Part shown: in pieces, positions 1 to 64,000 of the stretch
How the letters are laid out: each line of letters opens with the position of its first letter
Numbering within the stretch: the first letter of the stretch is position 1
DNA from: Pyrobaculum neutrophilum V24Sta
Lineage (GTDB): Archaea; Thermoproteota; Thermoprotei; Thermoproteales; Thermoproteaceae
Reading direction: 5' to 3'
NCBI RefSeq assembly: GCF_000019805.1
Contig: NC_010525.1
Coordinates: 744,001-808,000, forward strand
DNA: 64,000 nucleotides
Made by a program: the position numbers and the translations under genes
The notes under the pieces: model-generated
What the model saw: the letters and a program-made list of their open reading frames with translations, nothing else
What the model was told of the DNA's origin: nothing
Database searches by the model: none

Positions 1-1450
1 CCCTGTAGGGATCCACCGACGGGTGGGTCACCTGCGCCGCCTCTATGCGGAGGAGGTCCAGAGGCCTCCTGGCGGGGCTTGTGTACCCCGGCACCACGCC
101 CCCCATCCCTATTATCGGCGGCCTCCCCTCCTCGTAGTACTCCCTCTGCACCACCGCCCTCGCCGTCCCGTCCAGCCAAGCCACGTCCCCCGGCTGGGCT
201 AGGTCAAGGCCGAGGGTCTCGGCCACCTTCTCGTCTACGTTGTAGACCTCCAGGAGGTCCCTCCTACCCACCAGCTCCCTGAGGCTCGACATGCCGAGGG
301 CGTAGAGGATGGCCTTGAGGCCTTTCCCAACCGCGGTGAGGTAGTTGGCGAGGAGCCGGCTCCCCCACTCGACGTCTAGGACTTTCCCAGAGCCTATCAT
401 GTTTGTCAAAGCCGTGGGGCAGCCGCCGGTGTGGCACGCGTGGCACAGTATACACCCCATGGCCATCAACGCCGCCGTTCCCATGTTGGCCATGTCTGCC
501 CCCATGGCCACTATCTTCGCGACGTCCATCGGGCTGTACAACATGCCGCCGGCTATCATGATCAGCCCCCCGCGAGTCCCATCTCTCCTAAGCCACATGT
601 CTACCACGGGCACGGCGTAGTCTATCGGTATGCCCAAGTGATCCCTCGCCACGATGGGCGTCGCCCCGGTCCCCGCCCCCGCCCCGTCTATGATTATGCC
701 CTCCGCGGTGGATCTCCCAACCCCCACCGCCACGAAGTGTATCTTGTTGACGGCGGCCACCTTCACGAGGACGGGCTTCCCCGTGAGATCCCTAAGGGCT
801 TTAACCCTCTGGGCCAGATCCTCGATGGAGTATATGTCGTGGTGCGGCGCTGGGGAAAGCGCCTCGCTCCCAACCGGTATCTTCCTAAGCTGGGCGATGA
901 TGTCGACCACCTTCCTCCCGGGCAGATGGCCGCCGATGCCGGGCTTGGCGCCCTGGCCGATCTTGATGTTCACCGCAAGCCCCGCCCTCAGCAGGGCCAT
1001 GTCCATGCCAAAGCGGGCGGAGGCCCACTGCACCACGATATTGCGGTACTTCGCGATCTCCGGGTGGAGGCCTCCCTCCCCTATGCCGGCCACGGCCCCC
1101 ACCTCGGTAACCGCCTTCGCGATAGCTATGTTGGGGTTCCCGCTCAACGCGCCGAAGGACATATCGCCGACGTAGATAGGTATCTCGAGGCGGGTTCCGA
1201 AGAAGTCGATGCCCGTATCTACGTCGAGTTTATCCGCCTTCGTCAAAGCCTCCTTGAGGTCCGACGGCCTTAGGTCCTTGAAGACGGCTCTGTCGAGGAT
1301 TCTTCCAACCTTAGCCGGCGTGACCCCCTCCAAGGCCGGCTGCCCCGTCTCGGCCATCCGCCTAATCAGCCTAATTTTCTCCTCTTCCCAGAACTCGGGG
1401 ACTAGGTGCTTCGCCGGCTCTATATATGTCCGCACCACTATATGTTGCAC
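1..1450 (-). CDS. gltB: Glutamate synthase, FMN-binding (alpha-2) domain protein, partial
   Basis: Reverse-strand translation gives a glutamate synthase FMN/TIM-barrel domain: MSFGALSGNPNIAIAKA near the start, GGHLPGRKV, IIIDGAGAGTGATP, and a cysteine-rich MGCILCHACHTGGCPT that matches the 3Fe-4S cysteine region of the family. The reading frame is still open at position 1, so the C-terminus is outside the window. Start chosen as GTG at 1450 because a TATA box lies about 24 bases upstream; GTGs at 1438 and 1435 are alternatives. It would convert 2-oxoglutarate plus ammonia to glutamate, the ammonia coming from the amidotransferase protein encoded just upstream at 1502-3208. Confidence 0.9.
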   Translation of the reverse strand, partial: MQHIVVRTYIEPAKHLVPEFWEEEKIRLIRRMAETGQPALEGVTPAKVGRILDRAVFKDLRPSDLKEALTKADKLDVDTGIDFFGTRLEIPIYVGDMSFGALSGNPNIAIAKAVTEVGAVAGIGEGGLHPEIAKYRNIVVQWASARFGMDMALLRAGLAVNIKIGQGAKPGIGGHLPGRKVVDIIAQLRKIPVGSEALSPAPHHDIYSIEDLAQRVKALRDLTGKPVLVKVAAVNKIHFVAVGVGRSTAEGIIIDGAGAGTGATPIVARDHLGIPIDYAVPVVDMWLRRDGTRGGLIMIAGGMLYSPMDVAKIVAMGADMANMGTAALMAMGCILCHACHTGGCPTALTNMIGSGKVLDVEWGSRLLANYLTAVGKGLKAILYALGMSSLRELVGRRDLLEVYNVDEKVAETLGLDLAQPGDVAWLDGTARAVVQREYYEEGRPPIIGMGGVVPGYTSPARRPLDLLRIEAAQVTHPSVDPYR

Positions 1451-1470
1451 TCCGGCACTCTATTTTCCGA

Positions 1471-1480
1471 ATATAAATTT
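1471..1480 (-). promoter_or_regulatory. TATA box for the FMN-domain gltB gene
   Basis: Reverse-strand AAATTTATAT lies in the 51-base gap after the amidotransferase gene and about 24 bases before GTG 1450. It implies the downstream half of the split glutamate synthase has its own promoter as well as possible read-through. Confidence 0.6.
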
Positions 1481-1501
1481 ACTCCCCCCGCGCGCGGCGG
1501 G

Positions 1502-3208
1502 CTACTCCTTCTGGAGCTCGGCCACTTTCACAACTGTGAAGACCTCCCTCTCGATCTTAACGTCCTCGTTAAACAGGGCGTTGAAACGCTGGACGTAGGG
1601 CCTCAAGGCGTTTACCTCCTCCTCTGTGAGCTCCCGAACCTCGACGCTGTGGTACATCGAGAATATCCTCCGGAAATGCGGATCCTCAGACGCCCTTTTC
1701 ACATCTATGTCGACGCCGGCGGCCTTCAAAGCCTTGATGTAGCGCTCAAGCCTCTCGTGGTCTACTCCACCCCCGATCTTGTCCCTCTCAACCTCGCCTC
1801 TTATGTATATGGCGCCGCCGACCATCCCCGCCCCGATCCGACGCCCCACCTCCTCCTGCCAGGTGTGGCGGAGGACGAGTATCACGCCGCCGCCCATGTA
1901 TTCGCCGAGGTAATCCCCGGCGGACCCCCCGATGACCAACACGCCGCCTCTATGCTGGATCCCCGCTCTGTTGTTGGCGTTGCCGTATATGTAGATCTCG
2001 CCGCCCCGCTTCGCCTGCCCCACCGCGTCGCCTACGCTTCCATATACGGCGATCAACCCGCCGTTCATGGCGTCGCCTAGATCCTCCTGAGCGTCGCCGT
2101 ATATGTAGAACTCCCCGCCGCTCATGACGTTTGCGGAGGCGTTGCCTACCACCCCCCACACCCGAAGAACTCCCCCCTCCATGCCGTTGCCCAGATACCT
2201 ATGCCCCACCACGTTGACCACGTCCACCCTGCCGCGGGTCTGGAGCAGTCTCCTCACCTCCGGTGCTAGGTCGAGGACGCCGTATGCAGAGGCGTCTAAG
2301 ACATCCGGCGGAGGCAGCGGGATCTCCGGATACACGGCCCTCTTCTTGAACCCCCCCCAGACCTCTCCCCCAGATGCTATTATGTACTCCCCGCCTCTCA
2401 ACGCCCAGATCTCCACGCCGTTGCCGGCCACCGCCCTTATGGCGGCGGCCTCGCTGGCTACGTAGAGCCTATCGCCCGAGAGCCCCGCGTAGAGGGGGCG
2501 GAAGTGCTGGGTGTCCACGAAGGCGCCGAAGACGGGCTTAGGGCCTCCGATTATGAAGGCCACGGCGTAGGGACCGTCGAGCCTAGCGCCTCTGACCTCT
2601 CTCCCATACATCAGCTCCTCGACGGCCTTCTCCGGTCCGTACCTCTTCGTCAGCTCCCAGAGAAGATACGCTATGGCCTCGCTGTCGTTGCCGGTGAAGC
2701 CCCCGTAGCCGAAGCCGAACTTGAGCAGGTTTATGTTTGAGCCATAGGAGCTGAGATCTCCGTTGTGTACAATGGCCACGTCGCCGACTGAGAAGGGGTG
2801 GCTGTAGTAGGGGAAGCCCCCGGGGCTGTTCGTGGGGTACCTAGTGTGGCCTATCCAAATGGGCGAGCTCTTCCCGCCGACTCCGTAAAGCTCGTCGAGG
2901 GCCTCTGGCCAGCCGATCACCTTGTACACATCCAGCCACCTGCTCCTCATGTACACCACGCCGTCTGCGGCTACGTCTCCGTATTTCACAACGTCGTAGA
3001 GGCCGCTGGGTAGTTTATAGACCTCTGAGGCGTCGCTTGGGGGAGTGGAGGTGAAAAACTTCGTGCGGACCTGGGGTGAGGGGCTGAGGAGGGCGACCCC
3101 AGAGCCGTGTTTAGTGCCTCGCTCCCTCATGGCCGTAAGCGCCTTAATCGCCACTTTCCCCGGTATATATTCGCCGGCGAAGCTATATACCCCAAAAATG
3201 CCGCACAT
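1502..3208 (-). CDS. Glutamate synthase amidotransferase + GXGXG domain protein
   Basis: 568 residues starting MCGIFGVYSF: Cys2 is the N-terminal nucleophile of class-II (Ntn) glutamine amidotransferases, followed by the family signatures GHTRYPTNS and HNGDLSSYGSN. The C-terminal third (about 330-500) has repeated glycine turns (GGGVLRVWG, GGEFYIYGDA, GGLIAVYGSVG, GGEIYIYGNANN, GGVLVIGG), the beta-helical GXGXG domain of glutamate synthase. So bacterial GltB domains 1 and 3 are fused here while domain 2 is the separate gene downstream. An AT-rich TTATTAATA about 26 bases before the ATG is the likely promoter. Confidence 0.9.
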   Translation of the reverse strand: MCGIFGVYSFAGEYIPGKVAIKALTAMRERGTKHGSGVALLSPSPQVRTKFFTSTPPSDASEVYKLPSGLYDVVKYGDVAADGVVYMRSRWLDVYKVIGWPEALDELYGVGGKSSPIWIGHTRYPTNSPGGFPYYSHPFSVGDVAIVHNGDLSSYGSNINLLKFGFGYGGFTGNDSEAIAYLLWELTKRYGPEKAVEELMYGREVRGARLDGPYAVAFIIGGPKPVFGAFVDTQHFRPLYAGLSGDRLYVASEAAAIRAVAGNGVEIWALRGGEYIIASGGEVWGGFKKRAVYPEIPLPPPDVLDASAYGVLDLAPEVRRLLQTRGRVDVVNVVGHRYLGNGMEGGVLRVWGVVGNASANVMSGGEFYIYGDAQEDLGDAMNGGLIAVYGSVGDAVGQAKRGGEIYIYGNANNRAGIQHRGGVLVIGGSAGDYLGEYMGGGVILVLRHTWQEEVGRRIGAGMVGGAIYIRGEVERDKIGGGVDHERLERYIKALKAAGVDIDVKRASEDPHFRRIFSMYHSVEVRELTEEEVNALRPYVQRFNALFNEDVKIEREVFTVVKVAELQKE

Positions 3209-3249
3209 GTGACTCTCTATAGATCGTATTAATAAGCGTTTCCGGCGCC

Positions 3250-3738
3250 CTATCTACCCGCCGTCTTTAGGAAGTTAACCAGCCCGCCCGCCTTCAGAAT
3301 AGCCAGTGGGAGACCCCTCAGAGGCTTCCCCTCCAGCCTCTCCCCCGTCGTCAGATTCAGTAGGTACCCTCCCTCGATGTCCACCTCAAGCTCGTCGCCC
3401 TCCCTCACCCTCTTCGTCACGTCGGGGACCTGCAGGACTGGGAGACCCACGTTAATCGCGTTTCTGAAAAATATCCGTGCGAAGCTCTCCGCCACCACGG
3501 CGAGGACGCCGGCGCCTTTTAAGGCAATCGCCGCCTGCTCCCTTGACGACCCCATTCCGAAGGCGCGGCCTGCCACCAACACCGCCCCCTTGGCCTTCTT
3601 TGGGAACTCCGGGTCAAGGGGCTCCATGGCGTGTTGGCCGAGCACAGCCGGGTCGGTGTATACTAGGTATTTAGCTGGAATTATCACGTCTGTATCTATC
3701 TTATCCCCGTACACTATCGCCTTTCCCCTGACCTTCAC
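3250..3738 (-). CDS. leuD: 3-isopropylmalate dehydratase small subunit
   Basis: 162 residues of the aconitase swivel-domain family: GDKIDTDVIIPAKYL at the N-terminus and GRAFGMGSSREQA in the middle. The substrate loop reads YLVY; in archaeal enzymes, as I recall, YLVY-type loops go with isopropylmalate isomerase whereas YLRT marks homoaconitase, so a role in leucine synthesis is favoured. It needs a large subunit (LeuC), which is not in this window. Start is GTG 3738, with TATATATA about 27 bases upstream. Divergent from the synthase gene at 3828. Confidence 0.9.
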   Translation of the reverse strand: MKVRGKAIVYGDKIDTDVIIPAKYLVYTDPAVLGQHAMEPLDPEFPKKAKGAVLVAGRAFGMGSSREQAAIALKGAGVLAVVAESFARIFFRNAINVGLPVLQVPDVTKRVREGDELEVDIEGGYLLNLTTGERLEGKPLRGLPLAILKAGGLVNFLKTAGR

Positions 3739-3827
3739 GGAGAGCAGCCGATCTTTGGCATATATATACGTTGAGTGAAAAGCTTAAATAGAGGGGGTAA
3801 AAAGCGGCCTATGGTATCGGGGCTCGG

Positions 3828-4946
3828 GTGGTGAAGATCTTCGACACCACGTTGAGAGATGGGGAGCAGATGGCGGGGGTCGCCCTAGCCCCCGAGGAGA
3901 AGTTGCAGATCGCCCTGGCCCTAGACGAAATAGGGGTGGACATAATAGAGGCCGGCTTCGCCGCCGTCTCAAACGAGGAGCGTACCGCCATTAAGAACAT
4001 CGCGAAGGAGACGTCGAGGGCGTCTATAGCCAGCCTCGCCAGGTTGAACAAATCGGATGTAGACGCGGCGGCTTCGGCAGACGTCGACATGATACATGTT
4101 TTCATCGCCACCTCCGACATACACCTTAAGTACAAGTTGGGCATCACCAGAGACGAGGCGTTGCAGAAGATTGGGGAGGTCGTCTCCTATGCGAAGTCCT
4201 ACGGCGTGAGAGTGCTGTTCAGCGCCGAGGACGCCACGAGGAGCGACCTTGACTTCCTAGTCAAGGCCTATAGAACAGCCGTGGACGCCGGCGCAGACGA
4301 GATAAACGTCCCCGACACAGTCGGCGTTATGACGCCCAGCAGGATGGCCTACCTAATCCGCTACATTAGGGAGAGGATCCCGCCGGTCCCCATACACGTC
4401 CACTGCCACGACGACTTCGGGATGGCCGTCGCCAACACGATATCGGCTATAGAAAACGGGGCAGAGGTGGCGCAGGTGGTGGTCAACGGCTTCGGCGAAA
4501 GGGCTGGAAACGCGGCGCTGGAGGAGGTCGTGGCGGCGGCGCACTACCTACTCGGCATGAAAACCAACATAAAGATGGAGAAGCTGTACGAGCTCTCCCA
4601 GCTGGTGTCTAAGCTCTTCGGCATACCGGTCCCGCCCAATAAGGCGGTCGTCGGCGAAAACGCCTTCAGCCACGAAGCAGGGATACATGTACACGGCGTG
4701 TTAAACAACCCATTCACCTACGAGCCCATGAGACCCGAAGACGTGGGCAACAGACGGAGGATAGTCCTGGGCAAGCACTCGGGCCGGCACGCGGTGGAGT
4801 GGGCGCTGAAGAACATAGGCGTGCAGCCGACAGAGGACCTCATAAGCCACGTCTTAAACGCGGTGAAGGAGATCTCCATAAAAAAGGTAAAAATAGATGA
4901 AAACGTACTAAGGGAAATAGTCGCGGACTGGCAGAGGAGGAGGTAG
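3828..4946 (+). CDS. 2-isopropylmalate / homocitrate synthase family protein
   Basis: 372 residues. The HMGL-like TIM barrel is clear: [14 protein letters not shown] (metal/substrate binding), [29 protein letters not shown], and [11 protein letters not shown]. It ends soon after the second subdomain, so the C-terminal LeuA regulatory (allosteric) domain of bacterial 2-isopropylmalate synthase is absent. Neighbours leuD and leuB favour the leucine pathway; homocitrate or citramalate synthase activity cannot be excluded from sequence. Start is GTG 3828 (GTG GTG AAG); a TTAAATA box at 3784-3790 would give a short leader. Confidence 0.85.
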
Positions 4947-5048
4947 CATTTCGCGGCATAAACGTCGCTATTTTAAACCGCCCCGCAGTTGGCCCCAGCG
5001 TCGCTGGATGTGGGTTTATTGCTTATAAAGGGGGGTAGTTAGACCGCT

Positions 5049-6026
5049 ATGCCGTATAAGGTGTTGGTTATCCCGGGCGACGGGATTGGTCCCGAGGTGG
5101 TCGAGGCGGCTCTCTACGTAATTAACGCGGCGGCGGCGAAATACGGCGTAGATCTTGAGGTTAAGACGGCGGAGGCTGGGGACGCCGCGCTTAGGAAATA
5201 CGGCGTTGCCATGCCACCGGAGACTCTAAAGCTCGCCGACGCGTCCGACGTGATCTTCAAAGGGCCGATTGGGGAGTCTGCATACGACGTCACGTCGCTT
5301 ATAAGGATGAGGTACGTCCTCTACGCGAACATACGCCCTGTGAAAAACCTCCCCGGGGTCCCGGCCGTTAGAGACATAGACTGCGTGTTTGTCAGGGAAA
5401 ACGTGGAGGATGTGTACGTGGGGGCTGAGTACAAGGTGGGGGATGTGGCGATTGCTCTGAAGGTCATCACCGGCGTTGGGACGAGGCGGGTGGCCAGGGT
5501 GGCGAGGCGCTACGCCGAGATGAGGAAGCGCAAGGTAACCGTGGTCCACAAGGCCAACGTCCTCAGGGTGGTGGACGCCTTCTTTAGAGACGTGGCGCTG
5601 GAGGAGCTCAAGGGTCTCGAGGTTGACCAAATGTACGTAGACGCGGCTGCTATGGAGCTCGTGAGAAACCCGCTCCGCTTCGACGTAGTGCTCACCACCA
5701 ACCAGTACGGGGATATCTTGACGGATCTAGCGGCTCAAGTCGCCGGGGGGCTCGGCCTAGCCCCCAGCGGCAACCTCGGCGATGGCAAAGCCATGTTTGA
5801 GCCTGTACACGGCGCCGCCTTCGACATAGCCGGCAGAGGCATAGCCAACCCCATCGCCACGATCCTCTCCGCGGCGATGATGTTTGAGTGGCTGGGGAGG
5901 AGCGACGCCGCGCAGGCAATTAGGTCGGCTGTGGAGAGGAGCATACTGCAGGGGGTTAAAACGCCAGATATCGGGGGCAACAGCAAGACAGCGGAGGTGG
6001 GGAGGTACATAGCCTCTATTTTATGA
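5049..6026 (+). CDS. leuB: 3-isopropylmalate dehydrogenase family protein
   Basis: 325 residues of the isocitrate/isopropylmalate dehydrogenase family: VIPGDGIGPEVV, YANIRPVKNLPGV with the substrate arginine, FVRENVEDVYVGAEY, TNQYGDILTDLAAQVAGGLG (metal aspartates) and EPVHGAAFDIAG for the nucleotide site. Lengths and motifs fit the short archaeal LeuB form; homoisocitrate dehydrogenase is a possible alternative. TTATAAA lies about 23 bases before the ATG. Its 3' end overlaps the convergent HEPN-like gene by 11 bases. Confidence 0.87.
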   Translation: MPYKVLVIPGDGIGPEVVEAALYVINAAAAKYGVDLEVKTAEAGDAALRKYGVAMPPETLKLADASDVIFKGPIGESAYDVTSLIRMRYVLYANIRPVKNLPGVPAVRDIDCVFVRENVEDVYVGAEYKVGDVAIALKVITGVGTRRVARVARRYAEMRKRKVTVVHKANVLRVVDAFFRDVALEELKGLEVDQMYVDAAAMELVRNPLRFDVVLTTNQYGDILTDLAAQVAGGLGLAPSGNLGDGKAMFEPVHGAAFDIAGRGIANPIATILSAAMMFEWLGRSDAAQAIRSAVERSILQGVKTPDIGGNSKTAEVGRYIASIL

Positions 6027-6366
6027 CTTGGTGAATCAGGTCTGTGAGCAACTCGGCGCATCTCACGCAGATCTCCCCTTCTTGACCCCCGTAGTACTGG
6101 CGCTCTAGGGCGGAGGCGCACGACTCTGCGCCGGGGGGCAAGATCTCCACGGCGGATTTGAGCATAGAGCCGATCGTCTTCACCACGGGGCCGGGGCTGT
6201 AGGGATCTAGACCCAAGACCCCGCTGAGCAGAGTGGACACCGCTTGGTAGGAGTGGTAGCACGCGGCTTGGCTATCGCCGTCTTCCAAGGCCTCGAGGGC
6301 CAGCGCCATGTGTGAAATGTGGCGGCGGTACCACTCCAGGTGTATCCCCAGGATCCGCTCCATCAC
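6016..6366 (-). CDS. HEPN-like small helical protein
   Basis: 116 residues, all-helical. The segment around residue 30-50 (SQAACYHSYQAVSTLL) resembles the HEPN-fold helix seen in archaeal small proteins often paired with nucleotidyltransferases, but the RX4-6H ribonuclease motif is not present, and no nucleotidyltransferase is next to it. It starts inside the end of the aminotransferase gene (4-base ATGA overlap), so it is translationally coupled to that enzyme. Function unknown; the HEPN assignment is by eye. Confidence 0.6.
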   Translation of the reverse strand: MMERILGIHLEWYRRHISHMALALEALEDGDSQAACYHSYQAVSTLLSGVLGLDPYSPGPVVKTIGSMLKSAVEILPPGAESCASALERQYYGGQEGEICVRCAELLTDLIHQVIK

Positions 6367-7517
6367 CTAAAGGCCTCCACCGCCGCCTCCAGCGCTTTTC
6401 CAACGTCGACGGAGACGCCGAGGTCCCTCAGGCTTGCGCCGACGGCGGCCAGCGCCGTGGTCACGTAGTCGAGAGATGCCTGCACGCCCATGTGGCCGAT
6501 CCTCGCCAGCTGGCCCTCCAGCGGGCCCCAGCTCCCAGCTATCAACACGCCGTATTTCTCCCACGCAACTCTACGTAGCTCGGCGGGTGGGACCGGCGGT
6601 TTAAAAGCCGTCGCAGTTGGGCAGTTACACTCGGCGCACGCCGGATACAGCTCAAGCCCCATGGCGGCTAGCCCTCTACGAACGGCCTCCCTCGCCGCCC
6701 TATGCCTCTGGAAGACAGACGGCAAGCCCTCCTCGTGTATCCTCCTGAGGCTCTCCCTCAGGGCGTAGACCAGCACATCCGGCATGGTGTATGGGAAGCC
6801 CCCTCTGCCGAGCCACTCCTCCCACACCTCGTAGCTCATGTAGTAGCTCCCCCTCCCCACCTCCCTCGACCTGTCGAGAGCCGCTCTGCTGACCGCCATT
6901 ATCGTGAGGCCTGGGGGCGCGTTGAGCGCCTTCTGCGACCCCCCTATCATCACGCCGACCCCCCAACCGTCGAACTCGAGCCTATCGGCCCCGATTGAGG
7001 AAACCGCGTCCACTATGAGGAGGGCCCCGCGGCTTGAGACAATTTTGGCGACCTCCTCCAAGCCGTTGTAGACTGCGGAGGGGGTGTCGCAGTGTACAAG
7101 CGTAACCACCTCCACGTCCTTCTCCCTCTCTAGTGCTCTCTCCACCGCGGCGGGGTCGGCGGCCCGCCTCCAGTCTAGCCCCATGGCCACCGGCCGGCCT
7201 CCGTACATCTTCACAAGCTCCGCGAAGCCGGAGCCGTACACCCCGTTGTCGACCACCAGAACCTTCGTGCCGGGCTTAACGGCGTTGGCGACAGCCGCCT
7301 CCAGCCCCAACATGGCCTCGCCGGCCCATATGTAGAGGGCGCCCCGCTCCGTGCCAATCAAGCGCTTAAGCATGTCCACGGCATCTTGGTACAGCTGGAA
7401 GAACTGGGGGTCCAGGTCGGGGTTTGTGGTCTCTTTGGCTAAAGCCTCTCGGACCCACTGGGGGAGGGCCGTGGGGCCGGGCGTTAGAACCCTCCTCTCT
7501 CCATATCTCCTATACAC
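6363..7517 (-). CDS. Class-V aminotransferase (serine/alanine-glyoxylate type)
   Basis: 384 residues of fold-type I PLP enzyme. TPGPTALP at the N-terminus is typical of alanine-glyoxylate/serine-pyruvate aminotransferases; VDAVSSIGADRLEFD carries the PLP-ring aspartate and GGSQKALNAPPGL carries the Schiff-base lysine. The C-terminal domain retains the small-domain RIGHMG segment. Substrates cannot be told from sequence: serine, alanine or phosphoserine with glyoxylate or pyruvate are candidates. It overlaps the upstream secreted-protein gene by 8 bases and the downstream HEPN-like gene by 4, so the three look co-transcribed. Confidence 0.88.
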   Translation of the reverse strand: MYRRYGERRVLTPGPTALPQWVREALAKETTNPDLDPQFFQLYQDAVDMLKRLIGTERGALYIWAGEAMLGLEAAVANAVKPGTKVLVVDNGVYGSGFAELVKMYGGRPVAMGLDWRRAADPAAVERALEREKDVEVVTLVHCDTPSAVYNGLEEVAKIVSSRGALLIVDAVSSIGADRLEFDGWGVGVMIGGSQKALNAPPGLTIMAVSRAALDRSREVGRGSYYMSYEVWEEWLGRGGFPYTMPDVLVYALRESLRRIHEEGLPSVFQRHRAAREAVRRGLAAMGLELYPACAECNCPTATAFKPPVPPAELRRVAWEKYGVLIAGSWGPLEGQLARIGHMGVQASLDYVTTALAAVGASLRDLGVSVDVGKALEAAVEAFR

Positions 7518-8349
7518 GCCTCCTACGGTCAGCTAGTATAAAAAAGATAAGTGCCAGAGCCAGCATCCCAACGCCTAGAAATGCAAGGAAGACGCTTCTG
7601 GGGTCCACCTCCCTGACGTACTCAGTGACGGTGTAGACCTGAGTCACGGTGGCGGTTTCTCTAGCCGTCACCGTCGCAGTCGCCGTGGAGGTATACGCAG
7701 TGGTGTATGTAACAGTCACGGGAGTCGTGACCGTGGCCGTCACAGTGGCTGTATGGGTCACTGTGGCGACGGGGGTGTAGTTCCCCTCGGCTCTTATACG
7801 CCAGGGCGTGCTTACGCCGTAGTAGTAGAGCTTGACGACGTAGTCGTCGCAGGGGTTTAAGCCCCTTATAGACAGCGCTCTAGCCGCGGTGAAGTTGGCC
7901 GTTTGGAAGTAGACGGCGAGGGTCCCCATCGCCGTGCTCCTCAGCGTAACAACGACGAGTGGGGGGTAGGCCGAGGTAGTCCTATTTAGGACGCGTAGAT
8001 CTGGCGCCGCGGAGCAGGTGTAGTTCCCCGGCTTCACCCCCCACACCTCGATTCTATCCACCTCCCTGCCCCCCTCGTACAAGGCCAGCGCCACAGCTGA
8101 GGCGCCGTAGGGCACAGAACATATGTTGTACGCCTCCACGCCCCTCCCCACGTCGCACGGCCCCCTCCACCCCCCGTCGTACCAATACAGCTTGATATCC
8201 GCAGGCGGCCCCCACACGTGGGCGTACACGTCTAGGTAGAGCCACTGGGGCGCCATGCATAGGCACTGCCTAAGAGATATGGAGGCTCTGTCGATGTAGC
8301 CCGCGGTGGCGAGGAGAGCCGCAAGGAGGAGCAGCGCTGTTGTGCGCAT
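7510..8349 (-). CDS. Secreted surface protein with Thr/Val-rich stalk and C-terminal anchor
   Basis: 279 residues. Hydrophobic N-terminal signal (TALLLLAALLATAG), an extracellular domain with several cysteines and NXT/NXS sequons, a low-complexity stalk from about residue 195 to 245 made of repeated T-V-T-x units, then a membrane helix (FLAFLGVGMLALALIFFIL) and an RRRR tail inside the cell. This signal-domain-stalk-anchor layout is common for crenarchaeal surface proteins. The globular part is not recognised. Confidence 0.8.
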   Translation of the reverse strand: MRTTALLLLAALLATAGYIDRASISLRQCLCMAPQWLYLDVYAHVWGPPADIKLYWYDGGWRGPCDVGRGVEAYNICSVPYGASAVALALYEGGREVDRIEVWGVKPGNYTCSAAPDLRVLNRTTSAYPPLVVVTLRSTAMGTLAVYFQTANFTAARALSIRGLNPCDDYVVKLYYYGVSTPWRIRAEGNYTPVATVTHTATVTATVTTPVTVTYTTAYTSTATATVTARETATVTQVYTVTEYVREVDPRSVFLAFLGVGMLALALIFFILADRRRRV

Positions 8350-8363
8350 CGGAAGGCCGTTGG

Positions 8364-8573
8364 CTAGTTTTTAAAAACTTGTAGAGCCTCCTCGATCTGG
8401 TCCTCTAGAAACCACTCCAGGACGTAGTCCAGCTTGTTGGCTATATAGAGGGCTTTCCTGTAGGCCTTCTCCCACGTCGCGTATTTCGTCACGAGGACCC
8501 ACCCCTCGCCGGCTACTCTGAGCTTTGTCACGAGGACCCTCTCCTCCTTGGGGTTTATGTAGACGCGGAACAT
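8364..8573 (-). CDS. 69-residue protein, paralogue of the 9459-9629 microprotein
   Basis: Begins MFRVYINPKEERV and contains KLDYVLEW followed by a 15-residue charged tail. It aligns along its length with the 56-residue protein encoded on the other side of mobA: both have a VxVxP start, an EGW in the middle, an Ala/Arg-rich helix and the same YVLEW ending block. A TTATAA box about 24 bases upstream supports ATG 8573. Function unknown. Confidence 0.7.
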   Translation of the reverse strand: MFRVYINPKEERVLVTKLRVAGEGWVLVTKYATWEKAYRKALYIANKLDYVLEWFLEDQIEEALQVFKN

Positions 8574-8658
8574 GTACGTATACGTCTACGTCTTTATAAC
8601 CCCCAGGTAATACAGCTTACAACTATCCCCTAAGTATGTCAAAACTTTCTGTTAACTC

Positions 8659-9459
8659 CTACCGCGCCTTCTCTACGCCGGACGCCTCATACAGAGCCTC
8701 CGCAAGAGCCTCGTAAGCCGGGATAAACCGCGATAGATCCTTAGCCACGTGGGCCGCCATGGAGAACAAGCCAAGCTCTAGATAGCGCAGAAGCTCCCGC
8801 CTCAGCGGGTCCAAGCCCCCGCCCATCAGCCACTTGACCAGAGGCGGCTCCTCCCAACTGACCACGTTGTCCTCGGCGTATATGCGGCGTTTCACCACGG
8901 CGGCGCTTGCCTCTAGATCGGCGGGCTTGTTCACATTTATAAACCACGCCGGATCCACCCCGTGTCTCTCCATGGATAAAAACGCCGTTTCGCCAACCCT
9001 AAAGAGGTCGTCTATACGTCCTCTCCCAAACCGCGCCAGGAGGTCTAAGATGGGCCTCGCCGCCTTGGCCTCCGCCTTGAAAACAGCCGACTCCACCCTG
9101 CCGCTGGGGTAGACCCACACCGCAAGGGGGGACCTCGCCGCGAGTAGCCCCTCAAACGCCGCTGGCTTTAGAAAAGGCGTATCGCAGGGCGCAAACAGGA
9201 GAGGTCCCTCGTATCTATAGACCGCCGAGTCCACGGCGGCCAAAGGGCCGGAGAACCTGGGGCTGTCCTCAACCACCTCCTCCCCGGGGTACAGCGCCGC
9301 GTTGCGCCCCGCGGCGATCGCCACCCGCCCAGCCACTGGCCTACCCGCCTCGATTACGTAGTCGATGAGGCGGCGGCCCCCGTATACGTAGGTGCACTTA
9401 TCCCTCCCGAATCTGCTCGAGAGGCCCCCCGCCAGCACCACCAACACGGCGCCGCCCAT
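8659..9459 (-). CDS. mobA: Molybdenum cofactor nucleotidyltransferase, MobA-like
   Basis: 266 residues. VLAGGLSSRFGRDK at residues 9-21 is the nucleotide-binding signature of MobA/MocA transferases, and FAPCDTPFLKP carries the metal-binding aspartate. It would attach GMP or CMP to molybdopterin. The usual domain ends near residue 195; about 70 further residues (from DNVVSWEEPP) form an extra helical C-terminal region. Start set at ATG 9459, which overlaps by one base the TGA of the upstream microprotein gene; the longer frame to 9498 adds residues that do not fit the family. Confidence 0.85.
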   Translation of the reverse strand: MGGAVLVVLAGGLSSRFGRDKCTYVYGGRRLIDYVIEAGRPVAGRVAIAAGRNAALYPGEEVVEDSPRFSGPLAAVDSAVYRYEGPLLFAPCDTPFLKPAAFEGLLAARSPLAVWVYPSGRVESAVFKAEAKAARPILDLLARFGRGRIDDLFRVGETAFLSMERHGVDPAWFINVNKPADLEASAAVVKRRIYAEDNVVSWEEPPLVKWLMGGGLDPLRRELLRYLELGLFSMAAHVAKDLSRFIPAYEALAEALYEASGVEKAR

Positions 9460-9629
9460 CACCACTCTAGGACGTACTCGAACCTGTCGGCGTACCACCG
9501 CGCGGCTCTGAAGGCGATGGCCGCGTTTTTAAACCTAGCCACTGGCTCCCACCCCTCCTCCACGAGGTCTAGATCCTCCTCAGAAACCGCGATGTAGACC
9601 CTCCCGGGCTTGACGAAGACCGTGGGCAT
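9459..9629 (-). CDS. 56-residue microprotein with YVLEW ending
   Basis: Starts MPTVFVKPGRVYIAV and ends FEYVLEW. ATG 9629 was chosen over ATG 9647 because the TATA box (CTATATATC at 9648-9656) is about 23 bases upstream of 9629 and only a few bases from 9647; the resulting N-terminus also lines up with the paralogue at 8364-8573. Stop codon overlaps the mobA start, so it is translationally coupled to mobA. Function unknown. Confidence 0.7.
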   Translation of the reverse strand: MPTVFVKPGRVYIAVSEEDLDLVEEGWEPVARFKNAAIAFRAARWYADRFEYVLEW

Positions 9630-9669
9630 GGCCGCGAGAGGCAGCATCTATATATCCCAAACAGGTAAT

Positions 9670-10098
9670 TTAGCCAAAGGACATTCTAACTGGATACACG
9701 TACTCCGACTCCACCTCGGCCCGCCCCACCGCCCCCCTAAGAAGCCGCTCAACGTCCTCACGGGTCGCGTTTGGGGCCGCGATCAAGACGCCGCGGCCGG
9801 TCCTGGGGTAGTACTCCGCGGCCACGGCCAAGCCGCTCTGGAGAAGCCTCCTGGCCACCTCCCTCTCGTCTAGGTTAGGCGCGGCCTTGAAGACGAAGTG
9901 GGGGAGGACGACCTCGTACCCGAGGTCTAGAACCCTCCTCACAACCTCGGCCTCAGGCGTGGAGTCCTCCGCCTCGATTGTTAAAACATCGCCGTCTTTA
10001 TACACGTTGTATACGCCGCCCAGCGAGACGAGGAAGTCGGAGAGGAGCTCCTCGTCTCCGTAGCTGGCGTGTGTGATCCTAAGAGAGATGCGTTTCAC
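9670..10098 (-). CDS. Conserved-looking hypothetical protein
   Basis: 142 residues, not recognised. Two similar-sized alpha/beta halves can be seen (about 1-70 and 75-140), each with a strand-helix-strand pattern and an acidic stretch of the DREVARRLLQ kind, suggesting a small ferredoxin-like fold. GTG start at 10098. It sits 22 bases after the htpX stop codon, separated by a palindromic AT/GC element, and may share that transcript. Confidence 0.6.
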   Translation of the reverse strand: MKRISLRITHASYGDEELLSDFLVSLGGVYNVYKDGDVLTIEAEDSTPEAEVVRRVLDLGYEVVLPHFVFKAAPNLDEREVARRLLQSGLAVAAEYYPRTGRGVLIAAPNATREDVERLLRGAVGRAEVESEYVYPVRMSFG

Positions 10099-10103
10099 GG
10101 GGG

Positions 10104-10117
10104 AAAAACGCGTTTTT
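10104..10117. repeat. 14-base perfect palindrome with flanking T-run between htpX and the next gene
   Basis: AAAAACGCGTTTTT is self-complementary and followed by CC on both sides (GGAAAAAC.. / ..GTTTTTTCC). On the reverse strand it could fold after the htpX stop codon and end in a T-run, as a terminator would, or it may be a protein-binding site. Confidence 0.4.
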
Positions 10118-10120
10118 TCC

Positions 10121-11161
10121 TTAAATCTCCAGCTGGTCGAGGAACCTCAGCCTCTTGGGTATGGGCGGGTGGGTCGAGAAGACCTCCTCAAACGCCGAGT
10201 AGCCGGCCCTCTTTATGGCCTCCACGTCGCTTTTTGTGACAGTGACGAAGGGGTTGGCCACGGCGTTTACAAGGGCGTATATAAACAGCGCTCTGAACTT
10301 GTCGCTCTGGACAGCCTCCCGCACCTCCGGGTTGGCGAAGTAGTACTTGTGGATCTTAGCCAGGGCGAACTGCATAGCCTCCTTCCCCGCCGCCTTCGCC
10401 CCAGCGGTGTCGGCGTAGTACTCCCTCAGCCTGCTGAAGGCGAGCACGAGAAGCTGTACGAGGAAGGACACCACCACGGCCAGAATCCCCACGGCGGCGA
10501 GCGCGGCCGGGCTACTGTTTCTGTTGTTTGAAGACATTGCCGCTTGGACCGACGCCACGCCGAGGTAGTACAGTATCGAGGGCAGAACGCCGAATAGCAA
10601 CATGAGCGCGTTGTCCCTGTGGAGGTGGTGGCCGATCTCGTGGCCGATGACGGCCTCTAGCTCCCTCCTGTCTGTCAAGGCCAGCATTCCGCTGGTCACC
10701 GCCACGTATCTCCCGGTGAGGAAGTTGCCGTAGGCGAAGGCGTTGGGCGGGCCGTCGACCACCACGGCCTTTAGCTTGAAGGGCGCCCCAAGCCTGGCCG
10801 CCACCCCGTCTACAATCTGCTGAAGCCGCTCGTCTGGCCGAGCCCCGTATGTGGCGTTTATCAGAAACGGCGAGGCGAGGTACGTCAGCACGTTCATCAA
10901 CACCACGAAGAATATCATGCCGAGGAGGAAGCCCCAGCCGTAGCCTCTGAGGGCTGGAAGCGCCGTGGTGGCTATTAGGTATATCACAAACGCCGTCGTT
11001 AAAACTATGAGGACGCCGGTCAGCGCCATGGCGCCGTATAGGGTGAAGCGCCCTGAGACGGATGCGGCGAGCTTGGGGGCCACCGTCGCCGCCACTACAA
11101 TCATGAGTATGTACCCCAGGACGTATAGGCCCATCGCTACCGGGTCAAACAGGGGGAACAT
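10121..11161 (-). CDS. htpX: Membrane metalloprotease, HtpX/M48 family
   Basis: 346 residues. Four hydrophobic segments occupy residues 1-110, then HEIGHHLHRD (residues 174-183) gives the zinc HExxH motif and REYYADTAG the third zinc ligand region, with further membrane segments between. It would degrade misfolded membrane proteins with an active site on the cytoplasmic face. ATG 11161 is preferred over 11176 because the TTTTATAC box at 11181-11188 is 24 bases from 11161 and too close to 11176. A second M48 protein is at 44341-45228. Confidence 0.88.
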   Translation of the reverse strand: MFPLFDPVAMGLYVLGYILMIVVAATVAPKLAASVSGRFTLYGAMALTGVLIVLTTAFVIYLIATTALPALRGYGWGFLLGMIFFVVLMNVLTYLASPFLINATYGARPDERLQQIVDGVAARLGAPFKLKAVVVDGPPNAFAYGNFLTGRYVAVTSGMLALTDRRELEAVIGHEIGHHLHRDNALMLLFGVLPSILYYLGVASVQAAMSSNNRNSSPAALAAVGILAVVVSFLVQLLVLAFSRLREYYADTAGAKAAGKEAMQFALAKIHKYYFANPEVREAVQSDKFRALFIYALVNAVANPFVTVTKSDVEAIKRAGYSAFEEVFSTHPPIPKRLRFLDQLEI

Positions 11162-11198
11162 GTCACGCCTTTGCATAGCCGTATAAAAGCTTTTCCCG

Positions 11199-11253
11199 GT
11201 TTCAGCCGGTACGTGAACTCCTCACCCGTCAGACACGGGGACTTTCGTCACAA
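11199..11253 (-). ncRNA. C/D box sRNA
   Basis: Read on the reverse strand: C box GTGACGA (11251-11245), 12-base guide AAGTCCCCGTGT, D' box CTGA (11232-11229), 3-base spacer, C' GTGAGGA (11225-11219), 13-base guide GTTCACGTACCGG, D box CTGA (11205-11202). Box order, guide lengths and spacer are those of archaeal 2'-O-methylation guides. The C box begins about 23 bases from a TATATATA box shared with the gene at 11296. The D guide can pair, with one G-U, to GGTACGTGAGC, which I recall as a conserved 23S rRNA domain V segment; that target is inference. Confidence 0.75.
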
Positions 11254-11269
11254 ATCTAGGGGGATAGCA

Positions 11270-11278
11270 ATATATATA
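11270..11278. promoter_or_regulatory. Shared bidirectional TATA box (sRNA / 101-residue gene)
   Basis: ATATATATA centred at 11274. It is 22 bases from ATG 11296 on the forward strand and 23 bases from the first base of the sRNA C box (11251) on the reverse strand. No other TATA-like sequence for either transcript is visible. Confidence 0.65.
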
Positions 11279-11295
11279 CATGAGGAGCGTGGGGC

Positions 11296-11601
11296 ATGGC
11301 CTGCGTAGATGTGGAAACGGCAGAGAAGGTTGCGAGGAGGAAGGCCCTCGGGGCCCTCGCCTCGCTGAGGAGATCCATAAAGGTGTTTAAGGTTAGGGTG
11401 GGGGACGACTGGCTGTTCGGCTTTGTAAAAACCAGGTTTAAAGGGGAGGGCTTCCAGATAGCCGTCAAGCTCGTGTACGTGGACTGCAGAGGCTCCCCCC
11501 TGGAGAGGTTGCCGTCTGACCTAGAGGAGAAGGTGAGGAGGTACGTCGAGGAGGGCGTGGCCTCCCTCCTGGAGAGGGAGCTGTCCAACGTGGCGAGATG
11601 A
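11296..11601 (+). CDS. Hypothetical protein upstream of moeA-PBP
   Basis: 101 residues, unrecognised. A helical N-terminus (ETAEKVARRKALGALASLRR), a central beta section with KVRVGDDWLFGFVKT and IAVKLVYVDC, and a C-terminal amphipathic helix. Leaderless ATG with the shared TATA box upstream; its stop codon overlaps the moeA ATG by 4 bases, so it is coupled to molybdenum cofactor insertion. A role linked to MoeA is inferred from this coupling only. Confidence 0.7.
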   Translation: MACVDVETAEKVARRKALGALASLRRSIKVFKVRVGDDWLFGFVKTRFKGEGFQIAVKLVYVDCRGSPLERLPSDLEEKVRRYVEEGVASLLERELSNVAR

Positions 11602-13511
11602 GGGTAATCTTCCACAACCTCGTCACGCTGGAGGAGGCTTCGTCTGCACTGCTCAAGTTCGCCAAGCCTCTTGGCTCTGAGGAGGTGGACATAGCTGAGG
11701 CCTACGGCCGCGTCCTCTCAAGAGATGTGGTGGCGCAGGTGGACGTGCCCCCCTTCGATAGATCCACCGTGGATGGCTATGCGGTGGTGGCCGAGTCCAC
11801 CTACGGCGCCTCGGAGCTCACGCCGGTCGAGCTCAAGGTGGTGGGCCGGGTGGAGGCGGGCGGTTGGCCCAACGTCGAGGTGAGGCAGGGCGAGGCCGTC
11901 GAGGTGGCCACCGGCGCCCCGCTCCCCCGGGGCGCAAACGCGGTGGTTATGGTGGAGTATACGCAGGAGAGAGACGGCGTTGTGAAGATCTTCCGATCCG
12001 TCGCGCCGGGGGAGAACGTCATGTCCGCCGGGTCGGATATATCTGCGGGGGAGGTGGCCCTGAGGAGGTGCACCAGACTAACCGCCAGGGAGATCGGCGT
12101 ATTGGCCGCCCTCGGGGTAAAGACGGTCCAGGTTTTGAGGAGACCCCGGGTGGCCATCATCTCGACTGGCAACGAGCTGGCGCCGCCGGGCGCTCCGCTG
12201 GGGGTTGGGAAGCTCTACGACGTCAACAGCTATGCGCTCGCGGCGTCTGTGGCGGAGGCCGGGGGCGTGCCGGAGCTCGTGGGAATTGTGAGAGACGACG
12301 CTGGGGAGTACAGAAGGGCCTTGGAGGCCGCCCTCTCTTCGTCAGACGTCGTGTTGATAAGCGGCGGGACATCGGCTGGGGTAGCCGATTTGACGTACAG
12401 GGTCCTAGGGGAGATGGGGGAGGTGCTGTTCCACGGCATAATGGTTAAGCCGGGGAAGCCCACCCTGGCCGCCGCGGTGGGCGGAAAGATCGTAGTCGGC
12501 CTCCCGGGCTACCCCTCCTCCGCCTTGATGATATTCCACACGGTGGTGAGGCCCTTCCTACTGAAGCTACAGTGCCTAGAGCCCGACCCCCCTGCCGCCG
12601 TGAAAGCCTCCTTGGCTGTTGGAGTCGAGGGGGCGAAGGGGCGGCGTGCCCTCTACCCCGTCGTGCTAGTGGGGAGGGGAGGGAGCTACAGGGCGTATCC
12701 CCTATACGCAGAGTCCGGCGCTATATCTGTGTTGGCGAGGGCGGACGGATACGTCGTGGTGCCGGAGAACGTGGAGTTCTTGGCCGAGGGGGAGGAGGTG
12801 GAGGTGAGGCTTTTCGAGAAATATAGGCCGGCGGAGTTCTACTTCATCGGCAGCCACGACCCCCATCTCGACGCGGCGCTGGCTAGGCGCAACATAAAGG
12901 CCGTCTACGTCGGGTCGATGGGGGGTCTCATGGCGGTTAAACGCGGCGAGGCCGATATGGCAGGGGTGCACGTGTTCGACCCGGGGAGCGGGCTCTACAA
13001 CACGCCGTTTGTGGAAAAGCTCGATATAAGAGACGTCGCTGTGGTGGGGCTTTACGAGCGGGAGCAGGGGCTGATGGTGCAGAGGGGGAACCCCAAGGGC
13101 GTGAGGGGGGTTGAGGACCTCCTCAGGCCCGACGTCGTGTTCGTAAACAGGCCTAGGGGCACGGGGACCAGAGCGCTTTTGGACATGCTCCTGGGGGAGG
13201 CGGCGAGGAGGCTCGGGCTTACCCTTGAGGAGGCGGCGGCGAAGATAAGGGGCTACACCCACGAGGTTAAAACCCACACGGCCGTGGCGGCCGCGGTAGC
13301 CCAGGGGAGAGCCGACGTTGGAGTCGGCGTGAGGTACGCGGCTGAGCTGTACGGCCTTGAGTTCATACCGCTGGGCTGGGAGCAGTACGACTTGGTGGTG
13401 AAGAGGGGGGCTTTGGAGAAGGCGCTTGAGATCGCGGCTGAGCTGCTCAGCGATCTGCCGCGGGGGTACAGGAGGTACGAGTGGTCGGGGAGGGTTAAGC
13501 TTCTTCGATAG
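11598..13511 (+). CDS. moeA: MoeA molybdopterin molybdotransferase fused to a PBP-like domain
   Basis: 637 residues. Residues 1-405 are MoeA: DVPPFDRSTVDGYAV, GEAVEVATGAPLPRGANAVV, STGNEL, the MPT-binding SGGTSAGVADLT and PGKPTLAA, VGLPGYPSS. From about 412 (FIGSHDPHLDAAL) to the end is a periplasmic-binding-protein/LysR-substrate-like domain with NRPRGTGTR and GRADVGVGV signatures. MoeA inserts molybdate or tungstate into adenylylated molybdopterin; the fused domain could bind the oxyanion. Convergent overlap of 17 bases with the second moeA. Confidence 0.9.
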   Translation: MRVIFHNLVTLEEASSALLKFAKPLGSEEVDIAEAYGRVLSRDVVAQVDVPPFDRSTVDGYAVVAESTYGASELTPVELKVVGRVEAGGWPNVEVRQGEAVEVATGAPLPRGANAVVMVEYTQERDGVVKIFRSVAPGENVMSAGSDISAGEVALRRCTRLTAREIGVLAALGVKTVQVLRRPRVAIISTGNELAPPGAPLGVGKLYDVNSYALAASVAEAGGVPELVGIVRDDAGEYRRALEAALSSSDVVLISGGTSAGVADLTYRVLGEMGEVLFHGIMVKPGKPTLAAAVGGKIVVGLPGYPSSALMIFHTVVRPFLLKLQCLEPDPPAAVKASLAVGVEGAKGRRALYPVVLVGRGGSYRAYPLYAESGAISVLARADGYVVVPENVEFLAEGEEVEVRLFEKYRPAEFYFIGSHDPHLDAALARRNIKAVYVGSMGGLMAVKRGEADMAGVHVFDPGSGLYNTPFVEKLDIRDVAVVGLYEREQGLMVQRGNPKGVRGVEDLLRPDVVFVNRPRGTGTRALLDMLLGEAARRLGLTLEEAAAKIRGYTHEVKTHTAVAAAVAQGRADVGVGVRYAAELYGLEFIPLGWEQYDLVVKRGALEKALEIAAELLSDLPRGYRRYEWSGRVKLLR

Positions 13512-14739
13512 GCCCCAGGAGGGCCACCTCCACCTCCTCACCCTCGTCGTAGCCCTCCCGGCTCTCCGGCACGATCAACAGCCCGTTGCCCCTCGTCAAG
13601 GTGGAGAGCACGCCGCTCCCCGTGACGGCTAGAGGCTCTGCGTACAGCCTCCCGCCCCGCTTGTACACCCTCACGCGGACGTAGCTCCTGACGTTTATAG
13701 GCGTCGTCACCCTCCTGGTTAAGACGGCTTTGGCCACGGGCAGAGGCTCCTCCCTCCCACCCACCATCTTCAGCACGGCGGGTTTGACGAAGACCTCGAA
13801 ACCCACCACAGACGCCACGGGGAAGCCGGACAGCATCACCACCGCCTTGCCGCCCACCACCGCGGCGCTGTTGGGCCTTCCGGGCCTCGCCGCTATGCCG
13901 TGGACAAAAGCCTCTGGCTTAAGCCGGGAGACGGCTTTTACGACGTAGTCGGGCTCGCCCACCGACACCCCGCCCGTCGTTATAACTAGGTCGAAGCGGC
14001 GTAGAGCCTCCGCGACGGCTCTATATATCGCCTCCTCGTCGTCGGGCACAACGCCGAGGTAGTGAACTTCGACGCCGAGCTCCCTCAACATGGCCGCGAC
14101 TACGTGGCGCGTGCTGTTTACCACCTTCCCCGGCGGAGGCGGCGCCTCCTCCAGCTCCACCAGCTCGTTGCCGGTGGATATCAACGCGGCGGTGAGCCTA
14201 TAGACGTATACGGCCTTCACCCCCACGGAGGCCAAGACGCCTACGTCCCAAGGCTTAATCCTCCTCCCCCGCCTAACTACCACCTCGCCGGCGGCTACGT
14301 CCTCCCCCCTCCTAGAGACGTAGTAGAACTGAGGCACGGCCTTGTAAACCTCCAGCTGTCCGCCGCGCGCCGCCGCCTCCTCATACGGCACAACCGCGTC
14401 TGCGCCCCGGGGGAGCGGGGCGCCGGTGGCGACTTCGACGGCCTCGCCTGGGCCGACCTCGCCGCCGTAGGGGGCGCCCGGCAACGCCTTCCCGACGATT
14501 CTAAGGAGGGCCGGGTTCGTCCGGGAGGCCCCGACTGTGTCGGCGGATCTTACGGCGTAGCCGTCGAAAGCCGCTCTGTCGAAGGGGGGAACGTCGACGG
14601 GAGATACCACGTCTCTAGAGGCGTAGCGCCCTACGGCCTGCGGCGTAGGCACCGCCTCCTCGCCAGGCGTGTGGGTCAAGGCGGCTAGGAAGATCCTCTG
14701 CGCCTCCGCGATGGGGGTCAGGGTTTTGAAGCCTCTCAC
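13495..14739 (-). CDS. moeA: Second MoeA molybdopterin molybdotransferase
   Basis: 414 residues with all MoeA landmarks: DVPPFDRAAFDGYAV, GEAVEVATGAPLPRGADAVV, STGNELVELE, TTGGVSVGEPDYV, RPGRPNSAAV and SGFPVASV, then a C-terminal beta-barrel domain (about 345-414). No PBP domain. Start is GTG 14739, 23.5 bases from the centre of a palindromic ATTTAAAT; the ATG at 14760 overlaps that TATA box. With the fused MoeA it makes a paralogous pair, perhaps for tungsten versus molybdenum or for the two steps of insertion. Confidence 0.9.
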   Translation of the reverse strand: MRGFKTLTPIAEAQRIFLAALTHTPGEEAVPTPQAVGRYASRDVVSPVDVPPFDRAAFDGYAVRSADTVGASRTNPALLRIVGKALPGAPYGGEVGPGEAVEVATGAPLPRGADAVVPYEEAAARGGQLEVYKAVPQFYYVSRRGEDVAAGEVVVRRGRRIKPWDVGVLASVGVKAVYVYRLTAALISTGNELVELEEAPPPPGKVVNSTRHVVAAMLRELGVEVHYLGVVPDDEEAIYRAVAEALRRFDLVITTGGVSVGEPDYVVKAVSRLKPEAFVHGIAARPGRPNSAAVVGGKAVVMLSGFPVASVVGFEVFVKPAVLKMVGGREEPLPVAKAVLTRRVTTPINVRSYVRVRVYKRGGRLYAEPLAVTGSGVLSTLTRGNGLLIVPESREGYDEGEEVEVALLGPIEEA

Positions 14740-14758
14740 GTATGCCGCGGGCCTCTGC

Positions 14759-14766
14759 ATTTAAAT
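14759..14766. promoter_or_regulatory. Shared palindromic TATA box (moeA / 333-residue gene)
   Basis: ATTTAAAT, self-complementary, centred at 14762.5: 23.5 bases from GTG 14739 on the reverse strand and 22.5 from GTG 14785 on the forward strand. The longest frames on both strands run through this box, which is why their starts were shortened. Confidence 0.65.
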
Positions 14767-14784
14767 AAGTTGCAGGGTTGTGAC

Positions 14785-15786
14785 GTGGATCCGCAGGTGT
14801 TGGAGGCTAGGTACCACAGGGCTGTGTTTAGGGGGTCCGAGGAAACCCTAGCTAGAGACTTCATGCTGAGGTACGGCGCATCCTGGAGAGATATGTGGAA
14901 GGCCTCGGAGGGGGCGTCCGAGGCCGACGTGGAGGCGGCTGAGAAAAACGCGGATCTCCTGGCGAAGCTTGTGGAGTCAAGGATAGACGACGTAGAAACC
15001 GCAACTATATACGCCGCATATGGACGCAACCTCTCCCTAGAGAAGGAGCTGGAGCTGGGGCTCGAGCTCCTAGGCCGGCCGGGTAGCCTGGAGAGGCTTT
15101 TGAGGTGGGGCCTAGTGATACACTTCGACGACGAAGTCGCGGCGGCTCCGCCGTATTTAGCCAAGCTCCTGATAGCTCTAGCCTCGCGGGCCCCCCACGC
15201 CGGGCTGAACCTCGTCGAGGAGATGGAGGTGGGAGATGGAGCAGCTATGGCGTTTCTAGAGGGGCTACTAACCGGCGAATTCGACGAAGAGCTCCACCGC
15301 CTCTTCTACGGGGATCCGCCGGCCGAGCTGAGGGTGGGCAGATTGGCCATGTATAAAAGCGGCGTTGGGCTGGTGGTGAACCCAGCCGCCTCCCAAGACG
15401 AGCTTCTGGAGGCCCTCCTCCAGATCAAGGAGCGGAGGGCCGAGACCCTCGCCAGAGCCCTCTCCCTACACGGCGAGTATGAGTTCAGCAGGGAACACAG
15501 GTGCGGGCTTCAGTACCTATCGGTAGACGGCACCGCTGAGAAAAGCGGCGTCGTCGCCGTATGCCCCTGGCTTTCATACGCCAGGAGGCTCTGGAGGATG
15601 CACAACCTCGTGGTGGTGGTGGAGGGGAGGAGGCCGGCGGAGCCGCCTAGGGTGAGGACGGGGGTTGTCTTCGTGAAGGGCGGAGAGGCCGAGGTGGTCA
15701 AACCAACCCCCCCGCCCAAGTTTCTGGAATACGTCGTAGATGTTTTATACAGCGTGGGGTTCTCGGTGTCTGAGGTGGAGCTATAG
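14785..15786 (+). CDS. Hypothetical protein, divergent from moeA
   Basis: 333 residues from GTG 14785. Not recognised. The N-terminal 130 residues are helical and charged, followed by a possible winged-helix-like segment (LLRWGLVIHFDDEVAAAPPYL), a central region with GRLAMYKSGVGLVVNP, and a C-terminal beta-rich stretch (LVVVVEGRRPAEPP, VFVKGGEAEVVKP). No membrane segment or signal. Ends 6 bases inside the convergent amidotransferase gene. Its promoter is shared with moeA. Confidence 0.65.
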   Translation: MDPQVLEARYHRAVFRGSEETLARDFMLRYGASWRDMWKASEGASEADVEAAEKNADLLAKLVESRIDDVETATIYAAYGRNLSLEKELELGLELLGRPGSLERLLRWGLVIHFDDEVAAAPPYLAKLLIALASRAPHAGLNLVEEMEVGDGAAMAFLEGLLTGEFDEELHRLFYGDPPAELRVGRLAMYKSGVGLVVNPAASQDELLEALLQIKERRAETLARALSLHGEYEFSREHRCGLQYLSVDGTAEKSGVVAVCPWLSYARRLWRMHNLVVVVEGRRPAEPPRVRTGVVFVKGGEAEVVKPTPPPKFLEYVVDVLYSVGFSVSEVEL

Positions 15787-16437
15787 GGTTAGATAGGTCC
15801 CGTTTTCCAGCTCTCTACCGGGCAGATCCACGTGGCGCATAAGCGTCGAGGAGACCACCGCCCTTGCGCCCCCCGCCTCCAGAAGATAGAGGGCGTAGTA
15901 CTCCCTAGGCCCTCTGTAGTATGTATATACGTGGCCCCTGAGGCTTGGAAACTCCAGCACGGCCACGTTGAGAGCTGTCTTCACGTAGCGCAGGGCCTCC
16001 TCGAAGGCTTTGGCGGGTGTGCTCCACCTCTTGGCTAGGAAGAGGGCGAGGATGTGGCTGTCCGTGTAGCGCGTGGGGTCTACGCCCACCTCCCCCGCCA
16101 TAGCCCACTTGTCCACAGAGCCGTTGTGTGCGACGAAAAGCGCCTCGCCGCCGTCGGCGTATACGAGGTACGGGTGGGCGTGTGCGGCGCCCCTCGGCTC
16201 GTTGGGGGAGGCGGCTCTGGCGTGCGCCAGCACTGCGTCGCGGAGGGGCACCTCGGTGGGGTCCTCCCAAGCCGGCTTAGCGGATTTGTAGAGGAGGAAG
16301 TCGGTGGGGGAGGCCGCCACGAAGCCCCAGCCGTCGCCGTGTTGCCTATCGCCTTGTTTGTACGGGTCGTGTTTAGCGGCTAGCTTAAGAGCCCTGGAAA
16401 GATCTATGGGCCCCTTCGAGATGTAGAACCTACACAC
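15781..16437 (-). CDS. Class-II glutamine amidotransferase domain protein
   Basis: 218 residues beginning MCRFYISKG, giving the Cys2 nucleophile, then GDGWGFVA, AHARAASPNEP and VAHNGSVDKW, the standard class-II amidotransferase series (YafJ/GATase_4 type). No synthase domain is attached, so the ammonia acceptor is unknown. GTG 16437 shares its G with the TAG stop of the upstream RAM gene (one-base overlap), indicating co-translation with a putative amino-acid-sensing protein. Confidence 0.83.
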   Translation of the reverse strand: MCRFYISKGPIDLSRALKLAAKHDPYKQGDRQHGDGWGFVAASPTDFLLYKSAKPAWEDPTEVPLRDAVLAHARAASPNEPRGAAHAHPYLVYADGGEALFVAHNGSVDKWAMAGEVGVDPTRYTDSHILALFLAKRWSTPAKAFEEALRYVKTALNVAVLEFPSLRGHVYTYYRGPREYYALYLLEAGGARAVVSSTLMRHVDLPGRELENGTYLTL

Positions 16438-16694
16438 TAGGCGCGGGGAGGCGCCGACTTGGTGTGGGACTTAGCCACGATTAGGGTTGTCGTCGACCTA
16501 ATCCCCTCTATCTTCCTCACCCTCTCTCTCACGATGCTCCTCACCTTGTCTATGTCGGGGGCGTCGATCTTTACCACAATGTCGTAGGGGCCGTAGACGA
16601 AGTAAACTGCCTTCACCTCGGGTATAGAGGCCAGCTCCTCCATAACCCTATCCTCAGACCCTATATCTACGTTTAGAAACACGATCGCTTCCAT
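16437..16694 (-). CDS. Stand-alone RAM (Lrp/AsnC ligand-binding) domain protein
   Basis: 85 residues matching only the C-terminal alpha-beta ligand-binding domain of Lrp/AsnC regulators: AIVFLNVDIGSEDRVMEEL, VKAVYFVYGPYDIVVKI (the effector-loop GPYD motif), and IRSTTTLIV. No DNA-binding HTH. Such proteins bind amino acids and can co-assemble with full-length Lrp proteins; a full-length one is encoded nearby at 17057-17560. A TTTAATAAC box about 25 bases upstream supports ATG 16694. Confidence 0.85.
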   Translation of the reverse strand: MEAIVFLNVDIGSEDRVMEELASIPEVKAVYFVYGPYDIVVKIDAPDIDKVRSIVRERVRKIEGIRSTTTLIVAKSHTKSAPPRA

Positions 16695-16722
16695 AATCTC
16701 TAATTGCGCCTAGTTATTAAAG

Positions 16723-17022
16723 TTATCTGCTCTTGGACTCCAGGTACCTCCTCACCAGAACCGCAGTGGAGAGGTCAACGCGGTGTTTCTCGGTCAAGCC
16801 CGTGTCTGTGTCCGTGAACTCCACCACGTATTCTCCCCCCTCCCCCTCACCCCTGTATACCTTTATGAGGGTGTTGGGCTTACACATAGCCGTCAGGGAG
16901 GTGGCGTTTTTCTCAACCACGGAGCAGTCGACGTATTTAAACACCTTGGTCTCGACGGGGGTTCTGCTTATGGGGCCTATGGGGGTTTCCTCGTAGTAGT
17001 ACATCTTGCGTCTTCTGCTCAC
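16723..17022 (-). CDS. Hypothetical protein
   Basis: 99 residues, unrecognised. Basic N-terminus with a YYYEE patch, then a beta-rich region (VFKYVDCSVVE, TLIKVYRGEGEGGEYVVEFTD) and a final helix. GTG 17022 lies 23 bases from a TTTTTATAC box. It sits between the RAM and Lrp genes on the same strand but with its own promoter. Confidence 0.65.
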   Translation of the reverse strand: MSRRRKMYYYEETPIGPISRTPVETKVFKYVDCSVVEKNATSLTAMCKPNTLIKVYRGEGEGGEYVVEFTDTDTGLTEKHRVDLSTAVLVRRYLESKSR

Positions 17023-17056
17023 GTGCCAACACTTAGACCCGTATAAAAATCTTGGC

Positions 17057-17560
17057 CTAGGGGGTCGAGGGAGGCATCACGCGTTTACGCCAGTCGTCCA
17101 CGATCTCTAGCACAATAAGCGTCTCGGTGCGCTGGATGTCTGGGTTGGAGGCGAGGTACGCCACGAGGAAGGTGGAGAGCTGCTTTATGTCCCTCGCCCA
17201 GACCTTAAACAGAAGGTCGTACGGCCCGGTTATTATGTAGGCCTCTTCCACAAAGGGCATCCCCCTCTCCCCCGTGCACTCCGCCAAGATCTTCTCGGCC
17301 ACCTCCTGTTGGAGGGGCTTGGATTCCCTAGCCGCGACGCCCCTCCTAACGCTCACTAGGACGAAGGCGAGGAGCTTGTACCCTATCGCGAAGGGGTTCA
17401 CCACGGCTTTGTAGCCGATTATAACGCCATCGTTCTCAAGCCTTTTAACCCGCGCGGCGATGGTGGTCTTGGGCTTCCCCAACTCCTCGCTCAGCTCATG
17501 AAGCGTCTTTTTGGCGTCCTCCTGGAGGAGAACCAGCAGTCTCCTGTCTGTCTCATCCAC
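17057..17560 (-). CDS. Lrp/AsnC-family transcriptional regulator
   Basis: 167 residues: N-terminal winged HTH (DETDRRLLVLLQEDAKKTLHELSEELGKPKTTIAARVKRLENDGVI) and a C-terminal RAM domain with ITGPYDLLFKVWARD. Typical length for the family. Probably controls amino-acid metabolism; targets cannot be read from sequence. GTG start at 17560 with TTTATAAAT upstream; that box is near-palindromic and could also drive a short forward transcript across the GC-rich hairpin at 17605-17642. Confidence 0.87.
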   Translation of the reverse strand: MDETDRRLLVLLQEDAKKTLHELSEELGKPKTTIAARVKRLENDGVIIGYKAVVNPFAIGYKLLAFVLVSVRRGVAARESKPLQQEVAEKILAECTGERGMPFVEEAYIITGPYDLLFKVWARDIKQLSTFLVAYLASNPDIQRTETLIVLEIVDDWRKRVMPPSTP

Positions 17561-17675
17561 GTCCCAGAACTATGTTGTATTTATAAACCGTCCATCTGAC
17601 CGGCTCCGCCCGCCACTGGCGTGGGAGAGCGCAGGGGGCGGAAAATTTATATTGAGCCACGTGTTGGCCTCTTCA

Positions 17676-18344
17676 ATGGCGGAGAAGCAGAAAGCGGTTG
17701 CTAAACAGGAGAAGGTCGCCATTTCCAAGAGGGATCCGTGGGCTTTGAAGAAGTGGTACACAGTGTACGCCCCGTCTTACCTCGGCGGTGTAGCTCTGGC
17801 GGAGGTGCCCGCCGCCGAGGCGCAGAAGCTCCTCTTGAGAACCATCGAGGTTTCTCTCTACGATATAACCAAGGACATCTCCCACCTCCCCATAAAGCTG
17901 AGGTTCCAGATCCATAGGGTGGACGGCCTCAAGGCCGCTACCAGGTTCAAGGGGCTGGAGCTGACGAGGGACTACGTGAGGTCGCTTGTGAGGAAGGGCA
18001 CAAGCAAGGTTTCCGCCATAGTGGATGTGAAGACGAAAGACGGGTGGGTCATGAGGATCTCCATCTTGGCTGTGACTGCGCATAGGATAGGGACCGCCCA
18101 GAAGTCCGCCATTAGGAAGAGGGTTGCCGAGGCGTTATCTAGGAAGGCTTCCGACTCCGACGTAGGCCAGTTCCTGAAGGAGGTGCTGGAGGGCTCGCTG
18201 GCGGCTGAGCTGTTTGTTGCCGGGAAGAAGATAGCGCCTCTTAGGAAGGTGGAGGTGGCTAAGATAAAGGTGTTGAGGTACCCGCCCGAGGAGGAGCAGA
18301 CCGCCGTGCGGGAGGTGGCGGCTGAGGAGGTAGCCGCGTCTTAA
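17676..18344 (+). CDS. rps3Ae: Ribosomal protein S3Ae (eS1)
   Basis: 222 residues from ATG 17676 (MAEKQKAVAKQEK). KRDPWALKKWYTVYAPSYLGG and the following LRFQIHRVDG, GWVMRISILAVTAHRIGTAQKSAIRKR segments are diagnostic of eS1 in the small ribosomal subunit. The open frame extends upstream to 17511 but ATTTATATT at 17645-17653 is about 27 bases before ATG 17676. Ends 4 bases inside the convergent KH gene. Confidence 0.93.
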   Translation: MAEKQKAVAKQEKVAISKRDPWALKKWYTVYAPSYLGGVALAEVPAAEAQKLLLRTIEVSLYDITKDISHLPIKLRFQIHRVDGLKAATRFKGLELTRDYVRSLVRKGTSKVSAIVDVKTKDGWVMRISILAVTAHRIGTAQKSAIRKRVAEALSRKASDSDVGQFLKEVLEGSLAAELFVAGKKIAPLRKVEVAKIKVLRYPPEEEQTAVREVAAEEVAAS

Positions 18345-18865
18345 CGGCCTTTCGCGTTCTGTATATACCTATACACAGTGCTGTGTTTCTTCCCCTCGAT
18401 CAGCATCTCCACGGCTCTCTTGGCTATCTCCACGTCCTCTAGCTTCCCCAAGATTGCCACGTAGCTGTCGCCCACCACCATGTGCACCTCTGCCAGGTTC
18501 TCGATTGTGCGCCTCGCGCGGCCCTCCTCCCCTATTATCCTCCCCTTTATCCGTCTCAGGTGGTTTGGCTTATCTGTGTACTCCTTCAAGTCCACGACCG
18601 CTAGGGCGTAGTCGTCGTTTTCGAGGAGCAGGGCCTGCTCGGGGGTGAAGCCGAGCGCCACGGCCTTGGCCATCTCCCTAAGCTTCAACACGGCGTCTAC
18701 CGTGGCGCCGGGGCCCGGCTGTATCTTGATGTAGAGGCCCCGCTCGTCCACCTCCACCCGCGCCCCCCACCTCCCGTCGGCGAGTCTGGCGAACTCCCTA
18801 GCGGCCTTCACCCTCTTCTCCTCGACGGGCTGCAGTATCTCCCCCCTGAGGTACTCCGAAGCCAC
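18341..18865 (-). CDS. KH-domain RNA-binding protein, Pno1/Dim2-like
   Basis: 174 residues. Two KH-like halves: IKIQPGPGATVDAVLKLREMAKAVALGFTPEQAL and the well-formed LRRIKGRIIGEEGRARRTIENLAEVHMVVGDSYVAILGKLEDVEIAKRAV with the GXXG loop. This arrangement matches Pno1/Dim2, which binds the 3' end of pre-16S rRNA during small-subunit maturation. Start moved to GTG 18865, 22.5 bases from a palindromic TATA box; the frame to 18901 runs over that box. Divergent from the RIO kinase, another 40S/30S maturation factor. Confidence 0.85.
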   Translation of the reverse strand: MASEYLRGEILQPVEEKRVKAAREFARLADGRWGARVEVDERGLYIKIQPGPGATVDAVLKLREMAKAVALGFTPEQALLLENDDYALAVVDLKEYTDKPNHLRRIKGRIIGEEGRARRTIENLAEVHMVVGDSYVAILGKLEDVEIAKRAVEMLIEGKKHSTVYRYIQNAKGR

Positions 18866-18883
18866 GTCTCCGTTGGGCAACGG

Positions 18884-18891
18884 ATTTAAAT
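18884..18891. promoter_or_regulatory. Shared palindromic TATA box (KH protein / RIO kinase)
   Basis: ATTTAAAT centred at 18887.5, exactly 22.5 bases from GTG 18865 (reverse) and GTG 18910 (forward). One symmetric element appears to fire both ribosome-maturation genes. Confidence 0.65.
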
Positions 18892-18909
18892 TCGTTGGCA
18901 TGCCTAGAC

Positions 18910-19710
18910 GTGGGCCGTTTTAGGACCGAGAAAGACAGCGACTACTACAAGGTGGTAGACGACGCCATAAACGCCTACACGTGGGCCGCAATTGTGAAGC
19001 TCCAGGAGAGGGGGGTCGTGGGGGAGGTGTTAGGCCCAGTGGGGCAGGGCAAGGAGGCTAAGATAATCCTCGCCAGGAGGGGGGACGCCTACGCCGTGCT
19101 GAAGGTCTTCTACCCCGTCCCGGTTAGATTCGTAAAAAGCAGATACGGCTACATACTGGGGGACCCGAGGTTCAGAGGCCTTAAGATTAGCGACCAGCTC
19201 CACCTGGTGGAGACGTGGTGTAGGAAGGAGTTCGGAAACCTCGCCCGCGCCCACGCGGCCGGCGTACGCGCCCCCAAGCCCTACGGCTTCTACCGCAACG
19301 TGCTGGCGATGGAGTTCATCGGCGTGGGCAAAACCCCGGCGCCGCAGCTGGTGGAGGTCGGCCTCGACGGACTCGACGACCCGGACCACGTGCTTTCCGA
19401 GGTGCTGAAAAGCCTAGAGAGGACCTACGTGGTGGCCGGCCTTGTCCACGGCGACTTAAGCCCCTTCAATATCCTCTACGACGGGAGAGATCCCTGGATC
19501 ATCGACTGGGGCTCCGCCGTGAGGCGAGGCCACCCCAAGGAGCTGGAGTACCTCAGACGCGACGTGGAGAGGGTGGTGGAGTTCTTCGGGGGGCCGGCCC
19601 CGCCGGAGGAGCTCTTCAAAAGGCTTGTGGAGAGGGGCGCGTGGAGGGGGCCCCTCGACTTCGACGGGGAGGGCTGGCTGCTCATAGGCGGCAGGAGGCT
19701 CCTAGATTAA
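18910..19710 (+). CDS. rio1: RIO-family serine/threonine protein kinase (Rio1-like)
   Basis: 266 residues. LGPVGQGKEAKIILARRG is the RIO glycine-rich loop equivalent, AVLKVF carries the ATP-binding lysine, VHGDLSPFNILYD is the catalytic loop, and IIDWGSAV holds the metal-binding aspartate. RIO kinases act in final small-subunit maturation. GTG 18910 fits the shared TATA box; the frame opens at 18895 with TTG. 3' end overlaps iorB by 29 bases on the opposite strand. Confidence 0.88.
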   Translation: MGRFRTEKDSDYYKVVDDAINAYTWAAIVKLQERGVVGEVLGPVGQGKEAKIILARRGDAYAVLKVFYPVPVRFVKSRYGYILGDPRFRGLKISDQLHLVETWCRKEFGNLARAHAAGVRAPKPYGFYRNVLAMEFIGVGKTPAPQLVEVGLDGLDDPDHVLSEVLKSLERTYVVAGLVHGDLSPFNILYDGRDPWIIDWGSAVRRGHPKELEYLRRDVERVVEFFGGPAPPEELFKRLVERGAWRGPLDFDGEGWLLIGGRRLLD

Positions 19711-20221
19711 AGCCCCTCTGGAAGGCCTCTCTGTTCCGCCCGTCTAAGCCGGGGGGCTGGGGGAGGCCCAGCAACCTCGCCAGTATGCCCAACATAACGG
19801 CGTTTTCATACACGGGCGACCCCAGCTCCAAGGCCACGTCGAAGCACGGCACCACGCAGCTTCTCGCCCCCGACCGCTTGATGGCCTCCACGACCTCCTC
19901 CACGTTGAACCACCTGCCGGGGGGTTGGATAACCCTCCTGTTGACGACGAGGAGGCCGCCCTCCTTAAGATAACGGTAGGCCCTAAGCGCCTCCAGAGCC
20001 TCCAACGCCACCACGTAGTCCGCGCCGCCCTCCTCCACGACCGCGGCGTACACCTCGCCGAATCTAAGGTGCACCTCCACAGATCCTCCGCGCTGGCTTA
20101 CGCCGTGGATCTCGGCGATTCTCACGTCGTATCCCGCAGAAAGCGCCGCCTCGCCCACCCACCGCGCCAGGGTGACCACGCCCTGTCCCCCCACGCCGAC
20201 GAACACTACGCTTGTCGCCAT
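19682..20221 (-). CDS. iorB: Indolepyruvate ferredoxin oxidoreductase beta subunit
   Basis: 179 residues of the pyruvate-oxidoreductase gamma-domain family: GVGGQGVVTLARWVGEAAL at the N-terminus and EIHGVSQRGGSVEVHLRFG. With IorA it oxidatively decarboxylates aryl pyruvates from aromatic amino acids to aryl-acetyl-CoA, reducing ferredoxin. Start overlaps the iorA 3' end by 16 bases, so the two are co-transcribed. Confidence 0.92.
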   Translation of the reverse strand: MATSVVFVGVGGQGVVTLARWVGEAALSAGYDVRIAEIHGVSQRGGSVEVHLRFGEVYAAVVEEGGADYVVALEALEALRAYRYLKEGGLLVVNRRVIQPPGRWFNVEEVVEAIKRSGARSCVVPCFDVALELGSPVYENAVMLGILARLLGLPQPPGLDGRNREAFQRGFNLGASCRL

Positions 20222-21978
20222 ATCTCAAGCCACCTCTCCCTCTCGCCCTTGATCGCCCCGGTGGGGCAGACCTCGGCGCACATGCCGCAGCCCGTGCAGA
20301 GGGCTGGGTCGATGTACGCCTTTCTGTCACCCCGCGGGGCTATTGCGCTACATCTCAACAAGCCGTAGCACAGGGAGCATCCAACGCACTTATCCACGTC
20401 AACCCAGTACTTCGGCACCTCGACGCCTGCCGCCCTGGCCCGCCTCAAGGCCACGAGGGTGCAGGGCCTTTTAGAGACCACGACTGCGGGCCTGCCCTGT
20501 TTCACCACCTCAACCGCCCTTTTAACCGCCTCCACGGACTCCTTTATACGCGCCGGGTCGATCACGAAGGTGGGGATCCCCAGCGCCTCTGTCAGCTTCT
20601 CCACGGGCGTTACGCGGCTCGGGCTCGGCTGACCCCCCGTCATGGCCGTGTATGAGTTGTCCATAACCACAACCAGGATCGGCACAGAAGAGGAGATCAG
20701 GTTCACGAGCTGCGGTAGCGACGAGTGGAAGAAGGTCGAGTCGCCGACGGTCGCCACCACGAAGCGTCTGCTCGCCACGGCGATGCCCAGGCCTAGGCCA
20801 AGGGACGAGCCCATGTGGGTGATGACGTCTTGTTGCTCCATGTTTACGCCTAGCGAGTAGCAACCTATGTCGCCTGACCAGACCGGGTTTAGGCCTGCGG
20901 TGGCTATCTTCAACACGTAGAACGTCCCCATGTGTGGGCAGCCGGGGCAGAGGGCTGGCGGCCTCGGCGGAGGCTCCATGGGGGGTCTCGGCGGAGTCGG
21001 CGGTTTGTACGCGATCCCCAGCGCTTTCGCCAAGCCGGCGGCTACCCTCCCAACGTCCAACTCGCCGTACCGTGGGAAGAAGCCGTCCAGCTTCCCGGCC
21101 GTCCTCACCCCCAAAGCCCTCAGTTGCATCTCCACCACGGGGTCCCCCTCCTCAACCACAACGGCGGATTGCCCCACTAGATCCGCCACCTTGGGCGGAA
21201 CAGGCACCGACATGCCCAACTTCACCACCTTCGCCTCAGTCCTCAGCCTCCTCAAGGCCTCTTTTACATAGGTATAGGCGACCCCGGCGGCGACCACCAC
21301 GACGTCGCCCTCGCCCTCCGTCCACACGTAGCCGGCGGCCGTCTCCTCCACCCTCCTCCACTTCTCCACCAGCTCGGCCCTCCTCCTCCTGGCGTTTGCC
21401 GGCACGAGGCAGAGCCTCTCTGGGTCACGCCTAAAGCTCCCCCACCTCGGGGGGGCGGGGGGCTCCACCTCCACTGGGGCTCTCACGTGGCTCACCCTAG
21501 TGACGCTGCGGAGGAGCACCGGGTGTCTAAGCCTCTCGCTCAACGAAAGGCCCTCCTTAGCCATGGTGTAGGCCTCCGCCGGGTCAGACGGCTCCAGCAC
21601 GGGTATGTAGCTCTGGAGGCCGTACCATCTGCTGTCTTGCTCGTTTTGCGACGAGTGCATCCAGGGGTCGTCGGCGACGGCTATGAGGAGGCCCCCCTCC
21701 ACGCCTGTGTAGGCAGAGCTGTGGAGGGGGTCGGCGGCTACGTTGAGGCCTACGTGTTTCATGGAGACCAGGGAGCGTGCCCCGGCCACCGCCGCGCCGT
21801 AGGCCAGCTCGAAGGCGGTTTTCTCGTTGGTCGCCCACGTGACGAAGCGGTCTTTAAACCGCTCCAGCGTCTCCAGTATCTCCGTAGCCGGCGTCCCCGG
21901 ATAAGACGCGGCCACGGCCACGCCGGCGGCCAAAACGCCGTAGGCGATAGCCTCGTTTCCAAGAAGAAGGCTTTTCAC
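20206..21978 (-). CDS. iorA: Indolepyruvate ferredoxin oxidoreductase alpha subunit
   Basis: 590 residues. N-terminal pyrimidine-binding domain (GNEAIAYGVLAAGV, SYPGTPATEILETLE), a TPP-binding domain with CPGCPHMGTFYVL and GDSTFFHSSLPQL...NSYTAMTGGQPSP, and a C-terminal tail with two 4Fe-4S motifs (CVGCSLC and CTGCGMCAEVCP). Complete family length. GTG 21978 is 25 bases from CTATATATAG at 21998-22007. Confidence 0.94.
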   Translation of the reverse strand: MKSLLLGNEAIAYGVLAAGVAVAASYPGTPATEILETLERFKDRFVTWATNEKTAFELAYGAAVAGARSLVSMKHVGLNVAADPLHSSAYTGVEGGLLIAVADDPWMHSSQNEQDSRWYGLQSYIPVLEPSDPAEAYTMAKEGLSLSERLRHPVLLRSVTRVSHVRAPVEVEPPAPPRWGSFRRDPERLCLVPANARRRRAELVEKWRRVEETAAGYVWTEGEGDVVVVAAGVAYTYVKEALRRLRTEAKVVKLGMSVPVPPKVADLVGQSAVVVEEGDPVVEMQLRALGVRTAGKLDGFFPRYGELDVGRVAAGLAKALGIAYKPPTPPRPPMEPPPRPPALCPGCPHMGTFYVLKIATAGLNPVWSGDIGCYSLGVNMEQQDVITHMGSSLGLGLGIAVASRRFVVATVGDSTFFHSSLPQLVNLISSSVPILVVVMDNSYTAMTGGQPSPSRVTPVEKLTEALGIPTFVIDPARIKESVEAVKRAVEVVKQGRPAVVVSKRPCTLVALRRARAAGVEVPKYWVDVDKCVGCSLCYGLLRCSAIAPRGDRKAYIDPALCTGCGMCAEVCPTGAIKGERERWLEIWRQA

Positions 21979-22050
21979 GTATCTTTACTCTCAAGAGCTA
22001 TATATAGTTCGTAGCACAACGCTTAAATAGTAGAGGTAGAGAAGATGGGA

Positions 22051-22320
22051 ATGCGGTTCTGCCCGAGAGACGGAACCCTGTTGGTTCCGCAGAAGAAAGA
22101 CGGCGCCACTGTGTTGAAGTGCCCCAAGTGCGGGTACGAGGTTAAGCTGTCGGAGAAGGCCAAGGAGGCCTACCGGCAGAGGTCAGAGGTCGCCGACGAG
22201 AAAAAGAGGGGGGTGATGGTGGCTGAGGAGAAGAAGATGGAGTACGACCAGGAGGAGATGGAGGAGCTGAGGCGCCAGCTCCTCGAGAATCTACAGGAGT
22301 CCGAGAGAGAGGCGGAGTAG
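22051..22320 (+). CDS. RPB9/TFS N-terminal zinc-ribbon protein
   Basis: 89 residues from ATG 22051 (MRFCPRDGTLLVPQKK). FCPRDGTLL ... LKCPKCGYE forms the N-terminal zinc ribbon of TFS/RPB9-type proteins (CX2-type first half is reduced to one Cys plus Arg-Asp, the second half is CPKC). The remaining 50 residues are a charged coiled coil instead of the C-terminal TFIIS ribbon, so transcript-cleavage activity is unlikely. ATG 22051 is 25 bases from TTAAATAG; ATG 22045 is an alternative. Confidence 0.72.
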   Translation: MRFCPRDGTLLVPQKKDGATVLKCPKCGYEVKLSEKAKEAYRQRSEVADEKKRGVMVAEEKKMEYDQEEMEELRRQLLENLQESEREAE

Positions 22321-22375
22321 GCCTCAGCCTGGTTTAGGACACGTCACCGCTCCTCAGCCGTCTCTCATCACTCGG
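22321..22375 (-). ncRNA. C/D box sRNA
   Basis: Reverse strand: C box GTGATGA (22371-22365), short guide GAGACGG, D' CTGA (22357-22354), spacer, C' GTGACGT (22347-22341), 13-base guide GTCCTAAACCAGG, D box CTGA (22327-22324). C and D boxes are perfect. The C box begins 24.5 bases from the centre of ATTTTAAAAT, the same box that serves the DUF151 gene on the other strand. The D guide would direct methylation of the G in target CCTGG; the target molecule is not identified. Confidence 0.72.
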
Positions 22376-22390
22376 CACTTTCATACAAAG

Positions 22391-22400
22391 ATTTTAAAAT
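22391..22400. promoter_or_regulatory. Shared palindromic TATA box (sRNA / DUF151 gene)
   Basis: ATTTTAAAAT, fully self-complementary, centred at 22395.5: 23.5 bases from ATG 22419 and 24.5 from the sRNA C box. Confidence 0.65.
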
Positions 22401-22418
22401 AGGTGGGTTGTGTAGACG

Positions 22419-22880
22419 ATGGTCAAGTACCTAAAGGCGGAGCTCGTCAGCATCCTGGAGACGGTCGACTCCCACGGCCAGCTCGTCGGCATTATGCTCA
22501 TAGGGGCTGAGGAGTGGGGCGACAAGGCCGTCCCCATAATCATAGGAAGCGCCGAGACCCTCTCCATCAAGAAGGGGCTTGGGGAGGTGGACTTCCCCCG
22601 CCCCCTAAGCCACGACCTCTTCGTTGAGATAATCGAGGCGCTTGGGGCCGCCGTCGAGAAGATCACGATAGACGCCTTGGTCTCGAATACATACACAGCC
22701 ACCGTCTACATAAAGGACAGAGACGGGAAGCTACACACCTTCGACGCGAGGCCCAGCGACGCCGTGGCGCTGGCCGTGAGAGTAAACGCCCCCATATACA
22801 TAGCCGAGAGCTTGGGCAAATACGCCGAGGACCTCAGGAAGTACCTCCCGCCCCCCAGCGGAAAAATCACCGAGGAATAG
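22419..22880 (+). CDS. DUF151 / bifunctional nuclease family protein
   Basis: 153 residues. VDSHGQLVGIMLIGAEEWGDKAVPIIIGSAETLSI and HTFDARPSDAVALAVRVNAPIYIAE are the DUF151 signatures; the family includes plant and bacterial bifunctional nucleases and many archaeal proteins of unknown role. Complete single-domain length. Promoter is the shared palindrome upstream; 3' end overlaps convergent pcc1 by 14 bases. Confidence 0.88.
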   Translation: MVKYLKAELVSILETVDSHGQLVGIMLIGAEEWGDKAVPIIIGSAETLSIKKGLGEVDFPRPLSHDLFVEIIEALGAAVEKITIDALVSNTYTATVYIKDRDGKLHTFDARPSDAVALAVRVNAPIYIAESLGKYAEDLRKYLPPPSGKITEE

Positions 22881-23106
22881 AGCGCTCTATCAGCTGAAGC
22901 GCCCTCACCACCTCGTCCAGGGTGTTCTTAAGCGTTAACACGTCCTCCGGCTTCTCCACCACATAAGCCACCTCCACCGTCCACCGCCCCCCCGCGCAGA
23001 GGTGCCTAATCTCCATCCCCCTGGGCAGATCCACGTCGTCTGGCCTAAGCGCGTCTGCGTATCTACAGTCCAGGGGGGTCTCCAGCCTACACAAAACCCT
23101 TTTCAT
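22867..23106 (-). CDS. pcc1: KEOPS complex subunit Pcc1-like
   Basis: 79 residues from ATG 23106 (MKRVLCRLETPLDCRYADALRPDD). ADALRPDDVDLP and the C-terminal TLKNTLDEVVRALQLIE match the small Pcc1 fold of the KEOPS tRNA t6A-modification complex. Its place right after the DHH protein and S15 is the arrangement I recall from other crenarchaea. It begins 20 bases inside the DHH gene; the frame up to 23145 would add unlikely residues. Confidence 0.8.
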   Translation of the reverse strand: MKRVLCRLETPLDCRYADALRPDDVDLPRGMEIRHLCAGGRWTVEVAYVVEKPEDVLTLKNTLDEVVRALQLIERSIPR

Positions 23107-24151
23107 AGATCTTGAGGAAATCCGCGTATTTATCCCTCTCCACATACGCCACGAGGTGGGTTGGGAAGCGGAGGACCTGCCCCACCTCCCCGAGAAGTTC
23201 GGCCGCCTTCGCCAGCCTATCCCGCTCGCCCCTGGGAGGCACGAGGGCGACCACGTGCCCCCGGCCCGCGTCGTACCTAAGCGCGGCCCAGCCAGACAGC
23301 CGTAGGTAGTACGAGAGATAGGGGGGTATCTTCAAGACGTAGAAGGGGTTCTGCATCGGCACGACGCCCTCCCGCCCCCTCTTAACCACGCCGTAGAAGG
23401 CGTCGGCTAGGTTCTGCACGTACAGCTCCACGTCTCTGCCCACGAACCCCGCCAGATCCGCCTCCACCCTAGCGGCGAAGTCGGCGGGGGCGAAGGCGGG
23501 CGAGTAGAGCCTAAGGGCCTTGTCCAAGACGGCCGTGTGGAAGCCCTCGCTGTGTACAACGCCCAGCGCCCAGTCCAGAAGAGCCAGAGCCTCGTCTGGG
23601 CCCATCGCCGAGGCCAGCTTGGAGTCCTCAGCCGGCTTGCCGGTTACGCCGGGCACTATGGGCAACGTCGATAGGGAGAGGGCCCTTCTCGCCGGGAGCT
23701 TCTCCAAGAAGGGGAACGCCACTGCAAGCCTCTCGTCCCCCTTGAGGATCTCCCTCGGGGGAGGGCAGCCGTATTCGCAGTAGTCCACAGACCACGAGTA
23801 GTGCCCCGCGTAGAGGGACCGGTGTATCTGCTCCTCCAGGGGGGAGAGGGACTGGATCAACACGGAGGCGAGGTGGCTCATCGACGTAAACCCTGCGTCG
23901 AAGCGCCTGTCGTCCACCCCCACCCCCCACTCGGTTATGTACATCCCCTCGCATCTAAAGCCGACGCAGACGCCGGCTTGGGGAGGCCAGTCCACCACCG
24001 ACACCTGGGCTGTCTCCCCCAACGCGGCGGCTAGGGCGTAGGCGGCTAGGTAGGCATCCACCGACCTCCTGGCGTATATCACCAGGGGGTTCTGTTTAAG
24101 GTATTCCAGAAACCTATCGACGTTGTCAATTATGAAGTTTTTCAGATCCAC
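23087..24151 (-). CDS. DHH-superfamily protein, RecJ/Cdc45-like with degenerate motif
   Basis: 354 residues. The start of a RecJ/DHH fold is seen at residues 20-45 (LVIYARRSVDAYLAAYALAAAL), but the catalytic aspartates of the DxDxxG motif are replaced (ARRSVDA), and no DHH triplet follows. Crenarchaeal relatives linked to GINS/MCM and to eukaryotic Cdc45 occur in this same S15 - DHH - Pcc1 gene order, so a structural helicase-accessory role is more likely than a nuclease. GTG 24151 has TTTAAAAC 23 bases upstream, placed immediately after the S15 stop. Confidence 0.72.
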   Translation of the reverse strand: MDLKNFIIDNVDRFLEYLKQNPLVIYARRSVDAYLAAYALAAALGETAQVSVVDWPPQAGVCVGFRCEGMYITEWGVGVDDRRFDAGFTSMSHLASVLIQSLSPLEEQIHRSLYAGHYSWSVDYCEYGCPPPREILKGDERLAVAFPFLEKLPARRALSLSTLPIVPGVTGKPAEDSKLASAMGPDEALALLDWALGVVHSEGFHTAVLDKALRLYSPAFAPADFAARVEADLAGFVGRDVELYVQNLADAFYGVVKRGREGVVPMQNPFYVLKIPPYLSYYLRLSGWAALRYDAGRGHVVALVPPRGERDRLAKAAELLGEVGQVLRFPTHLVAYVERDKYADFLKIYEKGFV

Positions 24152-24178
24152 GTGAAAAGCGCTGTGGAGGTTTTAAAG

Positions 24179-24634
24179 CTAGGTGGCTAGGTGGGAGAGG
24201 GCCTCTGGGTTATATACGAAGTCCGGCGGCAGCTTCCCCACCCTCTTGTAGTACTTCACAAGCCTATGTATCTTGGACTCAACCAGTTGCAGACCCCTCC
24301 GCGAGGACATGTCCTTGGGATGCTCCTCGAGGTGCTTCCTTATCCTCAGCGCCCTCCTTATCAAGTTGAGCAGATCCTCGGGTAGCTCCTGCCTAACCCC
24401 GTGCTCAGCAAGAATCCTAGTCAGCTTCTTCCCAGTTATGGGCTTAACCAGCGGGATGCCGTATTGATCCCTCAGTATTAGGCCTATTTGAGAGGGCCGG
24501 AAGCCGCGGCGGGCGAGCTCCACCGCCAGCTGCTCAACCTCGTCGGGGGTGTACTGTATCCACGTGGGCACAGTCGGGTGTGCCGGCCTCACCGACCTCG
24601 AGCGACCTCTTTTGCTCCTAGACCTATGTGGCAC
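24179..24634 (-). CDS. rps15: Ribosomal protein S15 (uS15)
   Basis: 151 residues, archaeal/eukaryotic length. Basic N-terminus, [39 protein letters not shown] (the archaeal N-terminal domain) and the uS15 core [27 protein letters not shown]. Component of the small ribosomal subunit. Start GTG 24634; TTTTAAACTG about 22 bases upstream, a box also near the divergent methyltransferase gene. Confidence 0.95.
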
Positions 24635-24749
24635 GTCGCCAAGTTTTTAACAGTTTAAAAAAGTTTAGCCGATGGCCAGCGGAGACGCTCCCCCTTGGCT
24701 GTGGGACCTACCGCTTATAAATTTATATAGTACTGACGTCGTTGGCTTT

Positions 24750-25409
24750 ATGTACGACGTGCCCTTCGTGGCGACTCCCGAGGTGGTGGTGAGGAGGATG
24801 CTCCAGCTGGCCAGGGTCCAGCCGGGCGAGGTCCTCTACGACCTGGGCTCCGGAGACGGCAGAATTGTGATCATAGCCGCTAAGGAATTCGGCGCGAGGG
24901 CCTTCGGCGTTGAGATCAGGAAGGACCTCTACGAGCAGTCCACGGCGCGCATCAAAGACCTAGGGCTTTCAGACAGAGCCTCCATCATAAACGGGAGCTT
25001 CTACGAGGTGCCGCTCGCAGACGCCGACGTGGTGACCATGTACCTACTGACAAGCGTCAACGAGCGCCTAAGGCCGAAGCTGGAGAGGGAGCTGAGGCCG
25101 GCGGCTAGGGTAGTTACACACGACTTCGAGGTCCCCGGCTGGCGGCCCGCGGTGGTGGAGGAGGTGTATGAAGACTGGCGGAGCCACAAGCTGTACCTCT
25201 ACAGGATACCCGGAAAGGAGATCCCCCTGCCCGGCAAGAGCAAGCCGGTCGAGGACAGGTGGCTTAGGCAGGTGGCGGAGCTTATAGACGGCAACACGTC
25301 GCTTGAGGAGATAGCCCAGAAGCTGGGGGTAACCATCAGGAGGGTTCGGGAGGCGGTGGAGGAGCTGAGGAAGATAGGCGCCGTCGACGAGGTGAAGGTC
25401 GTTAAATGA
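24750..25409 (+). CDS. aKMT-like SAM-dependent methyltransferase with C-terminal HTH
   Basis: 219 residues from ATG 24750. PFVATPEVVVRRMLQLA then YDLGSGDGRIVIIAA (SAM motif I) and FGVEIRKDLYEQ closely resemble the crenarchaeal protein-lysine methyltransferase aKMT. An added C-terminal winged-helix-like region (IDGNTSLEEIAQKLGVTIRRVREAVEELRKIGAV) is not part of the short aKMT. An AT-rich TTATAAATTTATATAG at 24714-24729 lies about 26 bases before ATG 24750; the frame continues upstream to ATG 24672, which remains possible. Confidence 0.8.
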   Translation: MYDVPFVATPEVVVRRMLQLARVQPGEVLYDLGSGDGRIVIIAAKEFGARAFGVEIRKDLYEQSTARIKDLGLSDRASIINGSFYEVPLADADVVTMYLLTSVNERLRPKLERELRPAARVVTHDFEVPGWRPAVVEEVYEDWRSHKLYLYRIPGKEIPLPGKSKPVEDRWLRQVAELIDGNTSLEEIAQKLGVTIRRVREAVEELRKIGAVDEVKVVK

Positions 25410-26284
25410 GGGAGGTTGTCGAGCTGTTCAGGAGGATCGGGGGTTTCCAAGCACTCCACGTCGCCGAGGCCTACGACGTTTTGAAGGAGGCGGTGGAGAG
25501 GGCGGACCTCCGCTTCCTCTCCTTCACGGGGAACCTCCTCGCCACAGGCCTGCGGGAGATAATAGCGGAGGCGCTGGGGAGGAGGCTTTTCAACGTGGTA
25601 GTCACCACCGCGGGGGCGCTCGACCACGACATAGCGAAGGCCATGGGGGCCGTCTACGCCCCCGCCTCCTTCGACCTCGACGACGTGGATCTCGCCAGAC
25701 GCGGCCTCCACAGGCTAGGCAACGTGGTGATTAAGAAGGAGGAGTACGGCCCCCTGGTGGAGAAGTTCGTCCTCAGGTTCTGCGAGAGGATCGGCGGGAG
25801 AGCCCTCGGCACCTATGAGCTTGCGGAGGAGCTGGGCAGAGAGATGCCGGAGAGCTCCGTCCTCGGCGCCGCCGCGAGGGCCGGGGTAAAGGTCTTCGTG
25901 CCGGGGATTGTAGACGGCGCCGTGGGGACGGCCCTCCTCACATGTAACGACCTCGCCAGGGCGAAAAGGGGCGGCCTCAGAGTCCAGATCGACCCGCTGA
26001 GGGACGAAGAGGCGCTGAGAGAGCTGGTATACGGCAGCAGGAAGCTCGCGGCTTTGATCGCGGGAGGGGGCATCAGCAAACACCACGTCATCTGGTGGGC
26101 CCAGTTCAGAGGCGGGCTAGACTACGTGGTCTACATCACAACCGCCGTCGAATACGACGGCTCTCTAAGCGGCGCGAGGCCCAGGGAGGCGGTGAGCTGG
26201 GGCAAGGTGAAGCCCGAGGCGAAGTCCGTATACATCTACGCAGACGCGACGCTGGTTCTCCCCATCCTCCTAAAGGCGCTGTAG
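25406..26284 (+). CDS. Deoxyhypusine synthase
   Basis: 292 residues. FSFTGNLLATGLREII, TTAGALDHDIAKA and the catalytic lysine segment GGGISKHHVIWWAQFRGG identify deoxyhypusine synthase, which moves aminobutyl from spermidine to a lysine of aIF5A using NAD. The ATG overlaps the methyltransferase stop by 4 bases. Two lysine-modifying enzymes are therefore encoded together. Confidence 0.93.
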   Translation: MREVVELFRRIGGFQALHVAEAYDVLKEAVERADLRFLSFTGNLLATGLREIIAEALGRRLFNVVVTTAGALDHDIAKAMGAVYAPASFDLDDVDLARRGLHRLGNVVIKKEEYGPLVEKFVLRFCERIGGRALGTYELAEELGREMPESSVLGAAARAGVKVFVPGIVDGAVGTALLTCNDLARAKRGGLRVQIDPLRDEEALRELVYGSRKLAALIAGGGISKHHVIWWAQFRGGLDYVVYITTAVEYDGSLSGARPREAVSWGKVKPEAKSVYIYADATLVLPILLKAL

Positions 26285-26285
26285 T

Positions 26286-27251
26286 ATGTTGGCGGAGGCG
26301 GCGCCTGCCCTAGTCGCCTTTACAGCCGGCGTGTTGTTTGGGCGGTGGTGGATCCCCTTCCAGCGCGGGAGGGGCATAACCTCCCGGGATATATACAAGG
26401 GCGTAGACGGCGTGCCGCGGGCCGGCGGGCTTATCGCGATGGTGGCGGCCGCGGCGGGCTACGCAGTTGCGGCGGCTCAGACGCGCGAGGCCGCCCTCCT
26501 GCTGGTGGCGGCGGCCGTGGTGGGGCTGCTGGGGCTTCTAGACGACCTCAGAGGCGTAAGCGAATACGTGAGAGTCCTCGTGCCGGTCCTCCTTGCCTTG
26601 GTGGTGGCGAGGGCCCTGGAGGGGGGGTTGAGGTTCACCATCCCGCTCATCGGCTTGTTCTACGGCGCCACCGGCTGGCTAGCCGCCTTAGCTATACCGG
26701 TGGTGACAAACGCCTTCAACATGCTCGACCCCGTCAACGGCTTTCTCCCCGCGGCCAACATGGCGATAGGCGCGGCGCTGGCCGCGGTAGCCCTAGTGAG
26801 GGGGCAGGCCGACGCGGCTTATCTCCTGGCGGTGCATGTGGCCGCCTCGGCCGCGCTGTATATATACAACAGATACCCGGCCAGGGCCTTCAACGGAAAC
26901 GTGGGGAGCTACTTCCTGGGGGCAAACATATCGACTATAGCCGTCTTGTACGACCTAGTGGCCTACCTCATCCTGGCGGCCACCCCCTTCGTGGTAAACG
27001 GCGCTCTCATAGTCTTCTCCTCGGGGGGGATAAAAGGCCGCGAGAAGATACAGAGGCCGACCTCGCTGTCCAACGGCGTCGTTAAACAAGACTGCTCCTC
27101 GCCGATACTGTCGCTGGTGAGGCTCGTGGTGGCGGATAGGCCGATGGGGGAGTACGAGATATTCAAGGCGCTTGTCTACCTCGTGCTGTTCACCTCCGCG
27201 GCGACGGCGGCGCTGGCCGCGGCGCTCAAGGCGTTGCAGATGCCGATATGA
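26286..27251 (+). CDS. Glycosyltransferase family 4 (UDP-GlcNAc/MurNAc : polyprenyl-P transferase type)
   Basis: 321 residues, about ten hydrophobic segments. DGVPRAGGLIA, LLGLLDDLRGV (the DD motif), TNAFNMLDPVNGFLPA (variant of NxxNxxDGxNG) and a C-terminal cytoplasmic loop KGREKIQRPTSL are family hallmarks. It probably starts lipid-linked glycan for N-glycosylation by transferring a sugar-1-phosphate to dolichyl phosphate. One base after the deoxyhypusine synthase stop; same operon. Confidence 0.88.
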   Translation: MLAEAAPALVAFTAGVLFGRWWIPFQRGRGITSRDIYKGVDGVPRAGGLIAMVAAAAGYAVAAAQTREAALLLVAAAVVGLLGLLDDLRGVSEYVRVLVPVLLALVVARALEGGLRFTIPLIGLFYGATGWLAALAIPVVTNAFNMLDPVNGFLPAANMAIGAALAAVALVRGQADAAYLLAVHVAASAALYIYNRYPARAFNGNVGSYFLGANISTIAVLYDLVAYLILAATPFVVNGALIVFSSGGIKGREKIQRPTSLSNGVVKQDCSSPILSLVRLVVADRPMGEYEIFKALVYLVLFTSAATAALAAALKALQMPI

Positions 27252-27472
27252 GGAAGGCCCTAAGCCTAGTGGCGGCGTCCTACGCCGTCCTACTCCTCCT
27301 ATTTGCCACAGGCGCCGCCTCCCTACCCATCCTGAGGATCAGGTTGGCCGGGGGCTTCACGGTCGGCGACGTGGTTATAATCCTCGCCGTTTTACTATAC
27401 GGGATGTTTATATATATCTACGGGCAAGTCTTAATACGTGGCAGTTGCAGAGGCGGACGTAGAAACGATTAG
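27248..27472 (+). CDS. Small two-helix membrane protein
   Basis: 74 residues. Two hydrophobic helices (LVAASYAVLLLLFATGAASL and VVIILAVLLYGMFIYIYG) and a basic C-terminus. Overlaps the glycosyltransferase stop by 4 bases (ATGA), suggesting it assists or is co-translated with that membrane enzyme. Family unknown. The promoter of the following small gene lies inside its last codons. Confidence 0.65.
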   Translation: MRKALSLVAASYAVLLLLFATGAASLPILRIRLAGGFTVGDVVIILAVLLYGMFIYIYGQVLIRGSCRGGRRND

Positions 27473-27581
27473 GTGCATACTGGGGCTCTCCAGGTGGGAC
27501 CTCTGCCTAAGGCTGAAGAACCTCCGTAGAGACCTCGAAGAGCTTGAGGCTAGGCTGGAGAGGCTGGCCGAGTCGCTATGA
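27438..27581 (+). CDS. 47-residue coiled-coil protein upstream of the GTPase
   Basis: GTG 27438 opens a frame encoding a helix-forming peptide: MAVAEADVETIRCILGLSRW, then DLCLRLKNLRRDLEELEARL, then ERLAESL, with leucine heptads from residue 22. TTTATATATAT at 27407-27418 is about 26 bases upstream, and the stop overlaps the GTPase ATG by 4 bases, so promoter, frame and coupling all agree. It may act as a partner or regulator of the GTPase; that is inferred from the coupling. Confidence 0.65.
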   Translation: MAVAEADVETIRCILGLSRWDLCLRLKNLRRDLEELEARLERLAESL

Positions 27582-28063
27582 GGCGCTACTCGGTGGCCGT
27601 CCTCGGGGTAGGCGGCGTGGGCAAAACCACCTACGTCTTTAGGCTACTTGGGCTATCGCTGAAGCCGAGGGCCACGCTGAGGCCCGGCATATACCGCCTC
27701 TACCTCAGCGACAAGGAGGTGGACTTCATAGATGTGCCGGGGCAGGTGGCGGCAGACGTCGCTAGAAACTTCTCCAGGACGTGGTCCTTCTACGTGGACC
27801 TGATGATATACATGTACGACGTCACAGATCAAGCGTCGCTCTACGCCATCGCGGAGCTACACAGCGCGTTGCTGGACAGAGGCATAAACCCATACAGGAA
27901 GGTGGTGCTCGTGGGCAACAAGAGGGACCTCGCGGAGGAGGTGGGGGTCTTCATAGAGGGGGACGAGATAGCGGCGGCCGTAGGCGCGGCCAAGATATAC
28001 TACATATCAGCCGTGCGCGACCCCGTAGAAGTTTTATATAGGCCGCTGGAGGAAAATATATGA
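27578..28063 (+). CDS. Ras/Arf-like small GTPase
   Basis: 161 residues. GVGGVGKTT (P-loop, residues 10-18), DVPGQVAAD (switch II, DxxG equivalent), VGNKRDL (G4, guanine specificity) and YISAVRD (G5) are all present, so it should bind and probably hydrolyse GTP. In the switch II motif Gln directly follows Gly as in Arf/Rab proteins. No lipid-attachment cysteine at the C-terminus. Flanked by 4-base overlaps with a 47-residue coiled-coil gene and a 278-residue gene. Confidence 0.88.
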   Translation: MRRYSVAVLGVGGVGKTTYVFRLLGLSLKPRATLRPGIYRLYLSDKEVDFIDVPGQVAADVARNFSRTWSFYVDLMIYMYDVTDQASLYAIAELHSALLDRGINPYRKVVLVGNKRDLAEEVGVFIEGDEIAAAVGAAKIYYISAVRDPVEVLYRPLEENI

Positions 28064-28896
28064 TCCCGCGCGACGACATCATCGCGGGGGTCGCCTCCAC
28101 CCCCCTCCTATCCCTCCTCTCCGAGCTTGAGGAGGTCAAGCCCTCCCAGCGGATTAGGCCCCTCTTCGACTTTTTAGCGGAGGTGGGGCTGATGCAGAGG
28201 AAGGGGGATAAATACAGGAGGGCCTCCCTCCCAAGCCGCGGAGAGCTAAGCCCCCTGGCCGAGGCCGTCTCCACGCTCTTCCAGAACCTGGTCTTCCCCT
28301 ACGTGGCGGCTGGGAGGCGGGCGGGCAGGCTCAGCCCAGAGCTACAGAGGGCGCTCTACGTCTACACCTCGGCCTTCCAAGCACTTAGGGTAACCGTGGC
28401 CCAGGAGCTGATGTCCTACGGCGGCTTAACCCTAGTGGCGGGGTGGTTCCCCTGCGGCTTCTCCTCAGAGCTGATGTCTATAGCGGGGAGAGACCTAGTC
28501 ATAGTGGAGGAGAGAGAGGACGTGGTCGCCCTGGAGGTAGACAGGCTGAGCCTCCTACCCATAGCCTCGGGGCCCCTGGGCCAGGAGCTGGCCCCCGCAA
28601 GCTTCTACGCCTTCGAGACCCTCCCCCTAGCCGGCCTGGGGGAGGTGGCGGAGAAATACGGCGTCTTCGACGCCGCCGTCGTCTGCCACAGAGGCGCGGA
28701 CCTGGCCCTGCTACAGAAGATAGCCCGGGAGGTGTACTACATCGTCATCCGGGACAGGCAGCTCTCCTACCTCGCCACAGCCATCGTGGAGGCCCTGGGG
28801 CTCGCCGGCAACAGGGAGGAGCCGCCGAGGAGAGCCCAGAGGGAGGAGGTGGGGCCCTTCGACGTCTACATACTAAGGGGCGCAGGCCCCACCTGA
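28060..28896 (+). CDS. Hypothetical protein, GTPase operon
   Basis: 278 residues, unrecognised. Helical N-terminus with a possible winged-helix (LFDFLAEVGLMQRKGDKYRRA), a central domain around LTLVAGWFPCGFSSELMSIAGRDLVIVEE, and a C-terminal alpha/beta part (GVFDAAVVCHRGADLALLQKIAREVYYIVIRD). The central part resembles a nucleotide-binding Rossmann layout but lacks a clear SAM motif. Coupled to the GTPase by ATGA overlap, so an effector role is likely. 3' end overlaps the convergent HAD phosphatase by 24 bases. Confidence 0.65.
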   Translation: MIPRDDIIAGVASTPLLSLLSELEEVKPSQRIRPLFDFLAEVGLMQRKGDKYRRASLPSRGELSPLAEAVSTLFQNLVFPYVAAGRRAGRLSPELQRALYVYTSAFQALRVTVAQELMSYGGLTLVAGWFPCGFSSELMSIAGRDLVIVEEREDVVALEVDRLSLLPIASGPLGQELAPASFYAFETLPLAGLGEVAEKYGVFDAAVVCHRGADLALLQKIAREVYYIVIRDRQLSYLATAIVEALGLAGNREEPPRRAQREEVGPFDVYILRGAGPT

Positions 28897-29559
28897 CAGA
28901 ATTAGGTCTACCGCCTCCTTGAACCCAAGGCCGCTCGGCCCCCTGACCACCGCCCGAGCCGCCCTCTTCGCCGCCTCTGTGGCGTTGCCGACGGCTATCC
29001 CCCACGCCGTCGCCAACATGCCGGCGTCCACATCGCTGTCTCCCACGGCCGCTACCCAGCCGCAGCTCACCCCAAGCCTCTCGCACAGCCACCTCACGGC
29101 GGCGCCCTTGTCGGCCCCCGCCGGCCTCACGTGGATGGCGTACCCGCTGGAGTCTACGACGTAGCCGGGCCTCACCGCCGCCTTAACCCTCTCTACGGCG
29201 TTTTCAACAAGCGGGACGTAGGCGAGGTCGAACCTCCTGCACTTGTTCTGGTGGCTCGGCGCCACAGCCCCCGTGGCCAGCACCGCCCTATCCACCTCCG
29301 ACATATCTCCAGAACAGAGCTCGTGCGTCTCCCCATCTATGTGGACCAGGCAGCCGTTTTCAGCAATCACGTCTCTAACGCCGAGGTACCTAGCCACCGT
29401 CAGGGCGAAGTCCAGGCCGTTGGCCGTCGCCAATACCACACGTATACCCGCGTCTCTAGCCCTCCTCAGGGCGAGAAGCGCCTCCACAGAAAGCTCATAG
29501 GTGTTTCTACTAAGCGTCAGCGTCCCGTCTAGATCCACCACGAGGACTTTGCAACCCAC
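28873..29559 (-). CDS. HAD phosphatase, archaeal phosphoglycolate phosphatase type
   Basis: 228 residues. VVDLDGTLTLSRNTY (catalytic Asp pair), VLATANGLDF (motif II region), ADKGAAVRWLCERLGV (motif III lysine) and VAAVGDSDVDAGML (motif IV) fit the Cof-like archaeal phosphoglycolate phosphatases, with the cap domain between motifs II and III. GTG 29559. It would clear 2-phosphoglycolate, though other sugar phosphates are possible. Confidence 0.85.
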   Translation of the reverse strand: MGCKVLVVDLDGTLTLSRNTYELSVEALLALRRARDAGIRVVLATANGLDFALTVARYLGVRDVIAENGCLVHIDGETHELCSGDMSEVDRAVLATGAVAPSHQNKCRRFDLAYVPLVENAVERVKAAVRPGYVVDSSGYAIHVRPAGADKGAAVRWLCERLGVSCGWVAAVGDSDVDAGMLATAWGIAVGNATEAAKRAARAVVRGPSGLGFKEAVDLILSGGACAP

Positions 29560-29562
29560 GGC

Positions 29563-30105
29563 CTAGGGCCTCGGAATTAGGTGCGACACCAGAGGCACGG
29601 CGTCGTCCAAAGGCTCTCCACAGTCCGCCCGCCTCCCCTTCGCTAAACACCTGGCGAGCTTGGGGTCCCCCAGCACCCGCAGCGCGTTCGGCCCAGGGAG
29701 GCGGTCAGACGGCCTCCACCTCTCCTCCACCTCCGCGTTTACATAGCCGTTAACCACCTCCCACACCCCCGCCGGGTAGGCAAAGGCGTACAGCGGCGAC
29801 AGATCACACCTATCCGACCAGCAGTTGACCATGGCGAGGTGGGGAACCGCCTCCACGAGTCCATAGGCCTCGTACATCTGAACAAGCTGGATCTCGTAAG
29901 CCCTATCGCCAGCCCTAATAATGAACTTAGGAGGCATAAGGGTGTCCTTGGCAAGGGTAACATAGTTAATCACCGCCCTCACCTTCCCCTCCGACACCAG
30001 AGGAAGCTTAGCCCTAGGCACCGGGATAGGCGGCCACACAGCCAAGGCAGGCCCCGGCTTGATGACCGCCCACCCCTCCCGGGTGACAATCCTACTCCAC
30101 CCCAC
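29563..30105 (-). CDS. Hypothetical protein near tRNA-Asn
   Basis: 180 residues, unrecognised. Proline-rich N-terminus (KPGPALAVWPPIPVPRAKLP), then FIIRAGDRAYEIQLVQMYEAYGLVEAVPHL and several cysteines (NCWSDRC, ARCLAKGRRADC) that could bind metal or form disulfides. GTG 30105 lies 23 bases from TTTAAATC. It ends 3 bases before the HAD phosphatase start, so the two may be co-transcribed. Confidence 0.65.
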   Translation of the reverse strand: MGWSRIVTREGWAVIKPGPALAVWPPIPVPRAKLPLVSEGKVRAVINYVTLAKDTLMPPKFIIRAGDRAYEIQLVQMYEAYGLVEAVPHLAMVNCWSDRCDLSPLYAFAYPAGVWEVVNGYVNAEVEERWRPSDRLPGPNALRVLGDPKLARCLAKGRRADCGEPLDDAVPLVSHLIPRP

Positions 30106-30140
30106 TGGCCCAGCTGCGGAGGAGGATTTAAAGATTGAGG

Positions 30141-30257
30141 CGCCGCCGCCGGGATTTGAACCCGGGACTTCCGCCTGAGACCCAGCCTACGGGTTAACAG
30201 CTTCGGCGGACCCTTTCAACTCCTCCGCCGCTCTGAACCGAGCTGAGCTACGGCGGC
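30141..30257 (-). tRNA. tRNA-Asn (GTT) with two non-canonical introns
   Basis: Acceptor GCCGCCG/CGGCGGC, D stem GCTC/GAGC, anticodon loop CTGTTAA (30200-30194), T arm CCGGG-TTCAAAT-CCCGG, discriminator G. Intron 1 is 23 bases (30224-30202) between positions 30 and 31; intron 2 is 18 bases (30186-30169) in the variable loop, 45/46. Each fits a bulge-helix-bulge: CGGC/GCCG with bulges GGA and AAG; CCGT/GCGG with bulges AGG and AAG, cut after the second base of each. Splicing yields a 76-base tRNA with a perfect anticodon stem GCGGG/CCCGT. TATA about 26 bases upstream. Confidence 0.9.
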
Positions 30258-30325
30258 GGTATAGAGAAAACTAACACCTTAAAAATTTTTGTCCCACATA
30301 CACAACGGCCTACGACACGATATCC

Positions 30326-30486
30326 TTATCTTGTCAACTCCTTCAGCCTTTCCCTCGCCTCATAGTCTCTGGCCCTCTCTATGATGTGCCTCAGTAGGGC
30401 GGCCGCCTCCTCCCTCGCCCTTGGGTCATCGGCGTGTTTTGCTATATGGGCCAGCCTCTGGGATTTACCTAGAGTAGAGATCTCAC
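30326..30486 (-). pseudogene. Broken small helical protein gene
   Basis: The reverse strand encodes KSQRLAHIAKHADDPRAR...EARERLKELTR up to a stop at 30326, plainly protein-like and helical, but the frame has no ATG, GTG or TTG. A GTG at 30486, 26 bases from a TTTATAA box, reads 5 codons into a TAG in another frame; a single-base insertion near 30472 would join the two. Either a frameshifted remnant or a sequencing error. It lies between tRNA-Asn and the orphan gene at 30598. Confidence 0.45.
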
Positions 30487-30517
30487 GAAAAGTTTATATA
30501 TTCACCCCTTATAAAGA

Positions 30518-30607
30518 ATGATGATTGGAAAGGTGATGCTACCCCACGCCCGCGGAGAGCTAACCGCCATTGGCGTAAAGGCCTGGCCGGCAGAAGTATG
30601 TCCGTGA
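30518..30607 (+). CDS. 29-codon upstream frame overlapping the orphan gene
   Basis: ATG 30518 (or 30521) lies 22-25 bases from GTTTATATATT, the expected leaderless position, and opens a 29-codon frame ending in TGA at 30605-30607. The ATG of the 427-residue gene (30598) lies inside its last codons in another frame. It could be a leader peptide that brings ribosomes to the downstream start. Confidence 0.4.
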   Translation: MMIGKVMLPHARGELTAIGVKAWPAEVCP

Positions 30608-31881
30608 TCGAATTGCCAAGATCCATCGTGGACAGGCTGTTCATGGCGTATGGGGCCAACCAGTACTTGGGCATAGAGGCCATGGGTCTCCCAATACCCC
30701 CGGTAACCAGCAGATACCCTATCCTCCGGATAGGCGTAGAGCAACAAACAAAGGTATTCAAAGACCTTCGACCCAAAAATCCCCTCCAAGTAGATATATA
30801 CAGAGGTACTAGTGTAAGAATATCCGGATATCCGATACCTGAGTTAAGTATTGATTCAAGAAATAATATGTACAGAGGACCAGTTACAGACCTCGGAGCA
30901 GAAAGCGGGGTAGAAAGCGGGATTTCATTTATCCGGTTACGGCTGATAAGCCGTGCCACCTACGAGGATGTCCGTGAGATAATGGGTGAGCGGCACGAGC
31001 TCAAGCTTATCCACTATCCTCTGTCGGACGGCGACCTGTACCTCTTCACACGGGCAGATGACGCGGTTACTCTCCTGTCTCTCTTTGACAACCAGGGGGC
31101 TGGGGATCTTCTGAGGGAGTGGACGCCGGAGCTGGCGCCCGTGTGGGACAGGCTGGAGGAGCTGGCAAGGGAGACCAGAGTGGAGTACTCGGAGGAGGAC
31201 ATGAAGTTCTTCGAAGCGGCGGGGATCAGGATAGGAAGGGGACCCGGGTTCAGGTTTGGGCCCGTCATAACGCCCAAGGGGAGGATCTCTATACCAGATA
31301 ATATAATTAACGCGCTATACGAAAGGCTAAACGAAGAGAGGTTGAACCACAACGTATCCGCTGGACTTAGGTGGTGGTTAGGATGTGTAGCCGACTTGGG
31401 TTGCATAGGATTCGCTACAACGTCTCAGGTTATACATGGATGCAGGATGAGAGGTCTGAGACTCGGGGAAGAGTGGATCAATTGGCTGAGTGAGGCGTTG
31501 AGGGAAAGGAATTTGTATCTGAGCTTGTCTCTGCCTGGCTCGTACTGTCAGTGCGTGCTGATGGAGATCAATGACTTGAATAACGTCCCTAGTAATCTCA
31601 CAGAGGCGGTTGAGTTCGCCGATGAGCACTACCGGCCTGGGGAGAGGAGGGGCAGGTGTGTATGCGTTGACAACTCGTGTAGGGAAACTGAACCCGACCT
31701 TAGGAGGCTGGAGGAGCTTCTCGACGTTTATCTAAGGCGCCTCCACCGCGCCATATGGAGGGGTCTGGCCGTTGTGGAGAGGGGGGTTAGGGCGTGGGAG
31801 GAGTCCAGCATGCTCAAGGCGACAACCGAGGAGCTCAAGAAGATCGTCGATGAGATATACGACAACCTCCAGTTCAGATAG
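30598..31881 (+). CDS. Orphan 427-residue protein, accessory-like
   Basis: No family recognised. N-terminal 100 residues are beta-rich (LPIPPVTSRYPILRIGV), the middle has KFFEAAGIRIGRGPGFRFGPVITPKGRISIPDNII, then a cysteine-bearing part (LGCVADLGC, YCQC, CVCVDNSC) that might bind metal, and a helical C-terminus. Codon use and base composition are less GC-biased than neighbours (ATA, AAT, AGA are frequent between 30780 and 31450). Position beside a tRNA gene and a gene remnant suggests horizontal acquisition. Confidence 0.65.
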   Translation: MSVIELPRSIVDRLFMAYGANQYLGIEAMGLPIPPVTSRYPILRIGVEQQTKVFKDLRPKNPLQVDIYRGTSVRISGYPIPELSIDSRNNMYRGPVTDLGAESGVESGISFIRLRLISRATYEDVREIMGERHELKLIHYPLSDGDLYLFTRADDAVTLLSLFDNQGAGDLLREWTPELAPVWDRLEELARETRVEYSEEDMKFFEAAGIRIGRGPGFRFGPVITPKGRISIPDNIINALYERLNEERLNHNVSAGLRWWLGCVADLGCIGFATTSQVIHGCRMRGLRLGEEWINWLSEALRERNLYLSLSLPGSYCQCVLMEINDLNNVPSNLTEAVEFADEHYRPGERRGRCVCVDNSCRETEPDLRRLEELLDVYLRRLHRAIWRGLAVVERGVRAWEESSMLKATTEELKKIVDEIYDNLQFR

Positions 31882-32042
31882 CGTGGTGTGTGTCTACAGG
31901 CGACGCCGTGTGAGAAGCGGCGTTGGTGGCTGTTGGGTCGTGCGGGGTGTTCTGCGTTGGGGGCGCAAGCCATCCTCGTGAATTTTAGGTGAGTGGGCGT
32001 CTCGGCGGCCCACCCCTAGGTAAAGACAGCTTAAAAAATTTT

Positions 32043-32447
32043 CTAGTCGGCGAGGAGGGCTTTTGCGTATTCGGCGAGGGAGTTCCTAACGCCGGGGTCT
32101 TCCACCTGTAGCGCTATGGCCAGCACCAGCTGGGCTAGGATGGGTTTCCTATCCTCTGGGGGGAGGGCGTTTAGGAGGTTGGCGGCGGCTGTGGATATGA
32201 AGCCGATGGCCTCGTCAACCTTGAGCTCCACGTCTGACAGCAGCTCTATGACCCGGTCCTCGGTCTTGTAGAGCGTGTAGACCGTGGTTAACATGAGGAA
32301 GTCGGGTTCGGAGAGCTGTAGCCTCTCGGCCCACTCCTCCACCTTCGTGGGGTCCTCGGCCATATACGCCACGAACTTCTCCAGCTCGCTACGTGGGATT
32401 TGGAACATCTTCTCCGCGTCGTTGAGGAACTTCTCGACCCAGCTCAC
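32043..32447 (-). CDS. Hypothetical helical protein
   Basis: 134 residues from GTG 32447. All-helical and acidic: WVEKFLNDAEKMFQIPRSELEKFVAYM, EEWAERLQLSEPDFLMLTTVYTLYKTEDRV and a long C-terminal helix pair. No recognised domain. Start chosen by its 21-base distance from the TATTTATATA box shared with the divergent beta-lactamase-fold gene; TTG 32453 is the longer alternative. Confidence 0.65.
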   Translation of the reverse strand: MSWVEKFLNDAEKMFQIPRSELEKFVAYMAEDPTKVEEWAERLQLSEPDFLMLTTVYTLYKTEDRVIELLSDVELKVDEAIGFISTAAANLLNALPPEDRKPILAQLVLAIALQVEDPGVRNSLAEYAKALLAD

Positions 32448-32463
32448 GTCCAACTGTTACACT

Positions 32464-32473
32464 ATTTATATAG
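32464..32473. promoter_or_regulatory. Shared TATA box between two divergent genes
   Basis: ATTTATATAG centred near 32468, reading as a TATA box on both strands, about 21 bases from GTG 32447 and 19-22 bases from ATG 32487/GTG 32490. Confidence 0.5.
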
Positions 32474-32486
32474 GGTGTAGATGAAA

Positions 32487-33218
32487 ATGGTGTTTTCCCG
32501 CTCGGGCGTTGGGTGGATCTACGAGGGGTTCTTCGGCGTTGACGTGGCTGAGGACGCGGGGGTTGACGTGGTTCTCGTGACGCACCACCACCCCCGGCAC
32601 GTGGCGGGGGCGCGTAGGGCGAAGATGGTGGTTATGAACCCGATTGAGTACAGCATGGCCTCGGACCCCGCCAGGGCGGCTAGATACGCCAGGGTTGTGA
32701 TGAGGCGGGCTGGGGCGCCGTCTGTGGAGAACCCGGAGGTGCAGGCTGGGCCCTTCAGAGGGGCTGTGTACAGGTTTACGGCGGGTTGGGTCGACCTAGG
32801 CGATATATCCGTGAGGGTGATCCCCTGCGGCTCACACACCTGGGGCCACACGTGTTTCGGGGTGGAGAAGGCCGTCTTCGTAGGCGATCTAGACAGCTGG
32901 ATAGTCAGCGTAGATACATTCATCCGGGTGGTGGCCTCCCTCCGGGGCCTACGGGGCTACACGGCGTATACGGGCGGCGGCGAGAGGAAGCCTCTGGAGG
33001 AGTTTCTGGAGGAGCTGGAGAGGTCCTTCAAGAGGCTCCTCGGGAGGTACCTCGAGTGCGTGGGGGAGAAGACGCCGTATGGCATAGCCCTCTGCGCGAG
33101 AGGCGGGGGGGACCCCCTCCGGCTGTCGGAGGAGGGGCTCGCCTTCGTTAAATATCTGGCGGAGAACGGCCACGTGAAGATCGTAAACACGGCGCCCTAC
33201 GTGGTGAAGCCGGCGTAG
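32487..33218 (+). CDS. Metallo-beta-lactamase-fold hydrolase, variant motif
   Basis: 243 residues from ATG 32487; ATG 32481 and GTG 32490 are alternatives. VTHHHPRHVAG replaces the usual HxHxDH: the three histidines are kept but the aspartate is Arg. GSHTWGHTCF supplies the next histidine and FVGDLD the bridging aspartate. So at least one metal site is intact, with the second altered. Substrate unknown. 3' end overlaps the convergent GIY-YIG-type gene by 22 bases. Confidence 0.78.
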   Translation: MVFSRSGVGWIYEGFFGVDVAEDAGVDVVLVTHHHPRHVAGARRAKMVVMNPIEYSMASDPARAARYARVVMRRAGAPSVENPEVQAGPFRGAVYRFTAGWVDLGDISVRVIPCGSHTWGHTCFGVEKAVFVGDLDSWIVSVDTFIRVVASLRGLRGYTAYTGGGERKPLEEFLEELERSFKRLLGRYLECVGEKTPYGIALCARGGGDPLRLSEEGLAFVKYLAENGHVKIVNTAPYVVKPA

Positions 33219-33514
33219 CGGAGGGCCTCCGCGGCGTCGCACCGGAAGAGGTGCCCCGGGGCGCCGGGGTCGTCTGTGGAGCCGAAGCGCGCCACCGCCG
33301 TGCACCCCCCGGCCAGCCTCCTGGCGAGCTCAGCCTCGGCGAGGGGGGTGACGACGGCGTACAGCGCGTCGCACTGTAGATAGTCGACGTGCCACCTCCT
33401 GGCGGCGGGTCGGGACAGATGTCTAACCACCCGCCTTAGGCAGGAGACGCCGCAGGACCCCACGTATGCGTAGACGCCCTCCTCAAGCTTGAACCTCGCC
33501 GCGCCTGTGTCCAC
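33197..33514 (-). CDS. DUF123 / GIY-YIG-related protein
   Basis: 105 residues from GTG 33514. LEEGVYAYVGSCGVSCLRRVVRHL corresponds to the GIY-YIG strands and arginine helix, followed by RWHVDYLQCDAL and GCTAVARFGSTDDPGAPGHLF, the pattern of the archaeal DUF123 family. A role in DNA repair or RNA cleavage is possible. TTTTTTAAATG about 20 bases upstream supports the short start over the frame opening at 33604. Confidence 0.78.
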   Translation of the reverse strand: MDTGAARFKLEEGVYAYVGSCGVSCLRRVVRHLSRPAARRWHVDYLQCDALYAVVTPLAEAELARRLAGGCTAVARFGSTDDPGAPGHLFRCDAAEALRYAGFTT

Positions 33515-33596
33515 CTCCTGGCTTGGACATTTAAAAAAGACTAGGTAGCTGAGGCGGGGGGCAGTGGGGAGCCGATGGCTGGCGCGAGACATGGCG

Positions 33597-34352
33597 TTAT
33601 ACACGGCGGGTGCCGAGCCCCCTCCTCACCTCCTCCACCAGGGCTGGGAGGACCTCGCCCGCCTTCCCCCTTATGAAGACGTCGGCGATGGCGGTCAACG
33701 CCGACTTCTCCACGTTTACCTCCACGACCGCCGCGCCCCGCCTCTTGGCGATCTGGGGGATGGCGGCCGCGGGGTAGACCGCCCCCGACGTCCCCACCAC
33801 CAACACCACGTCTGCGCTGGAGGCCAGCTGGACTGCCTCTTCCCAGGCTTCCCGGGGGAGAGGCTCGCCGAACCAGACCACGTCTGGCCTCAGGAGCCCC
33901 CTGCATCTGGGGCACCTCGGAGGCGTCTCCTCGACGGGCTTCTCCAGCTTATACACGGCGCCGCACTGGACGCACCTGGCTCTCCAGAGGGAGCCGTGTA
34001 GCTCCACCACCCTCCTGCTACCTGCCCTCTGGTGTAGGCCGTCTACGTTCTGGGTGATGACGGCCTTCACTAGGCCGGCCTCCTCCAGCTGGGCGATGGC
34101 GTAGTGCGCCGGGTTGGGCCTTGCGTTGTAGGCCAGCGTCTGCCTCCACCTGTACCACTCCCAGACCAGCTTGGGGTCTCTGGCGAAGGCCTCCGGCGTC
34201 GCGAGATCCTCCGCTCTGTACCTCTCCCAGAGTCCCCCTGCTCCTCTGAAGGTGGGGATTCCGCTTTCGGCGGAGACCCCAGCCCCTGTGAAGACGACGC
34301 AGAAGCGGGCTCTCAAGAGCGCCTCCGCCGCCTTGGGGAGGGGGGCATCCAT
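33597..34352 (-). CDS. cobB: Sir2-family NAD-dependent protein deacylase
   Basis: 251 residues. [32 protein letters not shown], catalytic histidine in [11 protein letters not shown], zinc ligands CVQCG and CPRC, and [12 protein letters not shown] are all present. In crenarchaea such enzymes deacetylate the chromatin protein Alba. The ATG is about 20 bases from TTATATAC at 34371-34378; the promoter of a forward-strand sRNA lies over its first codons. Confidence 0.93.
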
Positions 34353-34376
34353 AAAAAGCCGTGTTCATCCGTATAT

Positions 34377-34431
34377 AAGTGATGAGCCAGGCGAGCCGGA
34401 GACGTGACGCGGCACGACCTCCTCTGATGAG
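34377..34431 (+). ncRNA. C/D box sRNA
   Basis: Forward strand: C box GTGATGA (34379-34385), 12-base guide GCCAGGCGAGCC, degenerate D' GGAG (34398-34401), C' GTGACGC (34404-34410), 13-base guide GGCACGACCTCCT, D box CTGA (34424-34427). C and D boxes are exact. CATAAAAAG at 34350-34358 is 25 bases before the C box, placing the sRNA promoter on the sir2 start codon. Target not identified. Confidence 0.65.
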
Positions 34432-34465
34432 CAACCTTTATATATAGCGTCCGGCGGTATGCGGC

Positions 34466-36118
34466 ATGGTGAGGAAGGCTCTGGCGTTGATCCTCCTAGC
34501 CGCCCTGGCGCTGGCCGCGTGGCAGACCTACACGGTGAAGGTGGCCTCGGCGGAGATAAACGCGCTGGCCGTTGGGCCCTCCGGAGGCGCCGTCTTGCCC
34601 ATCAAGATCACCCTCATCACGCCGGGGGACGGGAGGGCGTACGTGGCAGGGGTCCCAGAGGCTGGCCAGGGCTTCGGCCCCTCGGCGCAGATTGCGCTCT
34701 ACGTCGCGTCTAGGTACTCGGGCAAGCCCTACACGAACTACACCGCCCTGCTGAGGGTGTTGGCCAGCGACGCCCAGGTGGGAGGCCCCTCGGCCAGCGG
34801 CTACATAACAGTGGCCATGTACGCCCTCATGAACGGCCTGGAGCTTAGAAACGACACAGCGATGACGGGTATAATACTGCCCGACGGGCTTATAGGGCCG
34901 GTGGGCGGGGTCTCCCAGAAGGTGTCGGCGGCCGCGGAGAGGGGGATAAAGACCGTGTTGGTCCCCATTGGCGAGAAGCCGAGCGCCGTGCGCGGCGTTA
35001 AGGTGGTGGAGGTGGGCACGGTGGAAGACGCCATCTACTACCTCACTGGGCATAGGGTCGAGACGCCGCGGCCTTCGGCGGTGGACGACACGGCGTTTAG
35101 GGAAATATCGCGGGACCTCTTCAACGCCGTCTACAGCTACTACAACGCGACGGTGGGGAGGGGGTACGTAGACGAGGCCTTGATCGATAGGCTGAAGAGC
35201 CGGGGCGACTACTACGCCGCCGCCTCGTTGATATACCAGGGGATCGTGAGGTACTACAGCGACCAAGCCTCCTCGTCTAGGAGAGCCGCCAGGGAGCTCT
35301 ACGACAAGGCCCTCCAGCTGGCGAAGGAGGCCGAGGCGGAGCTCTCCAAGATCCCCACGACCGTCAACAACCTAGACCTCGTGGTGGCGGCCTACACCAG
35401 GGTATACGAGGTCTATCTCCAGGCCAACTCCACCTCGGCCAACCCAGGCGCTATGTACGCCCGGGCCGTCACCCTCAAGCCTTGGGTCGACGAGGCGAGG
35501 AGGATGGCCTACGGCCCCGCCGTAAACGAGAGCAAGCTGGCGGAGATCGCGAGGATGTACCTAGACTACGCCAAGGCCATGTACGCCTATCTGGAGACCA
35601 CCTCTGACGTTCCCCTAGGCGATTACTCCACAGCAGTGCAGCTGGCGGAGGACCTCTACGGGAGAGGTCTCTACCTGGCCTCCATTGCCAACTCCATAGA
35701 GATAATCGCAGAGTCCGCCGCATCTCTAATGTCGGCTGCCCCCGAGAAGTACCTGGAGGTGGCCAGGGAGAGGGCTCTCACCAACATGGCCCGCGCCGCC
35801 CAGTGCGGCTACACGAACACGTTGCCGCTGAGCTATCTACAGTTCGGCGACTACTACAGCCAGCAGCCCGACGGCGTCAAGTACGCGTTGATGTACTACA
35901 TCACAGCCTCCGTCTACTCGACGGCGATGGGCGACGCGGCTTGCTTCGCGAAAAGCGGCGTGGTCTACCAAAAGCCAAGCTTCGCCCCGCCTGAGCCGGC
36001 GGCGCCGGCGGCTCATACCGCCGCCGTTGCTAGGCAGGAGGGGGGAAAAAGCCTGTGGTTGCCGCTTGTCCTCGCACTACTGGCGGCCCTCGCCCTGGTC
36101 TACAGCGCTAGACGGTAA
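34466..36118 (+). CDS. Secreted, membrane-anchored Lon-type protease domain protein
   Basis: 550 residues. Signal peptide (LALILLAALALAAW), then a Lon S16 proteolytic domain at about 30-200: VGGPSASGYITVAMYALMNG with Ser109 and GPVGGVSQKVSAAAERGIKTVLVP with Lys152, the 43-residue spacing of the Lon Ser/Lys dyad. No AAA module. The remaining 300 residues are helical, Tyr/Ala-rich, ending in a Pro-rich stalk and a C-terminal membrane helix (LWLPLVLALLAALALVYSA). The protease therefore works outside the membrane without ATP. TATA 25 bases before ATG. Confidence 0.83.
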   Translation: MVRKALALILLAALALAAWQTYTVKVASAEINALAVGPSGGAVLPIKITLITPGDGRAYVAGVPEAGQGFGPSAQIALYVASRYSGKPYTNYTALLRVLASDAQVGGPSASGYITVAMYALMNGLELRNDTAMTGIILPDGLIGPVGGVSQKVSAAAERGIKTVLVPIGEKPSAVRGVKVVEVGTVEDAIYYLTGHRVETPRPSAVDDTAFREISRDLFNAVYSYYNATVGRGYVDEALIDRLKSRGDYYAAASLIYQGIVRYYSDQASSSRRAARELYDKALQLAKEAEAELSKIPTTVNNLDLVVAAYTRVYEVYLQANSTSANPGAMYARAVTLKPWVDEARRMAYGPAVNESKLAEIARMYLDYAKAMYAYLETTSDVPLGDYSTAVQLAEDLYGRGLYLASIANSIEIIAESAASLMSAAPEKYLEVARERALTNMARAAQCGYTNTLPLSYLQFGDYYSQQPDGVKYALMYYITASVYSTAMGDAACFAKSGVVYQKPSFAPPEPAAPAAHTAAVARQEGGKSLWLPLVLALLAALALVYSARR

Positions 36119-36398
36119 CTATCTCGGGCCGGGTCCTCTTTTTCCTGCCTCCCTGCCTCCTCCGGGGGAGGAGCGTCAACGTGAAGAAGGCCACGGGCAC
36201 AAGGTACTCCCAGTAGGGGGCGTACATGTACACAGCCGCCACCAACCTCTCCGCCGCGTCGCCGTTTACCAATACGGCGGGCACCGCCAACAGCACCAGG
36301 CCGGCCACGGCTAAGCCCGTCAGAGCTCTGTCGCGTACCCTCCTCAGGGCGAGGGCCGCCACCACGGCCACGACTGTGAGCGCCACAAGGCCAAACAT
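36108..36398 (-). CDS. Small membrane protein, three helices
   Basis: 96 residues with hydrophobic segments MFGLVALTVVAVVAALAL, ALTGLAVAGLVLLAVPAVL and YLVPVAFFTLTLL and a basic C-terminal tail (RRRQGGRKKRTR). ATAAAACC about 24 bases upstream. Overlaps the convergent Lon-type gene by 11 bases. Function unknown. Confidence 0.6.
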   Translation of the reverse strand: MFGLVALTVVAVVAALALRRVRDRALTGLAVAGLVLLAVPAVLVNGDAAERLVAAVYMYAPYWEYLVPVAFFTLTLLPRRRQGGRKKRTRPEIVTV

Positions 36399-36480
36399 AG
36401 GCGCCGCCTACGAAACCGGTTTTATCCCTATCAGTTAATATAGGGCCTGTGCTTATATAGGAGCCCGGCGTGGTCCCCGG

Positions 36481-36503
36481 CGAGCCCCCCGGCGGGGGGC
36501 TCG
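36481..36503 (+). repeat. 10-bp perfect GC hairpin upstream of the recombinase operon
   Basis: CGAGCCCCCC, loop GGC, GGGGGGCTCG. A CTTATATAGG box at 36453-36462 would start transcription at about 36481, the first base of the stem; a second TATA box (GTTTAAATA, 36512-36520) follows. It may be a leader hairpin, a small structured RNA, or a binding or crossover site for the serine recombinase encoded downstream. Confidence 0.55.
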
Positions 36504-36539
36504 GGGGTATTGTTTAAATATGTGGATAATCGCTACGTC

Positions 36540-37046
36540 GTGTGGTTCATACCGCTGAGCAGGGGAGAGGCTGTGGAGGCGATAAGGAGGGCCTACGGGG
36601 TGGCGCAGGAGCACGCGAGGAAGATCGGAGGTAGGCTCGAGCCCATACAGCCGAAGCACATATACGGCCAGGAGGCGGACAAGTTCGGCTACACCCTCCA
36701 GATCGGGAGGATAGCCGTCAACATGCCCCCGGCCTCTGTGCTGGTGGTGTGGGGGTTCTACAACGCCGACGAGTACCTCGACTTCGTCAGGTTTATACAA
36801 GACGGCAGAGTCTACGAGTGGTTCGTGGAGCCCATCGCCTACTACCCGGAGCGGGTTGGGGTGTGGCTGGAGGAGCCCCTCATATTCCGCGGCTCCGTAT
36901 ACATAGACGTCCACACCACGTCGTCTGAGGAGAGGGATAGGACCTACGGCTGGCCCCTGGGCTACTACATTGCGCCTGTCCAGCCGCCGCAGGAGGTTAA
37001 GCCGCCGCGGCGGCCCAGGAGAGGGGGCCAGGGCGGACGCGGGTGA
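36540..37046 (+). CDS. Hypothetical protein coupled to the serine recombinase
   Basis: 168 residues from GTG 36540 (VWFIPLSRGEAVEAIRRAYG). Mixed alpha/beta, with NMPPASVLVVWGFYNADEYLDFVRFIQ, VYEWFVEPIAYYPERVGVWLEEPLIF and a basic Pro/Arg/Gly tail that could contact DNA. No family recognised. The frame opens at TTG 36510 but a TATA box (36512-36520) lies inside it, 24 bases before GTG 36540. Its stop overlaps the recombinase GTG by 4 bases. Confidence 0.65.
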   Translation: MWFIPLSRGEAVEAIRRAYGVAQEHARKIGGRLEPIQPKHIYGQEADKFGYTLQIGRIAVNMPPASVLVVWGFYNADEYLDFVRFIQDGRVYEWFVEPIAYYPERVGVWLEEPLIFRGSVYIDVHTTSSEERDRTYGWPLGYYIAPVQPPQEVKPPRRPRRGGQGGRG

Positions 37047-37798
37047 TACCGGCTGTAACCTACGTGCGCGTCTCCACGGAGGAGCAGGACCCCGAGAACC
37101 AGCGGGTCTTCCTGGAGAGGTGGGCCGCCGAGCGGGGCCTCTACATACTTAGGCACTACGTAGACGTGGGGGTGTCCGGCGCCACGGAGCCTTGGGAGAG
37201 GCCGGCCTTTAGGCAGATGGCGGCCGAGGTGGAGAAGCTGGACCCGAGGCCCAAGGTCCTCCTCGTCTACGAGATCTCTAGGCTCGTCCGCTCCTTCCAG
37301 GAGCTCTTCGCCTTGTTGGACGTGGTGGAGAACAAGATGGGGTTGGTGGTGGTGTCGGCGTCGGAGAGGGAGCAGGCGCTCCAGAACTTAGACGGGGTCT
37401 ACCGCCAGTTCCTAAGGGCCGTGCTGGCCTTCGTAGCCACCATGGAGAGGGAGTTCATCAGGCAGAGGACGAAGACGGCGTTGGAGAGGGCGAGGGCGAG
37501 GGGGAGGATCTGGAACGTGGCGGAGAGGAGGGGGGACATCGCCAAGGCCGTTGTGGATATGTACACCTCGGGCGCCTCCCTTAGGGAGACCGCCAGGGCC
37601 TTCGGCCTCTCCCTATACGAGGTACGCCGTATACTGTCCGAGGCCGGGGTGTACCGCCCAACCGCCTACAGCTGCCCCAGGTGCTTCTCTAGGCTTAAGG
37701 TCGTGGAGCGCACCGCAAAGGTGGCGGGCGGGAGATACACCGTGACCGAGAGGCTCTACTGCCCAAACTGCGGCTACGAAGAGGTGAGGGAGGCCTAG
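37043..37798 (+). CDS. Serine recombinase (resolvase/invertase family)
   Basis: 251 residues. YVRVSTEEQDPENQ holds the nucleophile Ser11 and Arg9; VYEISRLVRSFQELFALLD and LAFVATMEREFIRQRTKTALERARARG give the rest of the catalytic domain and helix E. A C-terminal HTH (GASLRETARAFGLSLYEVRRIL) and a zinc ribbon (CPRC ... CPNCGYEE) bind DNA. No transposase, TnpB or inverted terminal repeats are nearby, so it is not evidently part of an insertion sequence; it is coupled to the 168-residue protein instead. Confidence 0.85.
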   Translation: MIPAVTYVRVSTEEQDPENQRVFLERWAAERGLYILRHYVDVGVSGATEPWERPAFRQMAAEVEKLDPRPKVLLVYEISRLVRSFQELFALLDVVENKMGLVVVSASEREQALQNLDGVYRQFLRAVLAFVATMEREFIRQRTKTALERARARGRIWNVAERRGDIAKAVVDMYTSGASLRETARAFGLSLYEVRRILSEAGVYRPTAYSCPRCFSRLKVVERTAKVAGGRYTVTERLYCPNCGYEEVREA

Positions 37799-37947
37799 CC
37801 GGCGGCAAAATTTATTTCCATGGACATGTGTTCCCCCGGTGACGAGTTGAACCCACGCGGCACATGTGGCGAGAGCCTGCCCAGCAGTGGCGGGCGCTGA
37901 CCTCTCCGCCCGGCGTGGTGTTTTTATACCCGTCGCCCCCGGTGGCT

Positions 37948-38490
37948 ATGCTCGTGGAGGTGGGCGGCGTCAAGGTGCGTTTTGTCTCCTGGGCCGAGGG
38001 GATAGCGCTCAGCGAGGCTTTGGCGAAGAAGGTGGAGGAGTCGGGCTACAAGCCGGAGGTGATTGTGGCCATCTCCCGCGGGGGGCTTGTGCCGGCCCGC
38101 GTGATAAGCGACGTGTTGGGGGTAGACGACATAGTCACAGTCGGCGTTAAGTACTGGGGGCTCGCCCAGAGACGCGCCGAGAGGCCCCTGTTGTACCATG
38201 GCATTGAGCCGGGGGTCGTGAGGGGGAGGAGGACGCTGGTGGTGGACGAGGTGGCCGACACGGGGCACACCCTCGCCGTGGTGAAGAGCTTGCTGGACCT
38301 AATAGGCGCCGCCGAGGTTAAAACAGCCGTCGTCCACCTCAAGACAACGAGCAGGTTCGTGCCCGACTACTACGCCGAGAGGATCGAGGAGTGGGTCTGG
38401 ATATCCTACCCCTGGAGCCGCTACGAGGACCTCAGGGAGTTTAGGAAGAGGGGCTACGACGTCTGGAGGTACATGGAGCGGATCTGTTAA
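37948..38490 (+). CDS. Purine-type phosphoribosyltransferase
   Basis: 180 residues. VIVAISRGGLVPARVISD and the PRPP loop TLVVDEVADTGHTLAVVKSLL are type-I phosphoribosyltransferase signatures; WVWISYPWSRYEDLREF is typical of archaeal guanine/xanthine or hypoxanthine enzymes. It would salvage purine bases. ATG 37948 is 24 bases from TTTTTATAC at 37920-37928; the frame to 37864 is discarded. Confidence 0.86.
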   Translation: MLVEVGGVKVRFVSWAEGIALSEALAKKVEESGYKPEVIVAISRGGLVPARVISDVLGVDDIVTVGVKYWGLAQRRAERPLLYHGIEPGVVRGRRTLVVDEVADTGHTLAVVKSLLDLIGAAEVKTAVVHLKTTSRFVPDYYAERIEEWVWISYPWSRYEDLREFRKRGYDVWRYMERIC

Positions 38491-38518
38491 ACTTTTATAG
38501 AGGTGGGGCGGGGGACAC

Positions 38519-40544
<2,026 letters not shown>

Positions 40545-40559
40545 GGCGCAATTAAAGAT

Positions 40560-40569
40560 ATACGTATAT
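40560..40569. promoter_or_regulatory. Shared palindromic TATA-like element (nuoA-like / EamA transporter)
   Basis: ATACGTATAT region with the palindrome TATACGTATA centred near 40565, about 20 bases from ATG 40544 on the reverse strand and from GTG 40584 on the forward strand. Confidence 0.5.
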
Positions 40570-40583
40570 AACAGTTACCCCCC

Positions 40584-41363
40584 GTGTTGATACCGGCTGT
40601 GGTCGCGGCTTTGGCTTACGGCCTAGCGCCTGTTGTATACAGGCCCGCGTTGGAGTGCACAGGCAGGATGAAGGCGCTGTCGTTCTTCTCCCTCTTCTCC
40701 ATGGCCGCCGGCCTCCTCCTCCCAATGGGCCAGCTCTCCGCGGCCGGCCTGCTCTACGCCGCGTCTGCAGCCCTCCTCGGGGGCCTTGTCGGGTCTTGGC
40801 TCTACATAACCTCTGTGAAAACAGGGGGTCCCTCCGTCGGGAACGTCAGCAGCTCCCTCTACATAGTGCTGTTGCCCGTCTCAGCTGGGAGGCTCCACAT
40901 CCTCCCGGCGGCCGGCCTCGCCCTACTCGGCATCGCCGTCGCCAGCTGGGGCGGAAAAGGCCATAGGCTCGGCGCCGTCTACGGCGTGGCCGCCGCCTTC
41001 GTCTGGACCGCGTCGCTTCAGCTATACGCGAGGGCTGTGGAGCTTATGGGCCCAGGCCTCGCCCTTGTCGTCAGAAGCGCCGTGGTTGCCGCGGCCGGCC
41101 TTCTCCTGGGGGCGGGGGAGAGCCACTGCAGAATAGGCAGGCTGGCCGCCGGCGGCTTCCTGGACAGCTTCGTCGGGTTCGGCTCCTACACCATGGCTAT
41201 ATCTAAGGGGGACTACGTCGCCGCGACGGTGGTGGTCTCCACCTACCCCCTGGTGACCTCTCTGGCCGAGAGGCCCTTCAAGGCGCGGAGAGCTCTGGGG
41301 GCGGCCATAGCCTTTGCCGGCGTCTATATGGCTTTAAACACGTCCCAGCTCTCCTCCGTATGA
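40584..41363 (+). CDS. EamA/DMT-family transporter
   Basis: 259 residues, nine to ten hydrophobic helices in two repeats (AALAYGLAPVVYRPALE and YGVAAAFVWTASLQLYARAVE), as in drug/metabolite transporters. Glycine-rich GGLVGSWLYITSVKTGGPSVGNVSSSLYI is the first EamA repeat's signature. Exports or imports small metabolites; substrate unknown. Overlaps surE by 4 bases. Confidence 0.8.
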   Translation: MLIPAVVAALAYGLAPVVYRPALECTGRMKALSFFSLFSMAAGLLLPMGQLSAAGLLYAASAALLGGLVGSWLYITSVKTGGPSVGNVSSSLYIVLLPVSAGRLHILPAAGLALLGIAVASWGGKGHRLGAVYGVAAAFVWTASLQLYARAVELMGPGLALVVRSAVVAAAGLLLGAGESHCRIGRLAAGGFLDSFVGFGSYTMAISKGDYVAATVVVSTYPLVTSLAERPFKARRALGAAIAFAGVYMALNTSQLSSV

Positions 41364-42109
41364 AGATAGTGGTCACCAACGACGACGGCCCTCACACGCC
41401 CTATCTACAGCCGCTTGTGGAGGCGCTGACATCGGCCGGCCACGCCGTGGTCGTCGTCGTGCCTGAGAGGCCGCGGTCAGCCGCCGGGCTGGCCAGGACG
41501 TACCACAAGCCGCTTAGGGTAAGGAGGCTCGGCAACTACTACGTCGTTAACGGCTACCCCGCAGACGCGGTGTTTCTTGCGCTTAGGCTGGTGGCGCCGG
41601 ACGCCGATCTGGTGCTTTCAGGAGTCAACGTGGGGGAGAACATCGGGGTGGAGGCGACGTATGGAAGCGGGACCGTGGGGGCGGCGATACAGGGAGGGGT
41701 TCTGGGGGCGAGATCCATTGCCATCTCCATGGAGGCCGGCGGGGACCTCGGGCTTATGACCAAGGTCGCGGTGGAGGCCGTGGAGGCCTCCAGCCACATC
41801 CCAAGGGGGGTCCTCGCCGTGAGCCTCAACATCCCCGGCGAGTGGAGCGGCGGCGTCTACTGCGCGCGGAGGCTCGCCCGCGCCGTGTACCGGGAGAGGC
41901 TGTACGAGGGGGTTGACCCACGGGGCGAGAGGTTCTACTGGCGCTGGGGCCCCCGCGCCGAGGTTTTTGAGCCGGAGACAGACGCCTACTTCTTCTACGG
42001 CGAACGCGGCGTGACGATAGTCGGCGTGACGGAGACCGGCCTTGTCCAGCTGGACGCCTTCGGGAGAAAACTCGGCGCTGGACTTGGCGCAAAACACATA
42101 TACTGCTGA
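41360..42109 (+). CDS. surE: SurE 5'/3'-nucleotidase
   Basis: 249 residues. VTNDDGPHTPYLQPL (metal-binding Asp pair), VVPERPRSAAG, and LSGVNVGENIGVEATYGSGTVGAAIQGGVLGARSIAIS are full SurE signatures. Acid phosphatase acting on nucleoside monophosphates. Start overlaps the transporter stop by 4 bases. Confidence 0.93.
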   Translation: MKIVVTNDDGPHTPYLQPLVEALTSAGHAVVVVVPERPRSAAGLARTYHKPLRVRRLGNYYVVNGYPADAVFLALRLVAPDADLVLSGVNVGENIGVEATYGSGTVGAAIQGGVLGARSIAISMEAGGDLGLMTKVAVEAVEASSHIPRGVLAVSLNIPGEWSGGVYCARRLARAVYRERLYEGVDPRGERFYWRWGPRAEVFEPETDAYFFYGERGVTIVGVTETGLVQLDAFGRKLGAGLGAKHIYC

Positions 42110-42121
42110 TCCACAGGCGGC

Positions 42122-42460
42122 ATGGACGTCGTAAAGACCATGAGGTACAAGTTCGTGAGATACTGCGTAAACAGAGCCTACGCCTCCATGGACCTAAGCG
42201 GCGTCCCCGCAGAGGTGTTAAACGTCTTCGACGACGTCGTCAACCAGATAAGAGATCTGGAGAGGTACTTCACGTCGGTGGACGCCATAGCGCGGGCCCT
42301 AAGGGCCGACCTCCCGGAGAGGCTTAAGACGCTGAAGGAGAGAGACCCCAAGCTGGCCCAGACCTTCATGAAGAAGGTCGTCGAAAACTGCCAAGAGCTG
42401 GAGGAGGTAGCCGACTCGAAGATCATGGAGTATCTACAGGAGATCTTAAAAAGCTTATAA
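42122..42460 (+). CDS. Small helical protein upstream of the XPD-like helicase
   Basis: 112 residues, all-helical and charged (VFDDVVNQIRDLERYFTSVDAIARALRADLPERL). No recognised family. Starts 13 bases after surE and ends 5 bases before the helicase start, so it probably belongs to the same operon and may be a helicase partner. Confidence 0.65.
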   Translation: MDVVKTMRYKFVRYCVNRAYASMDLSGVPAEVLNVFDDVVNQIRDLERYFTSVDAIARALRADLPERLKTLKERDPKLAQTFMKKVVENCQELEEVADSKIMEYLQEILKSL

Positions 42461-42465
42461 ACCGG

Positions 42466-43671
42466 GTGAGGATTGTAGTCAACGCCCCTCCAGGCTACGG
42501 AAAATCACGACGCATCGCGGCGGTTGCCGCAGGCAGGAGAAAAGCCCTTGTCTTTGTGAAAAGCCACCTGGAGGGCCTCCAGATGGCGAAATACGTCGAG
42601 GAGTCCGGAGGCCGAGCCGGCCTCCTCTTCGGGCGCAGATCTCTATGCCCCCTAGGCGCCGAAAATGCCTACCAGTGCCTGAGGCTTAGAGAACAGGGCG
42701 TGTGTAAGGCACGCTCCGGCAGGGTCGAGAAGCTCATCTTCGACGTGGAGAGGCTCTACAAGATGGGGGTCTGCCCCTACGAGGCTGTACACGTGGCGGG
42801 CAGGAGGGCCAACGTCGTGGTGCTTCCGCTGGCCTACCTCTCAAAGGTCTCCAACCTGGCGGCTGTGGCGGATCTGCTAGAGGAGGCCGACCTAGTGGCT
42901 TTGGACGAGGCCCACAACCTCCTCGCCGTAATCCCAGTGAGAGACGAGGAGCTCTACTCCAGGCGCTACTGCCTACCGGGGCGGGACGCCCCCATGTGTC
43001 TCGCCCTCCCCCTGGTGGGGGAGGTGGTGAGGCGGGCTCGAGGCCTCATCGCGGCGAGCGCCTCTATACTGCGCCGGTTCTCCTCCCCCTTTACGCAGCA
43101 CCTCTCGGCGCAGTTCGTGGAGGTTCGCCGCCTCCCCGGAGAGGAAAACCTGGAGGTGGATTTCAAGCCTCTGGAGTTCCGCTACAGGACGAGGATGAGG
43201 GATGCCTACGTGGAGGCGGTGGCGAAGGAGGTAAGGCGTCTATACGAGACGTACGGGAGGGTGGCTGTGTTTCTGCCGAATAAGGAGCTCGCGTCGTACT
43301 ATATGAGGAGGCTGGGCGACGTACCCGCCTCCGACAAGCCGCTGGGCGACATAGACCACGTCATAGTGACGTACTACGGTAGCCCCGTCTCGGAGGGGGT
43401 CAACCTAGACGTTAAAGCGGGGGTTCTGGTGGGCTTCCCCATCCCGAACATAAAATCCAGGGAGCTCTGGCTTATGGTGGAGGCGCTCAACCGCCTGGGC
43501 TACGACGGCTACCGCTACGCCGTGTTGTTCACAGCCGTAAACCACGTGATCCAGGCGGCTGGGAGGGTGATGAGGAACCTCCAGCGCGAGCGGAAATATA
43601 TACTCCTCATGGACGACCGCTTCACAGAATACAAACACCTACTGCCCAGCTACATCTCCAAGGCCTTGTGA
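42466..43671 (+). CDS. Compact XPD/Rad3-like DNA helicase with Fe-S cysteines
   Basis: 401 residues, against about 550 in archaeal XPD. APPGYGKS is the Walker A motif, ALDEAHNLL (DEAH 147-150) Walker B, VIVTYYGSPVSEGVNL and VIQAAGRVMRN the helicase motifs V and VI. Cys61, Cys71, Cys80 and Cys103 are placed as the 4Fe-4S cluster cysteines of XPD. Arch domain and HD2 are much reduced. GTG 42466. Likely a 5'-3' helicase in DNA repair. Confidence 0.83.
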   Translation: MRIVVNAPPGYGKSRRIAAVAAGRRKALVFVKSHLEGLQMAKYVEESGGRAGLLFGRRSLCPLGAENAYQCLRLREQGVCKARSGRVEKLIFDVERLYKMGVCPYEAVHVAGRRANVVVLPLAYLSKVSNLAAVADLLEEADLVALDEAHNLLAVIPVRDEELYSRRYCLPGRDAPMCLALPLVGEVVRRARGLIAASASILRRFSSPFTQHLSAQFVEVRRLPGEENLEVDFKPLEFRYRTRMRDAYVEAVAKEVRRLYETYGRVAVFLPNKELASYYMRRLGDVPASDKPLGDIDHVIVTYYGSPVSEGVNLDVKAGVLVGFPIPNIKSRELWLMVEALNRLGYDGYRYAVLFTAVNHVIQAAGRVMRNLQRERKYILLMDDRFTEYKHLLPSYISKAL

Positions 43672-43910
43672 CGCCGCCCCTTCGAGGTCTGCACATAAAG
43701 GCCTGTTTATACGTGGGGGAGGCGCCTCCTGTGGAGAAGATCGTGAGGCTTCTAGGCCTTGAGATCAAAGAGCTATCTCCTTGCGATATTTATATAAACT
43801 ATTTCATGAAATATATAGCAGAGTTGGAGAGGCGGATTTCACATCTCAGGGAGAAAATTGACTATCTTGAGAGAACGTGCTCTAAAAATGTAAAAGAAAC
43901 AAATAAATAG
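43668..43910 (+). CDS. Small coiled-coil protein after the helicase
   Basis: 80 residues, GTG start overlapping the helicase TGA by 4 bases. An alpha/beta N-terminus (HIKACLYVGEAPPVEKIVRLLGLEI) and a C-terminal coiled coil (FMKYIAELERRISHLREKIDYLER). Unrecognised; the coupling suggests it works with the helicase. Confidence 0.65.
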   Translation: MTPPLRGLHIKACLYVGEAPPVEKIVRLLGLEIKELSPCDIYINYFMKYIAELERRISHLREKIDYLERTCSKNVKETNK

Positions 43911-43929
43911 GTGGTCTTTTTTTAAATAT

Positions 43930-44295
43930 ATGGCCGACATTCGAACCCTCTCGCGTGCTTACAACGACAAGACTGACTCCATCCGCATCAAGCTCATTAC
44001 GCTTAGGTTCCTAAGAGACCAGGTGCAGAACGCCCGCGGCAACCTAATAACCTTCAGGCCCTCGAAGGTGGCCCAGGACCTCCACCTCTACGGCCGCCAA
44101 GACCTCAGAGCCAAGACAGTCTTAATCAGGGCTTTTCTAGACGACCTAGTCCAGAGGGGCTACATCACCATAATAAAGAGAAGCGCCAGGGGAAAGGTGT
44201 ACGGCCTGTACAAGAACAACAAGTTCTGGGACATCTTAAGCGCCTACGAGCCGGACAAAATCCTTGAGCTTCTAGAGTCGGAGAAGATTCCGTAG
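43930..44295 (+). CDS. Basic protein with predicted winged-helix
   Basis: 121 residues, rich in Arg and Lys. IRIKLITLRFLRDQVQNARGNLITFRPSKVAQDLHL ... TVLIRAFLDDLVQRGYITIIKRSARGKVYGLYKN looks like a winged-helix DNA-binding domain with a final beta hairpin. AAATAAATAG at 43902-43911 is about 24 bases before the ATG, while a second T/A-rich run touches the ATG. Possibly a chromatin or transcription protein. Confidence 0.68.
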   Translation: MADIRTLSRAYNDKTDSIRIKLITLRFLRDQVQNARGNLITFRPSKVAQDLHLYGRQDLRAKTVLIRAFLDDLVQRGYITIIKRSARGKVYGLYKNNKFWDILSAYEPDKILELLESEKIP

Positions 44296-44340
44296 CCAAA
44301 CCTACGCGCCGGCTTTATATTTCAGACGGCGTACAGAGAG

Positions 44341-45228
44341 GTGGGTCTAGACCTGTTGGACTTTCTACGTAGGAGATACAGGGGCGACGCCTACAAGGCA
44401 GCTCTTGTGGGCACCTACGTAGGGGGGAGGTATGTCGACCCGCCGCCTCTCCAGGCCAACGCCTACCTCCTCATGGTGCCGCTGGCCTTGTCGCTGGTGC
44501 CGCTCCTCCTCTCGAAGAACGCGGCGCTCCAGTGGGCGGCGGGGGTGGCCATAATAGTTGGGGCCTACCTAGCCCTCTACCTCTACCTGAGGAGGAGCTG
44601 CTTTATCCCAGACGAGGTGAGGGTGGTGAGGACGAACTACGGAGACGTGGACTACCTGAGGAGGAACAAGCTAGCAATTCTGGAGGACCCCTCCGCCCTG
44701 CCTGGAGACTACGAGGTCTACCACGCCCCGGCGGGGGTCTGCGTGGCTAGAGATAGGAGGGCAAACGCCTTCACGTTGGACGGCCCCGGAGGGCCCGTCA
44801 TATTCTTCACCACCGGCCTATACGCTAGGCTAGAGCCCGAGGAGCTACAGGCGGTTCTGGAACACGAGCGGGGCCACATACGGTATAGACACACCCACAA
44901 GCTCCTCGCCTTCCTCATCGCCGAGTACACCCTCAGAGTGCCGCTGGTCCACCTGGTGTATACGAAATACACGGTGGCGTTGCTCGCCGCGCATATGGTG
45001 GGCGCGGCGCTCCTCTTCACAGCCCTCCTCCACGCCTTTGAGTTCGAGGCGGATAGATACGCCGCGGCGAAACACAGAGAGCGCCTCGCCTCCGCGCTGG
45101 TTAAGCTGGACTGGAACGGGATCGTGGACTCCGTGGCGAACCCCATCGCCGCTAGGCTGTCGTTGCTGGCCCGCTCCCACCCCCTCACCATCGACAGGCT
45201 GAAGAGGCTCAATGCGCTTCCTCACTAG
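44341..45228 (+). CDS. M48-family membrane metalloprotease
   Basis: 295 residues. Two N-terminal membrane helices (LLMVPLALSLVPLLL, GVAIIVGAYLALYLYL), then LEHERGHIRYRH supplying HExxH and FEFEADRYAA supplying the third zinc ligand, with further helices between. GTG 44341 is 25 bases from TTTATATTT. It is distinct from htpX at 10121-11161: shorter, with the catalytic part later. Overlaps the next gene by 17 bases. Confidence 0.85.
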   Translation: MGLDLLDFLRRRYRGDAYKAALVGTYVGGRYVDPPPLQANAYLLMVPLALSLVPLLLSKNAALQWAAGVAIIVGAYLALYLYLRRSCFIPDEVRVVRTNYGDVDYLRRNKLAILEDPSALPGDYEVYHAPAGVCVARDRRANAFTLDGPGGPVIFFTTGLYARLEPEELQAVLEHERGHIRYRHTHKLLAFLIAEYTLRVPLVHLVYTKYTVALLAAHMVGAALLFTALLHAFEFEADRYAAAKHRERLASALVKLDWNGIVDSVANPIAARLSLLARSHPLTIDRLKRLNALPH

Positions 45229-45574
45229 CCTAGCCAGGGCAGTAGAACAGCTGGAGAGGGTCGCCCAGAAGTACGACGACGAGGAGCTTAGGGCCCTAGC
45301 CGCAGACCTCTACAAGCAGCTTACCGTGGTGGTGAACCTCCTGGAGAAGATATACCTCATATACACCGAGCTGGATATGTTGGTGAAGACCGACCTCAAG
45401 CTGGAGCCTGGTCTATACATAGACGCCCCCCAGCAGCCGGAGAAACTCGCCGACTTCATAGAAAGAGCCCGCAGGGAGGGGCACGACCCGAATAAGGCGG
45501 TGGCGTATCTACTCGGCGCGGGGGTTGCGCAGCTGGAGGTGAGAGACGGAGAGCTGTATATTAGGAGGAAGTAG
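45212..45574 (+). CDS. Hypothetical helical protein
   Basis: 120 residues, starting within the end of the M48 gene. Coiled-coil N-terminus (ARAVEQLERVAQKYDDEELRALAADLYKQL) and a C-terminal GAGVAQLEVRDGELYIRRK hairpin. No family recognised. Coupling suggests a protease accessory protein. Confidence 0.63.
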   Translation: MRFLTSLARAVEQLERVAQKYDDEELRALAADLYKQLTVVVNLLEKIYLIYTELDMLVKTDLKLEPGLYIDAPQQPEKLADFIERARREGHDPNKAVAYLLGAGVAQLEVRDGELYIRRK

Positions 45575-45598
45575 GGCTCTCAGCGCTATTAACCACGA

Positions 45599-46060
45599 TC
45601 ACACATCACCCAGCCTGGTCTCGTCACCTCGGCAGGAGGCCAGCAGCTCTATATATTTCTTTAGCACCCCGCCCACGTCGACGTCTGTCCTAAACCTCCT
45701 TCTGAACTCCCCCCCTACCACGGCCGCGCGACCTCCGCTCAACGTGATCTCCACGGTGGAGGTAGGCGATACGTAGGGTCTGTACCTCACCGCCTCCTCC
45801 ACCACCTCGAGGGGGCCCGTGTAGGTGTAGTACCTAGACTTGAGGGCCCTCCCCACCCTATCCATCAACTTGGCGAGTAGCCAAGCCGCCCTCTTTAAAT
45901 CCCCATCTTCAAACCTGCACTCGACGCCCCGCGCCACGGCCGCTATGTAGGCCGTCTTGGCGTAGAGGTGCACCGCGAGAGCTCTATCGCCCAGGGTAAC
46001 AGTAACAGCTCTTACCCCAGGGCTCGCCGTTATAGACAGGAGGATGTTAGACAAGCTCAA
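45599..46060 (-). CDS. Hypothetical protein after the zinc-ribbon gene
   Basis: 153 residues, TTG start, overlapping the zinc-ribbon gene by 14 bases. Alternating strands and helices (VRAVTVTLGDRALAVHLYAKTAYIAAVARGVECRF; STVEITLSGGRAAVVGGEF). No recognised domain, no membrane segment. Convergent with the gene ending at 45574. Confidence 0.6.
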   Translation of the reverse strand: MSLSNILLSITASPGVRAVTVTLGDRALAVHLYAKTAYIAAVARGVECRFEDGDLKRAAWLLAKLMDRVGRALKSRYYTYTGPLEVVEEAVRYRPYVSPTSTVEITLSGGRAAVVGGEFRRRFRTDVDVGGVLKKYIELLASCRGDETRLGDV

Positions 46061-46223
46061 GGGGCGTAATGGCGTCTGGGCATCTGTACTGTAGCTTCCT
46101 CGCGCAGACGTCGCAGAAGACGTAGTTCATCTTCTTGCAGACGTACCTATCCTCGAAGGCGTACAGCCTTCTGCCGCATCTAGAGCACCTCCCCACCACC
46201 AACGTCTTCGGCGGGTAGACCAT
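46047..46223 (-). CDS. 58-residue zinc-binding protein
   Basis: ATG 46223 opens a 58-codon frame starting MVYPPKTLVVGRCSRCGRRL with cysteine pairs CSRC, VCKK, CDVC and a final C, i.e. a zinc-ribbon or treble-clef arrangement (Cys13, 16, 37, 40). GTTTTAAAAC at 46245-46254 is about 27 bases upstream on this strand. Its stop overlaps the next gene by 14 bases. Too short to be found by a 60-residue cutoff. Confidence 0.7.
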   Translation of the reverse strand: MVYPPKTLVVGRCSRCGRRLYAFEDRYVCKKMNYVFCDVCARKLQYRCPDAITPLELV

Positions 46224-46260
46224 GGCGGCGAAAGTTTAAACTAGGTTTTAAAACTTTCGC

Positions 46261-46989
46261 ATGCTTATCGGGGTGGTGCACCTACTCCCCGCAGACGAAC
46301 CCGCCTACCTAGACCACGCGGTAAGAAACGCGAGAAGGCTGGAGGAGGCCGGGGTAGACGCCGTGATAGTGGAGAACTTCTACGACGCCCCCTTTAAGCC
46401 GGAGGCGGATTTCAAGACGGCGGTGGCCGTCGCCATCGCGGCGAGGGAGGTGGCGCGCGCCCTATCTATCCCCATAGGCGTCAACCTGCTCAGGAACGCC
46501 TGCCGCAAGGCGGCCGTCATCGCGAAATACGCGGGGGGCCGCTTCATCCGATGCAACGCCTACACCGACGTGGTGCTCTCCGAATCCGGCATACTCCTGC
46601 CGCAGGCCCCCTACTTGAGAGGGGTTAAGGTGCTCGCGGACGTCCACGTCAAACACGGGCTGACGCTCTACCCCCCAACGCTGGCGGAGGCGGTGGAGAC
46701 GGCCTCCACAAGGGCGAGGCCCGACGCCATAGTTATAACGGGCAGAAAAACCGGGGAGCCGCCCGACCCGGTGGAGATAGCCACCGCCAGAGCCTACACG
46801 GACCTCCCCGTGTTGGCCGGAAGCGGGATATGCTTCAACACCCTACACCTCCTGAAGATAGTGGACGGCGCCATCGTCGGGACGTGTTTCAAGGAGGGGA
46901 GGGAGGTGGACTTCGACAAAGCCTCTAGGCTTGTCCGCGAGGCTAAAGCCGCGTTGAGCCCCAGGAGGCGGCTATCCCTGGTGTCCTAG
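46261..46989 (+). CDS. BtpA/SgcQ-family TIM-barrel protein
   Basis: 242 residues. GVVHLLPADEPAYLDHAVRNARRLEEAGVDAVIVENFYDAPF at the N-terminus, IPIGVNLLRNACRKAAVIAKYAGGRFIRCNAYTDVVLSESG in the middle and VLAGSGICFNTLHLLKIVDGAIVGTCFK at the end match the BtpA family (named for photosystem I biogenesis in cyanobacteria; role in archaea unknown). GTTTAAAC at 46234-46241 lies about 23 bases before the ATG. Confidence 0.87.
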   Translation: MLIGVVHLLPADEPAYLDHAVRNARRLEEAGVDAVIVENFYDAPFKPEADFKTAVAVAIAAREVARALSIPIGVNLLRNACRKAAVIAKYAGGRFIRCNAYTDVVLSESGILLPQAPYLRGVKVLADVHVKHGLTLYPPTLAEAVETASTRARPDAIVITGRKTGEPPDPVEIATARAYTDLPVLAGSGICFNTLHLLKIVDGAIVGTCFKEGREVDFDKASRLVREAKAALSPRRRLSLVS

Positions 46990-46994
46990 CCGCC

Positions 46995-48074
46995 CTACGG
47001 CAGAATTTCGCCGTCTTTCACGTCTTGTTCAACCTCCCTGTTGGGCCCCACGGCGGCTCCCCGCCCCACGTACACCTCGTCTTTTACATATACGCCGTCT
47101 GCCACCACCGCCTCCACCAGGCGCGTCCACCGGCCCAACACCGCCCCCTCCCCCACGATCGACCGGTGTATGTAGGCCCCCGCCTCGGCCACAACGCCGT
47201 CCATCAACACGCTTTCCCTCACCCTTACGTGGGGCCCCAGCTTCGCCCCCGCGCCCACCACAGCGTAGGGCCCGAGGACGCTGCCGGCGCCCACCGTGGC
47301 GCCCTCGCCGATGTAGACAGGCGGGATTATCTTCGCCCCCGGCACCTCGGGGCTACAGACATCGCAGCGGTCCAACGCGGCGAAGTTGGCCTTCAGGTAG
47401 TCGGCATGTGTTCCGATGTCGAACCAAAGCCCTCTGTGGACGTAGCCGTAGATGTCGAACTTCTCCATCAGCCTCGGGATTATGTGCTTGGCGATCTTGA
47501 CCTCCCCCGAGTTGAGCTCGGGGAACTCCCTGACGGCCTCCGGCTCGAAGATGTAGAAGCCGGCGTTGGCCAAGTTGCTCCCCACCGGCTCCCTGGGCTT
47601 TTCCACGAACCTCCTGATGCGGCCCCCCTCGTCTAAAACGGCGATGCCGAACCTGCCCACCTCCTCCTGCGGCACCTCGATGAGGGCTATGGTGACCGCC
47701 GCACCGGCTCTCCTGTGGAACTCCCACAGCCTCTTCACCGAAAGGTCTGTGAAGACGTCGCCGTTGGCCACCACTATGGGCCCCCTCACGCCCAGGCTCC
47801 TAACCGCGTTTATAACGGCGCCGCCGTCGCCCAACGGCCTATCCTCCTCCACAACCCTCACCCTCTGGCCCCACCTGGCGTTTATGTGGCTTCTGATGAC
47901 GTAGGAAAGGTACCTCGCCGACACCACGGGCTCCGCTACCTCGGCCACCTTCTCGATCACCCAGTCTAAGACGGGCTTGCCTAAGATGGGGAAGAGGGGC
48001 TTGGGCTTGGTGTAGCTGAGGGGCCTCAGCCTCGTGGCGAAGCCCCCCGCCAGTATGATCCCGCACTCTGCCAT
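46995..48074 (-). CDS. NDP-sugar pyrophosphorylase (mannose-1-P guanylyltransferase type)
   Basis: 359 residues. ILAGGFATRLRPLSYTKPKPLFPILGKPVLDW is the nucleotidyltransferase signature; GDVFTDLS, FVEKPRE and DIGTHADYLKA complete the catalytic domain. From about 245 a left-handed beta helix of hexapeptide repeats follows (YIGEGATVGAGSVLGPYAVVGAGAKLG). Makes an activated sugar for glycan synthesis. Starts 8 bases after the 48082 gene ends. Confidence 0.9.
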   Translation of the reverse strand: MAECGIILAGGFATRLRPLSYTKPKPLFPILGKPVLDWVIEKVAEVAEPVVSARYLSYVIRSHINARWGQRVRVVEEDRPLGDGGAVINAVRSLGVRGPIVVANGDVFTDLSVKRLWEFHRRAGAAVTIALIEVPQEEVGRFGIAVLDEGGRIRRFVEKPREPVGSNLANAGFYIFEPEAVREFPELNSGEVKIAKHIIPRLMEKFDIYGYVHRGLWFDIGTHADYLKANFAALDRCDVCSPEVPGAKIIPPVYIGEGATVGAGSVLGPYAVVGAGAKLGPHVRVRESVLMDGVVAEAGAYIHRSIVGEGAVLGRWTRLVEAVVADGVYVKDEVYVGRGAAVGPNREVEQDVKDGEILP

Positions 48075-48081
48075 GGAGCAC

Positions 48082-48774
48082 CTACAGCAGCTTTATAAAT
48101 TCGTAGGCCACGACCTCCGCCTCGCCCACGTCCACCTCCCTCCTCTCCACCACGTTCCCGCCCTCCCCAGCGATGAAGAAAGCCCTTCTGCTCCTCGGCG
48201 AGGAGGCGTTTAGGTAGAACTTGGCAACGACGTATCTGTTCCCCCTGCTTACAAACACCTCGTAGGGCATAAGCCCCAGCCTACATGTGCAGTTTAGGCT
48301 CAGCTCCCCAGCCCTCTGGAGAACCCCAGCCGTGGCCCAGATCCTCTTGGCGAGCTCCACGTCGGACGGCACGGCGTTTATGTGGAGCAGGGAGCCTGCT
48401 CTGGAGGCGCCCACCACCACGGTGGCGCCCGACGCCGATAGGTAGACCGGCTTGTTCCAAACCTGCTCCCAAGCGCCGAACTCCCTGGCCTTGACGTTGC
48501 TCACCGCCACCGCCCTCTGGGGCAACGGCCTAAGGCCGCCGTAGTCGAGGACGTAGGCCGGCCTCCTCAGAGCCACCGCCTTCACTATGGTGGTGGCGAA
48601 GGAGGTGAAGGCCACGTGCCCAGCGAGGAAATCGCCGTCTGCCCTCGGCTCAACCGAGTCCACATCTACGCCGACGTGCTCCTCCACCCTTCTACCGCTC
48701 TCCACCTCAAGATACACCGCCCTCCCCGAGGACACCCCCACCACCACTGTACAAGGCGTGTTGAAGCTGGCCAC
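48082..48774 (-). CDS. Hypothetical protein upstream of the pyrophosphorylase
   Basis: 230 residues from GTG 48774 (VASFNTPCTVVVGVSSGRAVYLEVESG). Beta-rich, with ATTIVKAVALRRPAYVLDYGG and LYLNASSPRSRRAFFIAGEGG segments; not recognised. Same operon as the sugar nucleotidyltransferase. TTAATACC is about 23 bases before GTG 48774; the frame opens at GTG 48786, which sits too close. Confidence 0.6.
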   Translation of the reverse strand: MASFNTPCTVVVGVSSGRAVYLEVESGRRVEEHVGVDVDSVEPRADGDFLAGHVAFTSFATTIVKAVALRRPAYVLDYGGLRPLPQRAVAVSNVKAREFGAWEQVWNKPVYLSASGATVVVGASRAGSLLHINAVPSDVELAKRIWATAGVLQRAGELSLNCTCRLGLMPYEVFVSRGNRYVVAKFYLNASSPRSRRAFFIAGEGGNVVERREVDVGEAEVVAYEFIKLL

Positions 48775-48792
48775 GTCTAAAAACACAGGGTA

Positions 48793-49152
48793 TTAATTTA
48801 CATGTTCAGAGCCGCCACGGCCGCGGCGGTGCACGCCAACGCCGTCGTGAAGGCTACGCGGCGTCGAGAGACACATGTCGGCGGCGTCGGCCTTGCAACA
48901 GTCGCGCGCTGTCTGCCGGAGTCACACGCCGCTGTGGACGCCGCTCGCGTCGTTAGACCGCGGGCAAACCGCCTTCAACCCACATCCCCAAGAAGAGACG
49001 TCTACGGCATCCACGCTCCCTACGTTGGCCACGGCGTCGACGTAAGGCAAGCGCGTCGAGGTGTCTGAAGGCGGCAGACGCCTACTCAGCTAATCCCCCT
49101 AGGCGCAGGGCCGAGAGAACGCGTTGGCGGACCTCCTGTTAATTTACACGTT
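48793..49152. other. Unexplained gap bounded by near-identical 14-base repeats
   Basis: TTAATTTACATGTT at 48793-48806 and TTAATTTACACGTT at 49139-49152 match at 13 of 14 bases. Between them are about 330 bases of GC-rich sequence with no convincing gene: the one long frame (48802-49068) encodes a low-quality Arg/Ala/His-rich peptide. No tRNA, C/D box, SRP RNA or RNase P signature was found in either strand. Confidence 0.55.
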
Positions 49153-49188
49153 GCCTTGATATATTTGGATGCGGCTTCCTCCGTGGAT

Positions 49189-49389
49189 ATGAGGGTGGTG
49201 GCGAGGCTGGTGGCATCCAAGATAGGCGAGGAGCCCACCGACCTAGATAAGGTGTTGGAGTCGCTTGGCGTAGATCTGCCCTGGATAGACAAGATAATGC
49301 TGGTGCAGAACATGGAGGGCGTGGAGGCCGTATACCACGCCGTTTCGGGGAAGATCCTGGTGAGGAGGGTAAACGCCGCTAGGGCGTAA
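49189..49389 (+). CDS. Small hypothetical protein
   Basis: 66 residues from ATG 49189 (MRVVARLVASKIGEEPTDLDKVLESL). A helical N-terminus and a C-terminal beta hairpin with KILVRRVNAARA. GATATATTTG at 49158-49167 is about 26 bases upstream; GTG 49183 is an alternative and the frame up to 49156 overlaps the box. Unrecognised. Confidence 0.6.
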   Translation: MRVVARLVASKIGEEPTDLDKVLESLGVDLPWIDKIMLVQNMEGVEAVYHAVSGKILVRRVNAARA

Positions 49390-49414
49390 TCTATATTTAC
49401 CGCGGATATAGGCC

Positions 49415-49873
49415 GTGGATTTCAATGTCGTATACGCGCCGTGGAGGCTGAGGTATATACAGAACGTGGGAAAGGGCGAGTGCTTCCTCTGCAAGGCTGC
49501 TGGAGAAAGGGAGAGAGACGACGAAAACCTCGTGCCCGCCAGGGGGAAGCACGTCTTCGCCATATTGAACAAGTTCCCCTACACCTGGGGCCACGTCATG
49601 GTGTCCCCCTACAGACACGTGTCGCAGTTTGAGGAGCTGACCGCCGAGGAGTGGGCCGAGATGGTGGACATGGCCAGGAGGCTAATGGAGGCGCTTAAGA
49701 AGACCGTCGGGGCCGGGAGGTTCATAGTGGGGCTTAACATCGGCCGAGCCGCGGGGGCGGGTCTAGAGGGCCACCTCCACCTCCACATAATCCCAGATAG
49801 GGAGGTGGAGCCGGGCGTCGATCTACCCCAGGCGCTTGTGAAGCTCACTAGGGAGCTACGGGAGGCCCTATGA
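49415..49873 (+). CDS. HIT-family hydrolase/transferase
   Basis: 152 residues. FLCKAAGERERDDENLVPARGKHVFAILNKFPYTWGHVMVSPYRHV and the histidine triad GHLHLHIIP mark a HIT protein of the Fhit/Ap4A type. Acts on dinucleoside polyphosphates or nucleoside phosphoramidates. GTG 49415 has CTATATTTA about 21 bases upstream. Overlaps the ATPase gene by 4 bases. Confidence 0.9.
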   Translation: MDFNVVYAPWRLRYIQNVGKGECFLCKAAGERERDDENLVPARGKHVFAILNKFPYTWGHVMVSPYRHVSQFEELTAEEWAEMVDMARRLMEALKKTVGAGRFIVGLNIGRAAGAGLEGHLHLHIIPDREVEPGVDLPQALVKLTRELREAL

Positions 49874-50913
49874 TCAAGCGGATCTGCCTCGAGAGCTTCC
49901 GCGCCGTCGACAAGAGATGCGTAGAGCTGGGGCGCTACACGCTGCTCTACGGCCCCCCCAACTCGGGAAAGACCACGTTTATCGAGGCGGCGGCTTTGTT
50001 GATCCAGAGCAGGGGGGAGCAGTGGCTGGCGCTGGAGGGCCCGCTTCTGATTATCCACGAGCCCGAGGACATCCACCGCGGCGGCGACTTGGAGAAGCCC
50101 TTCGCGGTGGAGCTCGCGGTGGAGCTGGAGGGGGGCGAGGTGGTCTACGGCTATAGGTACTCAACCGCGGCCAACTACGTGGAGCAGTGGGTGGGGAGAG
50201 GCGGCGTGCTCCTCGCCAAGATGGCGAAGAGGGGGGAGAGGGGCGTCCTCCTCCACCCCGTCGAGGCGGAGCTCTGCACGGCGCCCTACGCCGTGATGAA
50301 CGAAGACGTGTTGATCACGTGCAGCGCGGTGGAGGACGAGCGCCTCCGCGCGGCCGAGAGAGCTCTGCTGGACCTCAGGATCGGGCTTAAGGACAAGTTC
50401 TACCTCATCAGCGGAAGGAGGCTGGCCGCGTGGAAGTACACCTACGAGACACACGTCGACCTAATGCCGGCCACCAGCGTGGGGCCCGAGGGCCAGTTCA
50501 CCCCCCACCACCTCTCCCGAATCTTAACCCAGTCCTCCTACGAGAGAGCTAGGGAGGAGCTCTACAGATACCTCCACGTGGCCGACGTGGAGGACGTACG
50601 CGTTGGGCTTGTGAAAAGCGGTAGGATAGCGATGTATGTGAAAAGGGGCGGCCTGTGGACAAACGTCTACAACGCCGGGAGCTACACCAAGGCGGTGCTC
50701 CCCATACTCCTCCAGCTTATCCTGGCAAACGAGGGGTCGTCCCTCTTCGTAGACGACGCCGATTTAGCCGTGCCTAGAGATAAGGCGGAGCTCCTCCTCG
50801 CCTCGGCCCTCGAGATCGCGGAGAGGAGGAGGCTCCAGCTCGTCGCGGCCGCCAGAGACTCCGCCTTCGCCGAGGCCGCCAGGCGGCTTGGGGTAGAGAC
50901 GGCGGCTTTATGA
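49870..50913 (+). CDS. AAA ATPase with split ABC-like head
   Basis: 347 residues. LLYGPPNSGKTTFIEAAALLI is Walker A; SSLFVDDADLAVPRDKAELLLASALEIAERRRLQLVAAARDS is Walker B and the sensor region, as in OLD/RecF-like AAA_15/AAA_21 proteins. The middle region (SGRRLAAWKYTYETHVDLMPATSVGPEGQFTPHHLS) replaces the long coiled coil. No nuclease domain in the same chain, but a PIN-domain gene follows with a 4-base overlap. Confidence 0.78.
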   Translation: MIKRICLESFRAVDKRCVELGRYTLLYGPPNSGKTTFIEAAALLIQSRGEQWLALEGPLLIIHEPEDIHRGGDLEKPFAVELAVELEGGEVVYGYRYSTAANYVEQWVGRGGVLLAKMAKRGERGVLLHPVEAELCTAPYAVMNEDVLITCSAVEDERLRAAERALLDLRIGLKDKFYLISGRRLAAWKYTYETHVDLMPATSVGPEGQFTPHHLSRILTQSSYERAREELYRYLHVADVEDVRVGLVKSGRIAMYVKRGGLWTNVYNAGSYTKAVLPILLQLILANEGSSLFVDDADLAVPRDKAELLLASALEIAERRRLQLVAAARDSAFAEAARRLGVETAAL

Positions 50914-51251
50914 AGCTGGTGTTGGACACGTCGGCGCTTATCTACATAGTCGAGCGGAGGGTAGACGTAGGCCAGCTCCTGGAACACGAGGTGTACATAC
51001 CCACCGCCGTTAGGGAGGAGCTGGCTCTTCTCGCGGCGAGGAATAGAAAGGCTAGAGCCGCGCTGGAGCTGCTCCCCCTCCTAAGGCCGAAGATCGTGGA
51101 GAGGGGGGGCCCCGCCGACAGAGCCGTCCTCGACGCGGCGAAGGAGCTAGGCGCGGTGTTGGTGACAGGCGATAGGGCGTTGGCGGAGAGGGCGAGGGGG
51201 GAGGGGGTCCCCGTGGCTAAGTTCCACAAGGGCCAGTTGGCCGTTGTCTAA
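50910..51251 (+). CDS. PIN-domain ribonuclease
   Basis: 113 residues. VLDTSALIYIVERR (first Asp), TAVREEL, RAVLDAAKELGAVLVTGDRALAERA (later Asp/Glu) are the PIN metal-binding residues. The archaeal Fcf1/Utp24-like proteins next to rpoE genes look like this, and act in RNA processing. No antitoxin precedes it; instead it is coupled by 4 bases to the AAA ATPase. A promoter for rpo7 lies immediately after. Confidence 0.82.
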   Translation: MKLVLDTSALIYIVERRVDVGQLLEHEVYIPTAVREELALLAARNRKARAALELLPLLRPKIVERGGPADRAVLDAAKELGAVLVTGDRALAERARGEGVPVAKFHKGQLAVV

Positions 51252-51281
51252 AAGTATATAAACGGCTGTATGCCATAGGCC

Positions 51282-51857
51282 GTGCCCTTTAGAGTGGTGG
51301 AGGCCGAGGACTACGTCAGGATACCCCCCGCCGACTTCGGCAAGCCTCTGGAGGACATAGCTTTGCAGCAGCTGAAGGCGAGGTACGAGGGGAGGGTCCT
51401 TAGGGAGGTGGGCTACGTCGTTGCGGTGCTCACGGCGAAGGTCAGCAGAGAGGGGAAGATAGTGTTCGGCGACGGGGGGACCTACCACAAGGCCCTCTTC
51501 ACTATGCTGGCCTACATGCCCCTAGACGGCGAGATAGTGGAGGGGGTGGTGGAAAACGTCAGAGAGATGGGCATGTTGGTGAGGATCGGGCCGGTGCTCG
51601 GCTTCATAAACAAGATACACGTCATGGACGAGCCGAATATACTCTTCGACGCGAGCACCAAGAGCTACATCGGGGAGAGGACCAAGAGGAGGGTGGGGGT
51701 GGGGGACGTGGTGAGGGCCCGCATCACCGGCGTCAGCTTCACAACGCCGAGGGAGGGGACCGACCTCCTACTCCGCGTCACATTGACAATGCGTATGCCG
51801 GGCCTCGGCAAGCTCGAGTGGGTTAAGGAGAAGAAGCCGGCGGCGAAGAAGGCATGA
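51282..51857 (+). CDS. rpoE1: RNA polymerase subunit Rpo7 (RpoE')
   Basis: 191 residues. N-terminal tip domain (DYVRIPPADFGKPLEDIALQQLKARYEG, VVAVLTAKVSREGKIVFGDGGTYHK) and an S1 RNA-binding domain (DGEIVEGVVENVREMGMLVRIGPVLGFINKIHVMD). Forms the stalk of archaeal RNA polymerase with Rpo4. GTG 51282 with TATATAAAC 24 bases upstream; 4-base overlap with spt4. Confidence 0.95.
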   Translation: MPFRVVEAEDYVRIPPADFGKPLEDIALQQLKARYEGRVLREVGYVVAVLTAKVSREGKIVFGDGGTYHKALFTMLAYMPLDGEIVEGVVENVREMGMLVRIGPVLGFINKIHVMDEPNILFDASTKSYIGERTKRRVGVGDVVRARITGVSFTTPREGTDLLLRVTLTMRMPGLGKLEWVKEKKPAAKKA

Positions 51858-52075
51858 GCGCCAGGAGGAGAACCCTCCCGGGGTACAAGGCCTGTAGGCA
51901 GTGCAAGCTGGTGGTCCCCGAAGACGCGAAGCAGTGCCCCAACTGCGGCTCCGAGGAGTTCGTGGGCAGATGGAGGGGCATGATAGCGGTGATAGAGCCC
52001 GCCAAGTCCTGCATAGCCAAGAGGCTCGGCATCGAGAAGCCGGGCATCTACGCCTTGGAGCTGGTGGAGGAGTAG
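51854..52075 (+). CDS. spt4: Transcription elongation factor Spt4 (RpoE'')
   Basis: 73 residues. KACRQCKLVV ... CPNCGSEEFVGRWRGMIAVIEPAKSCIAKRLGI: zinc finger plus the Spt4 beta sheet. It pairs with Spt5 to aid elongation. Co-translated with Rpo7. Its 3' end overlaps the convergent gene at 52048 by 28 bases. Confidence 0.93.
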   Translation: MSARRRTLPGYKACRQCKLVVPEDAKQCPNCGSEEFVGRWRGMIAVIEPAKSCIAKRLGIEKPGIYALELVEE

Positions 52076-52437
52076 CAACGCAGCGCCCTCTCCGCTATCG
52101 AGAAGACGTACCTCCTGTAGAGCTCCAGCTCCTTAAGCAGCAGGTCGAAGTCCACGGGCTCGGCGGGTAGATCCTCGCCGAGTATCTCCCTAGCCACAGC
52201 CCTCAGAGAACCCCTGCTGATTCTGTCGTATATCTCCAGGAGCCGCCTCAGCCTAGATTCGAAGACGTAGAAGCTGTTCAACATCTCGACGGCCTCCCGC
52301 TGAGAGATGCAGCAACCCCCCTCGAAGGCCTTCACCAACGTCTCGACGGCCTCCGCGGCGGTCGCCCCTACGGCCCTCCGGAATGATCTGCTCCCGAGCT
52401 TCTCCCTGAGGATGTCCACAGCCTCGCCCAACTCCAC
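52048..52437 (-). CDS. Hypothetical helical protein, divergent from alaS
   Basis: 129 residues, helical throughout (EAVDILREKLGSRSFRRAVGATAAEAVETLVKAFEGG, LRRLLEIYDRISRGSLRAVAREILGEDLPAEP). Not recognised. GTG 52437; TTTTTAATG about 25 bases upstream. A separate TATA box in the same gap serves alaS. Confidence 0.63.
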   Translation of the reverse strand: MELGEAVDILREKLGSRSFRRAVGATAAEAVETLVKAFEGGCCISQREAVEMLNSFYVFESRLRRLLEIYDRISRGSLRAVAREILGEDLPAEPVDFDLLLKELELYRRYVFSIAERALRCYSSTSSKA

Positions 52438-52492
52438 GGGGGACGAAACGCCACCCCATTAAAAAGATATAAATCTACAACAGAGTTGGGGG

Positions 52493-55171
52493 GTGCTGTC
52501 GGCGAAGATACTGCAGAGCTCGGGCTTCCACAGGAAGCAGTGCCCCCTCTGTAAATCCTACTTCTGGACGAGGAGGGCTGACCAGATCTACTGCGGAGAT
52601 CAGCCCTGCGTCCCATACGGCTTCATTGGAAACCCGCCCGCCAGGGCCTCCGTCGAGTCTCTGGCCGATCTACGGGAGAGGTTCCTGAGGTTCTTCGAGA
52701 GAAACAGCCACGTGAGGATAAGGCGGTACCCCGTGGTGGCGAGGTGGCGCGACGACGTATACCTCGTGGGAGCCTCCATCTACGACTTCCAGCCCTGGGT
52801 CACCAGCGGTGCCGTCCCCCCGCCCGCCAACCCCCTCGCCATCTCCCAGCCCTCGATAAGGCTAACCGACGTGGATAAGGTGGGCCGTAGCGGGCGCCAT
52901 CTGACGGGCTTCGAGATGATGGCGCACCACGCCTTCAACTACCCCGACAAATACGTCTACTGGATAGACGAGACCACCCAGTACGCCTACGAGTTCTTCA
53001 CCAGGGAGCTGGGGATACCCCCCGACGAGATAACCTTCAAGGAGTCGATGTGGGAGGGGGGAGGCAACGCGGGGGAGTGCTTCGAGGTGTTGATCAGGGG
53101 GCTGGAGGTGGCCACCCTGGTCTTCATGCACTACGAGGTTAAAGACGGGCGCTACGTCGAGCTCCCCCTCAAGATCGTAGACACGGGCTACGGCCTCGAG
53201 AGGATCTACTGGCTACTGAAGGGCACGCCCACGGTCTACGACGCCGTCTTCGGCCCCTACTTGGCGAAGGCGCGGCAGAGGCTGGGCGTCCCCGAGCCGC
53301 CTGCGGAGGTGATGGGCAAGGCGTCGGTGTACTTCGGCCAGATGGACCCAGAGGTCATAGGCCTAGAGAAGGCCTACGACATCATCGCGGAGAAGATAGG
53401 CGTAGACCCCAAGTGGCTTAGGGAGGTGGTGAGGCCGCAGGAGGCGCTCTACGTCCTGGCGGACCACAGCCGGACCGTCTCCTGGATGATCGCAGACGGG
53501 GTTATCCCCTCCAACACAGGCGCCGGCTATCTGGCGAGGTTGCTGATACGGCGTATACTCAAAAACCTAAGGCTGGCGGGCGTAGACGCGCCCCTCGTGG
53601 AGCTCTTCGACATGCACCTGGCGGAGCTCAAGAGGGAGTACCCAGAGGTGTGGGAGGCCAGAGGCCTAATCCTGGAGCTCGTGGATATGGAGGAGAGGAG
53701 GTACAGGGAGGTCCTCAAGTCCGCCCCCGCGGCTGTGAAGAAGGCCCTGGAGGAGGCCAGGCGCCGCGGCCGCGCCGGGCTGGACGCAGACGACCTCGTC
53801 GCGCTTTACGACAGCCAGGGCATACCGCCTGAGGTGGCGGCCGAGGTGGCCAAGTCGCTGGGGACCGAGGTGAAGGTGCCCGACGACTTCTACGCCAAGC
53901 TCGCGGCGAGGCACGTCAAGAGGGAGAAGAAGCCGGAGTCCTCGCCGGTGGAGATGGGCAAGGTGGCCGACCTCCCCAGGACGCGGGAGCTCTTCTACGA
54001 GGACTCCTACATGAGGAGCTTCAAAGCCAGGGTGCTCCGTGTCATAGACGGGAGATACGTGGTTCTGGACCAGACGGCGTTTTACCCAGAAGGCGGCGGC
54101 CAACCGGCCGACAGAGGCGTCTTGAAGTTCCAAGGCGGCGAGGCCAAGGTAGTCGACGTGCAGAGGGTGGGCCACGTCGTTGTACACGTGGTGGAGGGGC
54201 AGCCGCCCCCCGAGGGGGCCGAGGTAGTCGGCGAGGTGGACTGGGAGAGGCGGTACAGCTTGATGAAGATGCATACGGGGACGCACGTCTTGATACAGAG
54301 CATTAGGAGGGTCCTCGGCTCCCACATATGGCAGGCGGGGGCGCAGAAGGACATACCCTCAAGCCGCATAGACGTGACCCACCACAGGTTGCCCACGGCT
54401 GAGGAGGTGGCGCGCATCGAGGAGCTCGCCAACAGGGCGGTGCAGGCGGACCTCCCCGTCTACGCCAAGATAATGCCGAGGAACGAGGCCGAGGCGAAAT
54501 ACGGCTTTGTCCTCTACCAAGGCGGCGTTGTGCCGGCGAGGGAGATCAGGGTGTTGCAGATAGGCCCCGACGAACAGCCGTACGACGTCCAGGCCTGCGG
54601 AGGGACGCACCTGAGGTCCACGGGGGAGATCGGCCTAATCAAGATACAGAAGGTGGAGCGCATCGCAGACGGCGTTGTGCGGTTCGTGTTTACGACGGGC
54701 ATGCACGCCCTGGCCTACGTCCAGGAGCTGGAGAGGAGGGCCGCGGAGGCCGCCTCCATAGCCGGCGGTTCCCGGGACGAGCTGGTGGAGGCCGTGAGGA
54801 GGCTAGCCCAGAGGGCCGAGGAGGCGGACAGGAGGGCGAGGCGCTACGCCGAGCTCTACGCCGCGGCTCTGGCGGAAAACCTAAAGGCCGAGCAGGTGGG
54901 GCGGCACAGGTTGGCTGTGGTGGAGCTAGACGACGAGGAGCTGGCCAGGAAGATAGCGCTGGCGGCCACCAGCCGCGACAGAGACCTAGTCTTGGTCTTC
55001 GTCGGCGGGGGGCGCGCCACGGTGTACACAGGCGGCGTGGACGTAGCCCCCATCGTCAAAGCGCTGAGGGAGGTGGGCTTCCGGGGAGGCGGCTCCAAGA
55101 CCTTCGCCCAGGGGCAGTACAAAGGCGACATACAGACTTTAAAGGAGGCCATAAGGAGGGCTTTGGCATGA
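52493..55171 (+). CDS. alaS: Alanyl-tRNA synthetase
   Basis: 892 residues, archaeal type. N-terminal zinc-like [12 protein letters not shown], class-II motifs within [25 protein letters not shown] and [25 protein letters not shown], then the editing domain ([25 protein letters not shown] with HxxxH, and [15 protein letters not shown] with Cys/His) and the DHHA1 oligomerisation domain at the end ([16 protein letters not shown]). GTG 52493 has ATATAAATC 22 bases upstream. Confidence 0.97.
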
Positions 55172-55551
55172 TACCCACAAACCCCCGGGAGCTGGAGAAG
55201 TTGCTGAAGCGGATGGGGATAAAGGTGGAGGAGGTAGACGTTGCGTATGTGGAGCTTAGGCTGAAAAACGGCGAGGTGGTCAGGATAAACAACCCCACGG
55301 TTGCTCTGATGAAGATGCCCAACAAGGTGTTGCTCTACCAGATACAGACCTCGGAGGCGGCGGTGGAGCGGGTCCAGCAACAACAGCAGCAGCCCCAGCA
55401 GGGCGGCTACCAGCCCAGCGAAGACGACATAGCCCTGGTGATGGAGCAGACCGGGGCGACCCGGGAGGAGGCCGTAAACGCGCTGGTGGAGGCGAAGGGC
55501 GATCTGGTGCAGGCCGCGATGAAGATCCTCTCGAAGAAACGGGGAGGGTAA
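55168..55551 (+). CDS. nac: Nascent polypeptide-associated complex (alpha type)
   Basis: 127 residues. NAC domain ([45 protein letters not shown]) and a C-terminal UBA domain ([36 protein letters not shown]), joined by a Gln-rich linker. Binds nascent chains at the ribosome exit. 4-base overlap with alaS. Confidence 0.95.
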
Positions 55552-55579
55552 GTTTATATTACACACCCATCTATGTGGC

Positions 55580-56128
55580 ATGCCGGTTAGACCAGCGCGT
55601 TGCTACAAAAGGATAAAGGGGCCGCCCTACACGAGGGAGGAGTACATCCACGGAGCGCCCATGATCCAGATACCGAAATTCGACATGGGGACCACAAGCG
55701 CCGCCGCCAGGGCGGCCTTCCCCCTCGTGGCTAAGCTGGTGGTCCAGGAGAGGGGGCAGATCAGGATGCAGGCCCTCGAGGCCGCTAGACAGATGGCGTA
55801 TAAATACCTCTCGAAGTACGTCGGCGACGCCAACTACTACCTCAGGCTAGAGGCGGTTCCCCACCACGTGCTGAGGGAAAACAGGATGTTGGCCATGGCC
55901 GGCGCGGACCGTCTACAGGAGGGGATGAGGCTCGCCTTCGGCTCCCCCGCGGGCAGAGCCGCGAGGGTCGAGGCCGGGCAGGTGATCTTCTACGCCGAGT
56001 TTAAACCCGAGCACGTAGCCCACATGAAGGAGGCGCTTAGGCGCGCGTCTACCAAGCTGCCGCTTCCAACACGTATAGTCATTGAGGCAAAGGGCGATGG
56101 AGGCGGTAAAGCAGCTACACAGGGATAG
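55580..56128 (+). CDS. rpl10e: Ribosomal protein L10e (uL16)
   Basis: 182 residues. PARCYKRIKGPPYTREEYIHGAP, RGQIRMQALEAARQMAYKYLSK, VPHHVLRENRMLAMAGADRLQEGMR are uL16/L10e signatures. Large-subunit protein near the A site. GTTTATATT at 55552-55560 is 24 bases before the ATG. Overlaps the following gene by 32 bases. Confidence 0.95.
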   Translation: MPVRPARCYKRIKGPPYTREEYIHGAPMIQIPKFDMGTTSAAARAAFPLVAKLVVQERGQIRMQALEAARQMAYKYLSKYVGDANYYLRLEAVPHHVLRENRMLAMAGADRLQEGMRLAFGSPAGRAARVEAGQVIFYAEFKPEHVAHMKEALRRASTKLPLPTRIVIEAKGDGGGKAATQG

Positions 56129-56837
56129 GATAGAGGCCGCGCTACATCTGCTCGAGCGGGTTCTCTCCGGCGCCGTCACATCCCGCTCGGCCCTAGTGGC
56201 TGAGCTACAGGAGCTGTACAGCCGGAGGGGGCTGGAGCCCTTCCGGGGCCTCTCCAGGGAGGGGGTGTACGACAAGGAGGTGGCCACGGTCTACCTGGTG
56301 GGGGTCTACGGAGCTGGCGTTATCGCGCCGGGGGACTTCGACAACGTGTTCTACATAGAGAACAAGTCGATGGAGGCGGTGGAGCTCATCAGATCCATAG
56401 CCGAGGTGGTGGCGCCGGAGCAGAGGGACGCCTTGAGGGGCAAGACGGAGGAGATCAAGGGCAAGTCCGTGGAGGACAGGGTGTTTAGGGTGCTCCGCCT
56501 CGTCTTCACCGGCGCCGTGTTGGGCTACTACCCCGAGATGTTCCTCGTGAAGGCCCTCAGGACCTACGAGGCGGTGTACCCCGAGCTCTCGGAGCGGTTG
56601 GTCAACTACGCGGCGTTCTACAGCGCGTACAAGATTGCGGAGGACATAGCGGCGGGCAGGATAAGGACCCCCGAGGACCTCAAGATACAGAAGTACAGCT
56701 ACTGCCTGAAGCTGGGGTTCCAGAAGTGCAAGCCCTCGGACAAGCTAATCGCCGAGGTGGCCTCAGCCATCTACAGGGTAAACAAGTCGGTCTTAGCCAA
56801 GCTCTTCGCAAAAGGCGCTCTGCCGAAGCTGGAGTAG
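56097..56837 (+). CDS. Crenarchaeal conserved protein, possibly DUF2192
   Basis: 246 residues from ATG 56097 (MEAVKQLHRDRIEAALHLLERV). Helical, with SREGVYDKEVATVYLVGVYGAGV and FRVLRLVFTGAVLGYYPEMFLVKALRTYEAVYPELSERLVNYAAFYSAYKIAEDIAAG. The pattern recalls the archaeal DUF2192 family, but this is from memory. It overlaps the L10e gene, so probably co-translated with it. Confidence 0.68.
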   Translation: MEAVKQLHRDRIEAALHLLERVLSGAVTSRSALVAELQELYSRRGLEPFRGLSREGVYDKEVATVYLVGVYGAGVIAPGDFDNVFYIENKSMEAVELIRSIAEVVAPEQRDALRGKTEEIKGKSVEDRVFRVLRLVFTGAVLGYYPEMFLVKALRTYEAVYPELSERLVNYAAFYSAYKIAEDIAAGRIRTPEDLKIQKYSYCLKLGFQKCKPSDKLIAEVASAIYRVNKSVLAKLFAKGALPKLE

Positions 56838-56844
56838 AGGTTTT

Positions 56845-57435
56845 TCACCGGCACCTCTCCACGAACTTCAACACCGCCGAGGCCACCCTCCCCTGTAGCT
56901 CCTCCCCCTGCGGGCTGTGGCCCATGCCGGGCACCTCCACCACCTCAAGCGGGAAGTTGAACTTGTCCGAGAGGCCCGCCAGGATATCCACGTGGGTCCT
57001 CGGCACCACCCGGTCCTCCGTCCCTCTTATGTAGAGGACGGGGGGCATCCCCGGGCCTATAAACCGCGAGGGCGAGGTCTGGTCCAGCTTGCTCCCCAGC
57101 GAGGCCAGCTCGTTGGCAAGCCTCCTCAGGTACGCGTCGCCGGACTGGAGCATGTACTGCATCTGTAGCCTCCTGTCCACCGGCGCGGCGACGGCCACGA
57201 CGCATTTAACCGCCCCGGGGTTCCTCGCCGCCAGCAACAAAGCCACGGTCCCCCCCATGCTGTGTCCAGCCGCCACAGCCGCCGGCAGCTCCCTAAGTCC
57301 CGCCTCGTAGCCGTCCTCCACCTCCCTCACGTGGGGGGTCACCACGTCGAAGCCCGCGTCTGCCAGAGGGCGGGTGAGCCACTGTATATTCGACGGGGAG
57401 CTCCTATACCCGTGGAACGCCAAGGCCTTAGACAT
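56845..57435 (-). CDS. Alpha/beta hydrolase
   Basis: 196 residues. AFHGYRSSPSN oxyanion segment, AGHSMGGTVALLLAA nucleophile elbow (Ser), GTEDRVVP acid and GMGHSPQG histidine complete the triad. Probably an esterase or acyl-peptide hydrolase of small size. TTTTTAAGG about 25 bases before the ATG, in a gap shared with the polymerase gene. Confidence 0.87.
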   Translation of the reverse strand: MSKALAFHGYRSSPSNIQWLTRPLADAGFDVVTPHVREVEDGYEAGLRELPAAVAAGHSMGGTVALLLAARNPGAVKCVVAVAAPVDRRLQMQYMLQSGDAYLRRLANELASLGSKLDQTSPSRFIGPGMPPVLYIRGTEDRVVPRTHVDILAGLSDKFNFPLEVVEVPGMGHSPQGEELQGRVASAVLKFVERCR

Positions 57436-57461
57436 GGCGGATACGGTCTACGGCCTTAAAA

Positions 57462-59192
57462 ATGTTTACTTTCGGCCGACCCACCCCCCGGCGCTCCTTA
57501 AGCGGTGCGGATATTGCCCAGCTCCGCAGAGGCGCCGTGTACATCATAGGGCCTCGCCCCTCCGCAGACGCCGAGCGCGTCGACCTAGTGCCCTACGTCA
57601 AAGAGGGCCTCTTCTACAGGGAAGCTCCCCTGCCCGTGTGGAGGATCGAGGGACGCGCCGCCGCGGCTAAGCTGGCGGCTAGAGGCTACAGGCTCTCCCA
57701 GTCCTACATTCCGCCCTCGGTCCGGCCCTACCTAGAGGGCCGCAGAAGCCCCCGGCTGGGCGGCAGAGTCGCCTCCTTCTACCTAGACCGAGGCGTCGTC
57801 CACTGGCGGATGGGCGGCGAGGCGTGGAAGGGGGGATGTCCACAGGCCGACTACGTGGCGTCTTGGGGCCAGCCGCCCCCCTGTCCAGGCCTCTGGGTGG
57901 ACTTGAGACGTATCTACCGCCGGCACCTCTGGCTGGAGGCGGCCGAGAGGATGGGGGACGCCTGGCTTCTAAAGGCGGCGCGGAGGAGGCCGGAGGACGC
58001 CGCCGATGCTGTGCACGCCCTCGCCGCCGAGGCGGTGGCCTTCCTCGAGGCCCTCGCCGCGGCCACGGGGATAGGGGTAGACGCCATATTGGACGTTCTG
58101 GAGCGCAACTCGGTGGCCGCCGTGGCGGAGGCCGTGTTCCACTGGGAGGCGGAGAGGCGGGGGTACGTGCTGGAGGACTCGCGTAGGCTGTTCGACATGC
58201 CCTACTTCGACATGGCGCGCGGCGGGAAGCCCGGGGTGTACAGGGGGGTGGCCGAGTTCGACTTCAGATCCCTCTTCCCATCGCTGGCCGTTAAACTCGG
58301 CGTAGATCCCACCACGGCGAGGCCCTGCGCCGGGGGGTACTGCTTCGACGGAGGGCCTATAGCCGACGTGATAAAACGCTGGCTGGAGGCGAGGCTGAGG
58401 ACCGGGGACAAGCGCCTGTCGGAGGCCCTCAAGTGGCTTATGAACGCCGGCATAGGGGCGTGGGGCAAGGCGGGGTGGGGGATAGTCTGCGAGGTCTGCC
58501 TCCTAGCCGTCAGAGGCGCCGCGGCATCTCTCTTCGACGAGGCTTGGAGGAGGCTCAAGCCCATCTACGGCGATACCGACTCCATCTACGTGGAGAGTAG
58601 CAGGGCGGGGGACGTGGCCCAGTGGGCCTCCGCCCTCGACGGGCTGACCCTGGAGCTACGGGGGGTTTGGGACGTCTTTATCCTGGCCCCCGCCAGAGGC
58701 GGGGGCGCGGCGGAGAAGAACTACATCAAGGCGGGGGGCGGCGTCTTCGAGGCGAAGGGAGGCCTCCTCAGGCCCCACGACCTGCCCCTAGCGGTGAGGC
58801 TGAGGTACCGGGAGGTGGTGGAGGCCGCCCTGGCGGGGAGGGACCCCGCCGACGCCGCGGCCGAGATCCTCAGAGCTGCGCCGCCTGAGCAGCTCTTCGT
58901 ATATAGGGCCGTCGAGGTGCGGAGGCTCGCCGGCCTTAAGCGGCGCGGCGCCCTACACACAGCCGCGCTGTATCTCGCCAGGAGGTGCGGCGGGTGCGAG
59001 GTGGTCGACGTCTTCTACGTGCCAGACGGCGACCTCGTCTACGTCCCCTGGGCCGCCGTAGATAGGCGCCTCGCGGCGAGGCCTGCGGACGAGCGGGAGG
59101 TGAGGGCGGCCGCGGTTAGCTACATCCGCAGGCTCTGGAAGCTCAAGGCGTTGCGGCTCGCCTCGGGGGGCCAGATGAAAATAGTTATATAG
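57462..59192 (+). CDS. polB2: Family-B DNA polymerase, PolB2-like
   Basis: 576 residues. Motif A FDFRSLFPSLAV (about 266-276), motif B region KWLMNAGIGAWGK, motif C YGDTDSIYV (about 368-376): the metal aspartates are kept. There is no 3'-5' exonuclease domain and the chain is much shorter than a replicative PolB, as in archaeal PolB2/Dpo2. Start uncertain: ATG 57462 is too close to a TTAAAAATG box; GTG 57537 would fit the family but leaves a leader. Confidence 0.82.
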   Translation: MFTFGRPTPRRSLSGADIAQLRRGAVYIIGPRPSADAERVDLVPYVKEGLFYREAPLPVWRIEGRAAAAKLAARGYRLSQSYIPPSVRPYLEGRRSPRLGGRVASFYLDRGVVHWRMGGEAWKGGCPQADYVASWGQPPPCPGLWVDLRRIYRRHLWLEAAERMGDAWLLKAARRRPEDAADAVHALAAEAVAFLEALAAATGIGVDAILDVLERNSVAAVAEAVFHWEAERRGYVLEDSRRLFDMPYFDMARGGKPGVYRGVAEFDFRSLFPSLAVKLGVDPTTARPCAGGYCFDGGPIADVIKRWLEARLRTGDKRLSEALKWLMNAGIGAWGKAGWGIVCEVCLLAVRGAAASLFDEAWRRLKPIYGDTDSIYVESSRAGDVAQWASALDGLTLELRGVWDVFILAPARGGGAAEKNYIKAGGGVFEAKGGLLRPHDLPLAVRLRYREVVEAALAGRDPADAAAEILRAAPPEQLFVYRAVEVRRLAGLKRRGALHTAALYLARRCGGCEVVDVFYVPDGDLVYVPWAAVDRRLAARPADEREVRAAAVSYIRRLWKLKALRLASGGQMKIVI

Positions 59193-59210
59193 CGACGCGT
59201 CGGATTCCAC

Positions 59211-60035
59211 ATGCGTCTCGAGGTCAAAATAAGCGGCCTCCCCAGAGACAAGAGGAACATACTGGTGATGGCGTGCCCCGAGCCCTCCCTCGCCGGCGTA
59301 GTCGCCGTGGAGTACCTAATCGATGCGTTGGCCATGGAGGAGATCGGGGCTATCAGGATAACCGAGATGCCTCCCGTCATCGCCGTAGTAAACGGGGCGG
59401 CTAAACTGCCCTACCGCATCTTCTACTCCCGGCAGACAGGCGTCGTCGCCATACGTCAACACGTGCCGATCCCCCCGCAGATATACGCGGAGTTTATACA
59501 CAAGGTCCTCGACTGGGCCGAGGAGAACAAGGTCAAGCTGGCCGTGTGTCTCTCCGCCATGCCCGCCGCCGGCGAGAGGGAGAACGACGTCGTCTACTAC
59601 GTGACCGAGGAGAGCCTAGTGGAGAAGTTTAGGCAGTACGGCTTCGAGCCGATAAAGGAGGCCACGGTCACAGGGCTGGAGGGGGCCTACCTAGACGCCG
59701 TGTTGGGCCGCGGCATAGACGGGGCTTTGCTCATCGCCGAGTCCAGGCTCCTCACGGCCATCAAGCGGCTTGTAGACAGCGGAAAGATCTCGACCCACCG
59801 CGACGTCGTCCTCATACTCAACGACCTGGTCGGCCGCGTTGGACCAGACGTGGGGGCGGCCCTCAAGCTCATAAACGCCGTTGCCAAGCTCGCGGAGACC
59901 CAGATAGACACGGCCAAGCTCCAGGAACACGCCTCGAAATACGCCTTCCTGGTGGAGAAGAACATAGAGGCCATGTTTAAGCCCGTGGAGGCGGCCGCCA
60001 GAGCGCCGGGGAAGGAGATCCCCCTGGTCTTCTAG
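59211..60035 (+). CDS. PAC2-family (proteasome assembly chaperone-like) protein
   Basis: 274 residues. MACPEPSLAGVVAVEYLIDALAMEEIGAIRI, VVAIRQHVPIPPQIYAEFIHKVLDWAEENKV and TGLEGAYLDAVLGRGIDGALLIAESR fit the PAC2/DUF75 ATP-grasp-associated family. Possibly a proteasome assembly chaperone. TTATATAG 23 bases before the ATG. Confidence 0.85.
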   Translation: MRLEVKISGLPRDKRNILVMACPEPSLAGVVAVEYLIDALAMEEIGAIRITEMPPVIAVVNGAAKLPYRIFYSRQTGVVAIRQHVPIPPQIYAEFIHKVLDWAEENKVKLAVCLSAMPAAGERENDVVYYVTEESLVEKFRQYGFEPIKEATVTGLEGAYLDAVLGRGIDGALLIAESRLLTAIKRLVDSGKISTHRDVVLILNDLVGRVGPDVGAALKLINAVAKLAETQIDTAKLQEHASKYAFLVEKNIEAMFKPVEAAARAPGKEIPLVF

Positions 60036-60071
60036 GAGAAAATTTATTAAGCCGCCGGAGCACACCCACCA

Positions 60072-60611
60072 ATGCCGAGCTGGAAGGAGCTGGTTTTGAC
60101 AAAGGGCCACCCCATGCAGAGGATCTACATAGAGAAGGTGGTGGTGAACATAGGCGTCGGCACCGGCGGCGAGAAGCTCGAAAAGGCGGCCGACCTCCTC
60201 AAGGAGCTCACCGGCGCTGAGCCGTCGAAGAGGAGGGCTAAACGCTCCATAAAAGACTTCGGCATTAGGAAGGGCGAGCCCATCGGCGTAGCTGTAACCC
60301 TGAGGAGAGACAAAGCCGTGGAGTTCCTCACCAAGGCCCTCCAGGCAGTAAACAACAGGGTGAAGAGGACGAGCTTCGACGAGAGGGGCAACGTGTGCTT
60401 CGGCATAAAGGAGCACATCCTACTGCCCGGCGTGAAGTACGACCCAGCCGTGGGCATCTGGGGGATGGACGTCTGCGTAAAGCTCGCCAAGCCCGGCCTA
60501 AGAGTCCAGCTGAGGAGACGCAGGAGGAGCAAGGTGGGGAAGCGGCAGCTCGTCACAAGGGAGGAGGCGATCGAGTTCTTCCAGAAGATCCTCGGCGTAC
60601 AAGTCGACTAG
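60072..60611 (+). CDS. rpl5: Ribosomal protein L5 (uL5)
   Basis: 179 residues. IEKVVVNIGVGTGGEKLEKAADLLKELTG, RRAKRSIKDFGIRKGEPIGVAVTLRRDKAVEFL and LPGVKYDPAVGIWGMDV identify uL5, which binds 5S rRNA. AAATTTATTAA about 24 bases upstream. It is away from the usual archaeal L5 operon partners, as happens in Thermoproteales. Confidence 0.95.
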   Translation: MPSWKELVLTKGHPMQRIYIEKVVVNIGVGTGGEKLEKAADLLKELTGAEPSKRRAKRSIKDFGIRKGEPIGVAVTLRRDKAVEFLTKALQAVNNRVKRTSFDERGNVCFGIKEHILLPGVKYDPAVGIWGMDVCVKLAKPGLRVQLRRRRRSKVGKRQLVTREEAIEFFQKILGVQVD

Positions 60612-60641
60612 CCGCACGCGGCGGCCGGAGCAGTCCCCCCT

Positions 60642-60686
60642 CCCCACAGCGGCGGCCCCCGCGCTGTTGCCCGTGGCCGCGTGGGG
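60642..60686. other. GC-rich stem-loop between L5 and the phosphodiesterase
   Basis: CCCCAC (60642-60647) pairs with GTGGGG (60681-60686) and CGGC with GCCG inside; an alternative is ACAGCG/CGCTGT (60646-60651/60662-60667). GCATATAAATG at 60690-60700 would, on the reverse strand, start transcription near 60671. Could be an antisense structured RNA or L5 terminator-like fold. Confidence 0.3.
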
Positions 60687-60719
60687 AAACGCATATAAAT
60701 GGGGGCCCCGGACCGCCGG

Positions 60720-61226
60720 ATGCTCCTAGGCGTAATGTCCGACAGCCACGACAACGTGTGGGCCATAAGGAGGGCGGCCGAGGAGCTGAAGAGGAGGGGG
60801 GTGGGGCTGGTCCTCCACGCCGGCGACTGGGTTGCGCCCTTCTCCGCCCGCGCGCTGAGGGAGGCCCTGGGGGAGGGGATCAGGGTGGTGGGGGTTTGGG
60901 GAAACAACGAGGGGGAGAGGCCCTACTTCCTAGAGATGGCGAGGAAATACGGCGTTGAGATCGCCGGCGAGGCGGCGGAGCTGGAGGCCGGGGGGAGGAG
61001 GATAGCCCTGTACCACGGCACATCCCCGGTTCTGCTGAGGGCCCTGGTTGAGTCGGGGCTGTACGACCTGGTGGTCTACGGCCACACCCACCAAGCCGCC
61101 ATAGAGAGGCGCGGCAGGACGCTGGTGGTAAACCCCGGCGAGGTCTGCGGCTGCCTCACCGGCCGCTCCACGGCGGCCGTGGTGGATCTAGCCAAGCTGG
61201 AGGCGGAGCTGCTCTTCCTAACGTGA
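60720..61226 (+). CDS. YfcE/MJ0936-type metallophosphodiesterase
   Basis: 168 residues from ATG 60720 (MLLGVMSDSHDNVWAIRRA). VMSDSHDN, VLHAGDWV, GVWGNNE, YHGTSP, VYGHTHQ and VNPGEVCG give the full metallophosphoesterase set binding two metals. Hydrolyses phosphodiesters; substrate unknown. TATA at 60691-60699 is 24 bases upstream, which rules out ATG 60699. Overlaps the next gene by 4 bases. Confidence 0.9.
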   Translation: MLLGVMSDSHDNVWAIRRAAEELKRRGVGLVLHAGDWVAPFSARALREALGEGIRVVGVWGNNEGERPYFLEMARKYGVEIAGEAAELEAGGRRIALYHGTSPVLLRALVESGLYDLVVYGHTHQAAIERRGRTLVVNPGEVCGCLTGRSTAAVVDLAKLEAELLFLT

Positions 61227-62473
61227 CCTGGACAGCCGACGAGCTGGCCGCCTTCATCGCCAAGGTGCTACACGAGGTTACAAAAAACGGACTCACGCTG
61301 GACTACGCCTTCCAGAAGGTGAAGCGGGGGTGGCGGAGGCTAGACAGCTTCAAGGTCTTCTACGACGCCTCCTTCGACGCGGTTAGGCACTACTTCCTCC
61401 TCCGCCACCTGGCCTCGGCGCTTCTGGGCTCCACAAGCGCGAAGGCCGTGGCGCGGACGTGGTTCGTGTACCGCGCAGACAAGCTCCTCTACAACAGAGA
61501 CCTCGTGGAGAGATACAGGAGGCGGGTCCTAAAGAGGGCCAGGGCGAGGCCCGAGGAGGCGCTGGCCTCCCTAGAGGCCCTCAGGGGCGACCTCCCCCGC
61601 TACCTGTCGGTGAAATACAGCTACCACCCGGCGATAGTGAAGACTCTACTTGCCAACCTCCCCCCGGAGGAGGTCGAGAGGATACTAGACGCCGGAAACA
61701 ACACCTGGATCTGGCTCAGGGTAAACACCCTAAAGACAGACGTGGACAAGGCGCTGAAGATGCTGGAGCGGGAGGCCGAGGTGGAGCCCCACCCCAGGAT
61801 ACCCTTCGCCCTCCTCCTCAAGAAGGCCAAGAGGCCCGTCCAGTACCTCACCGCCGTGAGGACCTTCGCCGCGGTCCCCCAGGACCTGGCCTCGATATAC
61901 GCCGTGCTCTCCCTCGACCCCGCCCCCGGCGAAAAGATACTGGACCTAGCCGCCGCCCCCGGCATGAAGACCAGCCTGATAGTCCAGCTGGCGGAGGGCC
62001 GAGCCAAGGTGGTGGCGGCCGACTTCTCCGCAAAGAGGGTGGCCAGGATGAAACACCTCCTCAAGGCCCTGGGCGCCGGCGACGCCGTAGAGGTCGTACG
62101 GGCGGACTCCAGAAGGCTAAAGACGAGGAGGTTCGACAAAGCCCTCCTAGACGCGCCCTGCACCTCAAGCGGCGCCTTCACCAAGGAGCCTGCCGTCAAG
62201 ATATACCCCAGGGTAGAGGAGGCCCCTAGATACGGCACACTCCAGAGAGAGCTCCTAGCCAACGCCCTCTCCTTGGCCGAACAGGTGGTATACGCCGTAT
62301 GTAGCATAATGCCCCAAGAAGGCGAAGAGGTCGTGGCCAGCGCCCCAGCAAAAGCCGAAAAACCACACCCAGACCTCGCCCCAGCCTACAGAGGCGGCCC
62401 AGGAGGAAGAACCTTCCCCCACATACACAAAAGCGAAGCCTTCTACATAGCTCTGGTGCAAAAAAATTTATAA
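61223..62473 (+). CDS. RNA m5C methyltransferase, NSUN/RsmB-like
   Basis: 416 residues. A NusB-like N-terminal helical domain (residues 1-140), then VPQDLASIYAVLSLDPAPGEKILDLAAAPGMKTSLIVQLAEG (SAM motif I), LLDAPCTSSGAF (motif IV, Cys) and YAVCSIMPQEGEEVV (motif VI catalytic Cys). Full NOP2/RsmB family layout. Methylates rRNA or tRNA cytosines. Coupled to the phosphodiesterase. Confidence 0.9.
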   Translation: MTWTADELAAFIAKVLHEVTKNGLTLDYAFQKVKRGWRRLDSFKVFYDASFDAVRHYFLLRHLASALLGSTSAKAVARTWFVYRADKLLYNRDLVERYRRRVLKRARARPEEALASLEALRGDLPRYLSVKYSYHPAIVKTLLANLPPEEVERILDAGNNTWIWLRVNTLKTDVDKALKMLEREAEVEPHPRIPFALLLKKAKRPVQYLTAVRTFAAVPQDLASIYAVLSLDPAPGEKILDLAAAPGMKTSLIVQLAEGRAKVVAADFSAKRVARMKHLLKALGAGDAVEVVRADSRRLKTRRFDKALLDAPCTSSGAFTKEPAVKIYPRVEEAPRYGTLQRELLANALSLAEQVVYAVCSIMPQEGEEVVASAPAKAEKPHPDLAPAYRGGPGGRTFPHIHKSEAFYIALVQKNL

Positions 62474-62492
62474 ACTGTTTTTTTTGCTTTAT

Positions 62493-64000
62493 ATGAGGAA
62501 GGTCTGGCTCATCGGCGTTCTCGCCGCGGCGTTGGTAGCCACGTTTGTCATATCGTCGACGGTGGGAGATCCGCCCGGCGTGCACATTAGGCTTAAGCTG
62601 TACGACGGAGGTAAGCCCGCCGACTACCTTCTCCAGAGGGGCGACGTGTCGGTGGTGGCTCTGGTGTACGGGATCGACCCGCCCAGCCGCAACGAGTCTA
62701 GGGTGGTGTTTTTCAATGGCACCGCAAGAGGCGGCTCCATCTACATACCGGCGGCTAAGCTTAGGGAGTGGGCGAGGCGCTGGGCCGAGTGGAGGAGAGG
62801 CGACGTGAAGGACTTCAGAACCGCCCTCTTCATCACGGTAGCCGTTGTCAACAAGACCTCCCACAAGCCGATCTACCTGGTGATAGACAACATCGACATA
62901 AGTCCAGCTGACGTAGAGATGGTAAACATATACACGATACATATGGAGAGGGGGGTGCGCAACGCGGTTAAGGTGGAGAAAACGCAGAAACCTCCCCCCT
63001 TGATACCTACAGGTACAGTAGCGGCGTATGTGGCAACTCCGGAGCCCACCCTTGAGTATATTTCCGAGGTGTTAATCTACAGAGTCGCTACTGAAGACTT
63101 GGCAAAGCTGTATCCATCCACTTACTTCAAAACAGCGGATGGTAAGCTCTATATGAAGATACCCGCCGTTGTTGCATATAACAAATATACCTACAGCGGC
63201 ACGATCGCGATATCGTTTCGCGCCGTTAGGACAGATGTACAATTCGGCATCTACCCAACGTTTGGATTTGGGGATAACCTCGCAGAGAAGTTGAAGAGCA
63301 ACATCCTGCCAAGCGTAACAATATGGAAGGGTAGCGTATTTAGTTGGGGAGACAGAGCTGTATATAGTGCCAGTCTCGTTTTAGGTCCAGAGAGAAGGGG
63401 GTGGATATGGCTTTGGGGGAGAGTGGTCTCTGAGGGCTATCAAGTGTACTATTGTGCCGCCATTATGGGGTGTGAATATCTCGGCGATAAGATAACAAAC
63501 TACGTCTCGGAGGTGCGGACGTACTATCTAGGGTCATCTAAGTACATCGATGGCGGCTTTGAATATAGTTATCCCTCCGAGATCATGTCGAGGTTTTTCG
63601 ACGGAAATACGCTGGCTCTTGTTGGCACCACAAGCGGGGCTCTCGTGGATACTTTCTTATCTCCGGGCGAGACGGCAGAGTTCGCAGACATATTTAAGAC
63701 ATTTGACACATGTGGGGCAGATTTTGAAGTAGGGTTGCCAGTCGGCGCTATACTATCAGATGCCGCATGCGGGGCTATCACCCGCGGCGCGGCTAGCACA
63801 GCTTGCCGCGTGCTATTAAGCGGCTTCGACGTCTCGTTAAGCGCCAGCGGGCCATCCATCTATATAGACGGCTGGGTAACAAACCACGGAGACCACCCGG
63901 ACGTCTCCAATGATTATAACGTCCGCGAATATGTGTACATAGCCACAAGCAAGTTCAAGTACAGCTCTGGGTTGTGTCAGTATGAGGTTCCAGCCGGTCT
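62493..64000 (+). CDS. Large secreted protein, partial at right edge
   Basis: At least 502 residues; no stop before the window ends. Starts MRKVWLIGVLAAALVATFV, a clear signal peptide, then a beta-rich extracellular protein with YLVIDNIDISPADVEMVNI, NXT/NXS sequons and cysteines later on (YCAAIMGC, CGADF, CGAIT, CRV). Not recognised. Composition becomes more AT-rich after about 63000. AATTTATAAAC 23 bases before ATG; a run of eight T follows the box. Confidence 0.72.
   Translation, partial: MRKVWLIGVLAAALVATFVISSTVGDPPGVHIRLKLYDGGKPADYLLQRGDVSVVALVYGIDPPSRNESRVVFFNGTARGGSIYIPAAKLREWARRWAEWRRGDVKDFRTALFITVAVVNKTSHKPIYLVIDNIDISPADVEMVNIYTIHMERGVRNAVKVEKTQKPPPLIPTGTVAAYVATPEPTLEYISEVLIYRVATEDLAKLYPSTYFKTADGKLYMKIPAVVAYNKYTYSGTIAISFRAVRTDVQFGIYPTFGFGDNLAEKLKSNILPSVTIWKGSVFSWGDRAVYSASLVLGPERRGWIWLWGRVVSEGYQVYYCAAIMGCEYLGDKITNYVSEVRTYYLGSSKYIDGGFEYSYPSEIMSRFFDGNTLALVGTTSGALVDTFLSPGETAEFADIFKTFDTCGADFEVGLPVGAILSDAACGAITRGAASTACRVLLSGFDVSLSASGPSIYIDGWVTNHGDHPDVSNDYNVREYVYIATSKFKYSSGLCQYEVPAG

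What the first reader, a model, noticed from the sequence alone, without database searches (positions are those of the whole stretch)
30141..30257. tRNA-Asn with two non-canonical introns, one inside the variable loop
Both introns (23 and 18 bases) form complete bulge-helix-bulge motifs with 3-base bulges and a 4-bp central helix. Intron 1 splits the anticodon stem at 30/31, so the stem and the GTT loop form only after splicing; intron 2 is in the variable loop at 45/46. No intron sits at the usual 37/38 site. This demands the broad-specificity splicing endonuclease of Thermoproteales.
Basis: partly seen in the sequence, partly recalled or inferred. Interest (0 to 1): 0.75.

Follow-up and report, generated by a model that had tools for sequence, protein, structure and literature searches.

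The report
Twice-interrupted asparagine tRNA gene
The window holds the only asparagine tRNA gene of a heat-loving archaeon, cut up by two tiny introns of a known type; its first intron sits exactly where, in close relatives, mobile DNA or rearrangement has broken the same gene into separate halves, which offers a direct view of how split tRNA genes may arise.

Summary
On the minus strand, 30257-30141 is a tRNA-Asn(GUU) gene with a 23-nt intron at 30/31 (30224-30202) and an 18-nt intron at 45/46 (30186-30169). Of 19 candidate bulge-helix-bulge introns, only this pair restores all 21 stem pairs. Intron 2 lacks the exon-side helix, so it is a relaxed HBh' motif, not a complete one. The genome, identified as Pyrobaculum neutrophilum by its CRISPR repeats, encodes the broad-specificity (alpha-beta)2 splicing endonuclease. 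Both intron positions are already in the literature and both introns belong to families recurring in sister tRNA genes, so the gene is an ordinary member of a known kind.

The unexpected result lies in relatives. In Pyrobaculum sp. WP30 the orthologous tRNA-Asn is interrupted at the same 30/31 site by a 3,754-nt multi-copy element. Shorter copies interrupt Lys(CUU), Arg(CCG), Trp(CCA) and a Thr-like gene at 30/31. Each copy supplies a T-run after the 5' half, a TATA-like box before the 3' half, and complementary arms that pair best with their own partner. Bin S10 has split tRNA-Asn and tRNA-Trp on separate contigs. I found no report of this; trans-splicing is inferred, not shown.

The parts
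30141..30257 (-). tRNA-Asn(GUU) gene, 117 nt precursor, 76 nt mature (without CCA)
   Evidence: Rfam RF00005 42.8 bits; ARAGORN Asn(gtt) after splicing
30225..30257 (-). exon 1, tRNA positions 1-30
   Evidence: BHB enumeration plus cloverleaf
30202..30224 (-). intron 1, 23 nt, at 30/31 in the anticodon stem
   Evidence: BHB with 4-bp central helix CGGC/GCCG, 3-nt bulges, 2-bp exon helix, 3-bp intron helix; conserved in G004
30227..30230 (-). 5' strand of the central helix of intron 1 (CGGC, tRNA positions 25-28; overlaps the D stem and the anticodon stem)
30204..30207 (-). 3' strand of the central helix of intron 1 (GCCG, inside the intron)
30187..30201 (-). exon 2, positions 31-45, contains anticodon GTT in loop CTGTTAA
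30169..30186 (-). intron 2, 18 nt, at 45/46 in the variable loop
   Evidence: central helix CCGT/GCGG (one G-U), 3-nt bulges, 4-bp intron helix, no exon-side helix
30141..30168 (-). exon 3, positions 46-73
30278..30290 (-). A/T-rich TATA-like box (AAAAATTTTTAAG) 21-33 nt upstream of the tRNA 5' end
   Evidence: sequence; promoter role inferred

Best explanation
This is the single-copy tRNA-Asn(GUU) gene of Pyrobaculum neutrophilum. It is transcribed as a 117-nt precursor. The heterotetrameric tRNA-splicing endonuclease (EndA) cuts the two bulge-helix-bulge introns at 30/31 and 45/46, and RtcB presumably joins the exons. The two BHB helices use different exon bases (25-28 and 40-43), so both can form in one precursor. 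Both also use bases of the mature D or anticodon stem, so the cloverleaf can close fully only after splicing. Both introns belong to families that recur at the same positions in other tRNA genes of this genome. Site 30/31 of tRNA-Asn is a recurrent break point: the orthologous gene is interrupted there by a 3.75-kb multi-copy element in Pyrobaculum sp. WP30 and is in two separated pieces in the MAG Bin S10. Sequence anatomy, conservation and enzyme genes are shown here. Splicing, ligation and trans-splicing are inferred.
For: Unique 21/21-pair solution and tRNA call only after splicing. Both introns conserved in G004, with changes in or beside the intron loops. EndA alpha and beta genes. Sister 30/31 introns AGGACC..GGTCCGCCGA in Lys(UUU), Arg(CCU), Arg(UCU), Arg(GCG) and Cys, and a Trp 45/46 intron GCTGGCGACAGGCGGA like intron 2. 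Known positions. WP30 and Bin S10 comparisons.
Against: No RNA evidence of splicing was available. Intron 2 lacks an exon-side helix. The unconstrained minimum-energy fold of the precursor at 37 C is not the BHB fold, although this is a hyperthermophile and the RNA would be protein-bound.
Confidence: 0.93

Rival explanations
1. The locus is a pseudogene or non-functional remnant and asparagine codons are read by another tRNA.
For: Neither ARAGORN on the window nor on the unspliced gene calls a tRNA.
Against: Spliced product has all 21 stem pairs; exons conserved across the family; no other GUU tRNA in the 99.98%-complete genome.
Confidence: 0.02
2. Splice sites lie elsewhere (for example 29/30, or 46/47 for intron 2).
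For: For intron 2, cutting at 46/47 would leave the same product because of a repeated G.
Against: No other pair of BHB candidates restores the cloverleaf (next best 19 of 21 pairs); 46/47 does not give a 4-bp central helix.
Confidence: 0.04
3. For WP30: the interrupted tRNAs carry giant cis introns (0.5-3.75 kb) made as one transcript, not two trans-spliced halves.
For: In all five WP30 cases the halves keep order and strand; the BHB and arms could equally form within one RNA; A. pernix tRNA-Asp shows that adjacent halves can read through weakly (PMC3218864).
Against: A T-run follows the 5' arm in every copy, and a conserved TATA-like box stands about 50 nt before the 3' half; in Bin S10 Asn and Trp halves are on different contigs with 13- and 14-bp perfect arms.
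Confidence: 0.2
4. The WP30 interruptions are dead insertions and intact copies of these tRNAs exist elsewhere.
For: The Thr-like copy has C33 in place of the near-universal U33; a Thr(GGU) duplicate was not ruled out.
Against: Anticodon-arm sequences of Asn, Lys(CUU) and Trp each occur once in WP30; joined halves give full or nearly full cloverleaves; arms differ between copies yet stay complementary.
Confidence: 0.07

Closest known systems
Multiple-intron tRNA genes of Thermoproteales (Sugahara 2008; Fujishima 2010; summarised in PMC4090602, PMC4033280 and PMC8450103)
   Same: BHB introns at 30/31 and 45/46, more than one per gene, transposing intron families, broad-specificity EndA
   Different: Nothing in kind; the gene was probably included in those surveys, whose papers are not in the library
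Split tRNA-Lys(CUU) of Nanoarchaeum and Staphylothermus, joined at 30/31 (PMC3218864)
   Same: Same joint as the split Asn, Lys, Trp, Arg and Thr-like genes seen in WP30; complementary arms
   Different: The window gene is cis and intact. In WP30 one repeated element family lies between the halves of five different tRNAs, and Pyrobaculum had been reported to have no split tRNAs
Caldiarchaeum tRNA-Thr(GGU) disrupted by a 1.8-kb recombinase-bearing element (PMC3293823)
   Same: A mobile element, an intron and a tRNA fragment at one locus
   Different: There a 5' fragment duplicate lies beside a whole two-intron gene; in WP30 the element lies between the only two halves and supplies arms and signals
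BHB rRNA introns with LAGLIDADG endonuclease genes in Thermoproteales (PMC4496867)
   Same: A mobile insert removed as RNA through a BHB
   Different: The WP30 ORF has an LGDG-like motif but no Pfam, NCBIfam or PDB relative; the inserts lie in several tRNAs and carry promoter- and terminator-like signals

Membership tests
Non-canonical multiple-intron archaeal tRNA gene | Removal of the inserts gives a full cloverleaf with the correct anticodon | tested here: met
   7/7, 4/4, 5/5, 5/5; ARAGORN Asn(gtt)
Non-canonical multiple-intron archaeal tRNA gene | BHB or relaxed BHB at each boundary | tested here: met
   intron 1 strict, intron 2 relaxed (HBh')
Non-canonical multiple-intron archaeal tRNA gene | Host has a broad-specificity (alpha-beta)2 EndA | tested here: met
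Non-canonical multiple-intron archaeal tRNA gene | Introns are excised in vivo | not testable with these tools
   no RNA data available
Transposing intron families of Thermoproteales | Similar introns at the same position in different tRNA genes of one genome | tested here: met
   part of the similarity is forced by the BHB pairing with identical exon bases
Split (trans-spliced) tRNA: window gene | Halves at separate places | tested here: not met
   all exons lie within 117 nt
Split (trans-spliced) tRNA: WP30 and Bin S10 genes | Separate halves with complementary arms and a BHB at the joint | tested here: met
   The WP30 Lys and Trp central helices have one C-A mismatch; the Bin S10 Lys joint does not fit a strict BHB
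Split (trans-spliced) tRNA: WP30 and Bin S10 genes | Two separate transcripts | not testable with these tools
   only TATA-like boxes and T-runs seen

The most novel reading that the evidence does not exclude
Position 30/31 of Pyrobaculum tRNA genes is the landing site of a transposon-like element that turns intron-bearing tRNAs into split tRNAs. Each copy carries BHB-forming ends, a terminator-like T-run for the 5' half, a promoter for the 3' half, and private complementary arms. Deletion of its interior leaves an ordinary 30/31 intron, as seems to have happened in WP30 tRNA-Arg(UCU), and possibly (about 1 in 5) in the gene of this window.
Probability: 0.65. Interest if true: 0.8.

Novelty: new member of a known kind. 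Interest (0 to 1): 0.5.

Why it matters
By itself the gene is one more two-intron tRNA of Thermoproteales. Its site has wider value. The same tRNA, at the same joint, is uninterrupted in some species, intron-bearing in P. neutrophilum, G004 and Thermoproteus, element-interrupted in WP30 and in separate pieces in Bin S10. Whether split tRNAs are ancient or arise late from introns through mobile DNA is a long-standing debate (PMC3218864, PMC4390854). A Pyrobaculum with a complete genome and five element-split tRNAs, and a sister MAG with a short intron at one of the same loci, would let that be tested directly.

Tried and rejected
The search for related loci with the downstream neighbour protein found no relatives in genome contigs. 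EF-2 protein and DNA trees resolve WP30 + G008 and the Thermoproteus clade but not the order of Pyrobaculum species, so the number of gains and losses at 30/31 stays open. The 1043-aa ORF of the WP30 element has no credible Pfam, NCBIfam or PDB relative (homologues also none) and is absent from the plasmid, phage and viral sets. Several G000 matches to the element's promoter stretch proved to be CRISPR leaders followed by repeats, not element copies. Partners for two further Bin S10 5' halves (C89:28945, C100:10465) were not found. The sigma-70 promoter and terminator scan is not informative for archaea. The key surveys (Sugahara 2007 and 2008, Fujishima 2009 and 2010) and the WP30 genome paper are not in the library, so 'not reported' means not found in the held literature.

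Full report
WHAT WAS CHECKED. The gene lies on the minus strand. Rfam's tRNA model covers 30257-30141 with 42.8 bits and is the only RNA family hit in the window; ARAGORN finds nothing there. I listed every possible intron in the 117 nt with a 4-bp central helix, 3-nt bulges and an intron helix of at least 2 bp: 19 candidates. Among all single and paired removals only 34-56 plus 72-89 of the precursor (window 30224-30202 and 30186-30169) gives all 21 stem pairs of a cloverleaf, with loop CTGTTAA and T loop TTCAAAT; the next best gives 19. ARAGORN then calls tRNA-Asn(gtt).

DETAIL OF THE MOTIFS. Intron 1: central helix CGGC(25-28)/GCCG, bulges GG^A and AA^G, exon-side helix 2 bp, intron helix 3 bp. 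Intron 2: central helix CCGT(40-43)/GCGG with one G-U, bulges AG^G and AA^G, intron helix 4 bp, no exon-side helix, so it is a relaxed (HBh') motif. The two BHBs use different exon bases and can form together. The first uses C25 of the D stem and both use anticodon-stem bases, so the mature stems and the BHBs exclude each other. That splicing must precede final folding is inference from these pairings.

GENOME AND ENZYME. The genome is one contig of 1,769,823 bases. CRISPR repeats seen in it, GAATCTCAAGTTGAGGATTGAAAG and GATTCTCAGATAGAGATTTGAAGG, are listed for P. neutrophilum alone among the six Pyrobaculum species tabulated in PMC3396285, which names the organism. EndA alpha (183 aa) and beta (97 aa) are present; their best solved relatives are the two chains of P. 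aerophilum EndA, 2zyz, an (alpha-beta)2 enzyme of broad specificity (PMC6379350). This is the only tRNA-Asn gene found.

RELATIVES. G004 (genome size of P. islandicum, from memory) has both introns; the exons differ only in the D loop and at one T-loop base, and the introns differ in or beside their loops. In other family members tRNA-Asn has no intron (G005), one that fits 37/38 (G001, G009, G010), 37/38 plus one near 53/54 (G003), 45/46 (G017, G018), 45/46 plus a T-loop intron (G002), 30/31 (G013-G015) or 30/31 plus one near 53/54 (G016) (these positions were read by eye). The EF-2 trees do not order the Pyrobaculum species well, so the number of gains stays open. Introns with ends like AGGACC..GGTCCGCCGA stand at 30/31 in five other tRNA genes of P. 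neutrophilum, and Trp has a 45/46 intron resembling intron 2. This agrees with the published idea of transposing intron families (PMC4390854; PMC10714607). Part of the likeness is forced, because the introns must pair with identical exon bases.

AN UNEXPECTED LEAD. In Pyrobaculum sp. WP30 (CP012158.1) genes on both sides of the tRNA are in the same order as in the window, but tRNA-Asn is interrupted at exactly 30/31 by 3,754 nt. The insert holds a 1043-aa ORF whose stop codon lies in the tRNA anticodon arm. Its 3' end (AACGAAAAACTTAAAAACACACAAAAACAAAGACAC) led to four more copies, all in tRNA genes and all at 30/31: Lys(CUU) 541 nt, Arg(CCG) 735 nt, Trp(CCA) 939 nt and a Thr-like(GGU) gene 749 nt. 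The inserts share 74-93% identity in blocks, with internal deletions. In each, the 5' exon is followed by an arm and a T-run, and the 3' exon is preceded by a TATA-like box and the complementary arm. Every trailer pairs best with its own leader and the reverse: for the five WP30 pairs plus Bin S10 Asn the true pairing is the best of all 720; with Bin S10 Trp and Lys added, the WP30 Arg trailer pairs better with two Bin S10 leaders, but over all eight only 2 of 100,000 random pairings are as good as the true one. In the Thr-like copy A27 in the exon is matched by T in the leader, a compensatory change in the central helix. The Lys and Trp copies have one C-A mismatch there. Joined halves (T-loop introns taken out by hand) give full cloverleaves, except one acceptor-stem mismatch in Arg. 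The Asn, Lys(CUU) and Trp anticodon arms occur once each in WP30. So these tRNAs either are trans-spliced or carry giant introns; the T-run and TATA-like box favour two transcripts, but no RNA data were available.

DIRECTION AND SPREAD. G008, the sister of WP30 in the EF-2 tree, has the same Trp locus with the same flanks but a short intron of about 36 nt at 30/31. WP30 tRNA-Arg(UCU) has a short 30/31 intron made of sequences like the two element arms (AGGAGCGGTTCCGCGGAGG..CTCTGCGGACCGTTGCGCTGA), as if the interior had been deleted. These two cases link short introns and split genes, but the direction is not proved. In MAG Bin S10 tRNA-Asn and tRNA-Trp halves lie on different contigs with 13- and 14-bp perfect arms, and Lys(CUU) halves are 209 nt apart with a TATA-like box between. 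Bin S10 lacks the WP30 element module, so its splits are probably independent. In G012 the Thr-like pair recurs (C5 and C2) and a Tyr(GUA) 3' part follows another copy. Chan et al. 2011 wrote that none of the five Pyrobaculum genomes then known has a split tRNA (PMC3218864), and the papers I could search report no other case.

VERDICT. The window gene is real, functional by anatomy and ordinary for its order. Its site matters because of what happened there in relatives. I score the window gene low, the comparative finding high, and the whole at 0.5.

Noticed in passing
L063 (G006:C1:858000-872000), L209-L212; Pyrobaculum sp. WP30, CP012158.1: Five tRNA genes (Asn GUU, Lys CUU, Arg CCG, Trp CCA, Thr-like GGU) are interrupted at 30/31 by copies (541-3754 nt) of one element with complementary arms, a T-run and a TATA-like box; probably split tRNAs, not found in the held literature.
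   Followed up: yes
L064, L065, L219, L222, L226 (G007, MAG Bin S10): tRNA-Asn and tRNA-Trp halves on different contigs with 13-14 bp perfect complementary arms; Lys(CUU) halves 209 nt apart; two more 5' halves (C89:28945, C100:10465) without a partner found.
   Followed up: partly
L227 (G008:C78) against L211 (WP30): Same Trp locus and flanks in the sister MAG, but a short intron of about 36 nt at 30/31 where WP30 has a 939-nt element.
   Followed up: yes
L213 (G006:C1:538800-540200): WP30 tRNA-Arg(UCU) has a short 30/31 intron made of sequences like the two element arms, as if the interior had been deleted.
   Followed up: partly
L116, L117, L221 (G012): Thermoproteus-genus MAG: the same Thr-like split pair as WP30 on two contigs and a Tyr(GUA) 3' part behind another copy of the element ORF (about 81% identical); horizontal transfer or MAG contamination.
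   Followed up: partly
L063:4945-8076 (minus): 1043-aa ORF of the WP30 element: its N-terminal part and its LGDG-motif part recur in many Pyrobaculum and Thermoproteus ORFs, with no credible Pfam, NCBIfam or PDB relative. It may be one of the paREP2-type putative transposons (from memory, not tested).
   Followed up: partly
window 30598-31881 (+): 427-aa ORF without Pfam or NCBIfam match, just upstream of the tRNA; the corresponding space in G004 and WP30 is too short to hold it, so it looks like a recent insertion.
   Followed up: partly
L126, L138, L144 (own genome): CRISPR leaders share the stretch GAAAAACTTAAAAAC..ACAAAAAC with the promoter part of the WP30 element; perhaps only a common promoter type.
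   Followed up: no
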